From positions 1 through 43,482 of the forward strand of contig NZ_JAFZKX010000065.1 of assembly GCF_017551775.1 (NCBI RefSeq): DNA of 43,482 nt, written 5' to 3'. This document shows positions 1 to 43,482 of this stretch, piece after piece. Below the pieces are notes generated by a model. The model was given only the letters and a program-made list of their open reading frames with translations. It had not been told where the DNA came from and did no database searches. The stretch's first letter is position 1. Each line of letters opens with the position of its first letter. This DNA is from Fibrobacter sp. (GTDB lineage: Bacteria > Fibrobacterota > Fibrobacteria > Fibrobacterales > Fibrobacteraceae). Both the position numbers and the translations under genes were made by a program.

Positions 1-1
1 A

Positions 2-26
2 AGTGGGGCCTTACGGCTCCACTTTT
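2..26. terminator. Rho-independent-type hairpin, possibly bidirectional
   Basis: A 9-bp stem (2-10 with 15-23, one G-T pair) around the loop TTAC is followed by TTTT on the plus strand. It could end an upstream plus-strand gene outside the window. Read on the minus strand it lies just beyond the 3' end of tRNA-Ser, so it may also end that transcript; the U tract for that direction would fall outside the window. Confidence 0.6.
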
Positions 27-33
27 CGTTTCA

Positions 34-118
34 AGGAGAGAGAGGGATTCGAACCCTCGGACCTGTGACAGTCTCCGGATTTCGAGACCGGCCCAATCGA
101 CCACTCTGGCATCTCTCC
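34..118 (-). tRNA. tRNA-Ser (anticodon CGA)
   Basis: The minus strand folds as a class II tRNA. The acceptor stem is GGAGAGA (118-112) with TCTCTCC (41-35), the anticodon loop is CTCGAAA (anticodon CGA, reading UCG), there is a long variable arm as expected for serine, and the T arm is GAGGG-TTCGAAT-CCCTC. CCA is not encoded. Two mild oddities: the anticodon stem closes on a T-T mismatch (31-39), and the discriminator base would be U, whereas bacterial tRNA-Ser usually has G. A TAAATTAT box sits 9 nt upstream. Confidence 0.93.
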
Positions 119-127
119 AAGGTTCGC

Positions 128-135
128 ATAATTTA
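128..135 (-). promoter_or_regulatory. Putative -7 promoter element of tRNA-Ser
   Basis: TAAATTAT on the minus strand ends 9 nt before the first base of tRNA-Ser. It resembles the TAnnTTTG type of box found before many other genes here. Called by motif and position only. Confidence 0.4.
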
Positions 136-162
136 GTAAAGTTTTTGCGGTTTGTCTATATC

Positions 163-193
163 TTTGATTTTCCGCTGTTTATTTCTACATTTG
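163..193 (+). promoter_or_regulatory. Putative promoter of the DEAD-box helicase gene (TTTG-N19-TAnnTTTG)
   Basis: TACATTTG at 186-193 matches the Bacteroidetes-type -7 consensus TAnnTTTG, and TTTG at 163-166 lies 19 bp upstream where the -33 element belongs. The TTTG is itself part of another match, TATCTTTG at 159-166. A start near 198-200 would give a leader of about 130 nt. Confidence 0.5.
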
Positions 194-229
194 GCCTCAA
201 ATTATAGGGCCAAAGGACTTCAGGTTTAT

Positions 230-300
230 AAGCGCGAGTGCGCTTCGGGGCTTTTCTGGGTTCGCTACAAGAACCTTTCGATGGTGCGGCATGGGCCGCA
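230..300 (+). promoter_or_regulatory. Structured 5' leader of the helicase gene (two hairpins)
   Basis: Two short perfect hairpins lie in the presumed leader: AAGCGC-GAGT-GCGCTT at 230-245 and TGCGGC-ATGG-GCCGCA at 285-300. The second ends 30 nt before the ATG. Long structured leaders are known for cold-shock RNA helicase genes; a regulatory role here is inference. Confidence 0.35.
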
Positions 301-330
301 GATGAAGTTTAACGGCCCCGAAGGTGTATT

Positions 331-2739
331 ATGAAGCAAGGTACCGAAGAACGTATCCCTGAAGAAAATATCGATCCGAAATCCAAGATTGCGCAGGAGG
401 CGAATGCCTTCTTGAATGCCATCGCTGGTGGCGCCGACGAAGACGAGGCGGACGAAGCCGCGTTCCTCGCGTTGAATCCGAACGGTGTCGTTGTCGATGA
501 AGACGGCGACGTGCTCAGGAAGGGACCGAAGTCCGCTATCGAGATCGGCACGAAGGTCGAGTTCGAAGATGGCGAGGTCGAACAGGACGATGAAGATTAC
601 GCGGAATCCAAGAAGGATTGCGCCGAAAGTGCCGCTGCGAAAGTTGCGGAGGCGTTGCCCGAGGAACCCGCTGTAGAAACCGCAGATGAAATTGTGGAAC
701 CTGCCGTCGGCGCGTCCGATGATGAGGAACCTGCTGAAGATGCCGGCGATGAGTCGCTTGTTACCTTCGACGACCTGGGGCTTATTCCCGAGGTGCTCGA
801 GGCGGTGAAGAAGGCCGGTTACGAGACTCCGTCCCCGATTCAGGCGAAGGCTATCCCCGCATTGTTGCAGGGAGCGAACCTGCTGGGAACGGCCCAGACG
901 GGTACGGGAAAGACGGCCGCGTTCTCGCTGCCGCTCCTTTCGAGACTGCAGTTCAACGGGCACGAGACGTCGATGCTCGTTCTCACGCCGACGCGTGAAC
1001 TTGCCATCCAGGTGGCGGAAGCTATCCAGCAGTATGCGGTCAAGATGCCGAAGGTCCACGTGGTTCCGGTTTACGGCGGGCAGGATATCGCCATCCAGAT
1101 GCGTGCGCTCAAGCGCCAGGCGAACATCATCGTCGCAACTCCGGGCCGCCTTATCGACCACATCAAGCGCGGTTCCATCGTGCTTTCGGGTGTGAAGGCC
1201 ATCGTGCTCGACGAGGCCGACGAAATGCTCGACATGGGATTCATGGAAGACGTGGAGACCATTCTCAAGGAAATTCCCGCCGATGCCCAGCGCGCTCTTT
1301 TCAGTGCGACCATGCCGGCTGACGTGAAGAAGATTATTGAACAGCACCTGGGTGAATACGAAGAGGCGCGCATCGAAGGCAAGACGACGACGGTGGAAAA
1401 TATTCGTCAGCGCTTCTTGCTGGTGAAAAGCGAACACAAGATCGAGGCGCTTGCCCGCGTGCTCGAAGGTGAAGATTTTGATGGCGTGCTGATTTTTGTG
1501 CGCACCAAGCAGAACACCACCGAAGTCGCCGAGAAGTTGGAAAGTCGCGGCTTCAACGTGGCTCCGCTCAACGGTGACCTTGCGCAGTCGATGCGCGAAC
1601 GCACCATCAACCGTCTCAAGATGGGCAAGCTCGATATTGTCGTCGCCACCGACGTGGCCGCCCGCGGTATCGACGTGGACCGCATCTCGCTCGTGGTGAA
1701 CTACGACATTCCTTACGATACGGAATCCTACGTGCACCGCATTGGCCGCACGGGTCGTGCGGGCAGGAGCGGTAACGCCATCTTGTTCATCACCCCGCGC
1801 GAACGTCGCCTGTTGAAGACGATCGAAAAGGCTACCCGCCAGCCCATCGAGGCGATGGCGATGCCGACTTCTGAACAAATTAGCGAAAAGCGCGTCAGTG
1901 CGTTCAAGAACAAGGTGAAGAGCGTCGTGAGCTACGGCGAACTCGACAAGTTCAAGGCTCTTGTCCGAGCGATGGTTGAGGAAGGCTGCAACATGGAAAA
2001 CGGCGTGGTGCTCGAAGACGGTTCCGTTCGCGAAATGACCGCCGAAGATGTCGCCGCCGCTGTCATCAAGATGTACCAGAAGAAGCAGCCGTTGTTCCCG
2101 GAACTCGCTCCGCTCGATACGCCGAAGGAACGCCGTGAAAAGAAGCTCGGGGGGAGGGATTTCCTTGGGCGCGATTCCGAAAGGGCCGCCGGTGAATTCA
2201 GCGGCGAAGAAAAGAGCCGCCTGCGTAAGGAACGCAAGGAAGGCAACAACGGGGTCGAGGAAGGGTTCTTGCGCTACTACATGGGCGTCGGCCGCATGGA
2301 CCGCGTTACCCCGAAGGACATCGTGGGCGCCATCGCTGGCGAAGGCAACATCAGCAGCAGCAACATCGGGCGCATCAAGCTCTTCGACAGGTTCAGTACC
2401 GTCGAACTGCCCGAGACGCTCCCGCAAGAAGTTTTGGACATCCTCTCCGGGATGACGATTCGCGGGAACGATTCTCGCTTCCGTTTGATGACCGACGAAC
2501 CGCCTACCGGCCCGCGTGAAAGTCGTGAAGGCCGCCGCGGGTTCCATCGCGATGGCGACCGTCGTGGGCGCAAGTTCGAAGGCGACCGCCCGTTCGAAAA
2601 CCGCAGGGCCCGCCGCGAAAAGATGTTCGGCGACCGCAAGTTCGGCAATCGCGAAGACCGCCCGTTCCGCAAGGAACACGACGAACGCGGTTTCGGCGAC
2701 AAGCCTTTCCGCAAGACCCGCCGTTTCGGACGCGTGTAG
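331..2739 (+). CDS. deaD: DEAD-box ATP-dependent RNA helicase, CsdA/DeaD-like, with DbpA-type RNA-binding domain
   Basis: This 802-residue protein is a cytoplasmic RNA helicase of the kind that remodels rRNA or mRNA structure. An acidic, low-complexity N-terminal extension of about 140 residues precedes the Q motif (GYETPSPIQ). Then come motif I AQTGTGKT near residue 188, PTRELAIQ, DEAD near 294, SAT near 325, and motif VI HRIGRTGRAGRSG near 469. The C-terminal part carries a DbpA/CsdA-type RNA-binding domain (starting around YYMGVGRMDRVTPKD), then a basic Arg/Gly/Phe-rich tail typical of unspecific RNA contacts. The ATG at 331 has a weak GAAGG upstream. The acidic N-terminal extension is unusual for DeaD. 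The DeaD-class assignment is good; the exact paralogue name is less certain. Confidence 0.95.
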   Translation: MKQGTEERIPEENIDPKSKIAQEANAFLNAIAGGADEDEADEAAFLALNPNGVVVDEDGDVLRKGPKSAIEIGTKVEFEDGEVEQDDEDYAESKKDCAESAAAKVAEALPEEPAVETADEIVEPAVGASDDEEPAEDAGDESLVTFDDLGLIPEVLEAVKKAGYETPSPIQAKAIPALLQGANLLGTAQTGTGKTAAFSLPLLSRLQFNGHETSMLVLTPTRELAIQVAEAIQQYAVKMPKVHVVPVYGGQDIAIQMRALKRQANIIVATPGRLIDHIKRGSIVLSGVKAIVLDEADEMLDMGFMEDVETILKEIPADAQRALFSATMPADVKKIIEQHLGEYEEARIEGKTTTVENIRQRFLLVKSEHKIEALARVLEGEDFDGVLIFVRTKQNTTEVAEKLESRGFNVAPLNGDLAQSMRERTINRLKMGKLDIVVATDVAARGIDVDRISLVVNYDIPYDTESYVHRIGRTGRAGRSGNAILFITPRERRLLKTIEKATRQPIEAMAMPTSEQISEKRVSAFKNKVKSVVSYGELDKFKALVRAMVEEGCNMENGVVLEDGSVREMTAEDVAAAVIKMYQKKQPLFPELAPLDTPKERREKKLGGRDFLGRDSERAAGEFSGEEKSRLRKERKEGNNGVEEGFLRYYMGVGRMDRVTPKDIVGAIAGEGNISSSNIGRIKLFDRFSTVELPETLPQEVLDILSGMTIRGNDSRFRLMTDEPPTGPRESREGRRGFHRDGDRRGRKFEGDRPFENRRARREKMFGDRKFGNREDRPFRKEHDERGFGDKPFRKTRRFGRV

Positions 2740-2756
2740 TGCTCTTGAAAAAGTGT

Positions 2757-2764
2757 TATATTAG
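2757..2764 (+). promoter_or_regulatory. Putative -7 promoter element of the M16 peptidase gene
   Basis: TATATTAG lies 9 nt before the ATG at 2774 and 17 nt after the helicase stop codon. There is no clear Shine-Dalgarno sequence between box and start, so a very short leader is likely. Confidence 0.35.
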
Positions 2765-2773
2765 CCTCGCACA

Positions 2774-4045
2774 ATGAAGCAGATTGTAAAGAAGACAGTT
2801 CTCGATAACGGTATCACCATTCTTTCGGACTATATGCCGCATGCCTATTCCGTGGCCATGGGCGTATGGATTCCGCGCGGGAGCCGTCACGAGGCAAAAG
2901 ACGAATTTGGGCTGAGCCACTTTTACGAACACCTGGTGTTCAAGGGAACCGAAAACCGCACCGCGCTTGAAATTGCTCGTTCCGTCGAGGACAAGGGCGG
3001 AAACCTGGAAGCCTATACCACAAGGCAGGAGACCGGGTTCTACGCGCAGATTGAACGCAGCCACCTTCCGCTCGCCGTCGACGTGATCGCGGACATGCTC
3101 ATGCATCCGCGCATGGACAAGAAGGAGATGGAGAAGGAACGCCGCGTCATCATCGAGGAAATCCACAGCTACGACGACATTCCCGAAGAAATCGTGGGCG
3201 ACGTGTTCAACGCAATTCACTTCAAGGGTTGCGGCATCGCGCATTCCATTACCGGGAACATCAAGCAGGTAAAGGCCCTCACGCACAAGCAGATGCTCAA
3301 GTACAGGGCGCAGGTGACGGACGAAATCCCGCTGCTCGTTTGCGCTTCGGGCAAGGTCAATCATGAAGAGCTCGTGCAACTTTGTGCTGAAAAATTTGCG
3401 CAGAAAAAGACTCGCGGCGTATTGCCCGCAGATGCTTACCGGGCGCACAACAGCGTGAAGGTCGTGCAGAAGCAGGACATCGCGCAGTCGAACCTTTTCT
3501 GGGGCCTGAGCTTTGACCGCAACTTGATGGACGAGCGCGGACGTTGCGCCCTTTCGCTGTTCAACGTGGCGATGGGTGCGGGCATGGCGAGCCGCCTGTT
3601 CCAGAAAATTCGCGAAGACAAGGGACTCGCTTATTCCGTGTATTCCACTGCGGACATCTACTGCGATTGCACCGACTGGGGCGTATCGCTTGCCACCGAA
3701 CCGCACCAGCTCAAGACGGCGCTCGAGCTTTCGCTGAACGAGACCCGCAACTTTTTGAAACGCGGATTCAACAAGGGTGAATTTGAACGCACCAAGACGA
3801 ACATCCTGGGCGGCATGTACCTCGGCGCCGACAGCCCCGAGAAGCGCGTTGTCCGCATGGCGGAACAGACCTTGCATCTCGGTGAATTCCACACGATGGA
3901 ACACTCCGAAAAAATCATCACCTCCATGACAGAGGAAGAAGTCGTCGCGACTACGAACAAGCTGTTCAACGCCGCGAAGTTCTCCGCCGCAGTCATCGAG
4001 CCCGCCGGCCGCAAGAAGACCGAACTGGACGTAGACTTTTTCTAA
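2774..4045 (+). CDS. M16 family zinc peptidase (processing-peptidase-like)
   Basis: A 423-residue peptidase of the M16 family (insulinase/mitochondrial processing peptidase type). The inverted zinc motif HxxEH is present as HFYEH at residues 49-53, and the distal acidic ligand region EKERRVIIEEIHSYDD follows about 75 residues later, so it looks catalytically intact. The C-terminal half has the usual second M16 domain (FNVAMGAGMASRLFQKIRE, with the R/Y-type GLAYSV segment). There is no signal peptide, unlike the second M16 protein at 11293, so it should act in the cytoplasm. Length fits the single-chain bacterial M16B type. Substrate unknown. Confidence 0.92.
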   Translation: MKQIVKKTVLDNGITILSDYMPHAYSVAMGVWIPRGSRHEAKDEFGLSHFYEHLVFKGTENRTALEIARSVEDKGGNLEAYTTRQETGFYAQIERSHLPLAVDVIADMLMHPRMDKKEMEKERRVIIEEIHSYDDIPEEIVGDVFNAIHFKGCGIAHSITGNIKQVKALTHKQMLKYRAQVTDEIPLLVCASGKVNHEELVQLCAEKFAQKKTRGVLPADAYRAHNSVKVVQKQDIAQSNLFWGLSFDRNLMDERGRCALSLFNVAMGAGMASRLFQKIREDKGLAYSVYSTADIYCDCTDWGVSLATEPHQLKTALELSLNETRNFLKRGFNKGEFERTKTNILGGMYLGADSPEKRVVRMAEQTLHLGEFHTMEHSEKIITSMTEEEVVATTNKLFNAAKFSAAVIEPAGRKKTELDVDFF

Positions 4046-4054
4046 GACATTCCT

Positions 4055-4137
4055 TTGTCTTCCTGGAGCCGAAGGCGATAGGATCCATAGCAATTGGACC
4101 CTATCGGTCGTCCTACGGACTCCCTCCAGGGTGACAA
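4055..4137. repeat. Imperfect inverted-repeat intergenic element
   Basis: Two arms face each other: TCCTGGAGCCGAAGGCGATA then GGATCC (4060-4086), and GGACCCTATCGG then CTCCCTCCAGGGTGAC (4097-4134). The arms share the pattern TCCTGGAG...GATAGGATC in opposite orientation. The element lies between the M16 gene and the duplicated rplT tail. A simpler relative occurs at 34656-34692. Probably a dispersed non-coding repeat. Confidence 0.5.
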
Positions 4138-4140
4138 TGT

Positions 4141-4171
4141 AAAAAGCGCCCCGCCTTTTCAAGCGGAGCGC
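4141..4171 (-). terminator. Duplicate rplT terminator hairpin (copy 1)
   Basis: On the minus strand, GCGCTCCGC-(TTGAAAAG)-GCGGGGCGC forms an imperfect hairpin followed by TTTTT. It occupies the same place relative to the rplT-tail remnant (4200-4256) as the terminator at 4383-4408 does to rplT, so it looks like a diverged copy that still folds. Confidence 0.55.
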
Positions 4172-4199
4172 AATTTCTCGCGTAGTGCTAAGTCAGACC

Positions 4200-4256
4200 T
4201 TAGGCAGCCTTCACGACTTCGACGACCTTGGCGAAAGCTTCGGGATCGGCGACGGC
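4200..4256 (-). pseudogene. Remnant copy of the rplT 3' end
   Basis: The minus strand encodes [18 protein letters not shown] and then a stop. This is the last 18 residues of the L20 protein encoded just upstream (4439-4789). The DNA match continues past the stop through CTAAGTCAG and GCAATTTCTCGC to the terminator hairpin, with a 2-nt indel, so about 105 bp were duplicated with an offset of 237-239 bp. Upstream of the 18 codons the similarity ends. It has no start codon and is not expected to make protein. Confidence 0.85.
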
Positions 4257-4382
4257 GGTATGAGACCGCATGCTCATCATCTAGGGCTCCGAGACCTGCG
4301 GTAATTCGCATGCTCTCGCCTCCACGGCTTGTTAATACAAGCCGTTTCAGCTCACATGGCCTTCGCCTCAAACCGCGCAAAC
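4257..4382. other. Intergenic stretch between the rplT-tail copies, with one strong hairpin
   Basis: No gene is evident in these 126 bases. They hold a perfect hairpin ACGGCTTG-TTAATA-CAAGCCGT at 4324-4345 and a direct repeat GCATGCTC (4270 and 4309). This is the sequence that separates the two copies of the duplicated rplT end. Its origin is unknown. Confidence 0.4.
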
Positions 4383-4408
4383 AAAAAGCACCCTGCAGGG
4401 CAGGGTGC
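4383..4408 (-). terminator. Rho-independent terminator of infC-rpmI-rplT
   Basis: On the minus strand a 9-bp perfect stem GCACCCTGC/GCAGGGTGC (4408-4400 with 4396-4388, 3-nt loop) is followed by TTTTT (4387-4383). It lies 30 nt after the rplT stop codon. Confidence 0.85.
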
Positions 4409-4438
4409 AATTTCTCGCATTTTCGCTAAGTCAGCTAA

Positions 4439-4789
4439 TTAAGCAGCCTTCACGACTTCGACGACCTTGGCGAAAGCTTCAGGATCGGCGACGGCCATAT
4501 CAGCAAGAACCTTGCGGTTCATCTGGATACCAGCCTTGGAAAGCTTGTAAATGAACTGGCTGTAGCTGATGCCGTATTCACGGACAGCGGCATTGAGACG
4601 GACAATCCACAGAGAGCGGAAAGCGCCTTTCTTGTCGCGGCGGTGAGCGTAGGCATACTGACCAGCATGGGCGACTGCGTCGATGGCAAGGCGAAGGTTC
4701 GACTTGCGACGGCCGTAGAAGCCCTTGGCGGCCTTGAGGATTTTTTTGCGGCGTTCGCGGGAAGGAACTCTGGTTTTAGCGCGTGGCAT
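4439..4789 (-). CDS. rplT: 50S ribosomal protein L20
   Basis: A 116-residue protein of the normal L20 length. It has the expected basic N-terminal helix ([19 protein letters not shown]), the stretch [20 protein letters not shown], and the 23S-rRNA-binding C-terminal domain ([20 protein letters not shown], ending VVEVVKAA). L20 binds 23S rRNA early in 50S assembly. It is the last gene of the canonical infC-rpmI-rplT operon, 11 nt after rpmI, with a GGAG-type ribosome-binding site in the gap. Its last 18 codons and terminator are duplicated just downstream. Confidence 0.98.
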
Positions 4790-4800
4790 TCTTACTCTCC

Positions 4801-4998
4801 TTATGCTACTACAAGCAGACGCTTGACGTGATAGGTATCGACCTTCTTGACGAGAGCGCCCTTACGCAGGTTACGCTTACGCTTGGTGGTCATCTTGGCT
4901 TGAATGTGGCGCATACCAGCGCGCTTGAACTTGACGTGGCCGGAACCCGTCACGCGGAAGCGCTTCTTAGCACCGCTGTGTGTTTTCATTTTAGGCAT
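4801..4998 (-). CDS. rpmI: 50S ribosomal protein L35
   Basis: A 65-residue basic protein with the L35 signature [20 protein letters not shown], followed by the conserved [16 protein letters not shown] segment. It is a 23S rRNA-binding 50S protein. It sits between infC (21 nt upstream) and rplT (11 nt downstream) in the conserved order, with a GAGG ribosome-binding site before the ATG. Confidence 0.98.
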
Positions 4999-5019
4999 TT
5001 TTACCTCGTTAGGTTAATG

Positions 5020-5637
5020 TTAAGCCTCACCTGCTGCCTCTGGCTCGGTTGCGGGCTTCGGTGCCTGGTCCTGCTTTTTGGCGGAACCAGCACCACGTTT
5101 AGGACCGTAGATAGAAAGCATAGTGTTGCCTTCCACCCGCGAATCCATTTCCAAATCGCCGAATGGGGCCAGGTCTTCCTTGGCGCGTTCCATCAGGCGC
5201 TTGCCGTAGTCCATGTGCGCCATTTCGCGCCCACGGAACTGCATGATAAGCTTCACCTTCATACCGTCCTGCAAGAACTCGCCAGCCTGCTTGATCCTGT
5301 ACTGGTAGTCGTTCTCCGCAGTCTTCGGGTGCATCTTGATTTCCTTCAGCTTCACCACGTGCTGCTTGGCCTTGGCTGCCTTCGCCTTCTTCACCTGCTC
5401 GAACTTGTACTTGCCGTAGTTGATGATGCGGCATACGGGCGGCTTGGCGTTCGGGGAGACTTCCACCAGGTCCAGTCCGGCGTCCTTCGCCATCTGCAGC
5501 GCCTTGCTCGTCTCGATGATGACGGCTTCTCCATTTTCCTTCACGAGTCTAATCGGGGAAATGTGGATGTCTTCGTTTGTGCGTGTCCCATCGCTGGGAC
5601 GGTTGGGCATGCGGCGATCGCGCGGATTGGGGAACAA
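5020..5637 (-). CDS. infC: Translation initiation factor IF-3, probable TTG start
   Basis: IF-3 binds the 30S subunit and checks start-codon pairing. The N-domain (VKENGEAVIIETSKALQMAK, then DLVEVSPNAKPPVCRIINYG), the linker and the C-domain (FRGREMAHMDYG) are all clear. I place the start at TTG 5637, giving 205 residues: AGAGG lies 6 nt before it, while the next ATG (5610) has no ribosome-binding site and the upstream in-frame ATG (5700) lies before the promoter-like box. A rare start codon is a hallmark of infC (AUU in E. coli), where it allows IF-3 to limit its own synthesis. The C-terminus has an extra low-complexity tail of about 25 residues (KKQDQAPKPATEPEAAGEA). Confidence 0.95.
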   Translation of the reverse strand: MFPNPRDRRMPNRPSDGTRTNEDIHISPIRLVKENGEAVIIETSKALQMAKDAGLDLVEVSPNAKPPVCRIINYGKYKFEQVKKAKAAKAKQHVVKLKEIKMHPKTAENDYQYRIKQAGEFLQDGMKVKLIMQFRGREMAHMDYGKRLMERAKEDLAPFGDLEMDSRVEGNTMLSIYGPKRGAGSAKKQDQAPKPATEPEAAGEA

Positions 5638-5669
5638 GTATGACCTCTGTATGAATGTTAAACGTGAGG

Positions 5670-5677
5670 AAAATTTA
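5670..5677 (-). promoter_or_regulatory. Putative -7 promoter element of the infC operon
   Basis: TAAATTTT on the minus strand lies 32 nt before the proposed TTG start. The leader would be roughly 26 nt and contain the AGAGG ribosome-binding site at 5648-5644. Confidence 0.4.
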
Positions 5678-5740
5678 GTAAGTTTTAAAAAATTTTCCAA
5701 TAGTTTTCGGCGAACCCCTTTAAAAATGGACGTTTTTTAG

Positions 5741-5748
5741 TAAATTTG
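5741..5748 (+). promoter_or_regulatory. Putative -7 promoter element of tRNA-Gly
   Basis: TAAATTTG is a full match to TAnnTTTG and ends 7 nt before the first base of tRNA-Gly. Transcription would begin at or very near the mature 5' end. Confidence 0.55.
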
Positions 5749-5755
5749 GACACAT

Positions 5756-5827
5756 GCGGCGGTAGCTCAATGGTAGAGCCTTAGCCTTCCAAGCTAATGG
5801 TTGCCGGTTCGATCCCGGTCCGCCGCT
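5756..5827 (+). tRNA. tRNA-Gly (anticodon UCC)
   Basis: A cloverleaf of 72 nt with acceptor stem GCGGCGG/CCGCCGC, D arm AGCTC-AATGGTA-GAGC, anticodon arm TTAGC-CTTCCAA-GCTAA (anticodon TCC) and T arm GCCGG-TTCGATC-CCGGT. The discriminator is U, as usual for tRNA-Gly. CCA is not encoded. Confidence 0.97.
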
Positions 5828-5830
5828 CTT

Positions 5831-5859
5831 GGACCTCCCTTTGGGGAGGTCCTTTTTTT
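5831..5859 (+). terminator. Rho-independent terminator of tRNA-Gly
   Basis: GGACCTCCC-TTTG-GGGAGGTCC followed by TTTTTTT, starting 4 nt after the tRNA. Confidence 0.93.
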
Positions 5860-5865
5860 GCGCCC

Positions 5866-5890
5866 ACCCCTCGTTTGAGGGGTCTTTTTT
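5866..5890 (+). terminator. Second tandem terminator after tRNA-Gly
   Basis: ACCCCTC-GTTT-GAGGGGT followed by CTTTTTT. The T tract is on the plus strand only, so this is a back-up for tRNA-Gly and not the terminator of the minus-strand gene that ends at 5896. Confidence 0.8.
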
Positions 5891-5895
5891 GTGCA

Positions 5896-6723
5896 CTATT
5901 TACCTTTAAGAATTTTCAGCACGCCTCTATTATGAGGCGTATTTAATTCTACGGGTTCTCCAACACCGTCTCGATTATCATTCTCAAACATTACAGCTCT
6001 GGGAGTTCTCTTTTCAGAACTAACGACACAGGAGCATCTTTGATGCTTTTTCACTTCTTCTTGAGGAGGCATTTTAAGCCCCACCGCATCATACATGTCT
6101 TGAGATAATTTCGTCAAATCCCCGAAGTTCGCGCCAACTTCACCCGACACCGCAAAGGAAAAATACGAGATGCCCGCATTCTTTGCCATCTGCACCAAAG
6201 GCTTATAGGAACGGATTTTGCGGAGAAAAGCTTCCCTATCTTGTTCAGACTCCACAACAATTAAGACATCATTTGAGTCATGGCGGTCTTCTGCAGTTTT
6301 GCGGAGTTGAATCAGGTTCCACGCCACTTCATCAAGAGCAGATAGCGGAGCGACAACGCCGTCTTTTCCACGATACTTAAAACTTTTTCTCGACGGAGGA
6401 TTCTTTCCGCCTTCGCCGCTGCCCACGGCTTTGTACATCTGGCCGTCCTCATCAACGATTACATGGTCAAGCGTGCCATTCTTTTCGGAATACAGCGCCC
6501 ACATAATGCGGCCCGGGTCATCTTCGCTTTCGCGATGGAGCGTTACATAACGGGTTCCATATTGCCCGGATTGTGTCGTGTAGAAAATGTTGGGAGTGAA
6601 TCCGCCCTTAGCGCCAATGACCATAAAGTCTTTCGAAAAAAGCACCGACAAGTCAAGGGTATGGCAGTCTGCCCACGAGAGCACCGAACATACCGAAGCC
6701 AAAAACAAAATCCAAAATTTCAT
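5896..6723 (-). CDS. Secreted orphan protein, paralogue of the gene at 23987-24808
   Basis: Function unknown. The start at 6723 is chosen because GGAGG lies 7 nt upstream and the product then opens with a clean signal peptide (MKFWILFLASVCSVLSWA). The 275-residue protein shares a block with the 24-kb gene: G(A)xGGxxPxxFYTxQ, YGxRYVxL, DPGRIxWALYxEKNG, LD, YKxVGxGxGG and APLSAxDE. The later segment (VLIVVESEQDREAFLRKI, then MAKNAGISYFSFAVSG) has the rhythm of the periplasmic domain of ExbD/TolR, a weak guess from pattern only. It is predicted to be exported to the periplasm or beyond. It stands alone between tRNA-Gly and the divergent GH9 gene. Confidence 0.8.
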   Translation of the reverse strand: MKFWILFLASVCSVLSWADCHTLDLSVLFSKDFMVIGAKGGFTPNIFYTTQSGQYGTRYVTLHRESEDDPGRIMWALYSEKNGTLDHVIVDEDGQMYKAVGSGEGGKNPPSRKSFKYRGKDGVVAPLSALDEVAWNLIQLRKTAEDRHDSNDVLIVVESEQDREAFLRKIRSYKPLVQMAKNAGISYFSFAVSGEVGANFGDLTKLSQDMYDAVGLKMPPQEEVKKHQRCSCVVSSEKRTPRAVMFENDNRDGVGEPVELNTPHNRGVLKILKGK

Positions 6724-6990
6724 AACTCGTCCTCCATCAACATCCGATACCAAACGAAATTTTCTGTATTCAATATACAAACAGCGAAAAAGAGCCTTTC
6801 TGAAGAAAAAGCGAACTTTATGCATTTTACGCATTATGCCGATGTTTGGTACATGTATAGTACAGACAAGAAATCCGGCCGCAGCGTCCGTTGCGTTATG
6901 GACTAGTATTTTTTAGTGTTTTTTTGGTGTTTTTCGTCACCGATGTGGAGTCTATATAATTGTTTACACGCATTTTAGCGACACATAATT

Positions 6991-6998
6991 TAGATTTC
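6991..6998 (+). promoter_or_regulatory. Putative -7 promoter element of the GH9 gene
   Basis: TAGATTTC lies 5 nt before the ATG at 7004 in the divergent region between the orphan gene and the cellulase. The match to TAnnTTTG is incomplete, so confidence is low. No other gene is seen in 6724-7003. Confidence 0.3.
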
Positions 6999-7003
6999 GG
7001 GGT

Positions 7004-9169
7004 ATGAAGAAGAACCCTTTTATCAAGAAATTCCCCGTCATGGCCCTTCTCGGGTCCGTGGCTTTCTCTGTACCCTCTTTTGCTGAGAACGTTTTCTATT
7101 ACAACGAGGCGGGTTACGACTCCGACAAGCCGATTTCCATCGTGGTCAGGAGCACCGACAACCTCGAAGGGGTCAAGTGGACCCTCTGGTTCGACCCGGA
7201 TGGCGGCCAGACCGGCGCGTCCGTGGCGACGGGCACTTTCGGTGCGGGCGTAAATCCGGACAACTGGACGAACAACGGCAAGTATTACACCATCAACCTG
7301 GCAGAAAAGCCCTCGCAATCGGGCAATTTCCATGTGGAGGTGGCTGCGGGCAGCCCGTCCGGTTCTGGAAAGTTCTTTATTGGCGAGAAGGCGCTTGCGC
7401 AAAAGACGCTTTCGATGGTCATGAACTACTTCTATGATGATCGCGCGACAAACCAGACGATTGTGGAACAGGACAAGAAGGTTCCCGTTTACGGAAGCGG
7501 CGCCACGCGTGATGTTCACGGCGGCTGGTACGACGCGAGCGGCGACGTGAGCAAGTACCTCAGTCATCTTTCTTATGCGAACTACCTGAACCCGCAGCAG
7601 ATTCCGCTGACGGTGTGGTCGCTCGCCTTTGCGGCGGAACACATTCCGCAACTGCTCGGCCAGACGAGCACCAAGGCGAAGACTGCGGACGAAGCCGCTT
7701 TCGGTGCGGACTTCCTGGTGCGCATGCTCGATGACCAGGGATTCTTCTACATGACGGTTTTCGACAAGTGGGGTAACCCGCTGGACAAGCGCGAACTCTG
7801 TGCGTTCAAGGGCTCCGACGGCATAAAGAGTGCTGACTACCAGACAGCATTCCGCGAAGGCGGCGGTATGGCGATTGCTGGCCTTGCCCGCGTGGCGCAT
7901 CTTGAAGGGATGAACATTGCAGCCAAGGGCGACTACACTACGGCGCAGTACCTCGATGCGGCAAAGAAGGCTTACGAACACCTGACCTCGAAGCAGAGCA
8001 TTGGCGGCAATTGCGCCTACTGCGACGACGGCAAGGAAAATATCATCGACGATTACACGGCTCTCCTCGCGGCGACGGAACTCTATATAGCGACGGGCAA
8101 GAGCCAGTACCTGACGGATGCGCAGGCCCGTGCGGAGCACCTTGCCGGTCGCCTGAGCGATGACGGATATTTCTGGAGCGACGACGCGAAGACGCGCCCG
8201 TTCTGGCATGCGAGCGATGCGGGCCTCCCGCTGATGGCCCTGGTGCGTTACCTGGAAGCGGAAGCCATGATTGATTACGAACCGTGCCCGCCGGATGTGG
8301 AATGCGAGATTCCCGGCGCGGACATCATGAGGGCCGCGAAGGCTGCCATCGAAAAGCACCTGAAATGGCTTGTCTCCATTACGAACAAGGTAGAAAACCC
8401 GTTCGGTTATGCACGCCAGACTTACAAGACGAACAATGCCATCAAGGACGGTTTCTTTATTCCGCATGACAACGAGAGTGGTTACTGGTGGCAGGGCGAA
8501 GATGCGCGAATTGCAAGCCTTGCCGCGGCTGCGGTGTATGCGGCAAACGCCCTCGAGTCGCTTGATGACGGCGTGAACAAATACGCTGCCGACCAGCTCG
8601 ACTGGATTCTGGGCAAGAACCCTTACGCAACTTGCATGATGTACGGTATCGGCAAGAAGAATCCCAATATTTATGACGGCCAGTCGAATTACGATGCGAC
8701 GCTCAAGGGCGGTATCGCGAACGGCATTACCGGCAAGAACAACGACGGTTCGGGAATTGCCTGGACTGATGACGGTGTCGCCGCGGTGGGTTTTGACGCT
8801 TTGAAGGAATCGTGGCAGGTGTGGCGCTGGGATGAACAGTGGCTCCCGCATACCACGTGGTTCATGAACGCGCTTGTCGCCCGTTACGACGAGAACAAGC
8901 CGTTTATCGCAGTTCCGGAAAAGGTCTCTGTTCCGAAGGTGAATGTCGTTGCCGCAGGGCTTGACGTGCGCCTTTCCGGCCGTATGCTCACGGTGAACGC
9001 TGCGGGTGCAAATTCTGCGGGCGTTGCAATCGTTGGCCTTGACGGTGCGAAGGTTGCTTCGGGCTCGCTCACTGCTGGCCATGCAACTGTAGACCTGAGC
9101 CGCGTCAAGAGCGGCGCATACCTGGTCAAGGTTGACGGCTTTGGCGCGAAGAAGGTGCTTGTCCGTTAG
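7004..9169 (+). CDS. Glycoside hydrolase family 9 cellulase (endoglucanase-type), secreted
   Basis: A 721-residue secreted enzyme expected to cut beta-1,4-glucan. It begins with a signal peptide (cleavage near SFA-ENV), followed by an N-terminal Ig-like domain of the kind in many GH9 enzymes (residues ~28-125). The GH9 alpha-barrel follows, with the aspartate-rich catalytic motif GGWYDASGDVSKY (the usual form is GGWxDAGDxxKY) near residue 168 and the late motif LDWILGKNPYATCM. The last ~75 residues (SGRMLTVNA...SGAYLVKV...KKVLVR) form a small beta domain also found at the end of both M6 proteases here. It resembles a type IX-type sorting or basic terminal domain (inference). The M6 protease gene follows after 25 nt, so the two are probably cotranscribed. 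Confidence 0.93.
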   Translation: MKKNPFIKKFPVMALLGSVAFSVPSFAENVFYYNEAGYDSDKPISIVVRSTDNLEGVKWTLWFDPDGGQTGASVATGTFGAGVNPDNWTNNGKYYTINLAEKPSQSGNFHVEVAAGSPSGSGKFFIGEKALAQKTLSMVMNYFYDDRATNQTIVEQDKKVPVYGSGATRDVHGGWYDASGDVSKYLSHLSYANYLNPQQIPLTVWSLAFAAEHIPQLLGQTSTKAKTADEAAFGADFLVRMLDDQGFFYMTVFDKWGNPLDKRELCAFKGSDGIKSADYQTAFREGGGMAIAGLARVAHLEGMNIAAKGDYTTAQYLDAAKKAYEHLTSKQSIGGNCAYCDDGKENIIDDYTALLAATELYIATGKSQYLTDAQARAEHLAGRLSDDGYFWSDDAKTRPFWHASDAGLPLMALVRYLEAEAMIDYEPCPPDVECEIPGADIMRAAKAAIEKHLKWLVSITNKVENPFGYARQTYKTNNAIKDGFFIPHDNESGYWWQGEDARIASLAAAAVYAANALESLDDGVNKYAADQLDWILGKNPYATCMMYGIGKKNPNIYDGQSNYDATLKGGIANGITGKNNDGSGIAWTDDGVAAVGFDALKESWQVWRWDEQWLPHTTWFMNALVARYDENKPFIAVPEKVSVPKVNVVAAGLDVRLSGRMLTVNAAGANSAGVAIVGLDGAKVASGSLTAGHATVDLSRVKSGAYLVKVDGFGAKKVLVR

Positions 9170-9194
9170 TTGAACGTTCGATAGGGAGTGTTTA

Positions 9195-11249
9195 ATGGGA
9201 GGTAAATTTCGTTTGACGGCCGGGGCTGTCGCCCTGTGCGCGTTGTTGCCTGCGGCGGTGTTCGCATCTCCGCTCGATCCCAGCGAAAGGCGGGTCGTCA
9301 TCAATGACGGCGATTCGCTTACGCTCCAGGATTTGGGTGACGAATATTACAGCGTTACGCGTACAGAAGATGGTTACCTCGTGGTGACCGATGAAAATAA
9401 AGTTTTCTACTACGCCGACGAAAACGGCGAACCCTCAAAATTCAAGGCGAGGAATGCGCATCGGCGTAGCCCTGCGGAAAAAGCCTTCTTGAACGGCCTC
9501 GACCGGGAAAAGTCTTTCAAGGCGCACAGGCAGAAAACGCCGAATCGCTTTGAAGGTTCTTATGTGGAACGCAAGGCGATGCGTGCCGCCTGGGTGCCGA
9601 CTGCTCTGCCTGCATCGCACCATTCCCGCGGACATTTGCGCTTCCCTATCATCCTTGTGGCGGGGGAGGCTGACGGCAGGGAAAATCTCGATTCTGCGGG
9701 CATGTACGCACGCTTGAGTGCCGAAAACTACAACGAAGATAATTATCTGGGGTCTGTCAGGGATTATTTCTATGACCAGTCATCTGGCGTGTTTGTTCCG
9801 ACCTTCGACATATTTTTGGTGAGCGAGAGCGAACCTTTCGAGGGCTATATCGGGAACGAGGCGCTCCTCATGAAACGAGCCGTTTTATCGATGTTGGAAA
9901 AATATCCTTCGTTCGATGGTTCCTTGTATGATGGGGACAACGATGGCGAAATTGATGCGTTCGGCGTGTTGTATGCGGGAGGCCGCTACAAGAGCGGGAG
10001 TAGCCACTTGGGCGGGTTCCAGACTACGATGAAAAAATACAAGTCGACGGTTGAGACTGCGGACGGGTTTGTATTCAATACCTGTTTCATTATCGACCAG
10101 GGCTCCACTCATGTTGTGCAGTTGATTCATGAGTTCAGCCATACGATGGGCCTTAAGGATCATTACTGTGTATGGTCGAGCGACTGTAGCGCCAATTACT
10201 CCAGCAGCCCTTACCAAGCTCCCGGGGTGCATGCATGGGATGTGATGGCGACGGGCATGTATAATGGCAGTTCTCGAAAGCCGCCTAACTACAGCGCGTT
10301 CGAGCGAAACTTCATGGGATGGCTGAATTATACCGTACTTGAGAAGGATTCCTTGGTGAAGGCGCTCCCGCCGCTTGGCACGAACAACTTCGCCTACTCC
10401 GTGAGCGCGAACGAAAAGGAGTGGTATGTATTCGAGAACCGCCAGCTGGTCAAGTGGGATTCGGGGCTTCCGAATCACGGGATGCTTGTATGGCATATCG
10501 AGTACAATTCCCGCTTGTGGAATGGCGATGCCCTCAACGATTCGGTGGCACACCAGTATGTTGATGTTGTTGAGGCCGGGGACGTGAAGGTGGTTTCGCA
10601 GTCGAAAGGGTATGACAGCAATGGTGGAAAAGCCTATCAGAAGGACGACCCGTTCCCGGGAAGTCAGAATGTGACGAAACTTTCGCCGGTCCTTTCGCAT
10701 GCGGGTGATACGGTGCTTGCGGGCCTGTTCAACATTCTGGAACCGGATACGAACGTGTGCTTTGTGCTGAATCGGGACATCCCTGTGAATGGATGTGAAT
10801 ATGTCCCTGTTTCGTCGAGCAGTGAGGAATCGAGTTCCAGTGTGGAGCCGGAATCGAGCAGTTCGTCTGTAAAATCGTCGAGCAGTTCCAAGCTGAAATC
10901 GAGCTCTTCTGAAGCGCTGTCGAGTTCCGCGAAGTCCTCGTCCAGTTCGAAGGCGGTCTTGTCGAGTTCTTCCGAAGCGCGGTCCAGTTCCTCGACGGCT
11001 ATCGCGTGGCAAGGAATTCCGGCTGACGCTGGTTTCCGCGTCTCGTTGTCCGGCCGCATGCTGGAAATCATCGCTCCCGTATCGGGCGTGAAGGTTGTCC
11101 GCATCTTCGACATGCAGGGCAATGCGCTTGCTTCTGTCTCGTTTGCCGGTGCTTCGTACCGCTTTGACATCGGGGCCGGTGCCCGCGGAATGCCGCTTGT
11201 GGTGCGTCTGGAATCGGGCAATCGTGCGAAGAACTTCATTGTCCGCTGA
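9195..11249 (+). CDS. Secreted M6 family metalloprotease with poly-Ser linker
   Basis: A 684-residue protein with a signal peptide (MGGKFRLTAG...VFA-SP), an N-terminal propeptide-like region and an M6 (immune-inhibitor-A-like) catalytic domain. The zinc motif HEFSHTMGLKDH starts near residue 312 (HExxHxxGxxDH), followed by the downstream WDVMATGMYNG Met-turn-like segment. A linker of Ser-rich repeats (about residues 538-600, containing KSSSSSKLKSSSSEAL) joins it to a C-terminal domain (SGRMLEI...VRIFDMQGNALA...NFIVR) shared with the GH9 protein and the second M6 protease. Such linkers are typical of Fibrobacter extracellular proteins. An AGGGAG ribosome-binding site precedes the ATG, 25 nt after the GH9 stop. 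Role in processing or proteolysis at the cell surface is inferred. Confidence 0.92.
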   Translation: MGGKFRLTAGAVALCALLPAAVFASPLDPSERRVVINDGDSLTLQDLGDEYYSVTRTEDGYLVVTDENKVFYYADENGEPSKFKARNAHRRSPAEKAFLNGLDREKSFKAHRQKTPNRFEGSYVERKAMRAAWVPTALPASHHSRGHLRFPIILVAGEADGRENLDSAGMYARLSAENYNEDNYLGSVRDYFYDQSSGVFVPTFDIFLVSESEPFEGYIGNEALLMKRAVLSMLEKYPSFDGSLYDGDNDGEIDAFGVLYAGGRYKSGSSHLGGFQTTMKKYKSTVETADGFVFNTCFIIDQGSTHVVQLIHEFSHTMGLKDHYCVWSSDCSANYSSSPYQAPGVHAWDVMATGMYNGSSRKPPNYSAFERNFMGWLNYTVLEKDSLVKALPPLGTNNFAYSVSANEKEWYVFENRQLVKWDSGLPNHGMLVWHIEYNSRLWNGDALNDSVAHQYVDVVEAGDVKVVSQSKGYDSNGGKAYQKDDPFPGSQNVTKLSPVLSHAGDTVLAGLFNILEPDTNVCFVLNRDIPVNGCEYVPVSSSSEESSSSVEPESSSSSVKSSSSSKLKSSSSEALSSSAKSSSSSKAVLSSSSEARSSSSTAIAWQGIPADAGFRVSLSGRMLEIIAPVSGVKVVRIFDMQGNALASVSFAGASYRFDIGAGARGMPLVVRLESGNRAKNFIVR

Positions 11250-11280
11250 TTTGCCGGTGGGCTCCCGCCCGAAAAATGTG

Positions 11281-11288
11281 TAAATTTA
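11281..11288 (+). promoter_or_regulatory. Putative -7 element 4 nt before the start codon
   Basis: TAAATTTA, then GGGT, then ATG at 11293. This spacing predicts transcription starting at or next to the start codon, with no room for a ribosome-binding site. Confidence 0.5.
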
Positions 11289-11292
11289 GGGT

Positions 11293-12792
11293 ATGAGTTT
11301 TTTACCGAAATTTTTTGAAAAGCGTATCGCGGTTGCCGCCGCGGTGCTTTCTTTTTGTGCGTTTTCCCATGCCGAAGTGAAACTGGATGTCCACAAGGAA
11401 GTCCTGCCGAACGGGCTTACCGTTTTGCTGCACCCGAACAAGCAGGCTCCCACGGTGAGCTGCCGCCTGTTTTACGTGACGGGTTCCGTGCACGAGGTCC
11501 CGGGCAAGTCTGGTCTGGCGCATATTCTGGAACATGAACTTTTCAAGGGCACCAACAAGGTGGGCGTTACCGACAGTGTCGCCGACGCCGCGTTCATGGT
11601 GCGCGAAGACAGCCTTCAGGCGCTTATCCGCCCGGCGAAACTCGCTGGCGATTCTGCGACCGTGAAAAAGCTGACCGCCGAACACGATTCCCTTTTGAAC
11701 GAACAGCGCAAGCTCTTCGTGAAAGATGAACTCTGGGGCGCATACCAGTCCGTTGGCGGTACTGGCCTCAACGCGTTCACGACCGACTTGATGACGGCCT
11801 ACATCGTGACGCTCCCGAAAGACAAGATTGAACTCTTTATGTGGCTCGAATCCGACCGCATGCAGAATGCGGTGTTGCGCGAGTTCTATTCCGAGCGCGA
11901 CGTGGTGCGCGAAGAACGCCGCATGCGTTACGACGACAAGCCCACGGGCCGCTTCTTCGAGACGCTCAACTCCCTCATCTACGAGGCGTTCCCGTACCGC
12001 GTGCCGACTATCGGATGGCCTTCCGACATCATGAACTTGACCCGCGAGATGGCCGACGAGCATTACCGCAAGTACTACAAGCCCCGCAACGCCATCCTCG
12101 TGCTGGCGGGCGACCTGGATACAACTTCCACGATGGAGATGGTGAAGAAGTATTTCGGAAAAATTCCGGCGGGGGAGGCATTCCCCCCGCTTACAATCCG
12201 CGACCCGGAACAGGTAGGGGAAAAGCGCTTCAAGCAAGTACGCGCAGATGCCCCGAACTTGTACGTGTTGGTGTTCAAGACGCCCGAGGTGGGCGATTCC
12301 TCGCTGTATGCGCTTGACATTGCCGAAGGTGTACTGAACGGGCGTTCGGGCAGGCTCTACAAGCGCCTGGTGGAACAGGAAAAGCTTGCCGTGAGCGTGA
12401 GTGCGGGCAACAGCCCCAACAAGTATGTCTCGGAATTCTCGGTGCGCGTGAGCATGAGGCTCGATGCCGACGCCGATAATGTCGAAAAGATTGTCTGGGA
12501 AGAACTCGAGAAACTCAAGAACGAACCCGTGAGCGAACACGATTTCCAGAAGGTGAAGAACCACGCCTATGCGGGCTTGGTGCGCAGCTTTACCGATATG
12601 GAAAACGTCGCGACGATGCTTGCCTGGTACGAAATGTTCGGCGACTACCACATATTCCTGAGGTGGGCCGACATGCTCGACAAGGTGACGGCGGACGACG
12701 TGCAGAAAGTCGCCAAGCAAACGTTTGTGCGTGAAAAGAGCGTGTCGGGATTGCTGTTGAAGAGCGACAAGCAGACCTCTGCGAAAAAGTGA
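11293..12792 (+). CDS. Exported M16 family zinc peptidase
   Basis: A 499-residue M16 peptidase with an N-terminal signal peptide (ending near AFSHA-EVKLD), so it should act in the periplasm, unlike the M16 protein at 2774. The zinc motif is HILEH at residues 77-81, followed by the distal acidic ligand region ERDVVREERRMRYDDKPTGR. An extra ~65-residue stretch (about 100-165) between the two motifs is longer than in compact M16B enzymes. The C-terminal M16 domain (LNGRSGRLYKRLVEQEKLAV) is present. The promoter-like box 4 nt upstream suggests it is transcribed on its own. The substrate is unknown; processing of peptides in the envelope is plausible. Confidence 0.92.
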   Translation: MSFLPKFFEKRIAVAAAVLSFCAFSHAEVKLDVHKEVLPNGLTVLLHPNKQAPTVSCRLFYVTGSVHEVPGKSGLAHILEHELFKGTNKVGVTDSVADAAFMVREDSLQALIRPAKLAGDSATVKKLTAEHDSLLNEQRKLFVKDELWGAYQSVGGTGLNAFTTDLMTAYIVTLPKDKIELFMWLESDRMQNAVLREFYSERDVVREERRMRYDDKPTGRFFETLNSLIYEAFPYRVPTIGWPSDIMNLTREMADEHYRKYYKPRNAILVLAGDLDTTSTMEMVKKYFGKIPAGEAFPPLTIRDPEQVGEKRFKQVRADAPNLYVLVFKTPEVGDSSLYALDIAEGVLNGRSGRLYKRLVEQEKLAVSVSAGNSPNKYVSEFSVRVSMRLDADADNVEKIVWEELEKLKNEPVSEHDFQKVKNHAYAGLVRSFTDMENVATMLAWYEMFGDYHIFLRWADMLDKVTADDVQKVAKQTFVREKSVSGLLLKSDKQTSAKK

Positions 12793-12793
12793 G

Positions 12794-12801
12794 TATATTT
12801 A
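12794..12801 (+). promoter_or_regulatory. Putative -7 promoter element of tatA
   Basis: TATATTTA lies 19 nt before the tatA ATG. The leader would contain AAAAAGG/CAGG as a ribosome-binding site, so this gene is not leaderless. Confidence 0.4.
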
Positions 12802-12820
12802 CCAAAAAGGCAGGTACGCA

Positions 12821-13018
12821 ATGTCTATTGGAATTCCCGAAATAATCCTCATCGTGGTGGTCGTCTTGCTCCTGTTCGGGGCTAAGCGAATTCCCGAATT
12901 GGCCCGTTCGCTTGGTCGTGCCCAGAACGAGTACAAGAAGGCGAAGGACGCGCTGAAGGAAGAAGCCGAAGATCTCCAGAAGACGGTCGAAAAAGCCGCC
13001 GAAACCGAAGAGAAGTAA
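12821..13018 (+). CDS. tatA: Sec-independent translocase protein TatA
   Basis: A 65-residue TatA/E-type protein. One N-terminal transmembrane helix (IPEIILIVVVVLLLFGAKRI) has the FGxxxxPE hinge (FGAKRIPELARSLG), followed by an amphipathic helix and a charged tail (EEKE-rich). TatA multimers form the passage of the twin-arginine translocase for folded proteins. tatC follows after 27 nt. No tatB is seen between them; TatA may serve both roles, or tatB is elsewhere. Confidence 0.95.
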   Translation: MSIGIPEIILIVVVVLLLFGAKRIPELARSLGRAQNEYKKAKDALKEEAEDLQKTVEKAAETEEK

Positions 13019-13045
13019 TTTTCAATCGGTCTTAGCCCTTTGACA

Positions 13046-13759
13046 ATGTCGCCAGAAAACGGACAGGAGTCTACGCTGGTGTCGCACCTCGAAGCTCTGC
13101 GACATGCTCTCATACGTTCGTTTGTCGCTCTGGGAATCGGCATCGTCCCGCTGTTCCTGCTTTCGCCCTATATACTGGACTGGTTCTGCGAGCAGATCGC
13201 GGTGCAGGCGGGCCTGACCCTCCATTATTTTTCCCCGATGGAAGTCTTTTTGCTGCAAGTGAAGATTGCGGCTCTTTTGGATTGCGTGTTGTTTTCGCCT
13301 TATATCGCATGGAATATCTGGCAGTTCGTGCTGCCCGCGCTCTACGATAATGAAAGAAAGTTCATCCGTTCGATTGCGGCCCTGACCAGTTTATTGTTTA
13401 TCGCGGGTGTGGCGTTCTGCCTGGTTGTCTGCTTCCCGCTGGTCGTCAAGTTCGGCATGAGTTTTGCGAACGGCATGCTGGAACCCGTCTTCGGGATTTC
13501 GAACCTGGTGTCGCTCGCCATCTGGCTTTCTTTGGCGTTCGGTTGCATGTTCCAGTTCCCGCTGGTGACATACGCGCTTATACGTGCGGGCATCGTGAGC
13601 TACGGAACGGTCTGCGACAAGCGCCCCTACGTGGTGGTCGCAATTTTGCTGGTAGCGGCACTCCTTACGCCGCCCGATATCGTGAGCCAGATATTGCTTG
13701 GCGCCCCGACGTACCTGCTGTTCGAGGCGGGGCTGTTGGCGGCTAGGCGCTACAAGTAA
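13046..13759 (+). CDS. tatC: Sec-independent translocase protein TatC
   Basis: A 237-residue polytopic inner-membrane protein with six hydrophobic segments. The N-terminal signature is SHLEALRHALIRS, and HYFSPMEVFLLQVKIA is the conserted periplasmic-loop/TM region (the FxxxPxExF-type site). TatC recognises twin-arginine signal peptides. The ATG at 13046 is used; an in-frame TTG at 13040 would add two residues, and neither has a clear ribosome-binding site. The gene is cotranscribed with tatA and ends 2 nt before the convergent GH16 gene. Confidence 0.95.
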   Translation: MSPENGQESTLVSHLEALRHALIRSFVALGIGIVPLFLLSPYILDWFCEQIAVQAGLTLHYFSPMEVFLLQVKIAALLDCVLFSPYIAWNIWQFVLPALYDNERKFIRSIAALTSLLFIAGVAFCLVVCFPLVVKFGMSFANGMLEPVFGISNLVSLAIWLSLAFGCMFQFPLVTYALIRAGIVSYGTVCDKRPYVVVAILLVAALLTPPDIVSQILLGAPTYLLFEAGLLAARRYK

Positions 13760-13761
13760 TT

Positions 13762-14832
13762 TTACCGGGAAACTCGGATATAGTCGACGAGCATTTCGTT
13801 CGGGAACTGGGAATCGTCTATATCGAATTTGGGCCAGTTTCCGCCTACGGCGACATTGAGGATAAAGAAGAACGGCTTGTGGAAGGCGTCCGTTCCGCCG
13901 GCATTGTCTTTTATGGAAATTTCGTGGTACTTGAAATCGTCCACGTACATCGTGATGAGTTCCTTGTCCCAAGTGAATTTGTACGTATGGAACTCCGTGA
14001 TGTCCAGCTTTTTGCTGGTGCCGTAATAATCGCCGGTGTTGTTGCCGTACTGGGCGTGGTCTCCGTTATAAGACCAGTGGTTTGTTCCGTAGACGATGTT
14101 TTCGCTGTTCACGGCCTCGATGATGTCGATTTCGCCGCAGGCGGGCCACGAGACTCGATCGATGTTTTCGCCGAGCATCCAGAACGCGGGCCAGATTCCC
14201 TTGCCCACGGGGAGTGCGATACGGGCTTCGACCGTGCCGTAGGTGAAAGTGAATTTGCCCTTGGTGATCATGCGGGCCGAAGTGTATCCGGAGCCTTCGT
14301 AGCTTTCCTTGTTCGCGCGGATGTGGAGGATGCCGTCTTGCACGTAGGCGTTTTCGCTGCGGCCCGTGTAGTACTGCTTCTCGTTGTTGCCCCAGCCGCT
14401 TGCGCCCGTACCGATTTCGAACGTCCACTTCGCGGTGTCGATGGTATCGAACTCGTCGTTCCACAGGTAGGGCGATTCGCTGGAAGATGTGATGGCCGCG
14501 GAACTACTCGACGATGTCATCTCGGCCGAAGAGCCGTGATTGCCGGTTTCGCTGCTTGATGAAGTCATCTCGGCCGAGGAGCTGGGAACCTCGATTTCGC
14601 CGCTCGAAGAAGATTCTACGGGCGCGGCAATGGAAGAGGAAATGCCCAACGTGACGCTGGATGAAGAACTTGCCAGTTCAGAACTTGTAGGTTCGATGGT
14701 GGAAGAAGATTCCGGTTGTGTATCCGGAGCGCTGGGGGTGTCGTCGGAACATGCCACAAGCATTCCCGCGATGGCGAATGCGGTTGCCGCAGTCTTGAGA
14801 AAAGCAGACTTTAGGACTGTCTTGTGGCGCAT
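13762..14832 (-). CDS. GH16 family beta-glucanase lipoprotein (laminarinase-like)
   Basis: A 356-residue lipoprotein. The lipobox LVAC-S (Cys near residue 28) follows a signal peptide, then a Ser-rich linker to about residue 120, then a GH16 jelly-roll domain. The catalytic motif GEIDIIE places the nucleophile Glu at 234, Asp at 236 and the acid/base Glu at 239. The ExDxxE spacing is the beta-bulge form typical of laminarinases and other 1,3(4)-beta-glucanases, not the ExDxE form of lichenases. It should be anchored to a membrane and cut mixed or beta-1,3-glucans. AGAGG lies 5 nt before the ATG. ybaK ends 9 nt upstream, so the two may be cotranscribed. Confidence 0.94.
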   Translation of the reverse strand: MRHKTVLKSAFLKTAATAFAIAGMLVACSDDTPSAPDTQPESSSTIEPTSSELASSSSSVTLGISSSIAAPVESSSSGEIEVPSSSAEMTSSSSETGNHGSSAEMTSSSSSAAITSSSESPYLWNDEFDTIDTAKWTFEIGTGASGWGNNEKQYYTGRSENAYVQDGILHIRANKESYEGSGYTSARMITKGKFTFTYGTVEARIALPVGKGIWPAFWMLGENIDRVSWPACGEIDIIEAVNSENIVYGTNHWSYNGDHAQYGNNTGDYYGTSKKLDITEFHTYKFTWDKELITMYVDDFKYHEISIKDNAGGTDAFHKPFFFILNVAVGGNWPKFDIDDSQFPNEMLVDYIRVSR

Positions 14833-14841
14833 GGAAACCTC

Positions 14842-15342
14842 TTAGTCTTCGGGGGCTTCGGGCGGGACTCTTGCGATAACGCCCACGGTCGCGCGTGTCG
14901 CCTTTACGAGGTCGGCGGGTGCAACCTTCAATTGCAGGCCGCGTTCACCAGCGCTCACGTAGATGTACGGGAACTGCATCGCGGTCTCGTGAATAAAAAT
15001 CGGGAAGTTCTTCTTGAGGCCGAGCGGGCTGCAGCCACCGCGGATGTAGCCGGTGAGGGGAGTCAGGTCCTTGAGCGGGACGGTATCGATTTTCTTGTTG
15101 CCGCTCACTTTCGCAGCACCCTTCAAATCCACTTCGAGGTTCCCGGGAACGACGCAAACCAAATAACCGATCTTGTCGCCGTGAACGAGGATAGTCTTGA
15201 AAACCTGGTTGATGTCTTCGCCGAGGCTGTCGGCTACGTGCTGTGCGCCCAGGTCGGCTTCATCGACTTTGTAGGGGATAAGTTCATAACTGATTTTCTG
15301 GCGGTCCAGAATACGCGCTGCATTTGTCTTCTTGATATCCAT
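14842..15342 (-). CDS. ybaK: Cys-tRNA(Pro)/Cys-tRNA(Cys) deacylase YbaK
   Basis: A 166-residue protein with the YbaK/ProRS-editing fold: TNAARILDRQKISYELIPY at the start, then VFKTILVHGDKIGYLVCVVPG with the active-site Lys region, and GGCSPLGLKKNFPIFIHETA near the end. It hydrolyses Cys wrongly attached to tRNA-Pro. Length matches the family. A TATATTTT box lies 7 nt before the ATG, so the mRNA may be almost leaderless. It is divergent from the phosphopantetheinyl transferase gene and 9 nt upstream of the GH16 gene. Confidence 0.95.
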   Translation of the reverse strand: MDIKKTNAARILDRQKISYELIPYKVDEADLGAQHVADSLGEDINQVFKTILVHGDKIGYLVCVVPGNLEVDLKGAAKVSGNKKIDTVPLKDLTPLTGYIRGGCSPLGLKKNFPIFIHETAMQFPYIYVSAGERGLQLKVAPADLVKATRATVGVIARVPPEAPED

Positions 15343-15349
15343 ATGGTGT

Positions 15350-15357
15350 AAAATATA
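15350..15357 (-). promoter_or_regulatory. Putative -7 promoter element of ybaK
   Basis: TATATTTT on the minus strand, 7 nt before the ybaK ATG, in the 65-bp divergent region shared with the transferase gene. Confidence 0.4.
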
Positions 15358-15394
15358 AATCTTTGCGGAGTGGTGTGCAATGTCCCCATTTTTC

Positions 15395-15402
15395 TATATT
15401 CC
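15395..15402 (+). promoter_or_regulatory. Putative -7 promoter element of the phosphopantetheinyl transferase gene
   Basis: TATATTCC, 5 nt before the ATG at 15408. Partial match to TAnnTTTG. Confidence 0.3.
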
Positions 15403-15407
15403 CCATC

Positions 15408-16130
15408 ATGGATACGCTCGTCTACACGGCAGATATTTCGGCGCTGGAAGATTCCGCAGTTTTTGAACGGCTGCTCGGGACTGTTCCCGCTTATCGTCGG
15501 GAGAAGGCGATGCGTTTCAGGTTCCAGAGCGGGCGCATGCAGTCGCTTGGCGTGGGCCTCCTGCTGCGCCTTGCGTGTCGTGATTTTGGGATTGAGGGCG
15601 CCGACGAGAATGTGGTGCTGGGCGAAAACGGAAAGCCCGCGTTCCGCGATTTTCCGGATGTACATTTCAATCTCTCCCATTCGAAGGAGCGCGTGATGTG
15701 CGTGGTTTCGCCTTGCGAAGTGGGCTGCGACGTGGAACGCGTGAAGGAAGGACGCTCCCGGCTTGCGGAACGTTTTTTCAAGGAATCCGAAACCCGTTGG
15801 ATACAATCCTTCCCGGAAGGCGATGCGCAAGATACCGCATTTTGCAGGCTCTGGACGTTGAAGGAATGTTATATGAAGGTCACGGGCCGCGGCATGTCGC
15901 TTTCCCCGGACAAGTTTACGCTGGCGATGGCTCCCGAAGGAATCTCGCTGGATCACGAAGGGCCAAGGCCGGAATATACCTTCCGCGAAGTCAGCCATGA
16001 TGGCGGCTACTGCGCGGCTTTTTGCCTGAAGGGCGCGCCGGAAGGTATCCGCATAGTGCAGCGGGAAATCGATCTCGCGAGTGAACCGTTGTTTAACGAA
16101 GGAATTCCAAACAAAGAGGCTCTGCGATGA
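15408..16130 (+). CDS. 4'-phosphopantetheinyl transferase, Sfp type
   Basis: A 240-residue enzyme that moves phosphopantetheine from CoA to a carrier-protein serine. The substrate and Mg motif GCDVERV (Asp108, Glu110) and WTLKECYMKVTGRG (the WxxKExxxKxxG motif, near residues 149-162) are both present, as is FNLSHSKERVMCVVS. The start is ATG 15408; an upstream in-frame TTG at 15363 would add residues unlike the family and lie before the promoter box. The stop overlaps the start of the next gene (ATGA). Sfp-type length suggests activation of secondary-metabolite or fatty-acid carrier proteins; no such synthase is in the window. Confidence 0.93.
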   Translation: MDTLVYTADISALEDSAVFERLLGTVPAYRREKAMRFRFQSGRMQSLGVGLLLRLACRDFGIEGADENVVLGENGKPAFRDFPDVHFNLSHSKERVMCVVSPCEVGCDVERVKEGRSRLAERFFKESETRWIQSFPEGDAQDTAFCRLWTLKECYMKVTGRGMSLSPDKFTLAMAPEGISLDHEGPRPEYTFREVSHDGGYCAAFCLKGAPEGIRIVQREIDLASEPLFNEGIPNKEALR

Positions 16131-17068
16131 AGCGTTACAAGGCGATTCTCGTCGGTAACGGAGTTATGGGCGGGCGGCACCGTGCGCGCTTCGAGGCGTG
16201 CGGAGTGGAATTCGTCGCCGTGCTGGACAAGGAATGTTCCGACAGGTCCGTGCTGGCCGCCTCCATCGCGGGCAAGGAATTCGATTTTGCGGTCGTGACG
16301 ACTCCGGCGGTTACGCATTACGGGTACGCGAAGTTTTTCCTGGAACAGAAAATCCCCGTGCTGGTCGAAAAGCCGCTCGCGATTACTGGCGAAGAAGCCC
16401 AGGAACTCGTAGACATCTCGCTTCGGAATGATACACTCCTTTTCGTGGCGCAGTCGGAATGCTTCAATCCGCTGTTCCTGAATTTTCGCAAGCACTTCTT
16501 GCTGGAATTGAATAGTTTGTATGTAATAAACAGCTGTGACTCCGAATTGATGCGCGGCAACTCTCCCGAGCTGTCCGCAAAAAACGTGCCCGCCGTCCGT
16601 CTTGAATTTCGGCGCGAGCACAGGTATTGCCCGCGTTGCCGCGACGTGGATGTTTCTCTCGATTTGCTGGTGCACGATTTGGGACTGTTCTTTACGCTCT
16701 TCCGGTACGAAGATGTCGAAGTCTCGTCGAGTATCCCTGCCGAGTCCTGCGATAGGGCGGGCCTCTGCCTGAAAGTCGTGCGAGGGCAGTACCGGGGCGT
16801 GACCGCGGACTTTTATGTGAACCGCGATAGCGACGTGGACGTGCGCACGATTTCTGTCAGTTATGGCCGGCAGGGCGGCTCGCCCGAATCCAGCTATACC
16901 GTGAGCCTGGCGCATTATCTTGAAAACGGGGAAATCGCGCATATTCCCGATTCGCTCGAAAACGAACATCGGTTCTTCTTGAAGCTTTTGGACGGGGCGT
17001 GCGGTGACTGGGGGAAGCGACTGGCGCAGACTGCGGCAGACTGCGTAAAAATGGCTGCCAGTCGATAA
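16127..17068 (+). CDS. Gfo/Idh/MocA family NAD(P)-dependent oxidoreductase
   Basis: A 313-residue protein with an N-terminal Rossmann fold (AILVGNGVMGGRHRARFEACG, a variant GxGxMGxxH) and the signature VEKPLA near residue 82. These mark the Gfo/Idh/MocA family of sugar or cyclitol dehydrogenases. The C-terminal alpha/beta substrate domain is present but not informative for substrate (a CPRCRDVD segment with paired cysteines at about 166-169 is unusual). It overlaps the phosphopantetheinyl transferase gene by 4 nt, so translation is probably coupled. No functional link between the two is evident. Confidence 0.87.
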   Translation: MKRYKAILVGNGVMGGRHRARFEACGVEFVAVLDKECSDRSVLAASIAGKEFDFAVVTTPAVTHYGYAKFFLEQKIPVLVEKPLAITGEEAQELVDISLRNDTLLFVAQSECFNPLFLNFRKHFLLELNSLYVINSCDSELMRGNSPELSAKNVPAVRLEFRREHRYCPRCRDVDVSLDLLVHDLGLFFTLFRYEDVEVSSSIPAESCDRAGLCLKVVRGQYRGVTADFYVNRDSDVDVRTISVSYGRQGGSPESSYTVSLAHYLENGEIAHIPDSLENEHRFFLKLLDGACGDWGKRLAQTAADCVKMAASR

Positions 17069-17084
17069 ATAATTTTTCCATTTG

Positions 17085-17165
17085 CTTCGCATAGCTGCGT
17101 TCTCGACCTCTCGCCGTACGATTTGTACGGCTTCGGGTCTGCGGCCTTGCTCTGCTCGCAACTGA
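17085..17165. repeat. Candidate dispersed intergenic repeat with inner hairpin
   Basis: An 81-bp G+C-richer stretch between two A+T-rich flanks contains CCGTAC-GATTT-GTACGG (17114-17130). The flanks are TTCGCATAGCTGCGTTCTCG and GGCCTTGCTCTGCTCGCAAC. It has no gene and the look of a mobile intergenic repeat. Only one copy is in this window, so this is a guess from composition and structure. Confidence 0.35.
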
Positions 17166-17195
17166 AAAAATTTCTTTTTTTTGTAAAAAGAATAT

Positions 17196-17217
17196 TTTTT
17201 TACGTTAGCGTAAAAAA
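17196..17217. terminator. A/T-rich hairpin before the main terminator
   Basis: TTTTTTACG-TTAG-CGTAAAAAA forms a 9-bp stem just before the strong terminator at 17221. It may assist termination of the Gfo/Idh transcript or be part of the adjacent repeat. Confidence 0.35.
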
Positions 17218-17220
17218 TGA

Positions 17221-17250
17221 AAAAATCCCGCGATTTCTCGCGGGATTTTT
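17221..17250. terminator. Bidirectional rho-independent terminator
   Basis: A perfect 13-bp stem AAAAATCCCGCGA/TCGCGGGATTTTT with loop TTTC. It has a U tract in both directions, so it ends the Gfo/Idh gene (plus) and glycogen phosphorylase (minus). Confidence 0.92.
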
Positions 17251-17269
17251 AATTGCGGTTGTCGCTGGA

Positions 17270-19744
17270 TTACAGCTTGATGCTGCACGGCTTGGCGTTC
17301 CAGATTTCTTCGGCGTACTGCTTGATGGTACGGTCGGAACTGAACTTGCCCATGCGAGCGACGTTGAGGATCGCCTTCTCGGCCCATGCCTTCTTGTTCT
17401 GGTATTCCTTCGCCACTTTGGCCTGCATGTCCACGTAGCTGCGGAAGTCCGCGCAGAGCATGTACGGGTCGTGGGTGAGGAGCTTCTCGGCGATGTGCTT
17501 GAAGAGGTCCGGACGGTCCGGGCTGAAGAAGCCGGAACCGATGAGGTCAATTACGCGGCGCAGGTCGTCGTCCTTTTCGTAGAAGTCGCGCGGACGGTAG
17601 CCCTTGGCGAGCAGGTCCGTGACTTCTTCGACGGTGAGACCGAAGATAAAGATGTTCTCGTCGCCGACTTCTTCCTTCATTTCCACGTTGGCGCCGTCAA
17701 GCGTACCGATGGTGAGCGCGCCGTTGAGGGCGAACTTCATGTTGCCGGTACCCGAGGCTTCGGTGCCCGCGGTAGAAATCTGTTCGGAGAGGTCTGCGGC
17801 CGGGATGATCTTCTCGGCGAAGGACACGCGGTAGTTCTCGAGGAACACCATCTTGAGCTTGCCCTTGCAAACCGGGTCGGCGTCGATGATGGCGGCCACG
17901 GCGTTCGCAAGGCGGATAATCTGCTTGGCCATCCAGTAACCCGGAGCGGACTTACCGCCGATCATGATGGTGCGCGGCATGATTTCCTTGCCGTCCTTCA
18001 GCTGGATGTACAGGTGGATGGCGTGGAGGATGTTCAAAAGCTGGCGCTTGTATTCGTGGATGCGCTTCACCTGCACGTCGAAGAACATGTCGGTGTCGAG
18101 GTCCACGCCCTGCGTTTCCTTGAGGTACTTGGCGAGGCGTTCCTTGTTCTGCTTCTTGACGGCCATGAATTCCTTCTGGAATGCAGCGTCCTTCGCGAAC
18201 TTTTCGAGCTTTCTCAGGTCGTCGAGGTCCTTGACCCAGCTGTCACCAATCTTGCTGGTGATGAGTTCGGACATGGCGGGGTTGGCCTTGCGGACCCAGC
18301 GACGCGGTGTCACGCCGTTCGTCTTGTTGTTGAACTTTTCGGGCCACAGTTCGTAGAAGTCCTTGAAGAGGGTGGTCTTCAGGAGGTCGGAGTGGAGCGC
18401 GGCCACGCCGTTCACGGCGAACGAACCCACGATGGAGAGGTAGGCCATGCGGACCATCTTGCAGCCGCCTTCCTCGATGAGGCTCATGCGGGCGAGACGG
18501 GCGTTGTCGCCGGGCCACTTCATGCTGACCATGCGCAGGAAGCGAGCGTTGATTTCGTAAATGATCTGGAGGTGACGCGGCAGGAGCTTTTCGAACAGGC
18601 TGACGGGCCACTTTTCGAGGGCTTCAGGCATCAAGGTGTGGTTCGTGTAGGCGAACGTCTTGGTCACGATTTCCCAGGCGTCGTCCCATTCCATGTCCTC
18701 GAGGTCGAGGAGGATGCGCATCATTTCGGCGATGGAGATTGCCGGGTGCGTATCGTTCAGCTGGATGGCGACCTTCTCGGGGAAGAGCTTCCAGTCGTTG
18801 TTGTGCAGCTTCTTGAAGCGGCGGATGATATCCTGCAGAGAAGCGGAGCAGAGGAAGTACTGCTGCTTGAGGCGCAGTTCCTTACCATTCATGGAGGAGT
18901 CGTTCGGGTACAGCACCTTGGAGATGGTCTCGGAGAGTTCCATGTCCTGCACGGCGGCGATGTAGTCGCCGTTGTTGAAGTAGCTGAGGCCGAAGTCGTC
19001 GGTGGACTTCGCGCTCCAGAGGCGCAGGTTGTTCACGGTGTTGTTCTTGTAACCCGGAATCGGAGTGTCGTACGGGAGGGCGAGAACGTAGTCCTTCGTT
19101 TCCCAGCGGTTGCGGAGCTTGCCCTTGTCGTCCATCCAGCTCACCACGTAGCCGTAGAACGGGACCTTGATGGCGTTCGCCGGACGGGCGATTTCCCAGG
19201 GGTTCGGGAGGCGCAGCCAGTTGTCCGGCTGTTCTTCCTGTTCGCCGTTCACGATCTTCTGGCTGAACATGCCGTATTCGTAGCGGATACCCATACCGGT
19301 GGCCGGGAGTTCGAGTGTTGCCATGGAGTCCAAGAAGCAGGCGGCGAGGCGGCCGAGACCACCGTTGCCGAGACCGGCGTCGACTTCCTGTTCGCGGAGT
19401 TCTTCGAGCGTCATGCCGATTTCGTCGAGCGCTTCAGTAACGGCGCTTTCGACGTCGAGGTTCAGCACGGAGTTGCCGAGCGTACGGCCGATAAGGAATT
19501 CGAGGGAGAGGTAGTAGACGCGCTTGACGTCCTTGTCGTAGTAGGTGTTCTGGGTCTTGATCCAGCGGTCGACGAGGCGGTCGCGGACGGCGTAAGCGAC
19601 GGCGAGGAACTTCTCGTGGTCGGTCACGGTCATCTTGTTACGGGCGAGCGTGTGGTGGATGTGGTCGGTGAATGCCTTGCGGAACGATTCCGCGTCGGTG
19701 CCGAGCACTTCGACTTCTTCTGCTTTCTTGGTTGCTTTTGCCAT
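17270..19744 (-). CDS. glgP: Glycogen/starch alpha-glucan phosphorylase
   Basis: An 824-residue GT35 enzyme that releases glucose-1-phosphate from glycogen or maltodextrin. Landmarks are VYYLSLEFLIGRTLGN, the substrate-site stretch DAGLGNGGLGRLAACFLDS, and the pyridoxal-phosphate motif EASGTGNMKFALNG with the Schiff-base Lys near residue 669, followed by LTIGTLDGANVE. The length is normal for the family. A Lys/Glu-rich N-terminal leader of about 15 residues precedes the conserved part. Fibrobacter stores glycogen, so a central role in its mobilisation is expected. Transcription should end at the 17221-17250 hairpin. Confidence 0.97.
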   Translation of the reverse strand: MAKATKKAEEVEVLGTDAESFRKAFTDHIHHTLARNKMTVTDHEKFLAVAYAVRDRLVDRWIKTQNTYYDKDVKRVYYLSLEFLIGRTLGNSVLNLDVESAVTEALDEIGMTLEELREQEVDAGLGNGGLGRLAACFLDSMATLELPATGMGIRYEYGMFSQKIVNGEQEEQPDNWLRLPNPWEIARPANAIKVPFYGYVVSWMDDKGKLRNRWETKDYVLALPYDTPIPGYKNNTVNNLRLWSAKSTDDFGLSYFNNGDYIAAVQDMELSETISKVLYPNDSSMNGKELRLKQQYFLCSASLQDIIRRFKKLHNNDWKLFPEKVAIQLNDTHPAISIAEMMRILLDLEDMEWDDAWEIVTKTFAYTNHTLMPEALEKWPVSLFEKLLPRHLQIIYEINARFLRMVSMKWPGDNARLARMSLIEEGGCKMVRMAYLSIVGSFAVNGVAALHSDLLKTTLFKDFYELWPEKFNNKTNGVTPRRWVRKANPAMSELITSKIGDSWVKDLDDLRKLEKFAKDAAFQKEFMAVKKQNKERLAKYLKETQGVDLDTDMFFDVQVKRIHEYKRQLLNILHAIHLYIQLKDGKEIMPRTIMIGGKSAPGYWMAKQIIRLANAVAAIIDADPVCKGKLKMVFLENYRVSFAEKIIPAADLSEQISTAGTEASGTGNMKFALNGALTIGTLDGANVEMKEEVGDENIFIFGLTVEEVTDLLAKGYRPRDFYEKDDDLRRVIDLIGSGFFSPDRPDLFKHIAEKLLTHDPYMLCADFRSYVDMQAKVAKEYQNKKAWAEKAILNVARMGKFSSDRTIKQYAEEIWNAKPCSIKL

Positions 19745-19779
19745 GACTTAGCCTATGGGGTTTATGGTTTAAATCAGAT

Positions 19780-19811
19780 TCGGGAATCCCGATTTTACGT
19801 GAAAAAATGTA
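19780..19811 (-). promoter_or_regulatory. glgP promoter-like box and leader palindrome
   Basis: On the minus strand TACATTTT (19811-19804) would place transcription about 50 nt before the ATG. Just downstream is a perfect 6-bp-arm palindrome TCGGGA-N-TCCCGA (19780-19792), a possible operator or small hairpin. Nothing else is recognised in 19745-19895. Confidence 0.3.
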
Positions 19812-19895
19812 GGAAATTTGCACCCGAATGTAAAAGGATTTTAATAAAAGCGGGGGTGAAGGGGGCTTTATTCTATTTTTTTGCTATACGCCCTA

Positions 19896-21131
19896 TTAGA
19901 ACGGCTCGCACAAAGGTATCCTTGCATTGCATTTTTTGCCTTCCGCATAATCGTAGTGAACTTGATTGTATTCACCTTTCACTTTCAGGCAACTATTGCT
20001 GTCAACAACCTGTATATTTAAAGTTCCATTGGGTGTAAGTTCAAAAAAGCTACTGTCTTGGAAAGATACTCTAATAGCTGATGAGGAAATACTTTTTTGT
20101 GGATTTGGAAGCCTCCAAATCATACTGTCGCTACAAGTTTCAAATATATCTAAGGCCATGTGATAGTGAATTACTCTTTTGAATGTTCGTCTAGACAACG
20201 ATAATTCATAAATACCATCATCATCAACAATAAATAATTCCCCCGCAAAGCGATTCATTATAGGATCTACAATCATTCCATAATCAATCATTTTTCTAAG
20301 CCGGTCTCCGTCGTCCATTTTTTTCGAATCCGTTTCTGATTGATATCCCATTATGTCTTCATACATTTTTTTCAATACATCTCGTCTGTTTTTTTTCCAA
20401 TCCGTTTCTGATTGATAAACCGTAAAGTCTTCATAGAAATCTACAATGCTATCCACTTCATATAAAGACGAATCTGATAATCTGACAAAGAATAGCAAAT
20501 CCGGATAATTCGAACGATAGAGCAGAACTCCGCATCCATCGTCTAGAAGTTCTGCGTAGGCCACGGTCGTATCCCTGACTTTGATTTGTTCAGCAAATTT
20601 GCCGCACCATGTATTAATGTTCAACTTGTCGAAGTTGCTACATGCACGAGCATCGTTTTTTGAAAATGTTATGTAAGGCAACGATTCAAGACCGTAAAAG
20701 AAGTAGTAGTTTTTGTTGTCCTGACCATATATCCACCAGTCACCCGAGCCCTCGTTCATCTGGTTCACTTCGAATTGGAAGATGTTCGATTCTTTGGGAA
20801 TGATGTAAGTCGGATCTTTCAAGATCATCCAAAAATTGGATAGGCAATTAGACAGAGTTGCCAACAGCACGACAAGGCACAACGGCGCAAGCAGAAAAAG
20901 GATTCTGATCCACTTCCGTTTAGCACAGCGAGTTTCTTTTTGGCGAGGCATATATTCCAAGCCGAGCGATTCAATTATCGCACGCATTGACGATTCGTCA
21001 GTAATTTCAACATCTTTAAGAAGAGCTTTTAACCCATTGACATCTTTGGCACGAACCAGTGCGTCAAATTCATCCATCCGTCCGCTTAAAAACAGGCGCT
21101 CGTTTACTGTCATGCCTTTGTATAGGGTCAT
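19896..21131 (-). CDS. Membrane-anchored orphan protein with an N-terminal helical module
   Basis: Function not recognised. The 411-residue protein has three parts. A soluble, charged N-terminal module of about 55 residues (MTVNERLFLSGRMDEFDALV, ending MRAIIESLGLEY) comes first. One transmembrane helix follows at about 77-97 (preceded by KRKWIRILFLL), then a large outside domain. The first ATG overlaps the stop of the upstream gene (ATGA), which favours 21131, although the module itself seems to start at the seventh residue (Met). A 72-bp in-frame duplication gives the repeated YQSETD...KK segment near residues 245-275. The end of the same module recurs as a broken piece at 25569-25619, and the membrane-anchor DNA is shared with the gene at 21857. 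Last gene of the A+T-rich cluster. Confidence 0.75.
   Translation of the reverse strand: MTLYKGMTVNERLFLSGRMDEFDALVRAKDVNGLKALLKDVEITDESSMRAIIESLGLEYMPRQKETRCAKRKWIRILFLLAPLCLVVLLATLSNCLSNFWMILKDPTYIIPKESNIFQFEVNQMNEGSGDWWIYGQDNKNYYFFYGLESLPYITFSKNDARACSNFDKLNINTWCGKFAEQIKVRDTTVAYAELLDDGCGVLLYRSNYPDLLFFVRLSDSSLYEVDSIVDFYEDFTVYQSETDWKKNRRDVLKKMYEDIMGYQSETDSKKMDDGDRLRKMIDYGMIVDPIMNRFAGELFIVDDDGIYELSLSRRTFKRVIHYHMALDIFETCSDSMIWRLPNPQKSISSSAIRVSFQDSSFFELTPNGTLNIQVVDSNSCLKVKGEYNQVHYDYAEGKKCNARIPLCEPF
20888..20920. repeat. 33-bp exact repeat (copy 1, in the 19896-21131 gene)
   Basis: These 33 bases are identical to 22204-22236. They encode the RKWIRILFLL membrane-anchor start in both genes. Lower similarity extends on both sides (about 80 bp in all). 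Confidence 0.85.
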
Positions 21132-21763
21132 TCTTGATCAAAATCCTTACAGATGTCTTCAAATTTAATTTCAATATTTCCGCCCAACTTGCGATATTCA
21201 TTGTGAAATTCTAATGCAATTTTACAATTATTTTTTGAAGAATATGTCTGAAGATAACCTAAAGCCAAATAATAATATGCTTCTGGATATGTGGATTCAT
21301 AAGGAATCAATAAATTTTGCGGAAACAGGATCCAATTCTTACGGTCTCCCTCTATTGTTTCATTTTCAAGAGACAATTGATATATCAACATACTAATAAA
21401 AAAATCAAAATTTCCCAATTCCACATTTGAGCGAGAATAATCTTCCAAGGCTTTTAAAACATCTTTGCCATTATCTTTGACCGCCAATTTCTTGAAACCG
21501 TTTTCCAAGACATCAACGTGGGCTGCTTTGCAATTATTCAAGCGAAGGGCTGTGTTCGGATAAATCGAAATAATCAAGGCTTCGACGAAACACTGGACAT
21601 CCGTTTTTGTTTGAACGGAATCTGTTTTGTTTATCGATGCTTCAGGCTGCTTTGTTAAAGGAGTCTGGATGGAAGGACTTGGAGAATTAGAGCTTGTTTC
21701 TCGCCCTAAAAAGAAACCCAATAAAAAGATGACGACCATGCCTAAGGCAAAATATTTTCTCAT
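21128..21763 (-). CDS. Exported or membrane-anchored orphan protein
   Basis: Function not recognised. A 211-residue protein that starts with an uncleaved-looking hydrophobic segment (MRKYFALGMVVIFLLGFFLG), followed by a Ser/Pro/Thr-rich stretch and an alpha-helical domain with several Cys (CFVEAL, NNCKAAHVD, NNCKIALEF, DICKDF). The helical part, with a YYYLALGYLQTYSS segment, looks like a TPR-like solenoid (Sel1/TPR guess, weak). AGGAAG precedes the ATG. The stop overlaps the next gene by 4 nt (ATGA), so the two are coupled. Confidence 0.75.
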   Translation of the reverse strand: MRKYFALGMVVIFLLGFFLGRETSSNSPSPSIQTPLTKQPEASINKTDSVQTKTDVQCFVEALIISIYPNTALRLNNCKAAHVDVLENGFKKLAVKDNGKDVLKALEDYSRSNVELGNFDFFISMLIYQLSLENETIEGDRKNWILFPQNLLIPYESTYPEAYYYLALGYLQTYSSKNNCKIALEFHNEYRKLGGNIEIKFEDICKDFDQE

Positions 21764-21856
21764 TTCTTCCTACCTATCTGTGGCTTTTGTTGCATATTGT
21801 AACCAGCGTTTAAAGGTGCTTTTTTATGAAATGCGAAGCGTGTAGTTAATATAGGA

Positions 21857-22264
21857 TTATTCTTTACAGGGGTTGAATTCAGGAAGGTCTTCCTGAATAA
21901 TAATGCAGTTGTTTATTACATCAGTAAAAACAAATCTCTTTTTTCCTTCCGAAAGTCGAAACCTAATTTCTTCATCCTGAATTGGGGCTTTAAACATAAC
22001 CCAACCATCAAGAACAAACCTATTTGATTCGGTCCGCCATCTACCCTCATTTGAATCAACGCCATTGCTGTCCGCAAATATCTGCAAAAAAGAATGGTCT
22101 GGATAAAGTGTAATCGTTTCCTCTCCATATTCGTGTTTGCACTTATACGTTCCTACATAGTCTTCTTCGTGCGTGCACCAAAACAGCACAAGGCACAACA
22201 GCACAAGCAGAAAAAGGATTCTGATCCACTTCCGTTGGGTTGGGTAAGTTTCTTTTTCATTCAT
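21857..22264 (-). CDS. Small membrane-anchored orphan protein, lipocalin-like outer domain
   Basis: Function not recognised. The 135-residue protein has a short charged N-terminus, a membrane helix (RKWIRILFLLVLLCLVLFW) and an outer domain of about 95 residues. The outer domain opens with YVGTYKC and has the beta-rich rhythm of small lipocalin-type folds (inference). The ATG at 22264 lies 2 nt after the upstream stop; a TTG at 22270 overlapping that stop is the alternative. A 33-bp exact DNA match, within about 80 bp of similarity, ties its anchor to the gene at 19896-21131, so the two outer domains sit on one interchangeable anchor. Confidence 0.7.
   Translation of the reverse strand: MNEKETYPTQRKWIRILFLLVLLCLVLFWCTHEEDYVGTYKCKHEYGEETITLYPDHSFLQIFADSNGVDSNEGRWRTESNRFVLDGWVMFKAPIQDEEIRFRLSEGKKRFVFTDVINNCIIIQEDLPEFNPCKE
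22204..22236. repeat. 33-bp exact repeat (copy 2, in the 21857-22264 gene)
   Basis: Identical to 20888-20920; see that entry. Confidence 0.85.
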
Positions 22265-22266
22265 AA

Positions 22267-22467
22267 TCAACCATGATAATAAGGGAGTACGTAAAACATA
22301 AGAGAACTCAAAGAGGAGGCAACCGCAAGGACACCGAGAAAAATTTTTATGACTGTAGGCCTATTCATATCAACAATCCCATTTTCTTGCAGACGCGGCA
22401 GGCTTTGCGGTATGAGCCCTGCAAATGCGGACTTATTTTTTATCAAAGAACGACTAGACTTCCCCAT
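22267..22467 (-). CDS. Small single-span membrane protein ending FYVLPYYHG
   Basis: Function not recognised. A 66-residue product with one C-terminal hydrophobic helix (VIKIFLGVLAVASSLSSLMF) and the ending FYVLPYYHG. The 115-residue membrane protein at 24831 ends FYVIPYFHG. This gene may be a shortened relative of that family, or a recombinant that kept only its tail. There is no convincing ribosome-binding site before the ATG at 22467, so the real start may be the internal Met at about residue 34 (MNRPTVIK). Confidence 0.5.
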   Translation of the reverse strand: MGKSSRSLIKNKSAFAGLIPQSLPRLQENGIVDMNRPTVIKIFLGVLAVASSLSSLMFYVLPYYHG

Positions 22468-22555
22468 AATTTCAGTTTAATTTTTTCAATTTTATTTTCA
22501 CAATTCTACTTTTTTTCATCTTATACCAAAAATCAGCGGATTATTTTTTTTTGAG

Positions 22556-23182
22556 TCATTCTAAATGATCAACGCTCGATTTTGTTAAGACACTTAGTAA
22601 TTTCATACTTTCGTATTCTGGAATACTTGCCAAATAATTGCATAAATAATAATCTAACAGATACATTTGCGAATACGACATGCTGGACCACTCTTGTATA
22701 TCATTTTCTTGAAAAAATTTATCCATTATCGGTTTCATTTCTGAAATGCTATAAAGGAATTCCTCAAAAGACATGTCAAAATTCAATTTCCTTAGATGAT
22801 TAATAAAATTATAAATTTCCAACCAACATTCAATAATGTTTTGTAACGATCTTTTTCTTTTTAAAGTTTCCACTTGATTGCGTATCGCCTGATTAAAGGA
22901 TTCACTGGAATCAATAGTTTTTAAAATATTTTCTTTATAATCAGCATAATCCCAATCTTCTATGATGCGCACAAATTCTGAATTTTCATTCAGCCTCATA
23001 CTTATATTTATTATCGCCAGCACAACACTGTATTGACCATAACGTTGAACTAATTCCACAAATTCATCACTATAATTACTTTTTTTATTTACTAAAGATA
23101 TATTGGATTCTTTAGAATTATCTCCACAGGAAACATAAAACAAAGAAATCAATAAAATACTTATCAGAGTTTTAACTTTCAT
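22556..23182 (-). CDS. Lipoprotein of unknown function
   Basis: A 208-residue protein with a lipoprotein signal peptide (MKVKTLISILLISLFYVSC-G, Cys at 19) and an all-helical mature part with no family I recognise. AGGTG lies before the ATG. It follows the zeta-like kinase gene after 21 nt on the same strand. Very A+T-rich codon use, unlike the flanking housekeeping genes. The 88 bases downstream (22468-22555) are A+T-rich with no gene. Confidence 0.75.
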   Translation of the reverse strand: MKVKTLISILLISLFYVSCGDNSKESNISLVNKKSNYSDEFVELVQRYGQYSVVLAIINISMRLNENSEFVRIIEDWDYADYKENILKTIDSSESFNQAIRNQVETLKRKRSLQNIIECWLEIYNFINHLRKLNFDMSFEEFLYSISEMKPIMDKFFQENDIQEWSSMSYSQMYLLDYYLCNYLASIPEYESMKLLSVLTKSSVDHLE

Positions 23183-23203
23183 AACTTCACCTTTTACAAA
23201 AAC

Positions 23204-23671
23204 CTAATTTTTGGGGGGAGTCTTTCCTTTAAATAAATACTGATAGTATCGGAAAATAACTTTTGTTATCGGAACATCATGGCCGCCCTGCATCACTCGT
23301 TTAGCAATTCGTGCAGCGTTAATGGACGGGTGACTCGTAGCGACAAAAAAGATACGGATAAAATAACCAGCCAGTTTTGCTCGATTGATAAAATCGACCT
23401 TGCCGTCTGAAGAAAGAACACTCTCAAAAATGAGGCTTTTCCGCTGTTTAAGGCAATCTTCACGCAAAGATTCACAATACTGAACAGCCTTAAGAACCGC
23501 CTCAGGAGAATTCCAATCCCCAAAGCGATCCTGGGCAACAACATCGGGATTGATGTAAACAGCATCTTCCATCCATTCATGGCGAAGGATTTTGGATGTA
23601 ATTGTCGTTTTTCCAGACCCATTTGGACCGGCAATCACGATTAGCACAGGGCGATGTTCAGTCGGAGACAT
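23204..23671 (-). CDS. Zeta-toxin-like P-loop kinase, apparently shortened at the C-terminus
   Basis: A 155-residue protein with the zeta/UDP-N-acetylglucosamine kinase-like P-loop AGPNGSGKTT (residues 14-23), YINPDVVAQDRFG, an acidic/catalytic region LIFESVLSS, and the late Arg motif RIAKRVMQGGHDVP. Related proteins usually continue for about 40 residues after GGHDVP; here the reading frame ends after only about 20 (RYYQYLFKGKTPPKN). The C-terminus may therefore be frameshifted or lost. Zeta toxins phosphorylate UDP-GlcNAc and block cell-wall synthesis; non-toxic kinases share the fold. The start at 23671 is 2 nt after the stop of a small partner gene, the usual toxin-antitoxin layout. An upstream ATG (23698) would overlap that partner. 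Confidence 0.8.
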   Translation of the reverse strand: MSPTEHRPVLIVIAGPNGSGKTTITSKILRHEWMEDAVYINPDVVAQDRFGDWNSPEAVLKAVQYCESLREDCLKQRKSLIFESVLSSDGKVDFINRAKLAGYFIRIFFVATSHPSINAARIAKRVMQGGHDVPITKVIFRYYQYLFKGKTPPKN

Positions 23672-23673
23672 AA

Positions 23674-23835
23674 CTAGCGGATTTTTGCTGCAGCGCATTT
23701 GAGTTCGGCGAAATAACGGGCGGTGGCTTCGGCATCAGCCTTGCGGGCATCGTCAAAAGCCTCTTTCATCAACTGTGAAAGAAGCTCGTCCGATGGTTCC
23801 TCGGTGCTAGTCAACTTATAAGTATCCAAAGTCAT
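23674..23835 (-). CDS. Small protein upstream of the zeta-like kinase, putative antitoxin
   Basis: A 53-residue reading frame (start MTLDTYKLTSTEEPSDELLS, end AAAKIR) with a good ribosome-binding site GAGGTGG 4 nt before the ATG. It is acidic at the N-terminus and helical (LMKEAFDDARKADAEATARY). It ends 2 nt before the kinase start, so translation is coupled. Size, composition and position fit the small partner often found before zeta-like kinases; antitoxin function is inferred. Confidence 0.75.
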   Translation of the reverse strand: MTLDTYKLTSTEEPSDELLSQLMKEAFDDARKADAEATARYFAELKCAAAKIR

Positions 23836-23879
23836 TTTACCACCTCGTTTTCTGTAAATATACTCTTTTTTGCGGAACG

Positions 23880-24005
23880 GAGTAAACTAAACGTCCTTTT
23901 CCCCACTCTTCAAGAGTGATTTTGCAGAAACCGCCAATAAGCTATTCGGGACTTCACCTAGTGCAGACAAAACTTTTTCAGCCTCTTCACTGGAAATTCT
24001 TAGTT
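23880..24005 (-). pseudogene. Frameshifted C-terminal remnant of a gene like 25194-25550
   Basis: The minus strand reads ISSEEAEKVLSALGEV then PNSLLAVSAK, matching ISHEESKKVLTALGEV then SNSLLAVSAK of the gene at 25194. A missing base after AK then shifts the frame; read in the next frame it continues ITLEEWGKGRLVY against MTLDEWKKGNLIL. No start or N-terminal part is present. Its upstream edge supplies the last codons of the secreted-protein gene at 23987, so the two are fused at a recombination joint. Confidence 0.75.
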
Positions 24006-24808
24006 GTTCCGAGTTTCTCTATATCCTTTAGCACTTTATCAATGTTATTCTTTTGTTCTAAGAGTCTTAATACATTACCGTTTGTGCTGGGCAGGTGGAG
24101 AAGTTTCGTCTTTTTTGGAGGTGGTGGCGGTTCCAAACCGACTGATTGAAACATCTCCAAAAAGAGTGACAAATCACCACAAGAGATTTCGTCGCAAATT
24201 AAAGCAAAATTAATGACCGAGAATCCTGCTTCGCGTGCCTGTTGGAATAATGGTTCATAGGACTGAAGGCGTCGAATAAAGCTTTTTCTATCACCATAGA
24301 GTTCTAAAACAAAAGTAATCTTGACTCGATCGCACAATGGGCAGCCATCCCCTTTGAGGCTCTTCAAATCAACTGCAATTTCGTCAAAAGCAGACAAAGG
24401 GGCGACAACAACATTTTCCGAATCGCGGAGCTTTAGTTTTTCTTTTAATGGGGGCGGGATCCTACCGCCGGTCCCACCGCCAACCGACTTGTACAATTTG
24501 CCGTTTTCATCCTCAATCGCGCTGTCCAACATGCCGTTCTTTTCAGTGTACAAGGCCCACACGATGCGACCGGGATCGCCCTCGTTTTCCTTATCAAGAG
24601 AAACGTAGCGGGAGCCGTAACGGTCCAATTGCATTGTATAGAAGACATCAGGCAGATGACCGCCTTCGGCGCCAACGTTCATATACTTTTTTGTGATATT
24701 CACATAAACAGGAAACGTTTCATCCCAAGCGTCATCCTCTGAATATGCATAACAGACGAATGCCAAAATCGTCATGACAACAGTTATTTTGCATGTAATT
24801 AATTTCAT
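23987..24808 (-). CDS. Secreted orphan protein, paralogue of the gene at 5896-6723
   Basis: Function unknown. A 273-residue protein with a signal peptide (MKLITCKITVVMTILAFVCY). The conserved block with the 5.9-kb protein includes GAEGGHLPDVFYTMQ, YGSRYVSL, DPGRIVWALYTEKNG, KLYKSVGGGTGG and APLSAFDE. The later part (ITFVLELYGDRKSF, then QAREAGFSVINFAL) again has an ExbD-like rhythm, and a CPLCDR pair of cysteines precedes it. I use ATG 24808 to match the paralogue; a GTG at 24826 is the alternative. The last residues (TTKNFQ) are read from a decayed fragment of another gene family, so the natural C-terminus has probably been replaced. Confidence 0.78.
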   Translation of the reverse strand: MKLITCKITVVMTILAFVCYAYSEDDAWDETFPVYVNITKKYMNVGAEGGHLPDVFYTMQLDRYGSRYVSLDKENEGDPGRIVWALYTEKNGMLDSAIEDENGKLYKSVGGGTGGRIPPPLKEKLKLRDSENVVVAPLSAFDEIAVDLKSLKGDGCPLCDRVKITFVLELYGDRKSFIRRLQSYEPLFQQAREAGFSVINFALICDEISCGDLSLFLEMFQSVGLEPPPPPKKTKLLHLPSTNGNVLRLLEQKNNIDKVLKDIEKLGTTKNFQ

Positions 24809-24830
24809 AAGGATTTTGGCAAACACAAAA

Positions 24831-25178
24831 CTAACCGTGAAAATAAGGGATTACATAAAACAATCTTGCCATAGTAACCACAATCCAGAACATATAAACA
24901 ATCTTCGTAGGCAGCTTTCTTGAAAAATCAAATTTTCCAAATTTTAGAATTATCAATGATATGGCCAATAAGAAAAGACTGAAACAACATGCTACACCAA
25001 TAAAAGCAACACAATCATCATCTACTATTGTTTCTATTTCTGCTTCCGTATACGGACGTAATGGAGCCAACAGCGCCAAGCAAGTAAATACGAAAGAACC
25101 TAGAAAAGAACCCAGAAGGGCAACAATTGAGAAGCCCTTTAAAAAGATTCTTGTCGCAGCATAATCGTTTTTATTCAT
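24831..25178 (-). CDS. Small polytopic membrane protein ending FYVIPYFHG
   Basis: Function not recognised. A 115-residue protein with three hydrophobic helices (around residues 17-40, 55-80 and 93-112) and a short acidic loop (YTEAEIETIVDDD). The end FYVIPYFHG matches the end of the 66-residue protein at 22267, which points to a shared family in this cluster. No clear ribosome-binding site. It lies 15 nt after the stop of the gene at 25194. Confidence 0.65.
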   Translation of the reverse strand: MNKNDYAATRIFLKGFSIVALLGSFLGSFVFTCLALLAPLRPYTEAEIETIVDDDCVAFIGVACCFSLFLLAISLIILKFGKFDFSRKLPTKIVYMFWIVVTMARLFYVIPYFHG

Positions 25179-25193
25179 CGTCTTTTATCAAAC

Positions 25194-25550
25194 TTACAAA
25201 ATTAAATTTCCTTTTTTCCATTCGTCAAGTGTCATTTTGGCAGATACGGCCAGCAGACTGTTCGAAACTTCGCCAAGGGCGGTCAAAACCTTTTTAGATT
25301 CCTCATGCGAAATTACAAGATAATGCGTTGCGGCCCAAAGCCTTGTTCCCATAGACGGAGCGGAAAGTAATTCATGAAAAGCATCGCTGGTCAAAGCACC
25401 TTGAGCCTTGATTTGCTGATAAACTGCCATCAATTCGTCGTAGGCTTTATTCGCCTTTTTATGGTTGCCCGTTTCTATTGCGTCGCCATACAAATCTGAA
25501 AGGTAAGCATATTCTAAAATCAAGTTTTCGTGAGAGTTTTTCTTCTTCAT
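25194..25550 (-). CDS. DUF2019-like small helical protein
   Basis: A 118-residue soluble helical protein. The pattern TRLWAATHYLVISHEES then KKVLTALGEV and MTLDEWKKGNL resembles DUF2019-type proteins (HEAT-like helices ending in a W-x-x-G motif) from memory of the family; I could not check this. Such proteins often occur in clusters near toxin or effector genes, but no function is proven. The start at 25550 has GGAG 7 nt upstream. A broken copy of its C-terminal third lies at 23880-24005. Confidence 0.7.
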   Translation of the reverse strand: MKKKNSHENLILEYAYLSDLYGDAIETGNHKKANKAYDELMAVYQQIKAQGALTSDAFHELLSAPSMGTRLWAATHYLVISHEESKKVLTALGEVSNSLLAVSAKMTLDEWKKGNLIL

Positions 25551-25568
25551 TTTGACGCTCCGCACTTA

Positions 25569-25619
25569 CTAAAATTCCAATCCAAGTTGCTCGATTATCG
25601 CACGCATTGACGATACATC
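25569..25619 (-). pseudogene. Remnant of the MTVNERL-type N-terminal module
   Basis: The minus strand reads DVSSMRAIIEQLGLEF and then a stop, matching ITDESSMRAIIESLGLEY in the gene at 19896-21131. Twenty-one consecutive bases (25594-25614 and 20974-20994) are identical. The upstream part of the module is gone: the gene at 25595 runs into this piece in another frame and ends inside it. Confidence 0.75.
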
Positions 25620-26035
25620 ACAAAAATGCAGCCTACAAAACTAATAATCCATATCAAGAACCATGCAAGAAAAACGCCGTTGTCAACAATTGTCCGGCCA
25701 ATGCTTGTCGTATCTGATATTAGGCATAGGCACAATATGTCAAAAAGAAATGGAATGATGAAAAATTTCAAGCACCGCTTTTTCAAGTTTAGCAAAGTAA
25801 TAAAAATGAAAATAATCCTGAAAAGCATCATGGTAAACATGATTCCGTTGTCATCACTACCTAGACTCATTAAATCGCGGGTGTAGAATGTATCGGGATT
25901 CCCATGTGAATCATAAACACCAGCAGCAACAAAACGATCTACACGAAAAACAGCATACTGCAAAACGCAGATTATTGTTGAAATAATCAGGAAGATGACG
26001 TTCGTGGAATTGACTGTTTTAATCCAGTTTGTCAC
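25595..26035 (-). CDS. Four-helix membrane protein of unknown function
   Basis: Function not recognised. A 146-residue protein (GTG start at 26035) with four hydrophobic segments: about 12-30, 66-80, 88-105 and 117-140. The C-terminal residues VMYRQCVR come from reading the module remnant at 25569-25619 in a different frame, so its original end was probably replaced by recombination. No good ribosome-binding site is visible, so the start is uncertain; no in-frame ATG lies before about residue 65. Confidence 0.6.
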   Translation of the reverse strand: MTNWIKTVNSTNVIFLIISTIICVLQYAVFRVDRFVAAGVYDSHGNPDTFYTRDLMSLGSDDNGIMFTMMLFRIIFIFITLLNLKKRCLKFFIIPFLFDILCLCLISDTTSIGRTIVDNGVFLAWFLIWIISFVGCIFVMYRQCVR

Positions 26036-26114
26036 GTTCGGGGCCTTTTTCTATTCGCTTATTAGAAATAACAATAGTAAAATCTGGCCGTCTGAACAAC
26101 TGGGCGGGGTGGTC

Positions 26115-26351
26115 CTAGGGTTCGTCGGATTCTGGGGCCGATTCCTTCTGGGTGCGGATGTTTTCCATCAGGAAGTGGATGGCCTTGAGGCGGCCGTTGC
26201 ATTTTTCGATGCAGTTGTCGTAAAACCCCTTGGTTTTTTCGTCCCATTCGGGGACGATTTCGGAGGCGTACAGGAAGTGCTCCACGCAGATGGAAAGCTG
26301 GTCCGCTTCGCGGCGCAGGTCGTCGAGGTTTGATCTAGTGAAGAATGCCAT
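26115..26351 (-). CDS. Small helical hypothetical protein
   Basis: Function not recognised. A 78-residue charged helical protein (MAFFTRSNLDDLRREADQLS, then CVEHFLYASEIVP, ending ESAPESDEP). It is G+C-richer than the other genes of the cluster, in line with the housekeeping genes, and lies at its upstream border. The overlapping plus-strand frame has no start signal and poorer composition. The 79 bases to the next gene hold nothing I recognise. Confidence 0.55.
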   Translation of the reverse strand: MAFFTRSNLDDLRREADQLSICVEHFLYASEIVPEWDEKTKGFYDNCIEKCNGRLKAIHFLMENIRTQKESAPESDEP

Positions 26352-26426
26352 AATGATAAAGATAAAAAAGAAAAGTCGTCCTAAGAGGTGGCTTGCACAT
26401 GGTTTGGGGTGGCTTTTTTGACACTC

Positions 26427-26466
26427 TTACATACTAAAACGGCAAAAGAGATGAAAAAGTATGTAA
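26427..26466. repeat. Inverted-repeat unit 1 (10-bp arms, 20-bp core)
   Basis: TTACATACTA at 26427-26436, a 20-bp core, then AAGTATGTAA at 26457-26466. One outer base of the core-side arm differs (A for T), but the match extends outward by TC/GA. Confidence 0.85.
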
Positions 26467-26500
26467 GAATGTGGACGTGTGGGGGAATTCGCGTGATGCT

Positions 26501-26540
26501 TTACATACTAGATGTCGGAAAATGCTTTGTTAGTATGTAA
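26501..26540. repeat. Inverted-repeat unit 2 (10-bp arms, 20-bp core)
   Basis: TTACATACTA at 26501-26510, a 20-bp core of different sequence, then TAGTATGTAA at 26531-26540. Perfect arms, extending one more base pair outward. Confidence 0.9.
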
Positions 26541-26580
26541 AATAAACTGTTAAAAGTGCTTTTTGATTGTTAGTTTATTT
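26540..26580. repeat. Additional inverted repeat AAATAAACT/AGTTTATTT
   Basis: Arms at 26540-26548 and 26572-26580 with 23 bp between. It lies between units 2 and 3 and shares its first base with unit 2. Different sequence from the TTACATACTA arms. Confidence 0.5.
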
Positions 26581-26595
26581 GTGATTTTGCGAAAA

Positions 26596-26635
26596 TTACA
26601 TACTAAAGCCCTCCAACAGGCAAAATAGTATGTAA
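26596..26635. repeat. Inverted-repeat unit 3 (10-bp arms, 20-bp core)
   Basis: TTACATACTA at 26596-26605, a 20-bp core of different sequence, then TAGTATGTAA at 26626-26635. Same geometry as units 1 and 2. Confidence 0.9.
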
Positions 26636-26671
26636 GGGACGTATTTTTGAACTCAAATTGATTAAATAACA

Positions 26672-26679
26672 TATATTTA
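26672..26679 (+). promoter_or_regulatory. Putative -7 element 4 nt before the start codon
   Basis: TATATTTA, then AAAC, then ATG at 26684. Same spacing as at 11281, 28730, 35526 and 35595. Unit 3 of the array ends 36 bp upstream, so it would overlap or border the RNA polymerase site. Confidence 0.5.
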
Positions 26680-26683
26680 AAAC

Positions 26684-28732
26684 ATGTTGAAGAGGTTGCC
26701 TTTCATCTTGATTGCGCTGATGGCGGTTGCTGCGATGGCGGCGACTTCCGCCGTGACGGGCTCGTTCATGGATTTGCGCGATGGCCACGTCTACAAGACA
26801 GCCACAATCGGCTCGCAGACGTGGATGGCGGAGAACCTGAATTACGAAGCAGACTATAGCCGTTGCTATGGGGGCGATTATGCTGCTTGCGCCAGGGAAG
26901 GGCAGCTGTACGAATGGAAAAGTGCAATGATCGCATGTCCTGCGGGTTGGCATCTTCCGAGTAAAAGCGAATTTGAGATGTTGTTCGAAGCCGTGGGCGG
27001 GAAGTCGGTCGCAGGGAAAATGCTCAAGTCAAAACATGGTTGGCGCGACATGTCGGGCAAGGAATCGGCTGGCAACGGCACGGATGCGTTCTCGTTCTCT
27101 GCCAGTCCCGATATCAGGAGGAGCTGGGACGCGAACTTCTGGATTTCCGAGGGAGATGACAACTTTATATACTATGTAAGCCTGAGTTATTATAGCGATA
27201 GTGTGTTTATAAACTATGCAGGTAGCCTGCCGAGGATTAGCGATTCCTGGTATAACGTTCGCTGTGTCAAGGATGAATCTGCGGAGCCTTTTTCTTTCAA
27301 GAAAGACAAAGGGTTTGTCAAGTTTATTCCGGATTATATTATGCCGGATTACCGTAATGGGCATATAAAGGACTTTCGTGATGGTTTGACCTACAGGACG
27401 GTCACTATTGGCGACCAGACGTGGATGGCGGAAAACCTGAATTACGAGGCAGATGGTAGCGCTTGCTACGAAGATAGCACAAGTAATTGCGACAAGTACG
27501 GGCGCCTCTACACTTGGGGGGCGGCAAAAGACGCTTGCCCGTCAGGATGGCGCTTGCCGAAAATGAAAGAGTTCCTTACGTTGTTTGAAAATGTAGGCGG
27601 GTCATCGACCGCTGCCAAAATGCTAAAATCCAGGACAGGATGGCATTGGCATGTTTGGGAAAGCGACCATTATGTGAGTACAAAACCGATAAGAACTAGA
27701 AGGAAAAGCATAATGACGGACGGCAATGGCATAGATGCATTTTCGTTTACCGCCTTGCCCGAAAGCGATCGCGGCGAGAATGTGTGCTTCTGGAGTTCTG
27801 ACGGGTTTGATTCTGAAAGCAATTTCAAGTATGCCATGACAATGGAGTATATGATGGATGAGGCGAACTACAACTCTTTCTATACCGAAGATGACTTCTT
27901 TGGAGGTCCGTATTGGTGTGCTGTCCGTTGCTTCAAGGAAAAAACTGCAAAAAAGACCAAGGAACCGTCGCCTGCAAAAGTTGAAAATGCGGTAAAATTT
28001 AAGATGGATGATTTTAGACTTGTAACGGATTATAACGTGACGGATTATCGTAGCGGGATTATGACGGATGAACGTGACGGGCAAAAATACAGGACGGTTG
28101 TCATAGGCAAGCAGACGTGGATGGCGGAAAACCTGAATTACAGGACGGAAGGAAGCTATTGCTACGATGATGACGAACTGACCTGTTTCCAGTATGGCCG
28201 CCTTTATAAATGGGAGCCAGCAACGGATGCCTGCCCAGCCGGTTGGCATCTGCCGAGCTATAAGGAAATTCTGGACTTGAAAATAGAACTGAGCCATGAA
28301 GTGTACAATGATTCGGTTTCCGCCGACATGCTCAAATCCAGGACGGGATGGAAAAGTGTGGTAGACTCGTCGGGACCGATGTGCAAGAATCTTTTGCTAT
28401 GTGGAAGTGAACGGAAGGGGACGGATTTGTTCGGGTTCTCTGTGCTACCGACGGGATTCAGGGTGAGCGACAGGTTAAATAGTAAGGCAATTCTTAATCT
28501 TCTGAGAGAGATTCATTACTTGCATGCTGATGAAAAGTATGAATCGAAAAAACATAGCGATTACCGAGGCGAGGGTGAACAGGCGCTTTTCTGGACGTCC
28601 TCGGAGGTGTTTATAAGCAGGAATAAAGGAGGAAAAGTGCATCTCGCCTCTTTTGAATACAAGTATGGCGGAATTGGCCTAGAATATGGCGATAAAGATA
28701 ACGGCTATTCTGTCCGCTGCGTAAAGGACTAA
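26684..28732 (+). CDS. Secreted protein with three Fibrobacter major paralogous domains
   Basis: A 682-residue exported protein (signal peptide MLKRLPFILIALMAVAAMAA). It carries three tandem copies of the Fibrobacter succinogenes major paralogous domain (TIGR02145 type): about residues 26-205, 225-410 and 455-682. Each copy opens with (F/L)RDG..Y.T..IG.QTWMAENLNY, then C(Y)...C...GxLY.W..A...CP(A/S)GW(H/R)LP, and ends near a W(C)xVRC(V/F)K motif. The domain is abundant in Fibrobacter, related to the C-type-lectin-like fold, and thought to sit on the cell surface; the ligand is unknown. The second and third copies carry long insertions. A leaderless-type promoter box lies 4 nt before the ATG. 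Confidence 0.95.
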   Translation: MLKRLPFILIALMAVAAMAATSAVTGSFMDLRDGHVYKTATIGSQTWMAENLNYEADYSRCYGGDYAACAREGQLYEWKSAMIACPAGWHLPSKSEFEMLFEAVGGKSVAGKMLKSKHGWRDMSGKESAGNGTDAFSFSASPDIRRSWDANFWISEGDDNFIYYVSLSYYSDSVFINYAGSLPRISDSWYNVRCVKDESAEPFSFKKDKGFVKFIPDYIMPDYRNGHIKDFRDGLTYRTVTIGDQTWMAENLNYEADGSACYEDSTSNCDKYGRLYTWGAAKDACPSGWRLPKMKEFLTLFENVGGSSTAAKMLKSRTGWHWHVWESDHYVSTKPIRTRRKSIMTDGNGIDAFSFTALPESDRGENVCFWSSDGFDSESNFKYAMTMEYMMDEANYNSFYTEDDFFGGPYWCAVRCFKEKTAKKTKEPSPAKVENAVKFKMDDFRLVTDYNVTDYRSGIMTDERDGQKYRTVVIGKQTWMAENLNYRTEGSYCYDDDELTCFQYGRLYKWEPATDACPAGWHLPSYKEILDLKIELSHEVYNDSVSADMLKSRTGWKSVVDSSGPMCKNLLLCGSERKGTDLFGFSVLPTGFRVSDRLNSKAILNLLREIHYLHADEKYESKKHSDYRGEGEQALFWTSSEVFISRNKGGKVHLASFEYKYGGIGLEYGDKDNGYSVRCVKD

Positions 28733-28737
28733 ATTTA
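28730..28737 (+). promoter_or_regulatory. Putative -7 element 4 nt before the start codon, overlapping a stop codon
   Basis: TAAATTTA, then CAGT, then ATG at 28742. Its first three bases are the stop codon of the preceding gene. Confidence 0.45.
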
Positions 28738-28741
28738 CAGT

Positions 28742-29461
28742 ATGAAAGTTGCGCTTTTCGGTTCGACCGGCCTGATTGGAAAAAATGTCCTGAAACTCCT
28801 GGTGCGCCTTGACCAGGTGGAGCATGTGTACTGCCCGGTACGCCGCGTGCCCGAGCCCGCCGAAACGGGAATCTTGGAAGGTGCCGCAAAAATCGATTTC
28901 GATGTGGTCGACTTTGAACAGGTGGACAAGCTGCGCGAGAAGTTTGCGGGCCTCGACGCGGCGATATGCTGCCTGGGCACGACAATCAAGCAGGCGGGCA
29001 GCAAACCCGCGCAAGAAAGGATTGATTTGAGACTCCCGCTGACGCTGGCCGCCGTCGCGAAAAAAGCCGGCGTGAAGCATTTCCTCTGCGTGAGCGCGCA
29101 GGGCGCGAATTCGCATTCGCCGTTCTTCTACAACCGCCTGAAGGGCATGCTCGAAGAAGGGCTCACCATGATGAACTTCGAGTCGCTCACGCTGGTGAGA
29201 CCTTCGCTATTGCTCGGGAAACACCGCGACAAGCGCTTTGGCGAAGAATTGATGCAGAAGCTGTTCGGCGGTCACCTCGCGATTATCCCAGCAAGGATTC
29301 GCCCTGTGTTTGCGGAATCGGTCGCGGCCCACCTGGTGGCTTCGCTCCTGAAGCCGCCTTCCGACCACGTGTGCGCAAGCGACGGCGTGAAGGGCAAGCG
29401 CATCATATACAACCGCGTGCTGTCGAGTACGAATGCGGATGCTTTTTTCCGGGAGAACTGA
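28742..29461 (+). CDS. NAD(P)-binding Rossmann protein, epimerase/TIP30-like
   Basis: A 239-residue cytoplasmic protein of the atypical short-chain dehydrogenase type. The N-terminal cofactor motif is FGSTGLIGKNV (GxxGxxG), followed by the acidic strand end DFDVVDFEQ, CCLGTT, and the active-site-like HFLCVSAQGAN...FFYNRLKG (Ser, then YxxxK). It most resembles the NAD(P)H-binding/NDP-sugar-epimerase-like group that includes TIP30/HTATIP2 and YbjT-type proteins. Substrate unknown. It is convergent with the pseudopilin gene, with a 2-nt gap. Confidence 0.87.
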   Translation: MKVALFGSTGLIGKNVLKLLVRLDQVEHVYCPVRRVPEPAETGILEGAAKIDFDVVDFEQVDKLREKFAGLDAAICCLGTTIKQAGSKPAQERIDLRLPLTLAAVAKKAGVKHFLCVSAQGANSHSPFFYNRLKGMLEEGLTMMNFESLTLVRPSLLLGKHRDKRFGEELMQKLFGGHLAIIPARIRPVFAESVAAHLVASLLKPPSDHVCASDGVKGKRIIYNRVLSSTNADAFFREN

Positions 29462-29463
29462 AC

Positions 29464-30696
29464 TTAAGGGTTTTCAACCGTTTGTGTGCATGTCCTTGTG
29501 TCGGTGTCGTAGACCGCGCACTGGGACTTCGGTATGCTCTTGTAGCTGGCGCATTTGCCGCTGTTTCCCTTGTAGCTTGTGCAACAATCGCTTGTCTTGC
29601 AACTGATTTCGTCGGGGAGCGATTCATAATCCACGTCGTTGCCGTTCTGGTCTTTGATTAATGGCGTGTCGTCGTGCATGTAGACTCCACCGGCCTCGTT
29701 CCCGGAACCGCTGCCCTGTCCATTGCCGTTGCCTCCGGACTGGCCTTCTTGTCCTTGCTGTCCTTGCTGTCCTTGCTGTTCTTGCTGTTCTTGCTGTTCT
29801 TGTTGTTCTTGTTGTTCTTGTTGCTCTTGCTGTTCTTTCTGTTTTTGTTTCTGCTCTTCTTCGTATTTTTTAATTTCGCTATCGATGTCATGGTCCTTTT
29901 CGTAGTCGCACAGCCTTACACACTCGTCGACGCTGAGGCCGCTCTGTCCCTTGTTGACTGCTAGCCTGCATTCCTGCACGTAGCACCATCCGCAGTGACC
30001 GCCCTTGATATTTCTGGGGTCGCTGGCGTGTCCCGTGGCCATTAACGCTTCGCAGTCTACCTGGCTATTGCTCGAAGAACTCTGGTTGCTGTTGGAACTC
30101 TGGGTGCTGCCGGTGCTGGACGGGGTGGGGTCGCTGGGCGGTTCTTCGTTCGTATCTTCCGGTTCTTCTTCCGTGTCGGGCGGGGTGTCGGAGGTGATTT
30201 CGGCGGTGGCTTCGCATGCGCCTACGCCCGCGTTCCCTATGTCCCAGCTGGTTGTCAGCGCGCCGCATTCGCCCGAGGAGACTAGATGCCTGTATCGGAG
30301 TTCGTGGACGTCGAGGGGTTCCAGGACTATCGACCAGGCGCTGTACGGCTGACAGTCGTTGAGCTTGGATCTGTTGAAGGCCTGCCATCCGACCATGCGT
30401 TTCCCGTTGGGCTTGAGGGCGATGGTCCCCTGGATGCAGCCTCTGTACTCGAAGTATTCGCTCTGGCCGCCGTCCGGGGCTCCGTAGCCGATGTTCTGCC
30501 AGCTGCCTACGCCGTTGTTTTCGTGCAGGTAGGTGTTCTGCAGGCTGATGTAGGTACCTGCGGCGACGGGTATTTCCGATGCCTTTGCTTTTGCGATGAC
30601 GCCAAACATTTTGGGTAGGCCCACGGCTGCGAGCACGCCCAAGGCGATGATGACGACCATTACTTCGACTAGGGTAAATCCGCCCTTCTTCATCAT
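29464..30696 (-). CDS. Type IV pilin/pseudopilin-like protein with Gln/Glu repeat tail
   Basis: A 410-residue protein. It begins with a prepilin leader and type III signal (MMKKG-FTLVEVMVVIIALGV), so it should be cleaved after Gly, N-methylated and assembled by a type II secretion or type IV pilus system. The globular part (to about 150) parallels the next pseudopilin: AGTYISLQNTYLHENN, IGYGAPDGG, LTTSWDIG. It then runs into a Ser/Pro/Glu-rich linker, a Cys-rich segment (GWCYVQECRL, VCLCDY-like), an (EQQ)n/(GQQ)n tract at about 282-318 made of near-identical 9-bp units (around 29749-29845), a Gly/Asn segment and a final Cys-rich end. GGAG lies 8 nt before the ATG. Such a long tail is unusual for a pilin. 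Confidence 0.87.
   Translation of the reverse strand: MMKKGGFTLVEVMVVIIALGVLAAVGLPKMFGVIAKAKASEIPVAAGTYISLQNTYLHENNGVGSWQNIGYGAPDGGQSEYFEYRGCIQGTIALKPNGKRMVGWQAFNRSKLNDCQPYSAWSIVLEPLDVHELRYRHLVSSGECGALTTSWDIGNAGVGACEATAEITSDTPPDTEEEPEDTNEEPPSDPTPSSTGSTQSSNSNQSSSSNSQVDCEALMATGHASDPRNIKGGHCGWCYVQECRLAVNKGQSGLSVDECVRLCDYEKDHDIDSEIKKYEEEQKQKQKEQQEQQEQQEQQEQQEQQEQQGQQGQQGQEGQSGGNGNGQGSGSGNEAGGVYMHDDTPLIKDQNGNDVDYESLPDEISCKTSDCCTSYKGNSGKCASYKSIPKSQCAVYDTDTRTCTQTVENP
29749..29845. repeat. 9-bp tandem repeat encoding (EQQ)n/(GQQ)n
   Basis: About ten units of CTTGCTGTT/C type (plus strand), coding for Glu/Gly-Gln-Gln on the minus strand. The unit is a multiple of three, so copy-number change keeps the frame. 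Confidence 0.85.
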
Positions 30697-30763
30697 ACGA
30701 AAACTCCTTCCCGAGAAACTCGGAAAAGTAAACCGTAAGAAAAATAAAACATTGAAGGGCGGA

Positions 30764-30783
30764 AAAGAGCCTAGGGCTCCAAA
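30764..30783 (-). terminator. Weak terminator-like hairpin between the pseudopilin genes
   Basis: On the minus strand GAGCC-TA-GGCTC is followed by TTTT. The stem is short, so only partial termination would be expected after the 30842-31504 gene. A second small hairpin, CCGAG-TTT-CTCGG, lies just before the ribosome-binding site of the downstream gene (30710-30722). Confidence 0.35.
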
Positions 30784-30841
30784 AAAATATTCTGTTTTGC
30801 CTTAGTCCAACTTGGAATGTGGCTTTACGGTGGTTTTACGG

Positions 30842-31504
30842 CTAGTTTTTATTGCTGTTTCCGTTACCGTTGCCGTTACCATTGCCGTTGTTTTTGCCAT
30901 TACCGTTGCCATTACCATTGTTTTTGCCGTTTCCGTTTCCGTTGCCATTACCGTTATTTTTGCCGTTGCCGTTGTTCTTGTCGTTGTCGATTTCGTTTCC
31001 GTTGTCGTTGCTTGCCGATGTGCAGGCGCTGGCGTCAATGTCGCCTATGTTCCAGCTGCTGGTAAGCGCTGCGCAATCTGGCGAAGAAACGAGCTGCTGG
31101 AAATTGGCGTTGTCGTCTGCGACGGGAACCAGGATGATAGCCCAGGAACTGTTTGCGGAACAGGAATTGAGGACGGCCACGTTCGAAGCCTGCCAGCTTG
31201 TGAGGTTGCCCCCGTCCTTTTGCAAGGTGGTGCCGGACCGGACGCAGTCCCTGTAAATGAAGTTGTTTGTCCTCCCGTTGCCGGGAGCGTAGTAGCCGAT
31301 TTCTTTCCACGTGCCGACGGTGTGGTCGCTGTGAATGTGGGCGTCTTGCAGGTGGATATAGGTACCTGCGGCCGTGGGGACTTCGGCAGCCTTTGTCTTG
31401 GCCGAGAGGCCGAACAGTTTGGGCACGGCTACGGCCGCAAGGACACCCATGATGACGATGACTGCCATCAGTTCTATGAGAGTAAAACCTTTTCTTTTCG
31501 TCAT
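30842..31504 (-). CDS. Type IV pilin/pseudopilin-like protein with Asn-Gly repeat tail
   Basis: A 220-residue protein with a prepilin signal (MTKRKG-FTLIELMAVIVIMG) and a globular part close to that of the downstream gene (AGTYIHLQDAHIHSDH, IGYYAPGNG, LTSSWNIGDI). From about residue 170 it is a low-complexity (GN)n tail with KNN interruptions (about 30844-31000 in DNA, hexamer-type repeats). AAGGG is the ribosome-binding site. It lies 28 nt downstream of the flavoprotein gene and upstream of the second pseudopilin, so a four-gene minus-strand run (32934 to 29464) is possible. The two pseudopilins probably arose by duplication and then gained different tails. Confidence 0.88.
   Translation of the reverse strand: MTKRKGFTLIELMAVIVIMGVLAAVAVPKLFGLSAKTKAAEVPTAAGTYIHLQDAHIHSDHTVGTWKEIGYYAPGNGRTNNFIYRDCVRSGTTLQKDGGNLTSWQASNVAVLNSCSANSSWAIILVPVADDNANFQQLVSSPDCAALTSSWNIGDIDASACTSASNDNGNEIDNDKNNGNGKNNGNGNGNGNGKNNGNGNGNGKNNGNGNGNGNGNSNKN
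30844..31000. repeat. Hexamer-type tandem repeats encoding Asn-Gly tail
   Basis: Units of CCGTTG/CCATTA type (plus strand) repeat imperfectly, with TTTTTG interruptions at regular distances, coding for NGNG...KNN on the minus strand. Confidence 0.8.
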
Positions 31505-31532
31505 GGCTGAACCCTTGCTGCGATTGTGTTTT

Positions 31533-32750
31533 CTATTTGAACTTTGCGAACTTAACGAGGTATTTGGCGGTCTGGACGGGCGTCTTGAGGAAGGCGCGCT
31601 TCTTGTATCCGCTCAGGGCGAACCCCTGCAATACCTTGTACAGCCCGATTTGGTCTTCGCGGTTGATGGCGAGCAGGAACCTGCGGAACTTGTATTCGAA
31701 ATCGTGCGTCTTGCCGAAGCGGTCGTGGCAGCGCTTTTCGTATTGTTTCAGGAACTTCTTGCTGAGGCTCGCGGCTTCGCCGGAAGTCTCCCTCAATCCC
31801 TTGTCCACGTATTCGGCGCAGAATCGACCGGCCCTCATCGCGGCAGCGATACCACCACCCGTGAGCGGGTTGGTGTGGTGGGCGGCGTCGCCCACGAGGG
31901 CGAAGCGGTCGAGCGTGTAGTCCTTGAGCGTGCTGGAGACGGGAACGAGCCCGCCGACGGTGTGGTTGATCTTTGCGCCCGGGAAGAGCTTTTCGAGCCA
32001 TTCCATGGTGACTTCGAGGATGTTGCCCGCGTGCTTGCCCGCGGCGAGGAAGCCGGCGCCGAAGTTAGTGACGTTCGACTTCTGCTTCGGGAAACTCCAG
32101 ATATAGCCGTCGTTGATAAAGTCGTGGCCCTGCCAAAAGGTGAGGTAGTCGGGCTTGGTCAAAAGGCCCTGTACCTGGATGTCGACGCCCGTGCAGGTTT
32201 CGCGCGGGTTCTGTCCGCAGTCCAGGCCCACCATGCGACCGATGCGGCTTTCGACGCCATCGGCGGCGATGACCATCCTCGCAAAAATTTCCTGGGTTTC
32301 GGTTGCCGTCACGGCGCCGCACCCGTCGCCCTTGCCGAGAACGACGCGGACCATGCGCCTGTCGCCTTCGACGCCACCCACGAATTCCGCGCGTGCGCAG
32401 GTTTCAACCTGGGCTCCGTCATCGGCTGCGAGTTTCGCGAGCCACGGGTCGAAAATTTCGCGATTGAGCATGATGCCCGTATTCGGTTTCGGGACTTCGA
32501 TGTTCACGCCGTTCGGGCCGTAGATGTAGAGCCCGTTGATAATGGTTTCTATGCAGCTCTCGTCGATGGGGCCGTAGGTCTGTAGGTCGGCCAGCGTGGT
32601 GCTCGCCTCCCCGCAACGTACCGGGAAGCCGATGCGTTCGCGTTTTTCGAGGAGCAATACCTTGTGCCCCGCCCGTGCGAGGTTCCTTGCGGCAACGGAA
32701 CCGCCGGGCCCCGCGCCAATCACCACGACATCGTAATTGGAATCAAGCAT
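31533..32750 (-). CDS. FAD-dependent geranylgeranyl-reductase-family oxidoreductase
   Basis: A 405-residue flavoprotein. The FAD motif VVVIGAGPGGSVAARNLARAG starts at about residue 7, followed by the family's EKRERIGFPVRCGEA stretch (the redox-region Cys after the GxP in geranylgeranyl reductases), AADGVESRIGR, and FALVGDAAHHTNPLTGGGI (the GD motif for FAD). The family reduces isoprenoid double bonds (chlorophyll, archaeal lipids, quinone side chains). The start at 32750 overlaps the upstream ferredoxin gene by 8 nt, so that ferredoxin is its likely electron donor, an arrangement known for archaeal-type reductases. A longer in-frame N-terminus would overlap the ferredoxin gene fully and is rejected. 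Substrate unknown; menaquinone side chain is one candidate (inference). Confidence 0.9.
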   Translation of the reverse strand: MLDSNYDVVVIGAGPGGSVAARNLARAGHKVLLLEKRERIGFPVRCGEASTTLADLQTYGPIDESCIETIINGLYIYGPNGVNIEVPKPNTGIMLNREIFDPWLAKLAADDGAQVETCARAEFVGGVEGDRRMVRVVLGKGDGCGAVTATETQEIFARMVIAADGVESRIGRMVGLDCGQNPRETCTGVDIQVQGLLTKPDYLTFWQGHDFINDGYIWSFPKQKSNVTNFGAGFLAAGKHAGNILEVTMEWLEKLFPGAKINHTVGGLVPVSSTLKDYTLDRFALVGDAAHHTNPLTGGGIAAAMRAGRFCAEYVDKGLRETSGEAASLSKKFLKQYEKRCHDRFGKTHDFEYKFRRFLLAINREDQIGLYKVLQGFALSGYKKRAFLKTPVQTAKYLVKFAKFK

Positions 32751-32934
32751 CGTTTGCCTCCGTAATCTTGAGCGCACCGACGGGGCACGCCTTTGCGCAG
32801 ATGCCGCACTTGATGCACTTTTCGCTGTCGATTTGCAGGTCGAGGCCGTACATGTCAAGCGCCATCTTGGGGCACAGGCCTACACAGCCCGCGCAGGCGA
32901 GACAAACCTTTCTGTCGTGGACGAGAGTTTTCAT
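32743..32934 (-). CDS. Two-cluster [4Fe-4S] ferredoxin
   Basis: A 63-residue protein with two CxxCxxCxxxCP motifs, CLACAGCVGLCP and CIKCGICAKACP, each able to hold a [4Fe-4S] cluster. It is a low-potential electron carrier in the cytoplasm. It overlaps the start of the flavoprotein gene by 8 nt, so the two are coupled. A TATATTCT box lies 6 nt before the ATG. Confidence 0.95.
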   Translation of the reverse strand: MKTLVHDRKVCLACAGCVGLCPKMALDMYGLDLQIDSEKCIKCGICAKACPVGALKITEANDA

Positions 32935-32940
32935 TACTGC

Positions 32941-32948
32941 AGAATATA
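32941..32948 (-). promoter_or_regulatory. Putative -7 promoter element of the ferredoxin operon
   Basis: TATATTCT on the minus strand, 6 nt before the ferredoxin ATG. Partial match to TAnnTTTG. Confidence 0.35.
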
Positions 32949-32967
32949 CAAAAATGCAGACAGTGCG

Positions 32968-33018
32968 TGTTTATCGGTGACCCCGGAACTGCGCCCGGGA
33001 GACATTGGGTGATAAACA
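32968..33018. repeat. Inverted repeat in the gap after the lipoprotein gene
   Basis: TGTTTATC (32968-32975) and GATAAACA (33011-33018) can pair, with CCGG pairs inside. It lies just after the stop of the lipoprotein gene at 33020. It could slow transcription but has no U tract. Confidence 0.35.
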
Positions 33019-33019
33019 T

Positions 33020-34642
33020 CTACTGTTTTTGCATCTCGTAGTAGGCCATGAGCCATGCCTTGAGGCGGGCCCAGTCCTTCTCGCTTGCATTTAGAATGCG
33101 GCTGTCGGGCTCGTAGATGAACAGGTCTTCGAGTGCGAAGTCACCGACCTGGATCCCGGCGAAGCCGTCATAGAACTTTTCTCCGAGTTTCATGTCGGTG
33201 CTGTGCACGGTTTCGCCGTCGATGGCAATGGCGATATGCTTCCAGTAGATGATGAAAGAAACGTGGTGGCGCTTGCCGTCCAACGCCTTGGATTTCCCGT
33301 AGATGCGCGTGTCCAGGGAATCCACGCCCGAGAACACCTGGGCGCAGATATTTTCCGGGTCCTTTTCGCACGGGGCAATCTTGAACCCGGCGGAATCGTT
33401 GCCTGCGGAAAGGATGAACTTCTGGCTGGCGGCGCTGTCTTCACTTGCGAAGCTGCCCGCGTCTGCGGTTATCCAGAAACTGATGCCGATGCTGCTGTCC
33501 TGCGTGTCGTATTCTCCCTCGATGGTGCACCCGTCGTCAACGGACCACTTGGGAGAATTGTACATGACGCAGACTCTACCAACATAATGGTGTTTTGCAA
33601 ATAGGCTGTCGTCAAATGAAGTTCCGGGCTGGGCCGCGGCATCCATGTGATAACTGAAGAACCAGTAGTCGGAACCGCTTACAATGCCATTGCCGAGCCA
33701 GCGGGCCTTCGTGCTGTCCTTGCCCAGGGTATCGATCATGTACCAGAGCCTGTTCGTCTGCGTTTCGTTTGCAACGTTCGCGTAATAGAATGTGTTTCCG
33801 TGCTCGTCTACGAGGCGGTCGGACTTTTGGGGATCCTTCACCATGACGGGTACGGGCAGGTTGACAATTTGGGGCTCGAGCCCGAGCGAATCCATGAACT
33901 TGACGACCTTCGTGGGGAGGGCGAACTTGGTGGAATCGAAGGGGTAGCCCGAAGTGCTGCTGCCCATGAAGTAGGTCTGACCCGCGAGTATTTCGTGATG
34001 GAAGAGTCTGTTCGATGCGTACTTGCTGTCCCACGCATACATTTCCTGGAGGGTCCCTACGGGAACATCCGTGATGGTGATGAAGCCTTTTTCCCTGTCG
34101 GCATCGGTTATCGTGGCGCAGATGAAGGTTCCGCCGAAGCAGATGGAATCGATCTTGTCGGTGGTGCGGTCAAGGTAGTTTGTGTACAATACGACTGTTG
34201 CGGGGGCGCCTGCCTCGATGTCGATGTCCAGGGAATCCTCGTGGTTCATGTCGTTGAACGTTCTGCTGATGCCGAGCAGGGGAGCGTCCTTTGTTCCGGC
34301 CTTGGCGAGCAGGCGGACTATGTAGCAGTTGTCGTGCTTGTTGAATTCCGTACAGCCGACAATTTTCCCGAAGGAGAACTTTCCGTCGGCGTCGGCTTCG
34401 GTGGAGTCGCGCACGATGGTGTGGTGGTTGGAATCCAGTTCGGTGAACAGCACGCGTGCATAGGCGATTGGCGTGCCTTCCGGATCCTTGACGGTGCCGG
34501 CGAGGTACACGGATGCCGTCTGTCCCGATTCCGTTTCGGTGATGACGCCCGCAGTGTCCGTGCCGTTGCTGCAAGCCATAAACGACAGCAGTGCCGCCGC
34601 ACCAAAAAAGAATACACTATTAAACTTCATCATTCTAGTCAT
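33020..34642 (-). CDS. Large lipoprotein with regulatory-like beta domain and LamG-like C-terminal domain
   Basis: A 540-residue lipoprotein with lipobox SFMAC-S (Cys near 24). Residues ~45-130 (VYLAGTVKDPEGTPIAYARV...DADGKFSFGKI) match the carboxypeptidase-regulatory-like/CNA-B type beta fold. The region from about 340 to 520 (GRVCVMYNSPKWSVDDGC, ISFWITAD, then KRHHVSFIIYWKHIAIAIDG) looks like a LamG/concanavalin-like domain. It probably binds sugar or protein outside the inner membrane. GAGG lies 5 nt before the ATG. It follows the TIGR02147 regulator on the same strand, a pairing I associate with Fibrobacter genomes. Exact role unknown. Confidence 0.82.
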   Translation of the reverse strand: MTRMMKFNSVFFFGAAALLSFMACSNGTDTAGVITETESGQTASVYLAGTVKDPEGTPIAYARVLFTELDSNHHTIVRDSTEADADGKFSFGKIVGCTEFNKHDNCYIVRLLAKAGTKDAPLLGISRTFNDMNHEDSLDIDIEAGAPATVVLYTNYLDRTTDKIDSICFGGTFICATITDADREKGFITITDVPVGTLQEMYAWDSKYASNRLFHHEILAGQTYFMGSSTSGYPFDSTKFALPTKVVKFMDSLGLEPQIVNLPVPVMVKDPQKSDRLVDEHGNTFYYANVANETQTNRLWYMIDTLGKDSTKARWLGNGIVSGSDYWFFSYHMDAAAQPGTSFDDSLFAKHHYVGRVCVMYNSPKWSVDDGCTIEGEYDTQDSSIGISFWITADAGSFASEDSAASQKFILSAGNDSAGFKIAPCEKDPENICAQVFSGVDSLDTRIYGKSKALDGKRHHVSFIIYWKHIAIAIDGETVHSTDMKLGEKFYDGFAGIQVGDFALEDLFIYEPDSRILNASEKDWARLKAWLMAYYEMQKQ

Positions 34643-34655
34643 AAAAACCTCTTCT

Positions 34656-34692
34656 GGATCCTTCGACTTCGCTGCGCTCCGCTCAGGATGAC
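34656..34692. repeat. Short dispersed-repeat element (TCATCCTGAGC...GGATCC type)
   Basis: The plus strand reads GGATCCTTCGACTTCGCTGC to GCTCAGGATGAC. This form (on the other strand TCATCCTGAGC...GAAGGATCC) recurs as a dispersed intergenic repeat in many bacterial genomes, from general knowledge. It lies between the regulator and the lipoprotein gene. A related inverted pair is at 4055-4137. Confidence 0.5.
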
Positions 34693-34696
34693 TACG

Positions 34697-35521
34697 TCAC
34701 TCCAAATTCGAAAACAGGTGAATGTTCATCTGGTAGACGCCGTCGGCCTTTTCCTTGTCTTCGCCGATGATGCGCCTTGCCTTCGCCTTGAATTCCTGCA
34801 GTTCCGCTTCGAGTTGCTTGTACGCCTCGCTCGAGATGCTGAACGTGAGCGTGCTCATTACTGTCGGTTTTTTGGGCGGCGTGATGAGTGCCTGCTTCGA
34901 TAGTTCGAAGCACTGCAATTGGTATTGCTTGATGAGTTCCGCGTTGTTGTACGGCCCGCTGCTGATGCTTTCTCGGGTCGGTTTCCAGAATCCGTCCGCG
35001 TTTTTGCGCGCAAGCCCGAGACGTTCCAACAGGGCGAGAGAATCCTTCAACTTTCCGAGCGGGACCTTCGGGAAAATTCTCTTTTGCACGGGCGCCATGT
35101 CGTCGCCCACGTCCATCGCGTCGAGGATGGCGAAGAGCGCGCTGTGGTACCAGCGGCTGTAATACTCGTAGGCGTCCTCGTTCAGGATGTGCTGCGGGTT
35201 CGGGTGCAGTTTCAGCAGTTCCTGCATCGCGGCGTTGCGTGCGGAATCGTTTTTGGCCTGGTCGAGTTTTACCATCGTCTCGAAATACTTCGCCTCTTTC
35301 TTGTCGAGTTCGAGGATTTCGATGAACTTGGCCACCATGCGGGGGGAAACCTTCTTGCCCCTGAGAACATCGGCAAAGTAGCTGCGGCTCTTTTCTAGCC
35401 CGAGCAGGTTGCAGATTTCGGTGCGCGTGAAGCTCGGCTCCGCCTTTGTGCGGGCCGCCTGGTATTCTTCCAGGAACTTGCGGAAATGCGTAAATTGATA
35501 AATGTCTAAAAAGCGGTTCAC
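34697..35521 (-). CDS. TIGR02147 family Fibrobacter regulator-like protein
   Basis: A 274-residue protein of the TIGR02147 (DUF4423-type) family that is highly expanded in Fibrobacter. It starts FLDIYQFTHFRKFLEEY, then SFTRTEICNLLGLEKSRSYF with a Cro/HTH-like helix pair and GKKVSPRMVAKFIEIL, then EAKYFETMV. A C-terminal domain (ISSEAYKQLEAELQEFKAKA) follows. It is presumed to be a DNA-binding regulator. The GTG start at 35521 lies 4 nt after a TATATTTG box, so the mRNA is probably leaderless. It is divergent from the TonB-C-like gene 85 bp away and upstream of the lipoprotein it may control (inference). Confidence 0.92.
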   Translation of the reverse strand: MNRFLDIYQFTHFRKFLEEYQAARTKAEPSFTRTEICNLLGLEKSRSYFADVLRGKKVSPRMVAKFIEILELDKKEAKYFETMVKLDQAKNDSARNAAMQELLKLHPNPQHILNEDAYEYYSRWYHSALFAILDAMDVGDDMAPVQKRIFPKVPLGKLKDSLALLERLGLARKNADGFWKPTRESISSGPYNNAELIKQYQLQCFELSKQALITPPKKPTVMSTLTFSISSEAYKQLEAELQEFKAKARRIIGEDKEKADGVYQMNIHLFSNLE

Positions 35522-35525
35522 GCTT

Positions 35526-35533
35526 CAAATATA
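35526..35533 (-). promoter_or_regulatory. Putative -7 element 4 nt before a GTG start
   Basis: TATATTTG on the minus strand (35533 to 35526), then AAGC, then GTG at 35521. Full match to TAnnTTTG. Confidence 0.55.
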
Positions 35534-35594
35534 CATAATTTTTGCTAAAAATGTATTTGTTTTTTGAGAACATTGTTTTTGCCGTATATTTGTA

Positions 35595-35602
35595 TATATT
35601 TG
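35595..35602 (+). promoter_or_regulatory. Putative -7 element 4 nt before the start codon
   Basis: TATATTTG, then GATT, then ATG at 35607. Full match to TAnnTTTG. A second TATATTTG lies 10 bp upstream (35585-35592). Mirror image of the box on the other strand at 35526. Confidence 0.55.
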
Positions 35603-35606
35603 GATT

Positions 35607-36323
35607 ATGCGAAATTCCAATAACATAACGCTTGGACTGCTTGCTTTTGTGGGTGTCGCTCTGATTGCAATCGGAGTGACGTCTATTGCTACGCAGGGGA
35701 GCAAGCCTGAAAAAACAGTTTATTCCGCGGAAACGAAAAACGTGTTCATGAAGAGCTGTACGCGGATGGAAAGCGAACAGGTTTGCGGGTGCGCTCTTGG
35801 TAGGTTGCAGCAGAAATACGGCGAATCCGAATATTTGAAATACGAGGCCGATTACCAAAAAAACAGGGAGTCTCCGGAATACAACTCCTTTTTGAAATCG
35901 GCTCTCGATGAATGTTATTCAAAATTCGCAAACGGGAAAAATAACGCAGGGAGACGTGCCGGAGGAATCTGCGATAGCGAACGGTGCATCAACGGCGACG
36001 GCTCCGTTGTCGACCGCAGCGTTGATAAGGGGACAGGAAATGGCCGCACTTCTGGTGATATTATGGCGGTGGTACGCTTGCGTTTGAAGGAATTGCGCGT
36101 CGTCTACAATGAGCATCTGAAAAAAAGGAAGTTCCAAGGCCGTGTGGTCTTGAAGTTCACGATTGCTCCGGACGGCAAGGTGATAAATATTTCCATAGAA
36201 TCGTCCACGACCGGCTACGACAAATTCGATGAGCGTATCAAGGACGCTGTCGCTTCTTGGGAGTTTAACAAGGTGACGAGCGGTAATACCACTGTGACCA
36301 TACCTTTTACATTCTCTGAATGA
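35607..36323 (+). CDS. Membrane-anchored protein with TonB-C/AgmX-like C-terminal domain
   Basis: A 238-residue protein. One N-terminal membrane helix (LGLLAFVGVALIAIGVTSI), a Cys-containing helical segment (KSCTRMESEQVCGCALGRLQ), a Gly/Arg-rich linker and a C-terminal domain of about 90 residues. That domain (GRVVLKFTIAPDGKVINISI, then FDERIKDAVASWEFNK and TVTIPFTF) has the TonB-C pattern, closest to the AgmX/PglI C-terminal type common in myxobacteria and Fibrobacter. It should span the periplasm and contact an outer-membrane partner (inference). It is 28 nt upstream of the M6 protease gene on the same strand. Confidence 0.85.
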   Translation: MRNSNNITLGLLAFVGVALIAIGVTSIATQGSKPEKTVYSAETKNVFMKSCTRMESEQVCGCALGRLQQKYGESEYLKYEADYQKNRESPEYNSFLKSALDECYSKFANGKNNAGRRAGGICDSERCINGDGSVVDRSVDKGTGNGRTSGDIMAVVRLRLKELRVVYNEHLKKRKFQGRVVLKFTIAPDGKVINISIESSTTGYDKFDERIKDAVASWEFNKVTSGNTTVTIPFTFSE

Positions 36324-36351
36324 TTCTTTTGGGGTGGATTTATTTATATTG

Positions 36352-38301
36352 ATGATGATGAATTCCTGCAAAAAAATAGTGGCCGTTCTGGTCTGTGCCT
36401 TGGCTGCGCTGCCTTTTGCGCGCCCGGCTAGCATGGCCGTACAGACGGTGCAGAATAAGGACGGGAGCTCGGTTTCTATCCGTCATTTTGGCGATGAACA
36501 TTACCATTATACCGAAACTGCCGATGGATACCTGGTTACGGGTGCGGATGGAAATTACGTGTACGTAGACGCCTCGGGCAAGGCGAGTTCGGTAGTCGCG
36601 AAAAACGCGGTGGACCGCAGCGCCGACGATGTAAAATTCCTTGAGGGGCTGGATCAGGAGGCTGCCCGGAAGAACCACAAAGAATTGAACGGGGGCCGAT
36701 TTCCCGATACCGAAGAAATCTCGGGAGGACTGAATTTCGAGCACGTTCCCGTGATGTACAGCCGGGATGCGAAACCTGCTCGGCTGGCGAGGCCTAAGCC
36801 GCAGAAGTGGGTGACGGGCGAGCGTTGGATTCCTGTGTTGCTTGTGGGGACTACGGACAAGGCGCATGGCGATTCCGCGGAATTCCATGCATTTTTGAAC
36901 CAGGAAGGCTACAGCAAGGACGGCAATGTCGGAAGCCTCCGCGACTATTACCTGTATTCTTCGGGCGGCAAGTTCAACCCGCATTTCGATGTGTATCCGG
37001 TAAATATCAATGCTTCGCTGACCAGTTTCGGGTCGGGCGACCGCTTTAGCGAAGGGGAATTCTTGTCGGAAGGCGTGAAGGTGTTGACCCGGCGTGCCGA
37101 CTTCCTCGCGAAGGCGGATAAGTACTGCTCGGAAGACAAAAAGGTGGACGGGTTCATATTCCTGTTCCCGGGAATGGAAGAGGATGCGCTCAAGCAGAGC
37201 AGCCTGTTCTGGGGACATGCGTACCAGATGTCGGCGAACGGCTCGGTGACGGATCCGTTTTCGATGACCTACAAGTCCAACGGGTACGTCTTTGACAAGT
37301 ACCTCTTTATCGCGCAGTACGATGACGGAAGCCACAATTCCAAGATAAACATGATGGGCATTTTCGCGCACGAGTTCAGCCATGTGCTGGGCCTGATGGA
37401 CCATTATTACAAGCCCAGCGGAGGCCAGATGCTCTCCGGGCCGGAAAATTACGACATCATGTCGCTCGGGATGTACAACGGTACGAGCTGGAACGCGGGC
37501 AATATCCCTGCCGCTTTTTCGGCTTTCGAGAGGGAAGCCATGGGCTGGCTTACGCTGACCGAGATTTCGAAGGAAGATTCCGTCTATGGCCTGAAAAGGC
37601 TGGCAGACATGCAGGCGTATTCGGTTACGAACCCGAACCAAAACGACGAGTACTATATAGTGGAATATCGTCCGTCCGAAAAGTTCGATTCCAAGTTGGG
37701 CGGCGGAAAATACGACGATGCGGTGCTTGTCTGGTATATCGATTACGACAAAGGTATGTACGTCGAGCAGAACGCCATCAACAGGGATCCCAATCACCAG
37801 CGTATCGCAGTGAAGGATATCGTGAAGTCGGGGGCGAATTCCAAGAATTTTACGTTCGTCAATGGCGGCGGGAAGGCGAAAGTTTCAGGCGTCTACAACG
37901 TCCGTTTCGAAGGGAAGGAACACGCATGCTTCACGCCCAATGCCTCGCGCCGCATAGGGGAGTGTCCCGTAGAATCCAGTTCGTCTGAGAAAAGTTCCAG
38001 CAGCATGGCGTATTCTTCCGTTGCCGGGAGTTCTTCTTCGGTGGTTGCGATTGCCGCCGCGGTCGCCGTGGATCCGCGGGTGCGTATCTCTGTTTCGGGC
38101 CGTACGCTCGATGTGTTCGCGCATGTCGCGGGCGAAAAGAACGTGCGCCTGTTCGACATGCAGGGCAATCTCCTTGCCGCTTACCGCTTTGCGGGAGAGT
38201 CGTTCTCGCATGACCTTTCGGGGCTTGCTTTTGGGGCATACATTGTGCGCGTCGATGCCGGCAAAGGCCTCTCGGAACGGGTGCGTGTTGTAATGCATTG
38301 A
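36352..38301 (+). CDS. Second secreted M6 family metalloprotease
   Basis: About 649 residues. The start is one of three consecutive ATG codons (36352, 36355, 36358); a TATATTGA box ends at 36352, which would favour 36358. After the signal peptide (VAVLVCALAALPFARPASMA) come a propeptide-like region, then the M6 domain with the zinc motif HEFSHVLGLMDH starting near residue 340 and the downstream YDIMSLGMYNG segment. A shorter Ser-rich linker (ESSSSEKSSSSMAYSSVAGS) leads to the shared C-terminal domain (ISVSGRTLDVFA...VRLFDMQGNLLAAYRFAG...GAYIVRVDAG). It is about as long as the first M6 protease (9195-11249) and clearly a paralogue. Extracellular role inferred. Confidence 0.92.
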   Translation: MMMNSCKKIVAVLVCALAALPFARPASMAVQTVQNKDGSSVSIRHFGDEHYHYTETADGYLVTGADGNYVYVDASGKASSVVAKNAVDRSADDVKFLEGLDQEAARKNHKELNGGRFPDTEEISGGLNFEHVPVMYSRDAKPARLARPKPQKWVTGERWIPVLLVGTTDKAHGDSAEFHAFLNQEGYSKDGNVGSLRDYYLYSSGGKFNPHFDVYPVNINASLTSFGSGDRFSEGEFLSEGVKVLTRRADFLAKADKYCSEDKKVDGFIFLFPGMEEDALKQSSLFWGHAYQMSANGSVTDPFSMTYKSNGYVFDKYLFIAQYDDGSHNSKINMMGIFAHEFSHVLGLMDHYYKPSGGQMLSGPENYDIMSLGMYNGTSWNAGNIPAAFSAFEREAMGWLTLTEISKEDSVYGLKRLADMQAYSVTNPNQNDEYYIVEYRPSEKFDSKLGGGKYDDAVLVWYIDYDKGMYVEQNAINRDPNHQRIAVKDIVKSGANSKNFTFVNGGGKAKVSGVYNVRFEGKEHACFTPNASRRIGECPVESSSSEKSSSSMAYSSVAGSSSSVVAIAAAVAVDPRVRISVSGRTLDVFAHVAGEKNVRLFDMQGNLLAAYRFAGESFSHDLSGLAFGAYIVRVDAGKGLSERVRVVMH

Positions 38302-38359
38302 TAGTCACCGAATTACGCTACTCCGTATCAAATTCGTGATGGTTTTGTAACGCTCCAAT

Positions 38360-38394
38360 CGGGTGCGATTTCGCCCGAGTTTTGGCGTTTTTTT
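38360..38394 (+). terminator. Probable terminator of the M6 protease gene
   Basis: An imperfect hairpin CGGGTGCGA/TCGCCCG (one bulged T, 38360-38377) is followed by AGTTTTGGCG and a T tract to 38394. It lies 58 nt after the stop codon and just before the nuo promoter. Confidence 0.5.
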
Positions 38395-38395
38395 C

Positions 38396-38403
38396 TATCT
38401 TTA
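38396..38403 (+). promoter_or_regulatory. Putative -7 promoter element of the nuo operon
   Basis: TATCTTTA, 26 nt before the nuoB ATG. The leader would contain the GAGG ribosome-binding site. Confidence 0.4.
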
Positions 38404-38429
38404 CACGCGCATTTTACGAGGTACCCTCT

Positions 38430-39065
38430 ATGACAGCTGAGGCAGAAAAGCCAAACATCATAACATCGTCCCTGGACTTTATAGTCAACTGGGGCAGGAC
38501 CAATTCCCTTTGGCCGTTCCCTTACGGTACGGCATGTTGTGCTATCGAATTCATGAGTACGGAAGTGGGTCGTTACGACCTTTCCCGCATTGGTTCAGAA
38601 TACGTGCGTTTTACGCCGCGTCAGTCCGACGTGCTCCTGGTTGCAGGTACGATTACCTACAAGCAGGCCCCGATTTTGAAGCGCATCTACGAGCAGATGG
38701 CGGAACCGCGCTGGGTTATCGCGATGGGCGCTTGCGCCTGCTCCGGCGGCTTCTATGACTGCTACTGCACGGTTCCGGGCATTGACCACATCATCCCGGT
38801 GGATGTGTATATCGGCGGCTGCCCCTCTCGTCCGGAAGCGTTCTTCGATGCGATGTTCGACCTTCAGAAGAAGATCAAGGACGAATCCTACATGAAGCAG
38901 CGTGCCGAACGCGTCAAGGAACAGCTCGAGATGATCAAGGCGAAGACTGCCGAGGCCAAGGCCAACGCTCAGGAATTCGCCCACGAGAAGGTCTCGGAAT
39001 TCAAGGGTTTTGTGAAGGAAAAAGAGCAGAACCTTGTGAAAAAAGCCCAATTCTGGAAGGAGTAG
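38430..39065 (+). CDS. nuoB: NADH-quinone oxidoreductase subunit B, with coiled-coil tail
   Basis: NuoB carries cluster N2 next to the quinone site of complex I. The Cys ligands are all visible: GTACCAIE (paired Cys), GACACSGG and GGCPSRPE. The start is ATG 38430, with GAGG 8 nt upstream; the in-frame upstream ATG at 38382 lies before the promoter box. The core ends near residue 150. A charged Lys/Glu/Ala-rich helix of about 60 residues follows (MKQRAERVKEQLEMIKAKTA...VKKAQFWKE), which usual NuoB proteins (about 160-180 residues) lack. First gene of the operon; no nuoA is present upstream in the window. Confidence 0.96.
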   Translation: MTAEAEKPNIITSSLDFIVNWGRTNSLWPFPYGTACCAIEFMSTEVGRYDLSRIGSEYVRFTPRQSDVLLVAGTITYKQAPILKRIYEQMAEPRWVIAMGACACSGGFYDCYCTVPGIDHIIPVDVYIGGCPSRPEAFFDAMFDLQKKIKDESYMKQRAERVKEQLEMIKAKTAEAKANAQEFAHEKVSEFKGFVKEKEQNLVKKAQFWKE

Positions 39066-39068
39066 AAG

Positions 39069-39674
39069 ATGAAGACTGCAGAAGAAATCTTCACCGCCCT
39101 GGAAGAGAAATTCGGTGCCAAGAGAGAAACGCTCGACAAGTGGGGCGTGACCGCAATCGTGAGCGCGGGCTACCTGCGCAACGTGGTGCAGTTCCTCAAG
39201 GACGAAGCCGATGTGAAACTCGACATGCTCGTGGACATCGCGGGCATTGACTACCTGACTTACCCGAACCACGAAGGCCCGCGTTTTGCGGTTTCTTATT
39301 CCTTCAAGAGCACTTCGAATCCGGGACTGCGCTTCCGTCTTAAGGTGCTGGTCTCCGAGGACAGCCTGAAGGTGCCTACGCTGTGCGGCCTCTATGCGAA
39401 CGCCAACTGGTACGAGCGCGAAGTGTTCGACCAGTTCGGAATTGTGTTCGAAGGCCACCCGGACCTCCGCCGCCTGTTGAACCACGTTGAATTTGTCGGT
39501 CACCCGCTCCGCAAGGATTACCCCGCGCAGAAGCGCCAGTGGCTCTCCACCAACGACTACCTGCTCCCGGCCCTCGAGAAGCGCCTGGAAGACCTCGGTT
39601 ACCGGGTCGTCCAGCGTAGCAAGGAAGTCGGGACCAACGACAACGAATTTTTGGAAGGGAGTATCAAAGAATGA
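39069..39674 (+). CDS. nuoC: NADH-quinone oxidoreductase subunit C
   Basis: A 201-residue protein with the 30-kDa subunit signature ANWYEREVFDQFGIVFEGHP and then FVGHPLRKDYP. It is part of the connecting module of the peripheral arm. It starts 3 nt after nuoB (AAGGAG is the ribosome-binding site inside the nuoB end) and overlaps nuoD by 4 nt. NuoC and NuoD are separate here, not fused as in E. coli. Confidence 0.97.
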   Translation: MKTAEEIFTALEEKFGAKRETLDKWGVTAIVSAGYLRNVVQFLKDEADVKLDMLVDIAGIDYLTYPNHEGPRFAVSYSFKSTSNPGLRFRLKVLVSEDSLKVPTLCGLYANANWYEREVFDQFGIVFEGHPDLRRLLNHVEFVGHPLRKDYPAQKRQWLSTNDYLLPALEKRLEDLGYRVVQRSKEVGTNDNEFLEGSIKE

Positions 39675-40864
39675 TCGTACTGGATCCTAATGGCGAAAAG
39701 CTGAACTTGATGCCCTTGAACGTGGGCCCGAGCCACCCGGCCACTCACGGCTGCTTGCGCTTTTTGGCCGCCATGGACGGCGAAACCATCGTCGCTAGCG
39801 TGGAAGAAATCGGCTACCTGCACCGCGGGTTCGAGAAAATGGTGGAACGCGGCACCTGGCAGCAGGTGATTCCCTATACCGACCGCCTCAACTACTGCTC
39901 GGCCATCATGAACAACATCGCGTTCTGCCGCGCGGTGGAAACGATGTTCGGCGTGGAAATCACGGAACGCGCGAAAGTGCTCCGCGTGATTGTGAACGAA
40001 CTATCCCGTATAAACGACCACTTCGTGTGCGTCGCGGCTGCCTTCCAGGATTTGGGCGGCACCACCCCGTTCATGTACGCGTTCAACCCGCGTGAAGAAA
40101 TCATGTGCATCTGGGAAAAGCTCACGGGTGCGCGCCTTACCAACAGCTATGCCCGTATCGGCGGCCTCTACCGCGACAGCTACGAAGGCTTCGAGGCCGA
40201 CGTGCTCGCCGCTCTCGACTCTACTGAGAAGGCCTTGAAGGACCTGCACGCCTGCTTGGATAGGAACCGCATCTTCCTCGACCGTACGGTGGGCATCGGC
40301 AAGATTTCTGCAGAGAAGGCCATCAGCTACGGCTGGACGGGCCCGTGCCTGCGCGCCTCCGGTGTTGCAAGCGACCTCCGCAAGGACGAACCCTATTACG
40401 ATTACGAGACCTACGACTGGGAAGTCGTGGTTGGCACGCAGGGCGACTGCAATGACCGCCTGCAGGTGCGTCTCGCCGAAATCGAAGAATCCGTGAAGAT
40501 CGTGCGCCAGGCCCTGTTGCGCCTTACGCCAGGGCCGGTCGACATCGTCGACCCACGCATCCGCGTGCCGGCGCACAAGCTCGCTTACCAGGATATGGAA
40601 GGCCTTATCGGGCGCTTCAAGAGCGTGTACGAAGGCATCCGCGTTCCCGAGGGCGAATACTACTGCGGTAGCGAATGTGCGAACGGCGAACTCGGTTTCA
40701 CGATTGTTTCTGACGGCAGCGGCCATCCGTACCGCATCAAGGTGCGTCCGCCTTGCCTCACGCAGTTTGCCGCGTTCCACGACCTCGTGGAAGGTGGTCA
40801 GCTTGCCGACTCCATGGCCGTACTTTCGGGCCTCAACATTATCGCTGGAGAACTTGACCGATGA
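39671..40864 (+). CDS. nuoD: NADH-quinone oxidoreductase subunit D
   Basis: A 397-residue 49-kDa-type subunit that with NuoB forms the quinone pocket. It has NVGPSHPATHGCLRF at the start (the usual form is GPQHPATHGVLR), GYLHRGFEKMVE, YTDRLNYCSAIMNN, LRIIVNEL-type helix (VLRVIVNELSRINDHF), and the late PPCLTQFAAFHDLVEG. The start overlaps the nuoC stop (ATGA). Length is normal. Confidence 0.97.
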   Translation: MIVLDPNGEKLNLMPLNVGPSHPATHGCLRFLAAMDGETIVASVEEIGYLHRGFEKMVERGTWQQVIPYTDRLNYCSAIMNNIAFCRAVETMFGVEITERAKVLRVIVNELSRINDHFVCVAAAFQDLGGTTPFMYAFNPREEIMCIWEKLTGARLTNSYARIGGLYRDSYEGFEADVLAALDSTEKALKDLHACLDRNRIFLDRTVGIGKISAEKAISYGWTGPCLRASGVASDLRKDEPYYDYETYDWEVVVGTQGDCNDRLQVRLAEIEESVKIVRQALLRLTPGPVDIVDPRIRVPAHKLAYQDMEGLIGRFKSVYEGIRVPEGEYYCGSECANGELGFTIVSDGSGHPYRIKVRPPCLTQFAAFHDLVEGGQLADSMAVLSGLNIIAGELDR

Positions 40865-41922
40865 GAGATCACATTACTGGTGCTGTTCAGTTTGTCTCCA
40901 ATAACCGCCTGAAGTTCGACGGTCCGACGCAGTCTATCGACGCGCTTCCGGATCCGGGCCAGACTTTCGGCTACGTGAACAAGGCCGTGCCGCAGCCCGA
41001 GCCGAAGGAAGTGCTCGCTAAGCTCGACACTCCCGAAATCAAGGAACGTTGCGCCGATCTGCTCAGCCGCTACCCGGTGGGCCAGGGCGCTCTCCTCGAA
41101 GTGCTGTGGCTCGTGCAGGGCGTGTTCGGCTGGGTTCCGACCGAAGGTATCCGCTGGGCTGCTAACGTTTGCGGTTGCGCTCCGGCACACGCGCTCGGTG
41201 TCGCGACTTTCTACACGATGTACAACCACGCTCCGAAGGGCAAGTTCCTGCTGCAGTTCTGCCGCAACATCAGCTGCGCCATCAAGGGCGCTCAGCCGCT
41301 CATCAAGTACGTGGAAAACAAGCTCGGCGTGAAGACGGGCGAGACCACTCCCGACGGGCTCTTTACCGTGCTTCAGGTGGAATGCCTGGGCAGTTGCGGA
41401 AACGGCCCGATGATGCTGGTGAACGATGACTTCGCCACCGACGTGGTCGATGGTCAGCTCAAGATGAAGCGCGGTACGACTCTTACCGAAGCAAGCATCG
41501 ACCGCATTATCGACTGGTGCCGTGCGCATGTGAACGACATGCCGAAGCACGACGTGCTGGGCGGTATCGTGAAGGGCCACTGCGGCCACCCCGGTGCTCC
41601 GGGCGCTACGGCGAAGCCGCAGGTTGCCGACTACGCTCCTCCTTCTCCGGTTTTGAACGTGAAGGCCGAAGCCGATGAAAGCGGCGCTACCCTCACATGG
41701 AAGGGCGCTCCCGAGTTCACGAAGATCGTGGTGGAAAAGAAGAACGGCTCTTCTTGGGTCGCTGTCGGTGAACCCGGCGTGAAGGACAAGGCTTTCGTGG
41801 ACGCTGCCGGCAAGGTCGGCGACGTGTACCGCATGATTGCCACTTCCGGCGAACGTACGGCGAAACCTTCGAATGAAGCCGTGACCACCCAGAAGCCGGC
41901 TCCGGTCGAGGAGGCTAAGTAA
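40861..41922 (+). CDS. nuoE: NADH-quinone oxidoreductase subunit E with C-terminal fibronectin-III-like domain
   Basis: The NuoE core (about residues 50-225) holds the thioredoxin-like [2Fe-2S] domain with ligands FCRNISC (C-x4-C) and ECLGSC (C-x3-C). It works with NuoF in NADH oxidation. The protein has 353 residues against about 160-180 normally. An N-terminal extension of ~50 residues is followed by the core, a Gly/Pro/His-rich linker (KGHCGHPGAPGATAKP) and a domain of about 90 residues. That domain starts PPSPVLNVKAEADESGATLT and contains LTWKGAPEFTKIVVEKKNGS, the pattern of a fibronectin type III fold. It ends in a short charged tail. It overlaps nuoD by 4 nt (ATGA). Confidence 0.95.
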   Translation: MRDHITGAVQFVSNNRLKFDGPTQSIDALPDPGQTFGYVNKAVPQPEPKEVLAKLDTPEIKERCADLLSRYPVGQGALLEVLWLVQGVFGWVPTEGIRWAANVCGCAPAHALGVATFYTMYNHAPKGKFLLQFCRNISCAIKGAQPLIKYVENKLGVKTGETTPDGLFTVLQVECLGSCGNGPMMLVNDDFATDVVDGQLKMKRGTTLTEASIDRIIDWCRAHVNDMPKHDVLGGIVKGHCGHPGAPGATAKPQVADYAPPSPVLNVKAEADESGATLTWKGAPEFTKIVVEKKNGSSWVAVGEPGVKDKAFVDAAGKVGDVYRMIATSGERTAKPSNEAVTTQKPAPVEEAK

Positions 41923-41924
41923 TT

Positions 41925-43232
41925 ATGGCAGAATGTGTAAAAGTTTGTACAGCGAATTTCGGCAAGGGCGCCCAGGACATTGAAGTCTACAAGAAGCTGG
42001 GCGGCTACGCGAATATTTCGGAACGCCTGTTCAACATGAGCCAGTTCGAGCTCATCGACTACGTGCAGCGCTCTAACCTGCGCGGCCGTGGTGGTGCGGG
42101 CTTCCCGACCGGCATGAAGTGGAGCTTCGTGCCCCGCAATTCCGGCAAGCCCGTGTACATCGTGGTGAACGCTGACGAAGGCGAAGGCGGTACGTTCAAG
42201 GACCACTTCCTGATGATGGAAGATCCGCACCGTCTTATCGAAGGCTTGATCATTGCGGCATGGGCCCTCGGTTCCCGCGCGGCATACATCTACTGCCGTG
42301 GCGAATTCCTGCCCTGCATCGAAAGCATCAACAAGGCCTTGAACCAGGCATACGCTGCCGGTTACCTCGGCGAAAACATTTGCGGCACGAAGTTCTGCTT
42401 TGACATCTTCGTGCATCGCGGCGCCGGTGCCTACATCTGCGGTGAAGAAACTGCTCTTATCAACTCGCTCGAAGGCCAGAAGGGTCAGCCCCGCCTGAAG
42501 CCGCCTTTCCCGGCGGTGAGCGGCGCCTGGAAATCCCCGACCTGCGTGAACAACGTGGAAACCATCATGGCTCTCCCGTGGATTCTGCAGCACGACCCGA
42601 GCGAATACGCCAAGATGGGTACGCCCCGTGCCGGCGGCACGAAGGTGTTCTGCATCTCCGGCGACGTGAAGAACCCGGGCGTGTACGAGGCTCCTCTCGG
42701 AACCCCGATGATGACGATGATTAACGAATATGCCGGCGGTGTCGCGGGCGGAAACCTGAAGGCGGTTTTGCCGGGTGGTTCTTCTTGCGCTCCGCTGAAT
42801 GCGGGCGAATGCGCCGTGGCCACGATGGACTACGAATGCCTCGCCTCGATGAAGACGATGTTCGGTTCGGGCGCCATGATCGTGATCAACGATACGCACA
42901 ACATGGCCGAACTCCTGAACGTGCTTGGCAACTTCTACAGCCACGAATCTTGCGGCCAGTGCACTCCGTGCCGCGAAGGTACGGGCCTGTTGCACCGCAT
43001 TCTGAACCAGATTGTGGAAGGCAAGGGCCACGACGGCGACGTGGAACTGATGCAGAGCCTCTCTGGCGGCTTTGGCGGCGTGACGATTTGCCCGCTGTCC
43101 ATTTCGCTCGGTGGCCCGGTTTCAAGCTACACGGCGAAGTTCAGAGCCGACTTCGATGAATTAATCGCAAAGAACCCCGACCACGCCAAGCCGCGTGTTC
43201 AGGATAACTATCGTCCTGGAATTTTCTGGTAA
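41925..43232 (+). CDS. nuoF: NADH-quinone oxidoreductase subunit F
   Basis: The 435-residue NADH- and FMN-binding subunit. It shows GRGGAGFPTG (NADH site), NADEGEGGTFKDH (FMN site, with a G where most have EPGT), GAGAYICGEETALINSLEG, and the [4Fe-4S] motif SCGQCTPCREGT. It starts 2 nt after nuoE with GAGG from the nuoE end as ribosome-binding site. Length is normal for the family. The FMN-site variant is small and does not suggest loss of function. Confidence 0.97.
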   Translation: MAECVKVCTANFGKGAQDIEVYKKLGGYANISERLFNMSQFELIDYVQRSNLRGRGGAGFPTGMKWSFVPRNSGKPVYIVVNADEGEGGTFKDHFLMMEDPHRLIEGLIIAAWALGSRAAYIYCRGEFLPCIESINKALNQAYAAGYLGENICGTKFCFDIFVHRGAGAYICGEETALINSLEGQKGQPRLKPPFPAVSGAWKSPTCVNNVETIMALPWILQHDPSEYAKMGTPRAGGTKVFCISGDVKNPGVYEAPLGTPMMTMINEYAGGVAGGNLKAVLPGGSSCAPLNAGECAVATMDYECLASMKTMFGSGAMIVINDTHNMAELLNVLGNFYSHESCGQCTPCREGTGLLHRILNQIVEGKGHDGDVELMQSLSGGFGGVTICPLSISLGGPVSSYTAKFRADFDELIAKNPDHAKPRVQDNYRPGIFW

Positions 43233-43236
43233 TAAT

Positions 43237-43482
43237 ATGAGTAACTACTACAACATGCCGAAACTCCCGACCGAGAACAGCCCGAAGGTGGAAATCTTCG
43301 TGGACGACAAGCCGGTGATGGTTCCTGGCGATACGAACCTGCTCGAGGCCCTCAAGGCTGTCGGGATTGAAACTCCTCACGTATGTTACCATCCTTACCT
43401 GCCGGTATCGGGTAACTGCCGCCAGTGCTTGGTGGAACAGGAAGGCCCCCGCGGCCGCATGCTCGTGATTGCATGCTACACG
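43237..43482 (+). CDS. nuoG: NADH-quinone oxidoreductase subunit G, N-terminal part (cut by window edge)
   Basis: Only the first 82 codons are in the window. After a short N-terminal leader (MSNYYNMPKLPTENSPKVEI) the sequence reads FVDDKPVMVPGDTNLLEALK, then HVCYHPYLPVSGNCRQCLVE. This is the plant-type [2Fe-2S] domain of NuoG with C-x10-C-x2-C spacing. It starts 4 nt after nuoF. Confidence 0.92.
   Translation, partial: MSNYYNMPKLPTENSPKVEIFVDDKPVMVPGDTNLLEALKAVGIETPHVCYHPYLPVSGNCRQCLVEQEGPRGRMLVIACYT

Follow-up and report, generated by a model that had tools for sequence, protein, structure and literature searches.

RAYT-REPIN systems consist of a REP-associated tyrosine transposase (a Y1/HUH protein) and dispersed REP doublets, in which a gene of one specificity has matching palindromic units beside it, and several specificities within a genus co-evolve with the protein (PMC3116915, PMC8266576). 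Their dispersed intergenic copies, which number in the hundreds, have conserved ends and a variable interior. LTR elements carry a coding region between long direct repeats and can be found as empty, full and solo-repeat alleles at one site. In the prophage defence system BstA, a DNA element (aba) within the gene's own locus suppresses abortive infection and is cognate to protein variants (PMC8585504). The res sites of Tn3-type elements comprise three resolvase dimer sites, that is, three inverted half-site pairs with unequal spacing and variable cores. A/T phased with each helical turn, as in REP/BIME gyrase sites and nucleosome-type positioning DNA, is found in wrapped or curved DNA. The array described here shares features with each of these, but we found no description of it in Fibrobacter, nor of such a system elsewhere, in the part of the literature that was searched.

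The window analysed is a 43,482-nucleotide contig of Fibrobacter sp. (NZ_JAFZKX010000065.1, assembly GCF_017551775.1), here contig C65 of genome G000 (3.2 Mb, 114 contigs); G, C and L numbers denote genomes of the comparison set, their contigs and individual loci, respectively. The first-pass annotation had reported three units of identical 10-bp inverted arms around unrelated 20-bp cores, and this observation was confirmed. The units are located at 26427-26466, 26501-26540 and 26596-26635, with gaps of 34 and 55 bp. Unit 1 has the arms TTACATACTA and AAGTATGTAA, the latter (26457-26466) with one mismatch, while units 2 and 3 have perfect arms. Dinucleotide shuffles of the window gave no units, and the remaining one-mismatch half-sites in the window are unpaired (16517) or lie inside the adjacent surface-protein gene (27165, 27170). 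The annotation's remark that no other copies were noticed holds for the window only, as eleven more good units are present elsewhere in the genome; its fourteen units are found as three each on C47, C59, C65 and C95, with single matches on C97 and C100. The cores are unrelated in sequence, as had been stated, but are not structureless, with the four central bases being about 80-95% A/T.

Units of the form TTACATACYA-N20-TRGTATGTAA, mostly in arrays of three to four, were identified with a two-mismatch pattern in 24 of 111 genomes of the family, all of them among the 80 Fibrobacter genomes searched, and a reversed control pattern was essentially never found. All 40 exact-match stretches in 84,980 species genomes are Fibrobacter(ales). 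A scan of viral contigs gave one isolated hit with a fully palindromic core (L056:7355-7394), probably an unrelated hairpin. Across species the core is 19, 20 or 21 bp and almost nothing else, and position 9 of the arm is C or T. In 53 non-identical array pairs (mostly orthologous), arms differ at 2.5% of positions, cores at 19% and linkers at 21%, although some ascertainment bias is present as arms helped to find the units. Arms change mostly one at a time (102 one-arm changes against 22 matched changes), which fits half-site recognition.

The annotation had noted arms three helical turns apart, and this property extends to the spacing between units. In the window the units lie 74 and 95 bp centre to centre (seven and nine turns), and elsewhere as 63-136(-63), 63-147 and 84-84(-84) bp. 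Over gene-linked arrays with about 40 different arm sequences, 117 distinct neighbouring distances fall on multiples of 10.5-10.6 bp (R=0.948, Rayleigh about 1e-46); this value treats related loci as independent and so overstates significance, but no distance class falls between turns. In 31 linkers of 94-98 bp the A/T fraction swings between about 0.35 and 0.95 with a period of 10.3-10.5 bp (z about 49 against shuffles). The whole window array (26427-26635) shows the same periodicity with its arms masked (0 of 500 shuffles reached it), while its neighbouring stretches do not, and about half of the arrays of other arm types show it clearly. The DNA is therefore probably wrapped, although wrapping itself is an inference.

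Clustering of the neighbours of arrays brought up one recurrent gene family of approximately 272 amino acids, located downstream of arrays. Close and distant paralogues were identified among the 80 Fibrobacter genomes, with up to eight per genome. It was predicted before inspection that distant paralogues would carry arrays of the same geometry with other arms, and this was found to be the case, with arms including GGGCGTATAA, GTACCTATAA, ATGCATATAA, GGGCATATAA, TTACGGACTA, TGGGTACCAA (the second copy of this genome) and ATAGGACTAA. Using a uniform detector, 58 of 90 upstream regions scored at least 40 and 76 had at least two units, against 0 of 90 shuffled regions, and nine of the remaining genes have a downstream array, so that 85 of the 87 full-length members have an array on one side or the other. 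A member in another genus of the family (L254) also has one, and full-length homologues seem to exist in Firmicutes/Bacillota. The human-gut relative L150 has no upstream array and no closer relatives in plasmid or phage records, and no array was found upstream of three short ORFs (L256, L257 and L258; 106-119 aa) resembling only the N-terminal, putatively DNA-reading part of the family.

The C-terminus of these proteins is PD-(D/E)XK-like, with residues E161, D192, E207 and H208 present in 99-100% of 70 members, although the usual lysine is absent from the last motif (ExH-like). Searches of Pfam, NCBIfam, PHROG and PDB returned no match confirming this fold, the PDB profile searches giving only chance hits, and an AlphaFold model from five sequences was too poor to use (pLDDT 39). 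The assignment rests on the E...PD...ExH pattern, similarity to the C-terminus of the candidate defence protein PDC-S68 of PADLOC and fusion of the domain to a RecD-like helicase in an IMG/VR viral contig (L222, ORF 1-3402). Among 45 non-redundant members, arm distance correlates best with protein residues 34-62 (r=0.54). In partial Mantel tests this remained at r=0.44 (p=0.002) given the nuclease-like domain, whereas the nuclease-like domain given residues 34-62 explained nothing (r=-0.03); these values likewise treat related loci as independent. In this stretch 'NH' goes with TTACATAC, 'CR' with GTACCTATAA and 'HK' with GGGC(A/G)TATAA. G000 and G087 share the downstream part of the gene and its flank, but the first approximately 53 codons and the array are unrelated and the arms differ, showing that domain and array were replaced together.

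Genomes with at least three TTACATAC units are mostly those with an 'NH'-type gene (10 of 14, against 2 of 66 others; p=3.6e-8), the four without a detected cognate gene being G039, G071, G081 and G086. The likely partner of the window array is G000:C47:1364-2179, itself preceded by a 63-137 array. In G081, which holds thirteen TTACATAC units, the gene at the shared locus carries a GGGCGTATAA array while TTACATAC arrays remain elsewhere, possibly reflecting a recent specificity switch. A lone GGGCGTATAA-type unit in G000 (C6:31620-31658; L153, L219), shared with G036 and (one base longer) G081, is a probable orphan as no cognate gene was found in this genome. In G060, where no cognate gene was detected, a TGGGTACCAA array (L278, C5:110897-111149) sits upstream of the same tRNA-Asp that in G000 has a TTACATAC array downstream.

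Several genes are bracketed by arrays as long direct repeats: L269 (96% identity over 277 bp), L273 (92% over 269 bp), L272 (91% over 253 bp), L104 (94% over 176 bp) and L138 (81% over 315 bp), with L140 and L118 also having repeats at both ends. Most other members, including the one in this genome, have an array on one side only. In L273 the repeat ends at the outer arms. At this site six relatives have the empty site with flanks joined, five (G022, G025, G083, G084 and G086) have array-gene-array, and G088 has a single array with the same flanks; no target-site duplication was seen at the junction. Recombination between the repeats is the simplest route to the solo allele. A second element (L118, about 1.9 kb) is present in two genomes and absent in five close relatives. 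Arrays at unrelated loci share 52-60% of core and linker positions (expected 40%, column-shuffled null maximum about 50%; pairs were selected for interior similarity), with similarity starting at the outer arm and not extending to the flanks.

The window array is a solo copy. Its slot (26369-26670) holds the array in G000, G027 and G080, and what we read from the ORFs as a HigBA-like toxin-antitoxin pair in G081, G087, G089 and G060 (L181, L182 and L184 for G081, G087 and G060), with flanks 84-98% identical. On the left is a 78-aa ORF without a Pfam match (26115-26351, reverse strand), which lies in the conserved flank, and on the right a Fib_succ_major (FISUMP) surface-protein gene (26684-28732, forward strand; PF09603). 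The gene cluster left of the array includes a zeta-toxin-like kinase ORF (23204-23698, reverse strand; PF06414, 3e-14) and a DUF2019 protein (25194-25565). A promoter-like element, TTGTTAGTTTATTTG (26567-26581, forward strand), lies in the linker between units 2 and 3 and points to the FISUMP gene; the element, TTGTTA(C/G)TTTGTG, recurs at fixed offsets in other arrays, so that local effects on transcription are possible, although promoter function is inferred.

We consider the best explanation, with a probability of about 0.75, to be that the array is a solo copy of a dispersed element made of phased, inverted half-sites. In this view, the cognate protein would recognise each 10-11 bp arm with its N-terminal beta-hairpin region (residues about 34-62), one dimer would sit on each unit, and three to four dimers would assemble on one face of intrinsically curved DNA, wrapping 200-300 bp into a compact complex. 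Gene plus arrays would behave as an LTR-like mobile system whose arm specificity diversifies by replacement of the N-terminal domain together with the array, and loss of the gene by recombination between the repeats could leave a solo array. The geometry, helical phasing, A/T periodicity, arm conservation, co-variation of arms with residues 34-62, direct-repeat flanking and the three allelic states are demonstrated by the analysis, whereas binding, dimerisation, cooperative wrapping, nuclease activity (putatively near the A/T core centre), autoregulation from the upstream array and recombination as the route to solo arrays are inferred from sequence alone.

The interpretations offered in the first-pass annotation were partly supported. 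Its cooperative DNA-binding reading, with arms in helical register, is strongly supported, and its recombinase or transposase-site reading is supported in spirit, as arrays are presence/absence polymorphic, occur as direct repeats around a nuclease-like gene and are found as solo copies. Its RNA-hairpin reading is not supported and appears very unlikely. Arms are complementary, and in the divergent subfamilies L269 and L272 they resemble intrinsic terminators (GGCGGGGTT..AACCCCGCTTTTT), so that arrays may double as terminators there, but one-arm changes predominate, both wobble polarities occur in one array and spacing and linker A/T follow the helix. That this is a chance or private repeat without function is equally unlikely: the interior similarity of arrays at different loci shows that copies did spread, but the motif is not absent elsewhere, so the annotation's own refuting condition did not hold, and arms are conserved about eight-fold better than cores in orthologous arrays and track a specific protein region.

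An autoregulatory operator with a regulon, in which the protein is a transcription factor, the nuclease fold is used for binding only and solo arrays loop DNA at target promoters, remains possible but unlikely. Arrays sit about 40-400 bp before the family gene, the promoter-like element points to the neighbouring gene in several cases, and the window array is in a divergent promoter region. However, by our count with a simple gene caller, about eleven independent solo loci are convergent, ten tandem and eight divergent, with some convergent arrays 1-20 bp from stop codons. The C95 array lies between a tRNA-Asp terminator and a convergent gene and is absent in G020, G027, G036, G080 and G087, so promoter control cannot be the general role. 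A simple operator reading, like the simple promoter that the annotation had already doubted, is thus insufficient. Neighbours also look functionally unrelated (adenylosuccinate-synthetase-like, methyltransferase-like, FISUMP), the putative catalytic residues are invariant or nearly so, and direct-repeat flanking and empty and solo alleles are not expected of operators. It is also conceivable, though doubtful, that chromosomal arrays, in a BstA-aba-like manner, titrate or switch off a defence nuclease so that it acts only on invading DNA. Cognate pairs with diversified specificity, the domain shared with PDC-S68 and helicase fusions, patchy presence and arms under constraint wherever they lie would fit such a self-immunity role, here proposed from sequence alone, but some genomes keep arrays without a detected cognate gene, and in G000, G036 and G087 the TGGGTACCAA array type is found only at its gene.

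A bolder reading, about as likely as not, is a new class of prokaryotic mobile element: a site-specific PD-(D/E)XK-type nuclease with an exchangeable DNA-reading hairpin, bracketed by nucleosome-like wrapped arrays of its own binding sites, propagating through array-to-array recombination or homing and leaving solo arrays, with specificity switching by joint replacement of reading domain and array. If true, this would add a mobile or selfish element type that uses neither a known transposase, an integrase nor an RNA guide, and a natural set of about 40 protein-DNA specificity pairs in which a short hairpin region appears to read a 10-bp half-site in a fixed architecture, making DNA-recognition rules, specificity switching and the evolution of solo repeats directly testable. 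It also names a candidate binding partner for an otherwise unexplained repeat found near surface-protein genes of cellulose-degrading rumen bacteria.

Compared with described systems, the array is not CRISPR-like, as its arms are inverted, linkers range from 23 to 117 bp and the neighbouring gene is not Cas; geometry and neighbours likewise rule out an integron-like reading, and the cores drift between orthologues and are not spacers. Unlike in Tn3-type res sites, there is no serine recombinase, the cores share no fixed crossover dinucleotide and about 40 arm specificities exist. Sequence-specific arms with a cognate diversified protein distinguish the arrays from REP/BIME gyrase sites and nucleosome-type positioning DNA, with which they share A/T phasing over about 200 bp. 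The aba element is 63 bp with terminal direct repeats overlapping the start codon (PMC8585504), whereas here phased inverted arms are dispersed in the genome and the protein is unrelated. RAYT-REPIN repeat doublets fold as ssDNA or RNA hairpins; the arms here are complementary but vary mostly independently. As in RAYT-REPIN, dispersed extragenic palindromic units match those beside the gene, conserved ends flank a variable interior and several specificities within the genus co-evolve with the protein, but 27 diverse members scanned against Pfam gave no Y1_Tnp or other transposase match, the units are 40-bp inverted half-sites in phased arrays of three to four with A/T-phased linkers, copies are few (roughly 3-12 arrays), and the gene can be bracketed by arrays as direct repeats. 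As in LTR elements, long direct repeats and solo alleles occur, but the repeats are arrays of paired half-sites, the single ORF has no reverse transcriptase or integrase domain and no target-site duplication was seen. The system works most like RAYT-REPIN (PMC3116915) in its gene and dispersed-unit logic and like LTR elements in its allelic states, while lacking the protein that defines either, and BstA-aba offers a functional analogy for its cognate protein-DNA pairs.
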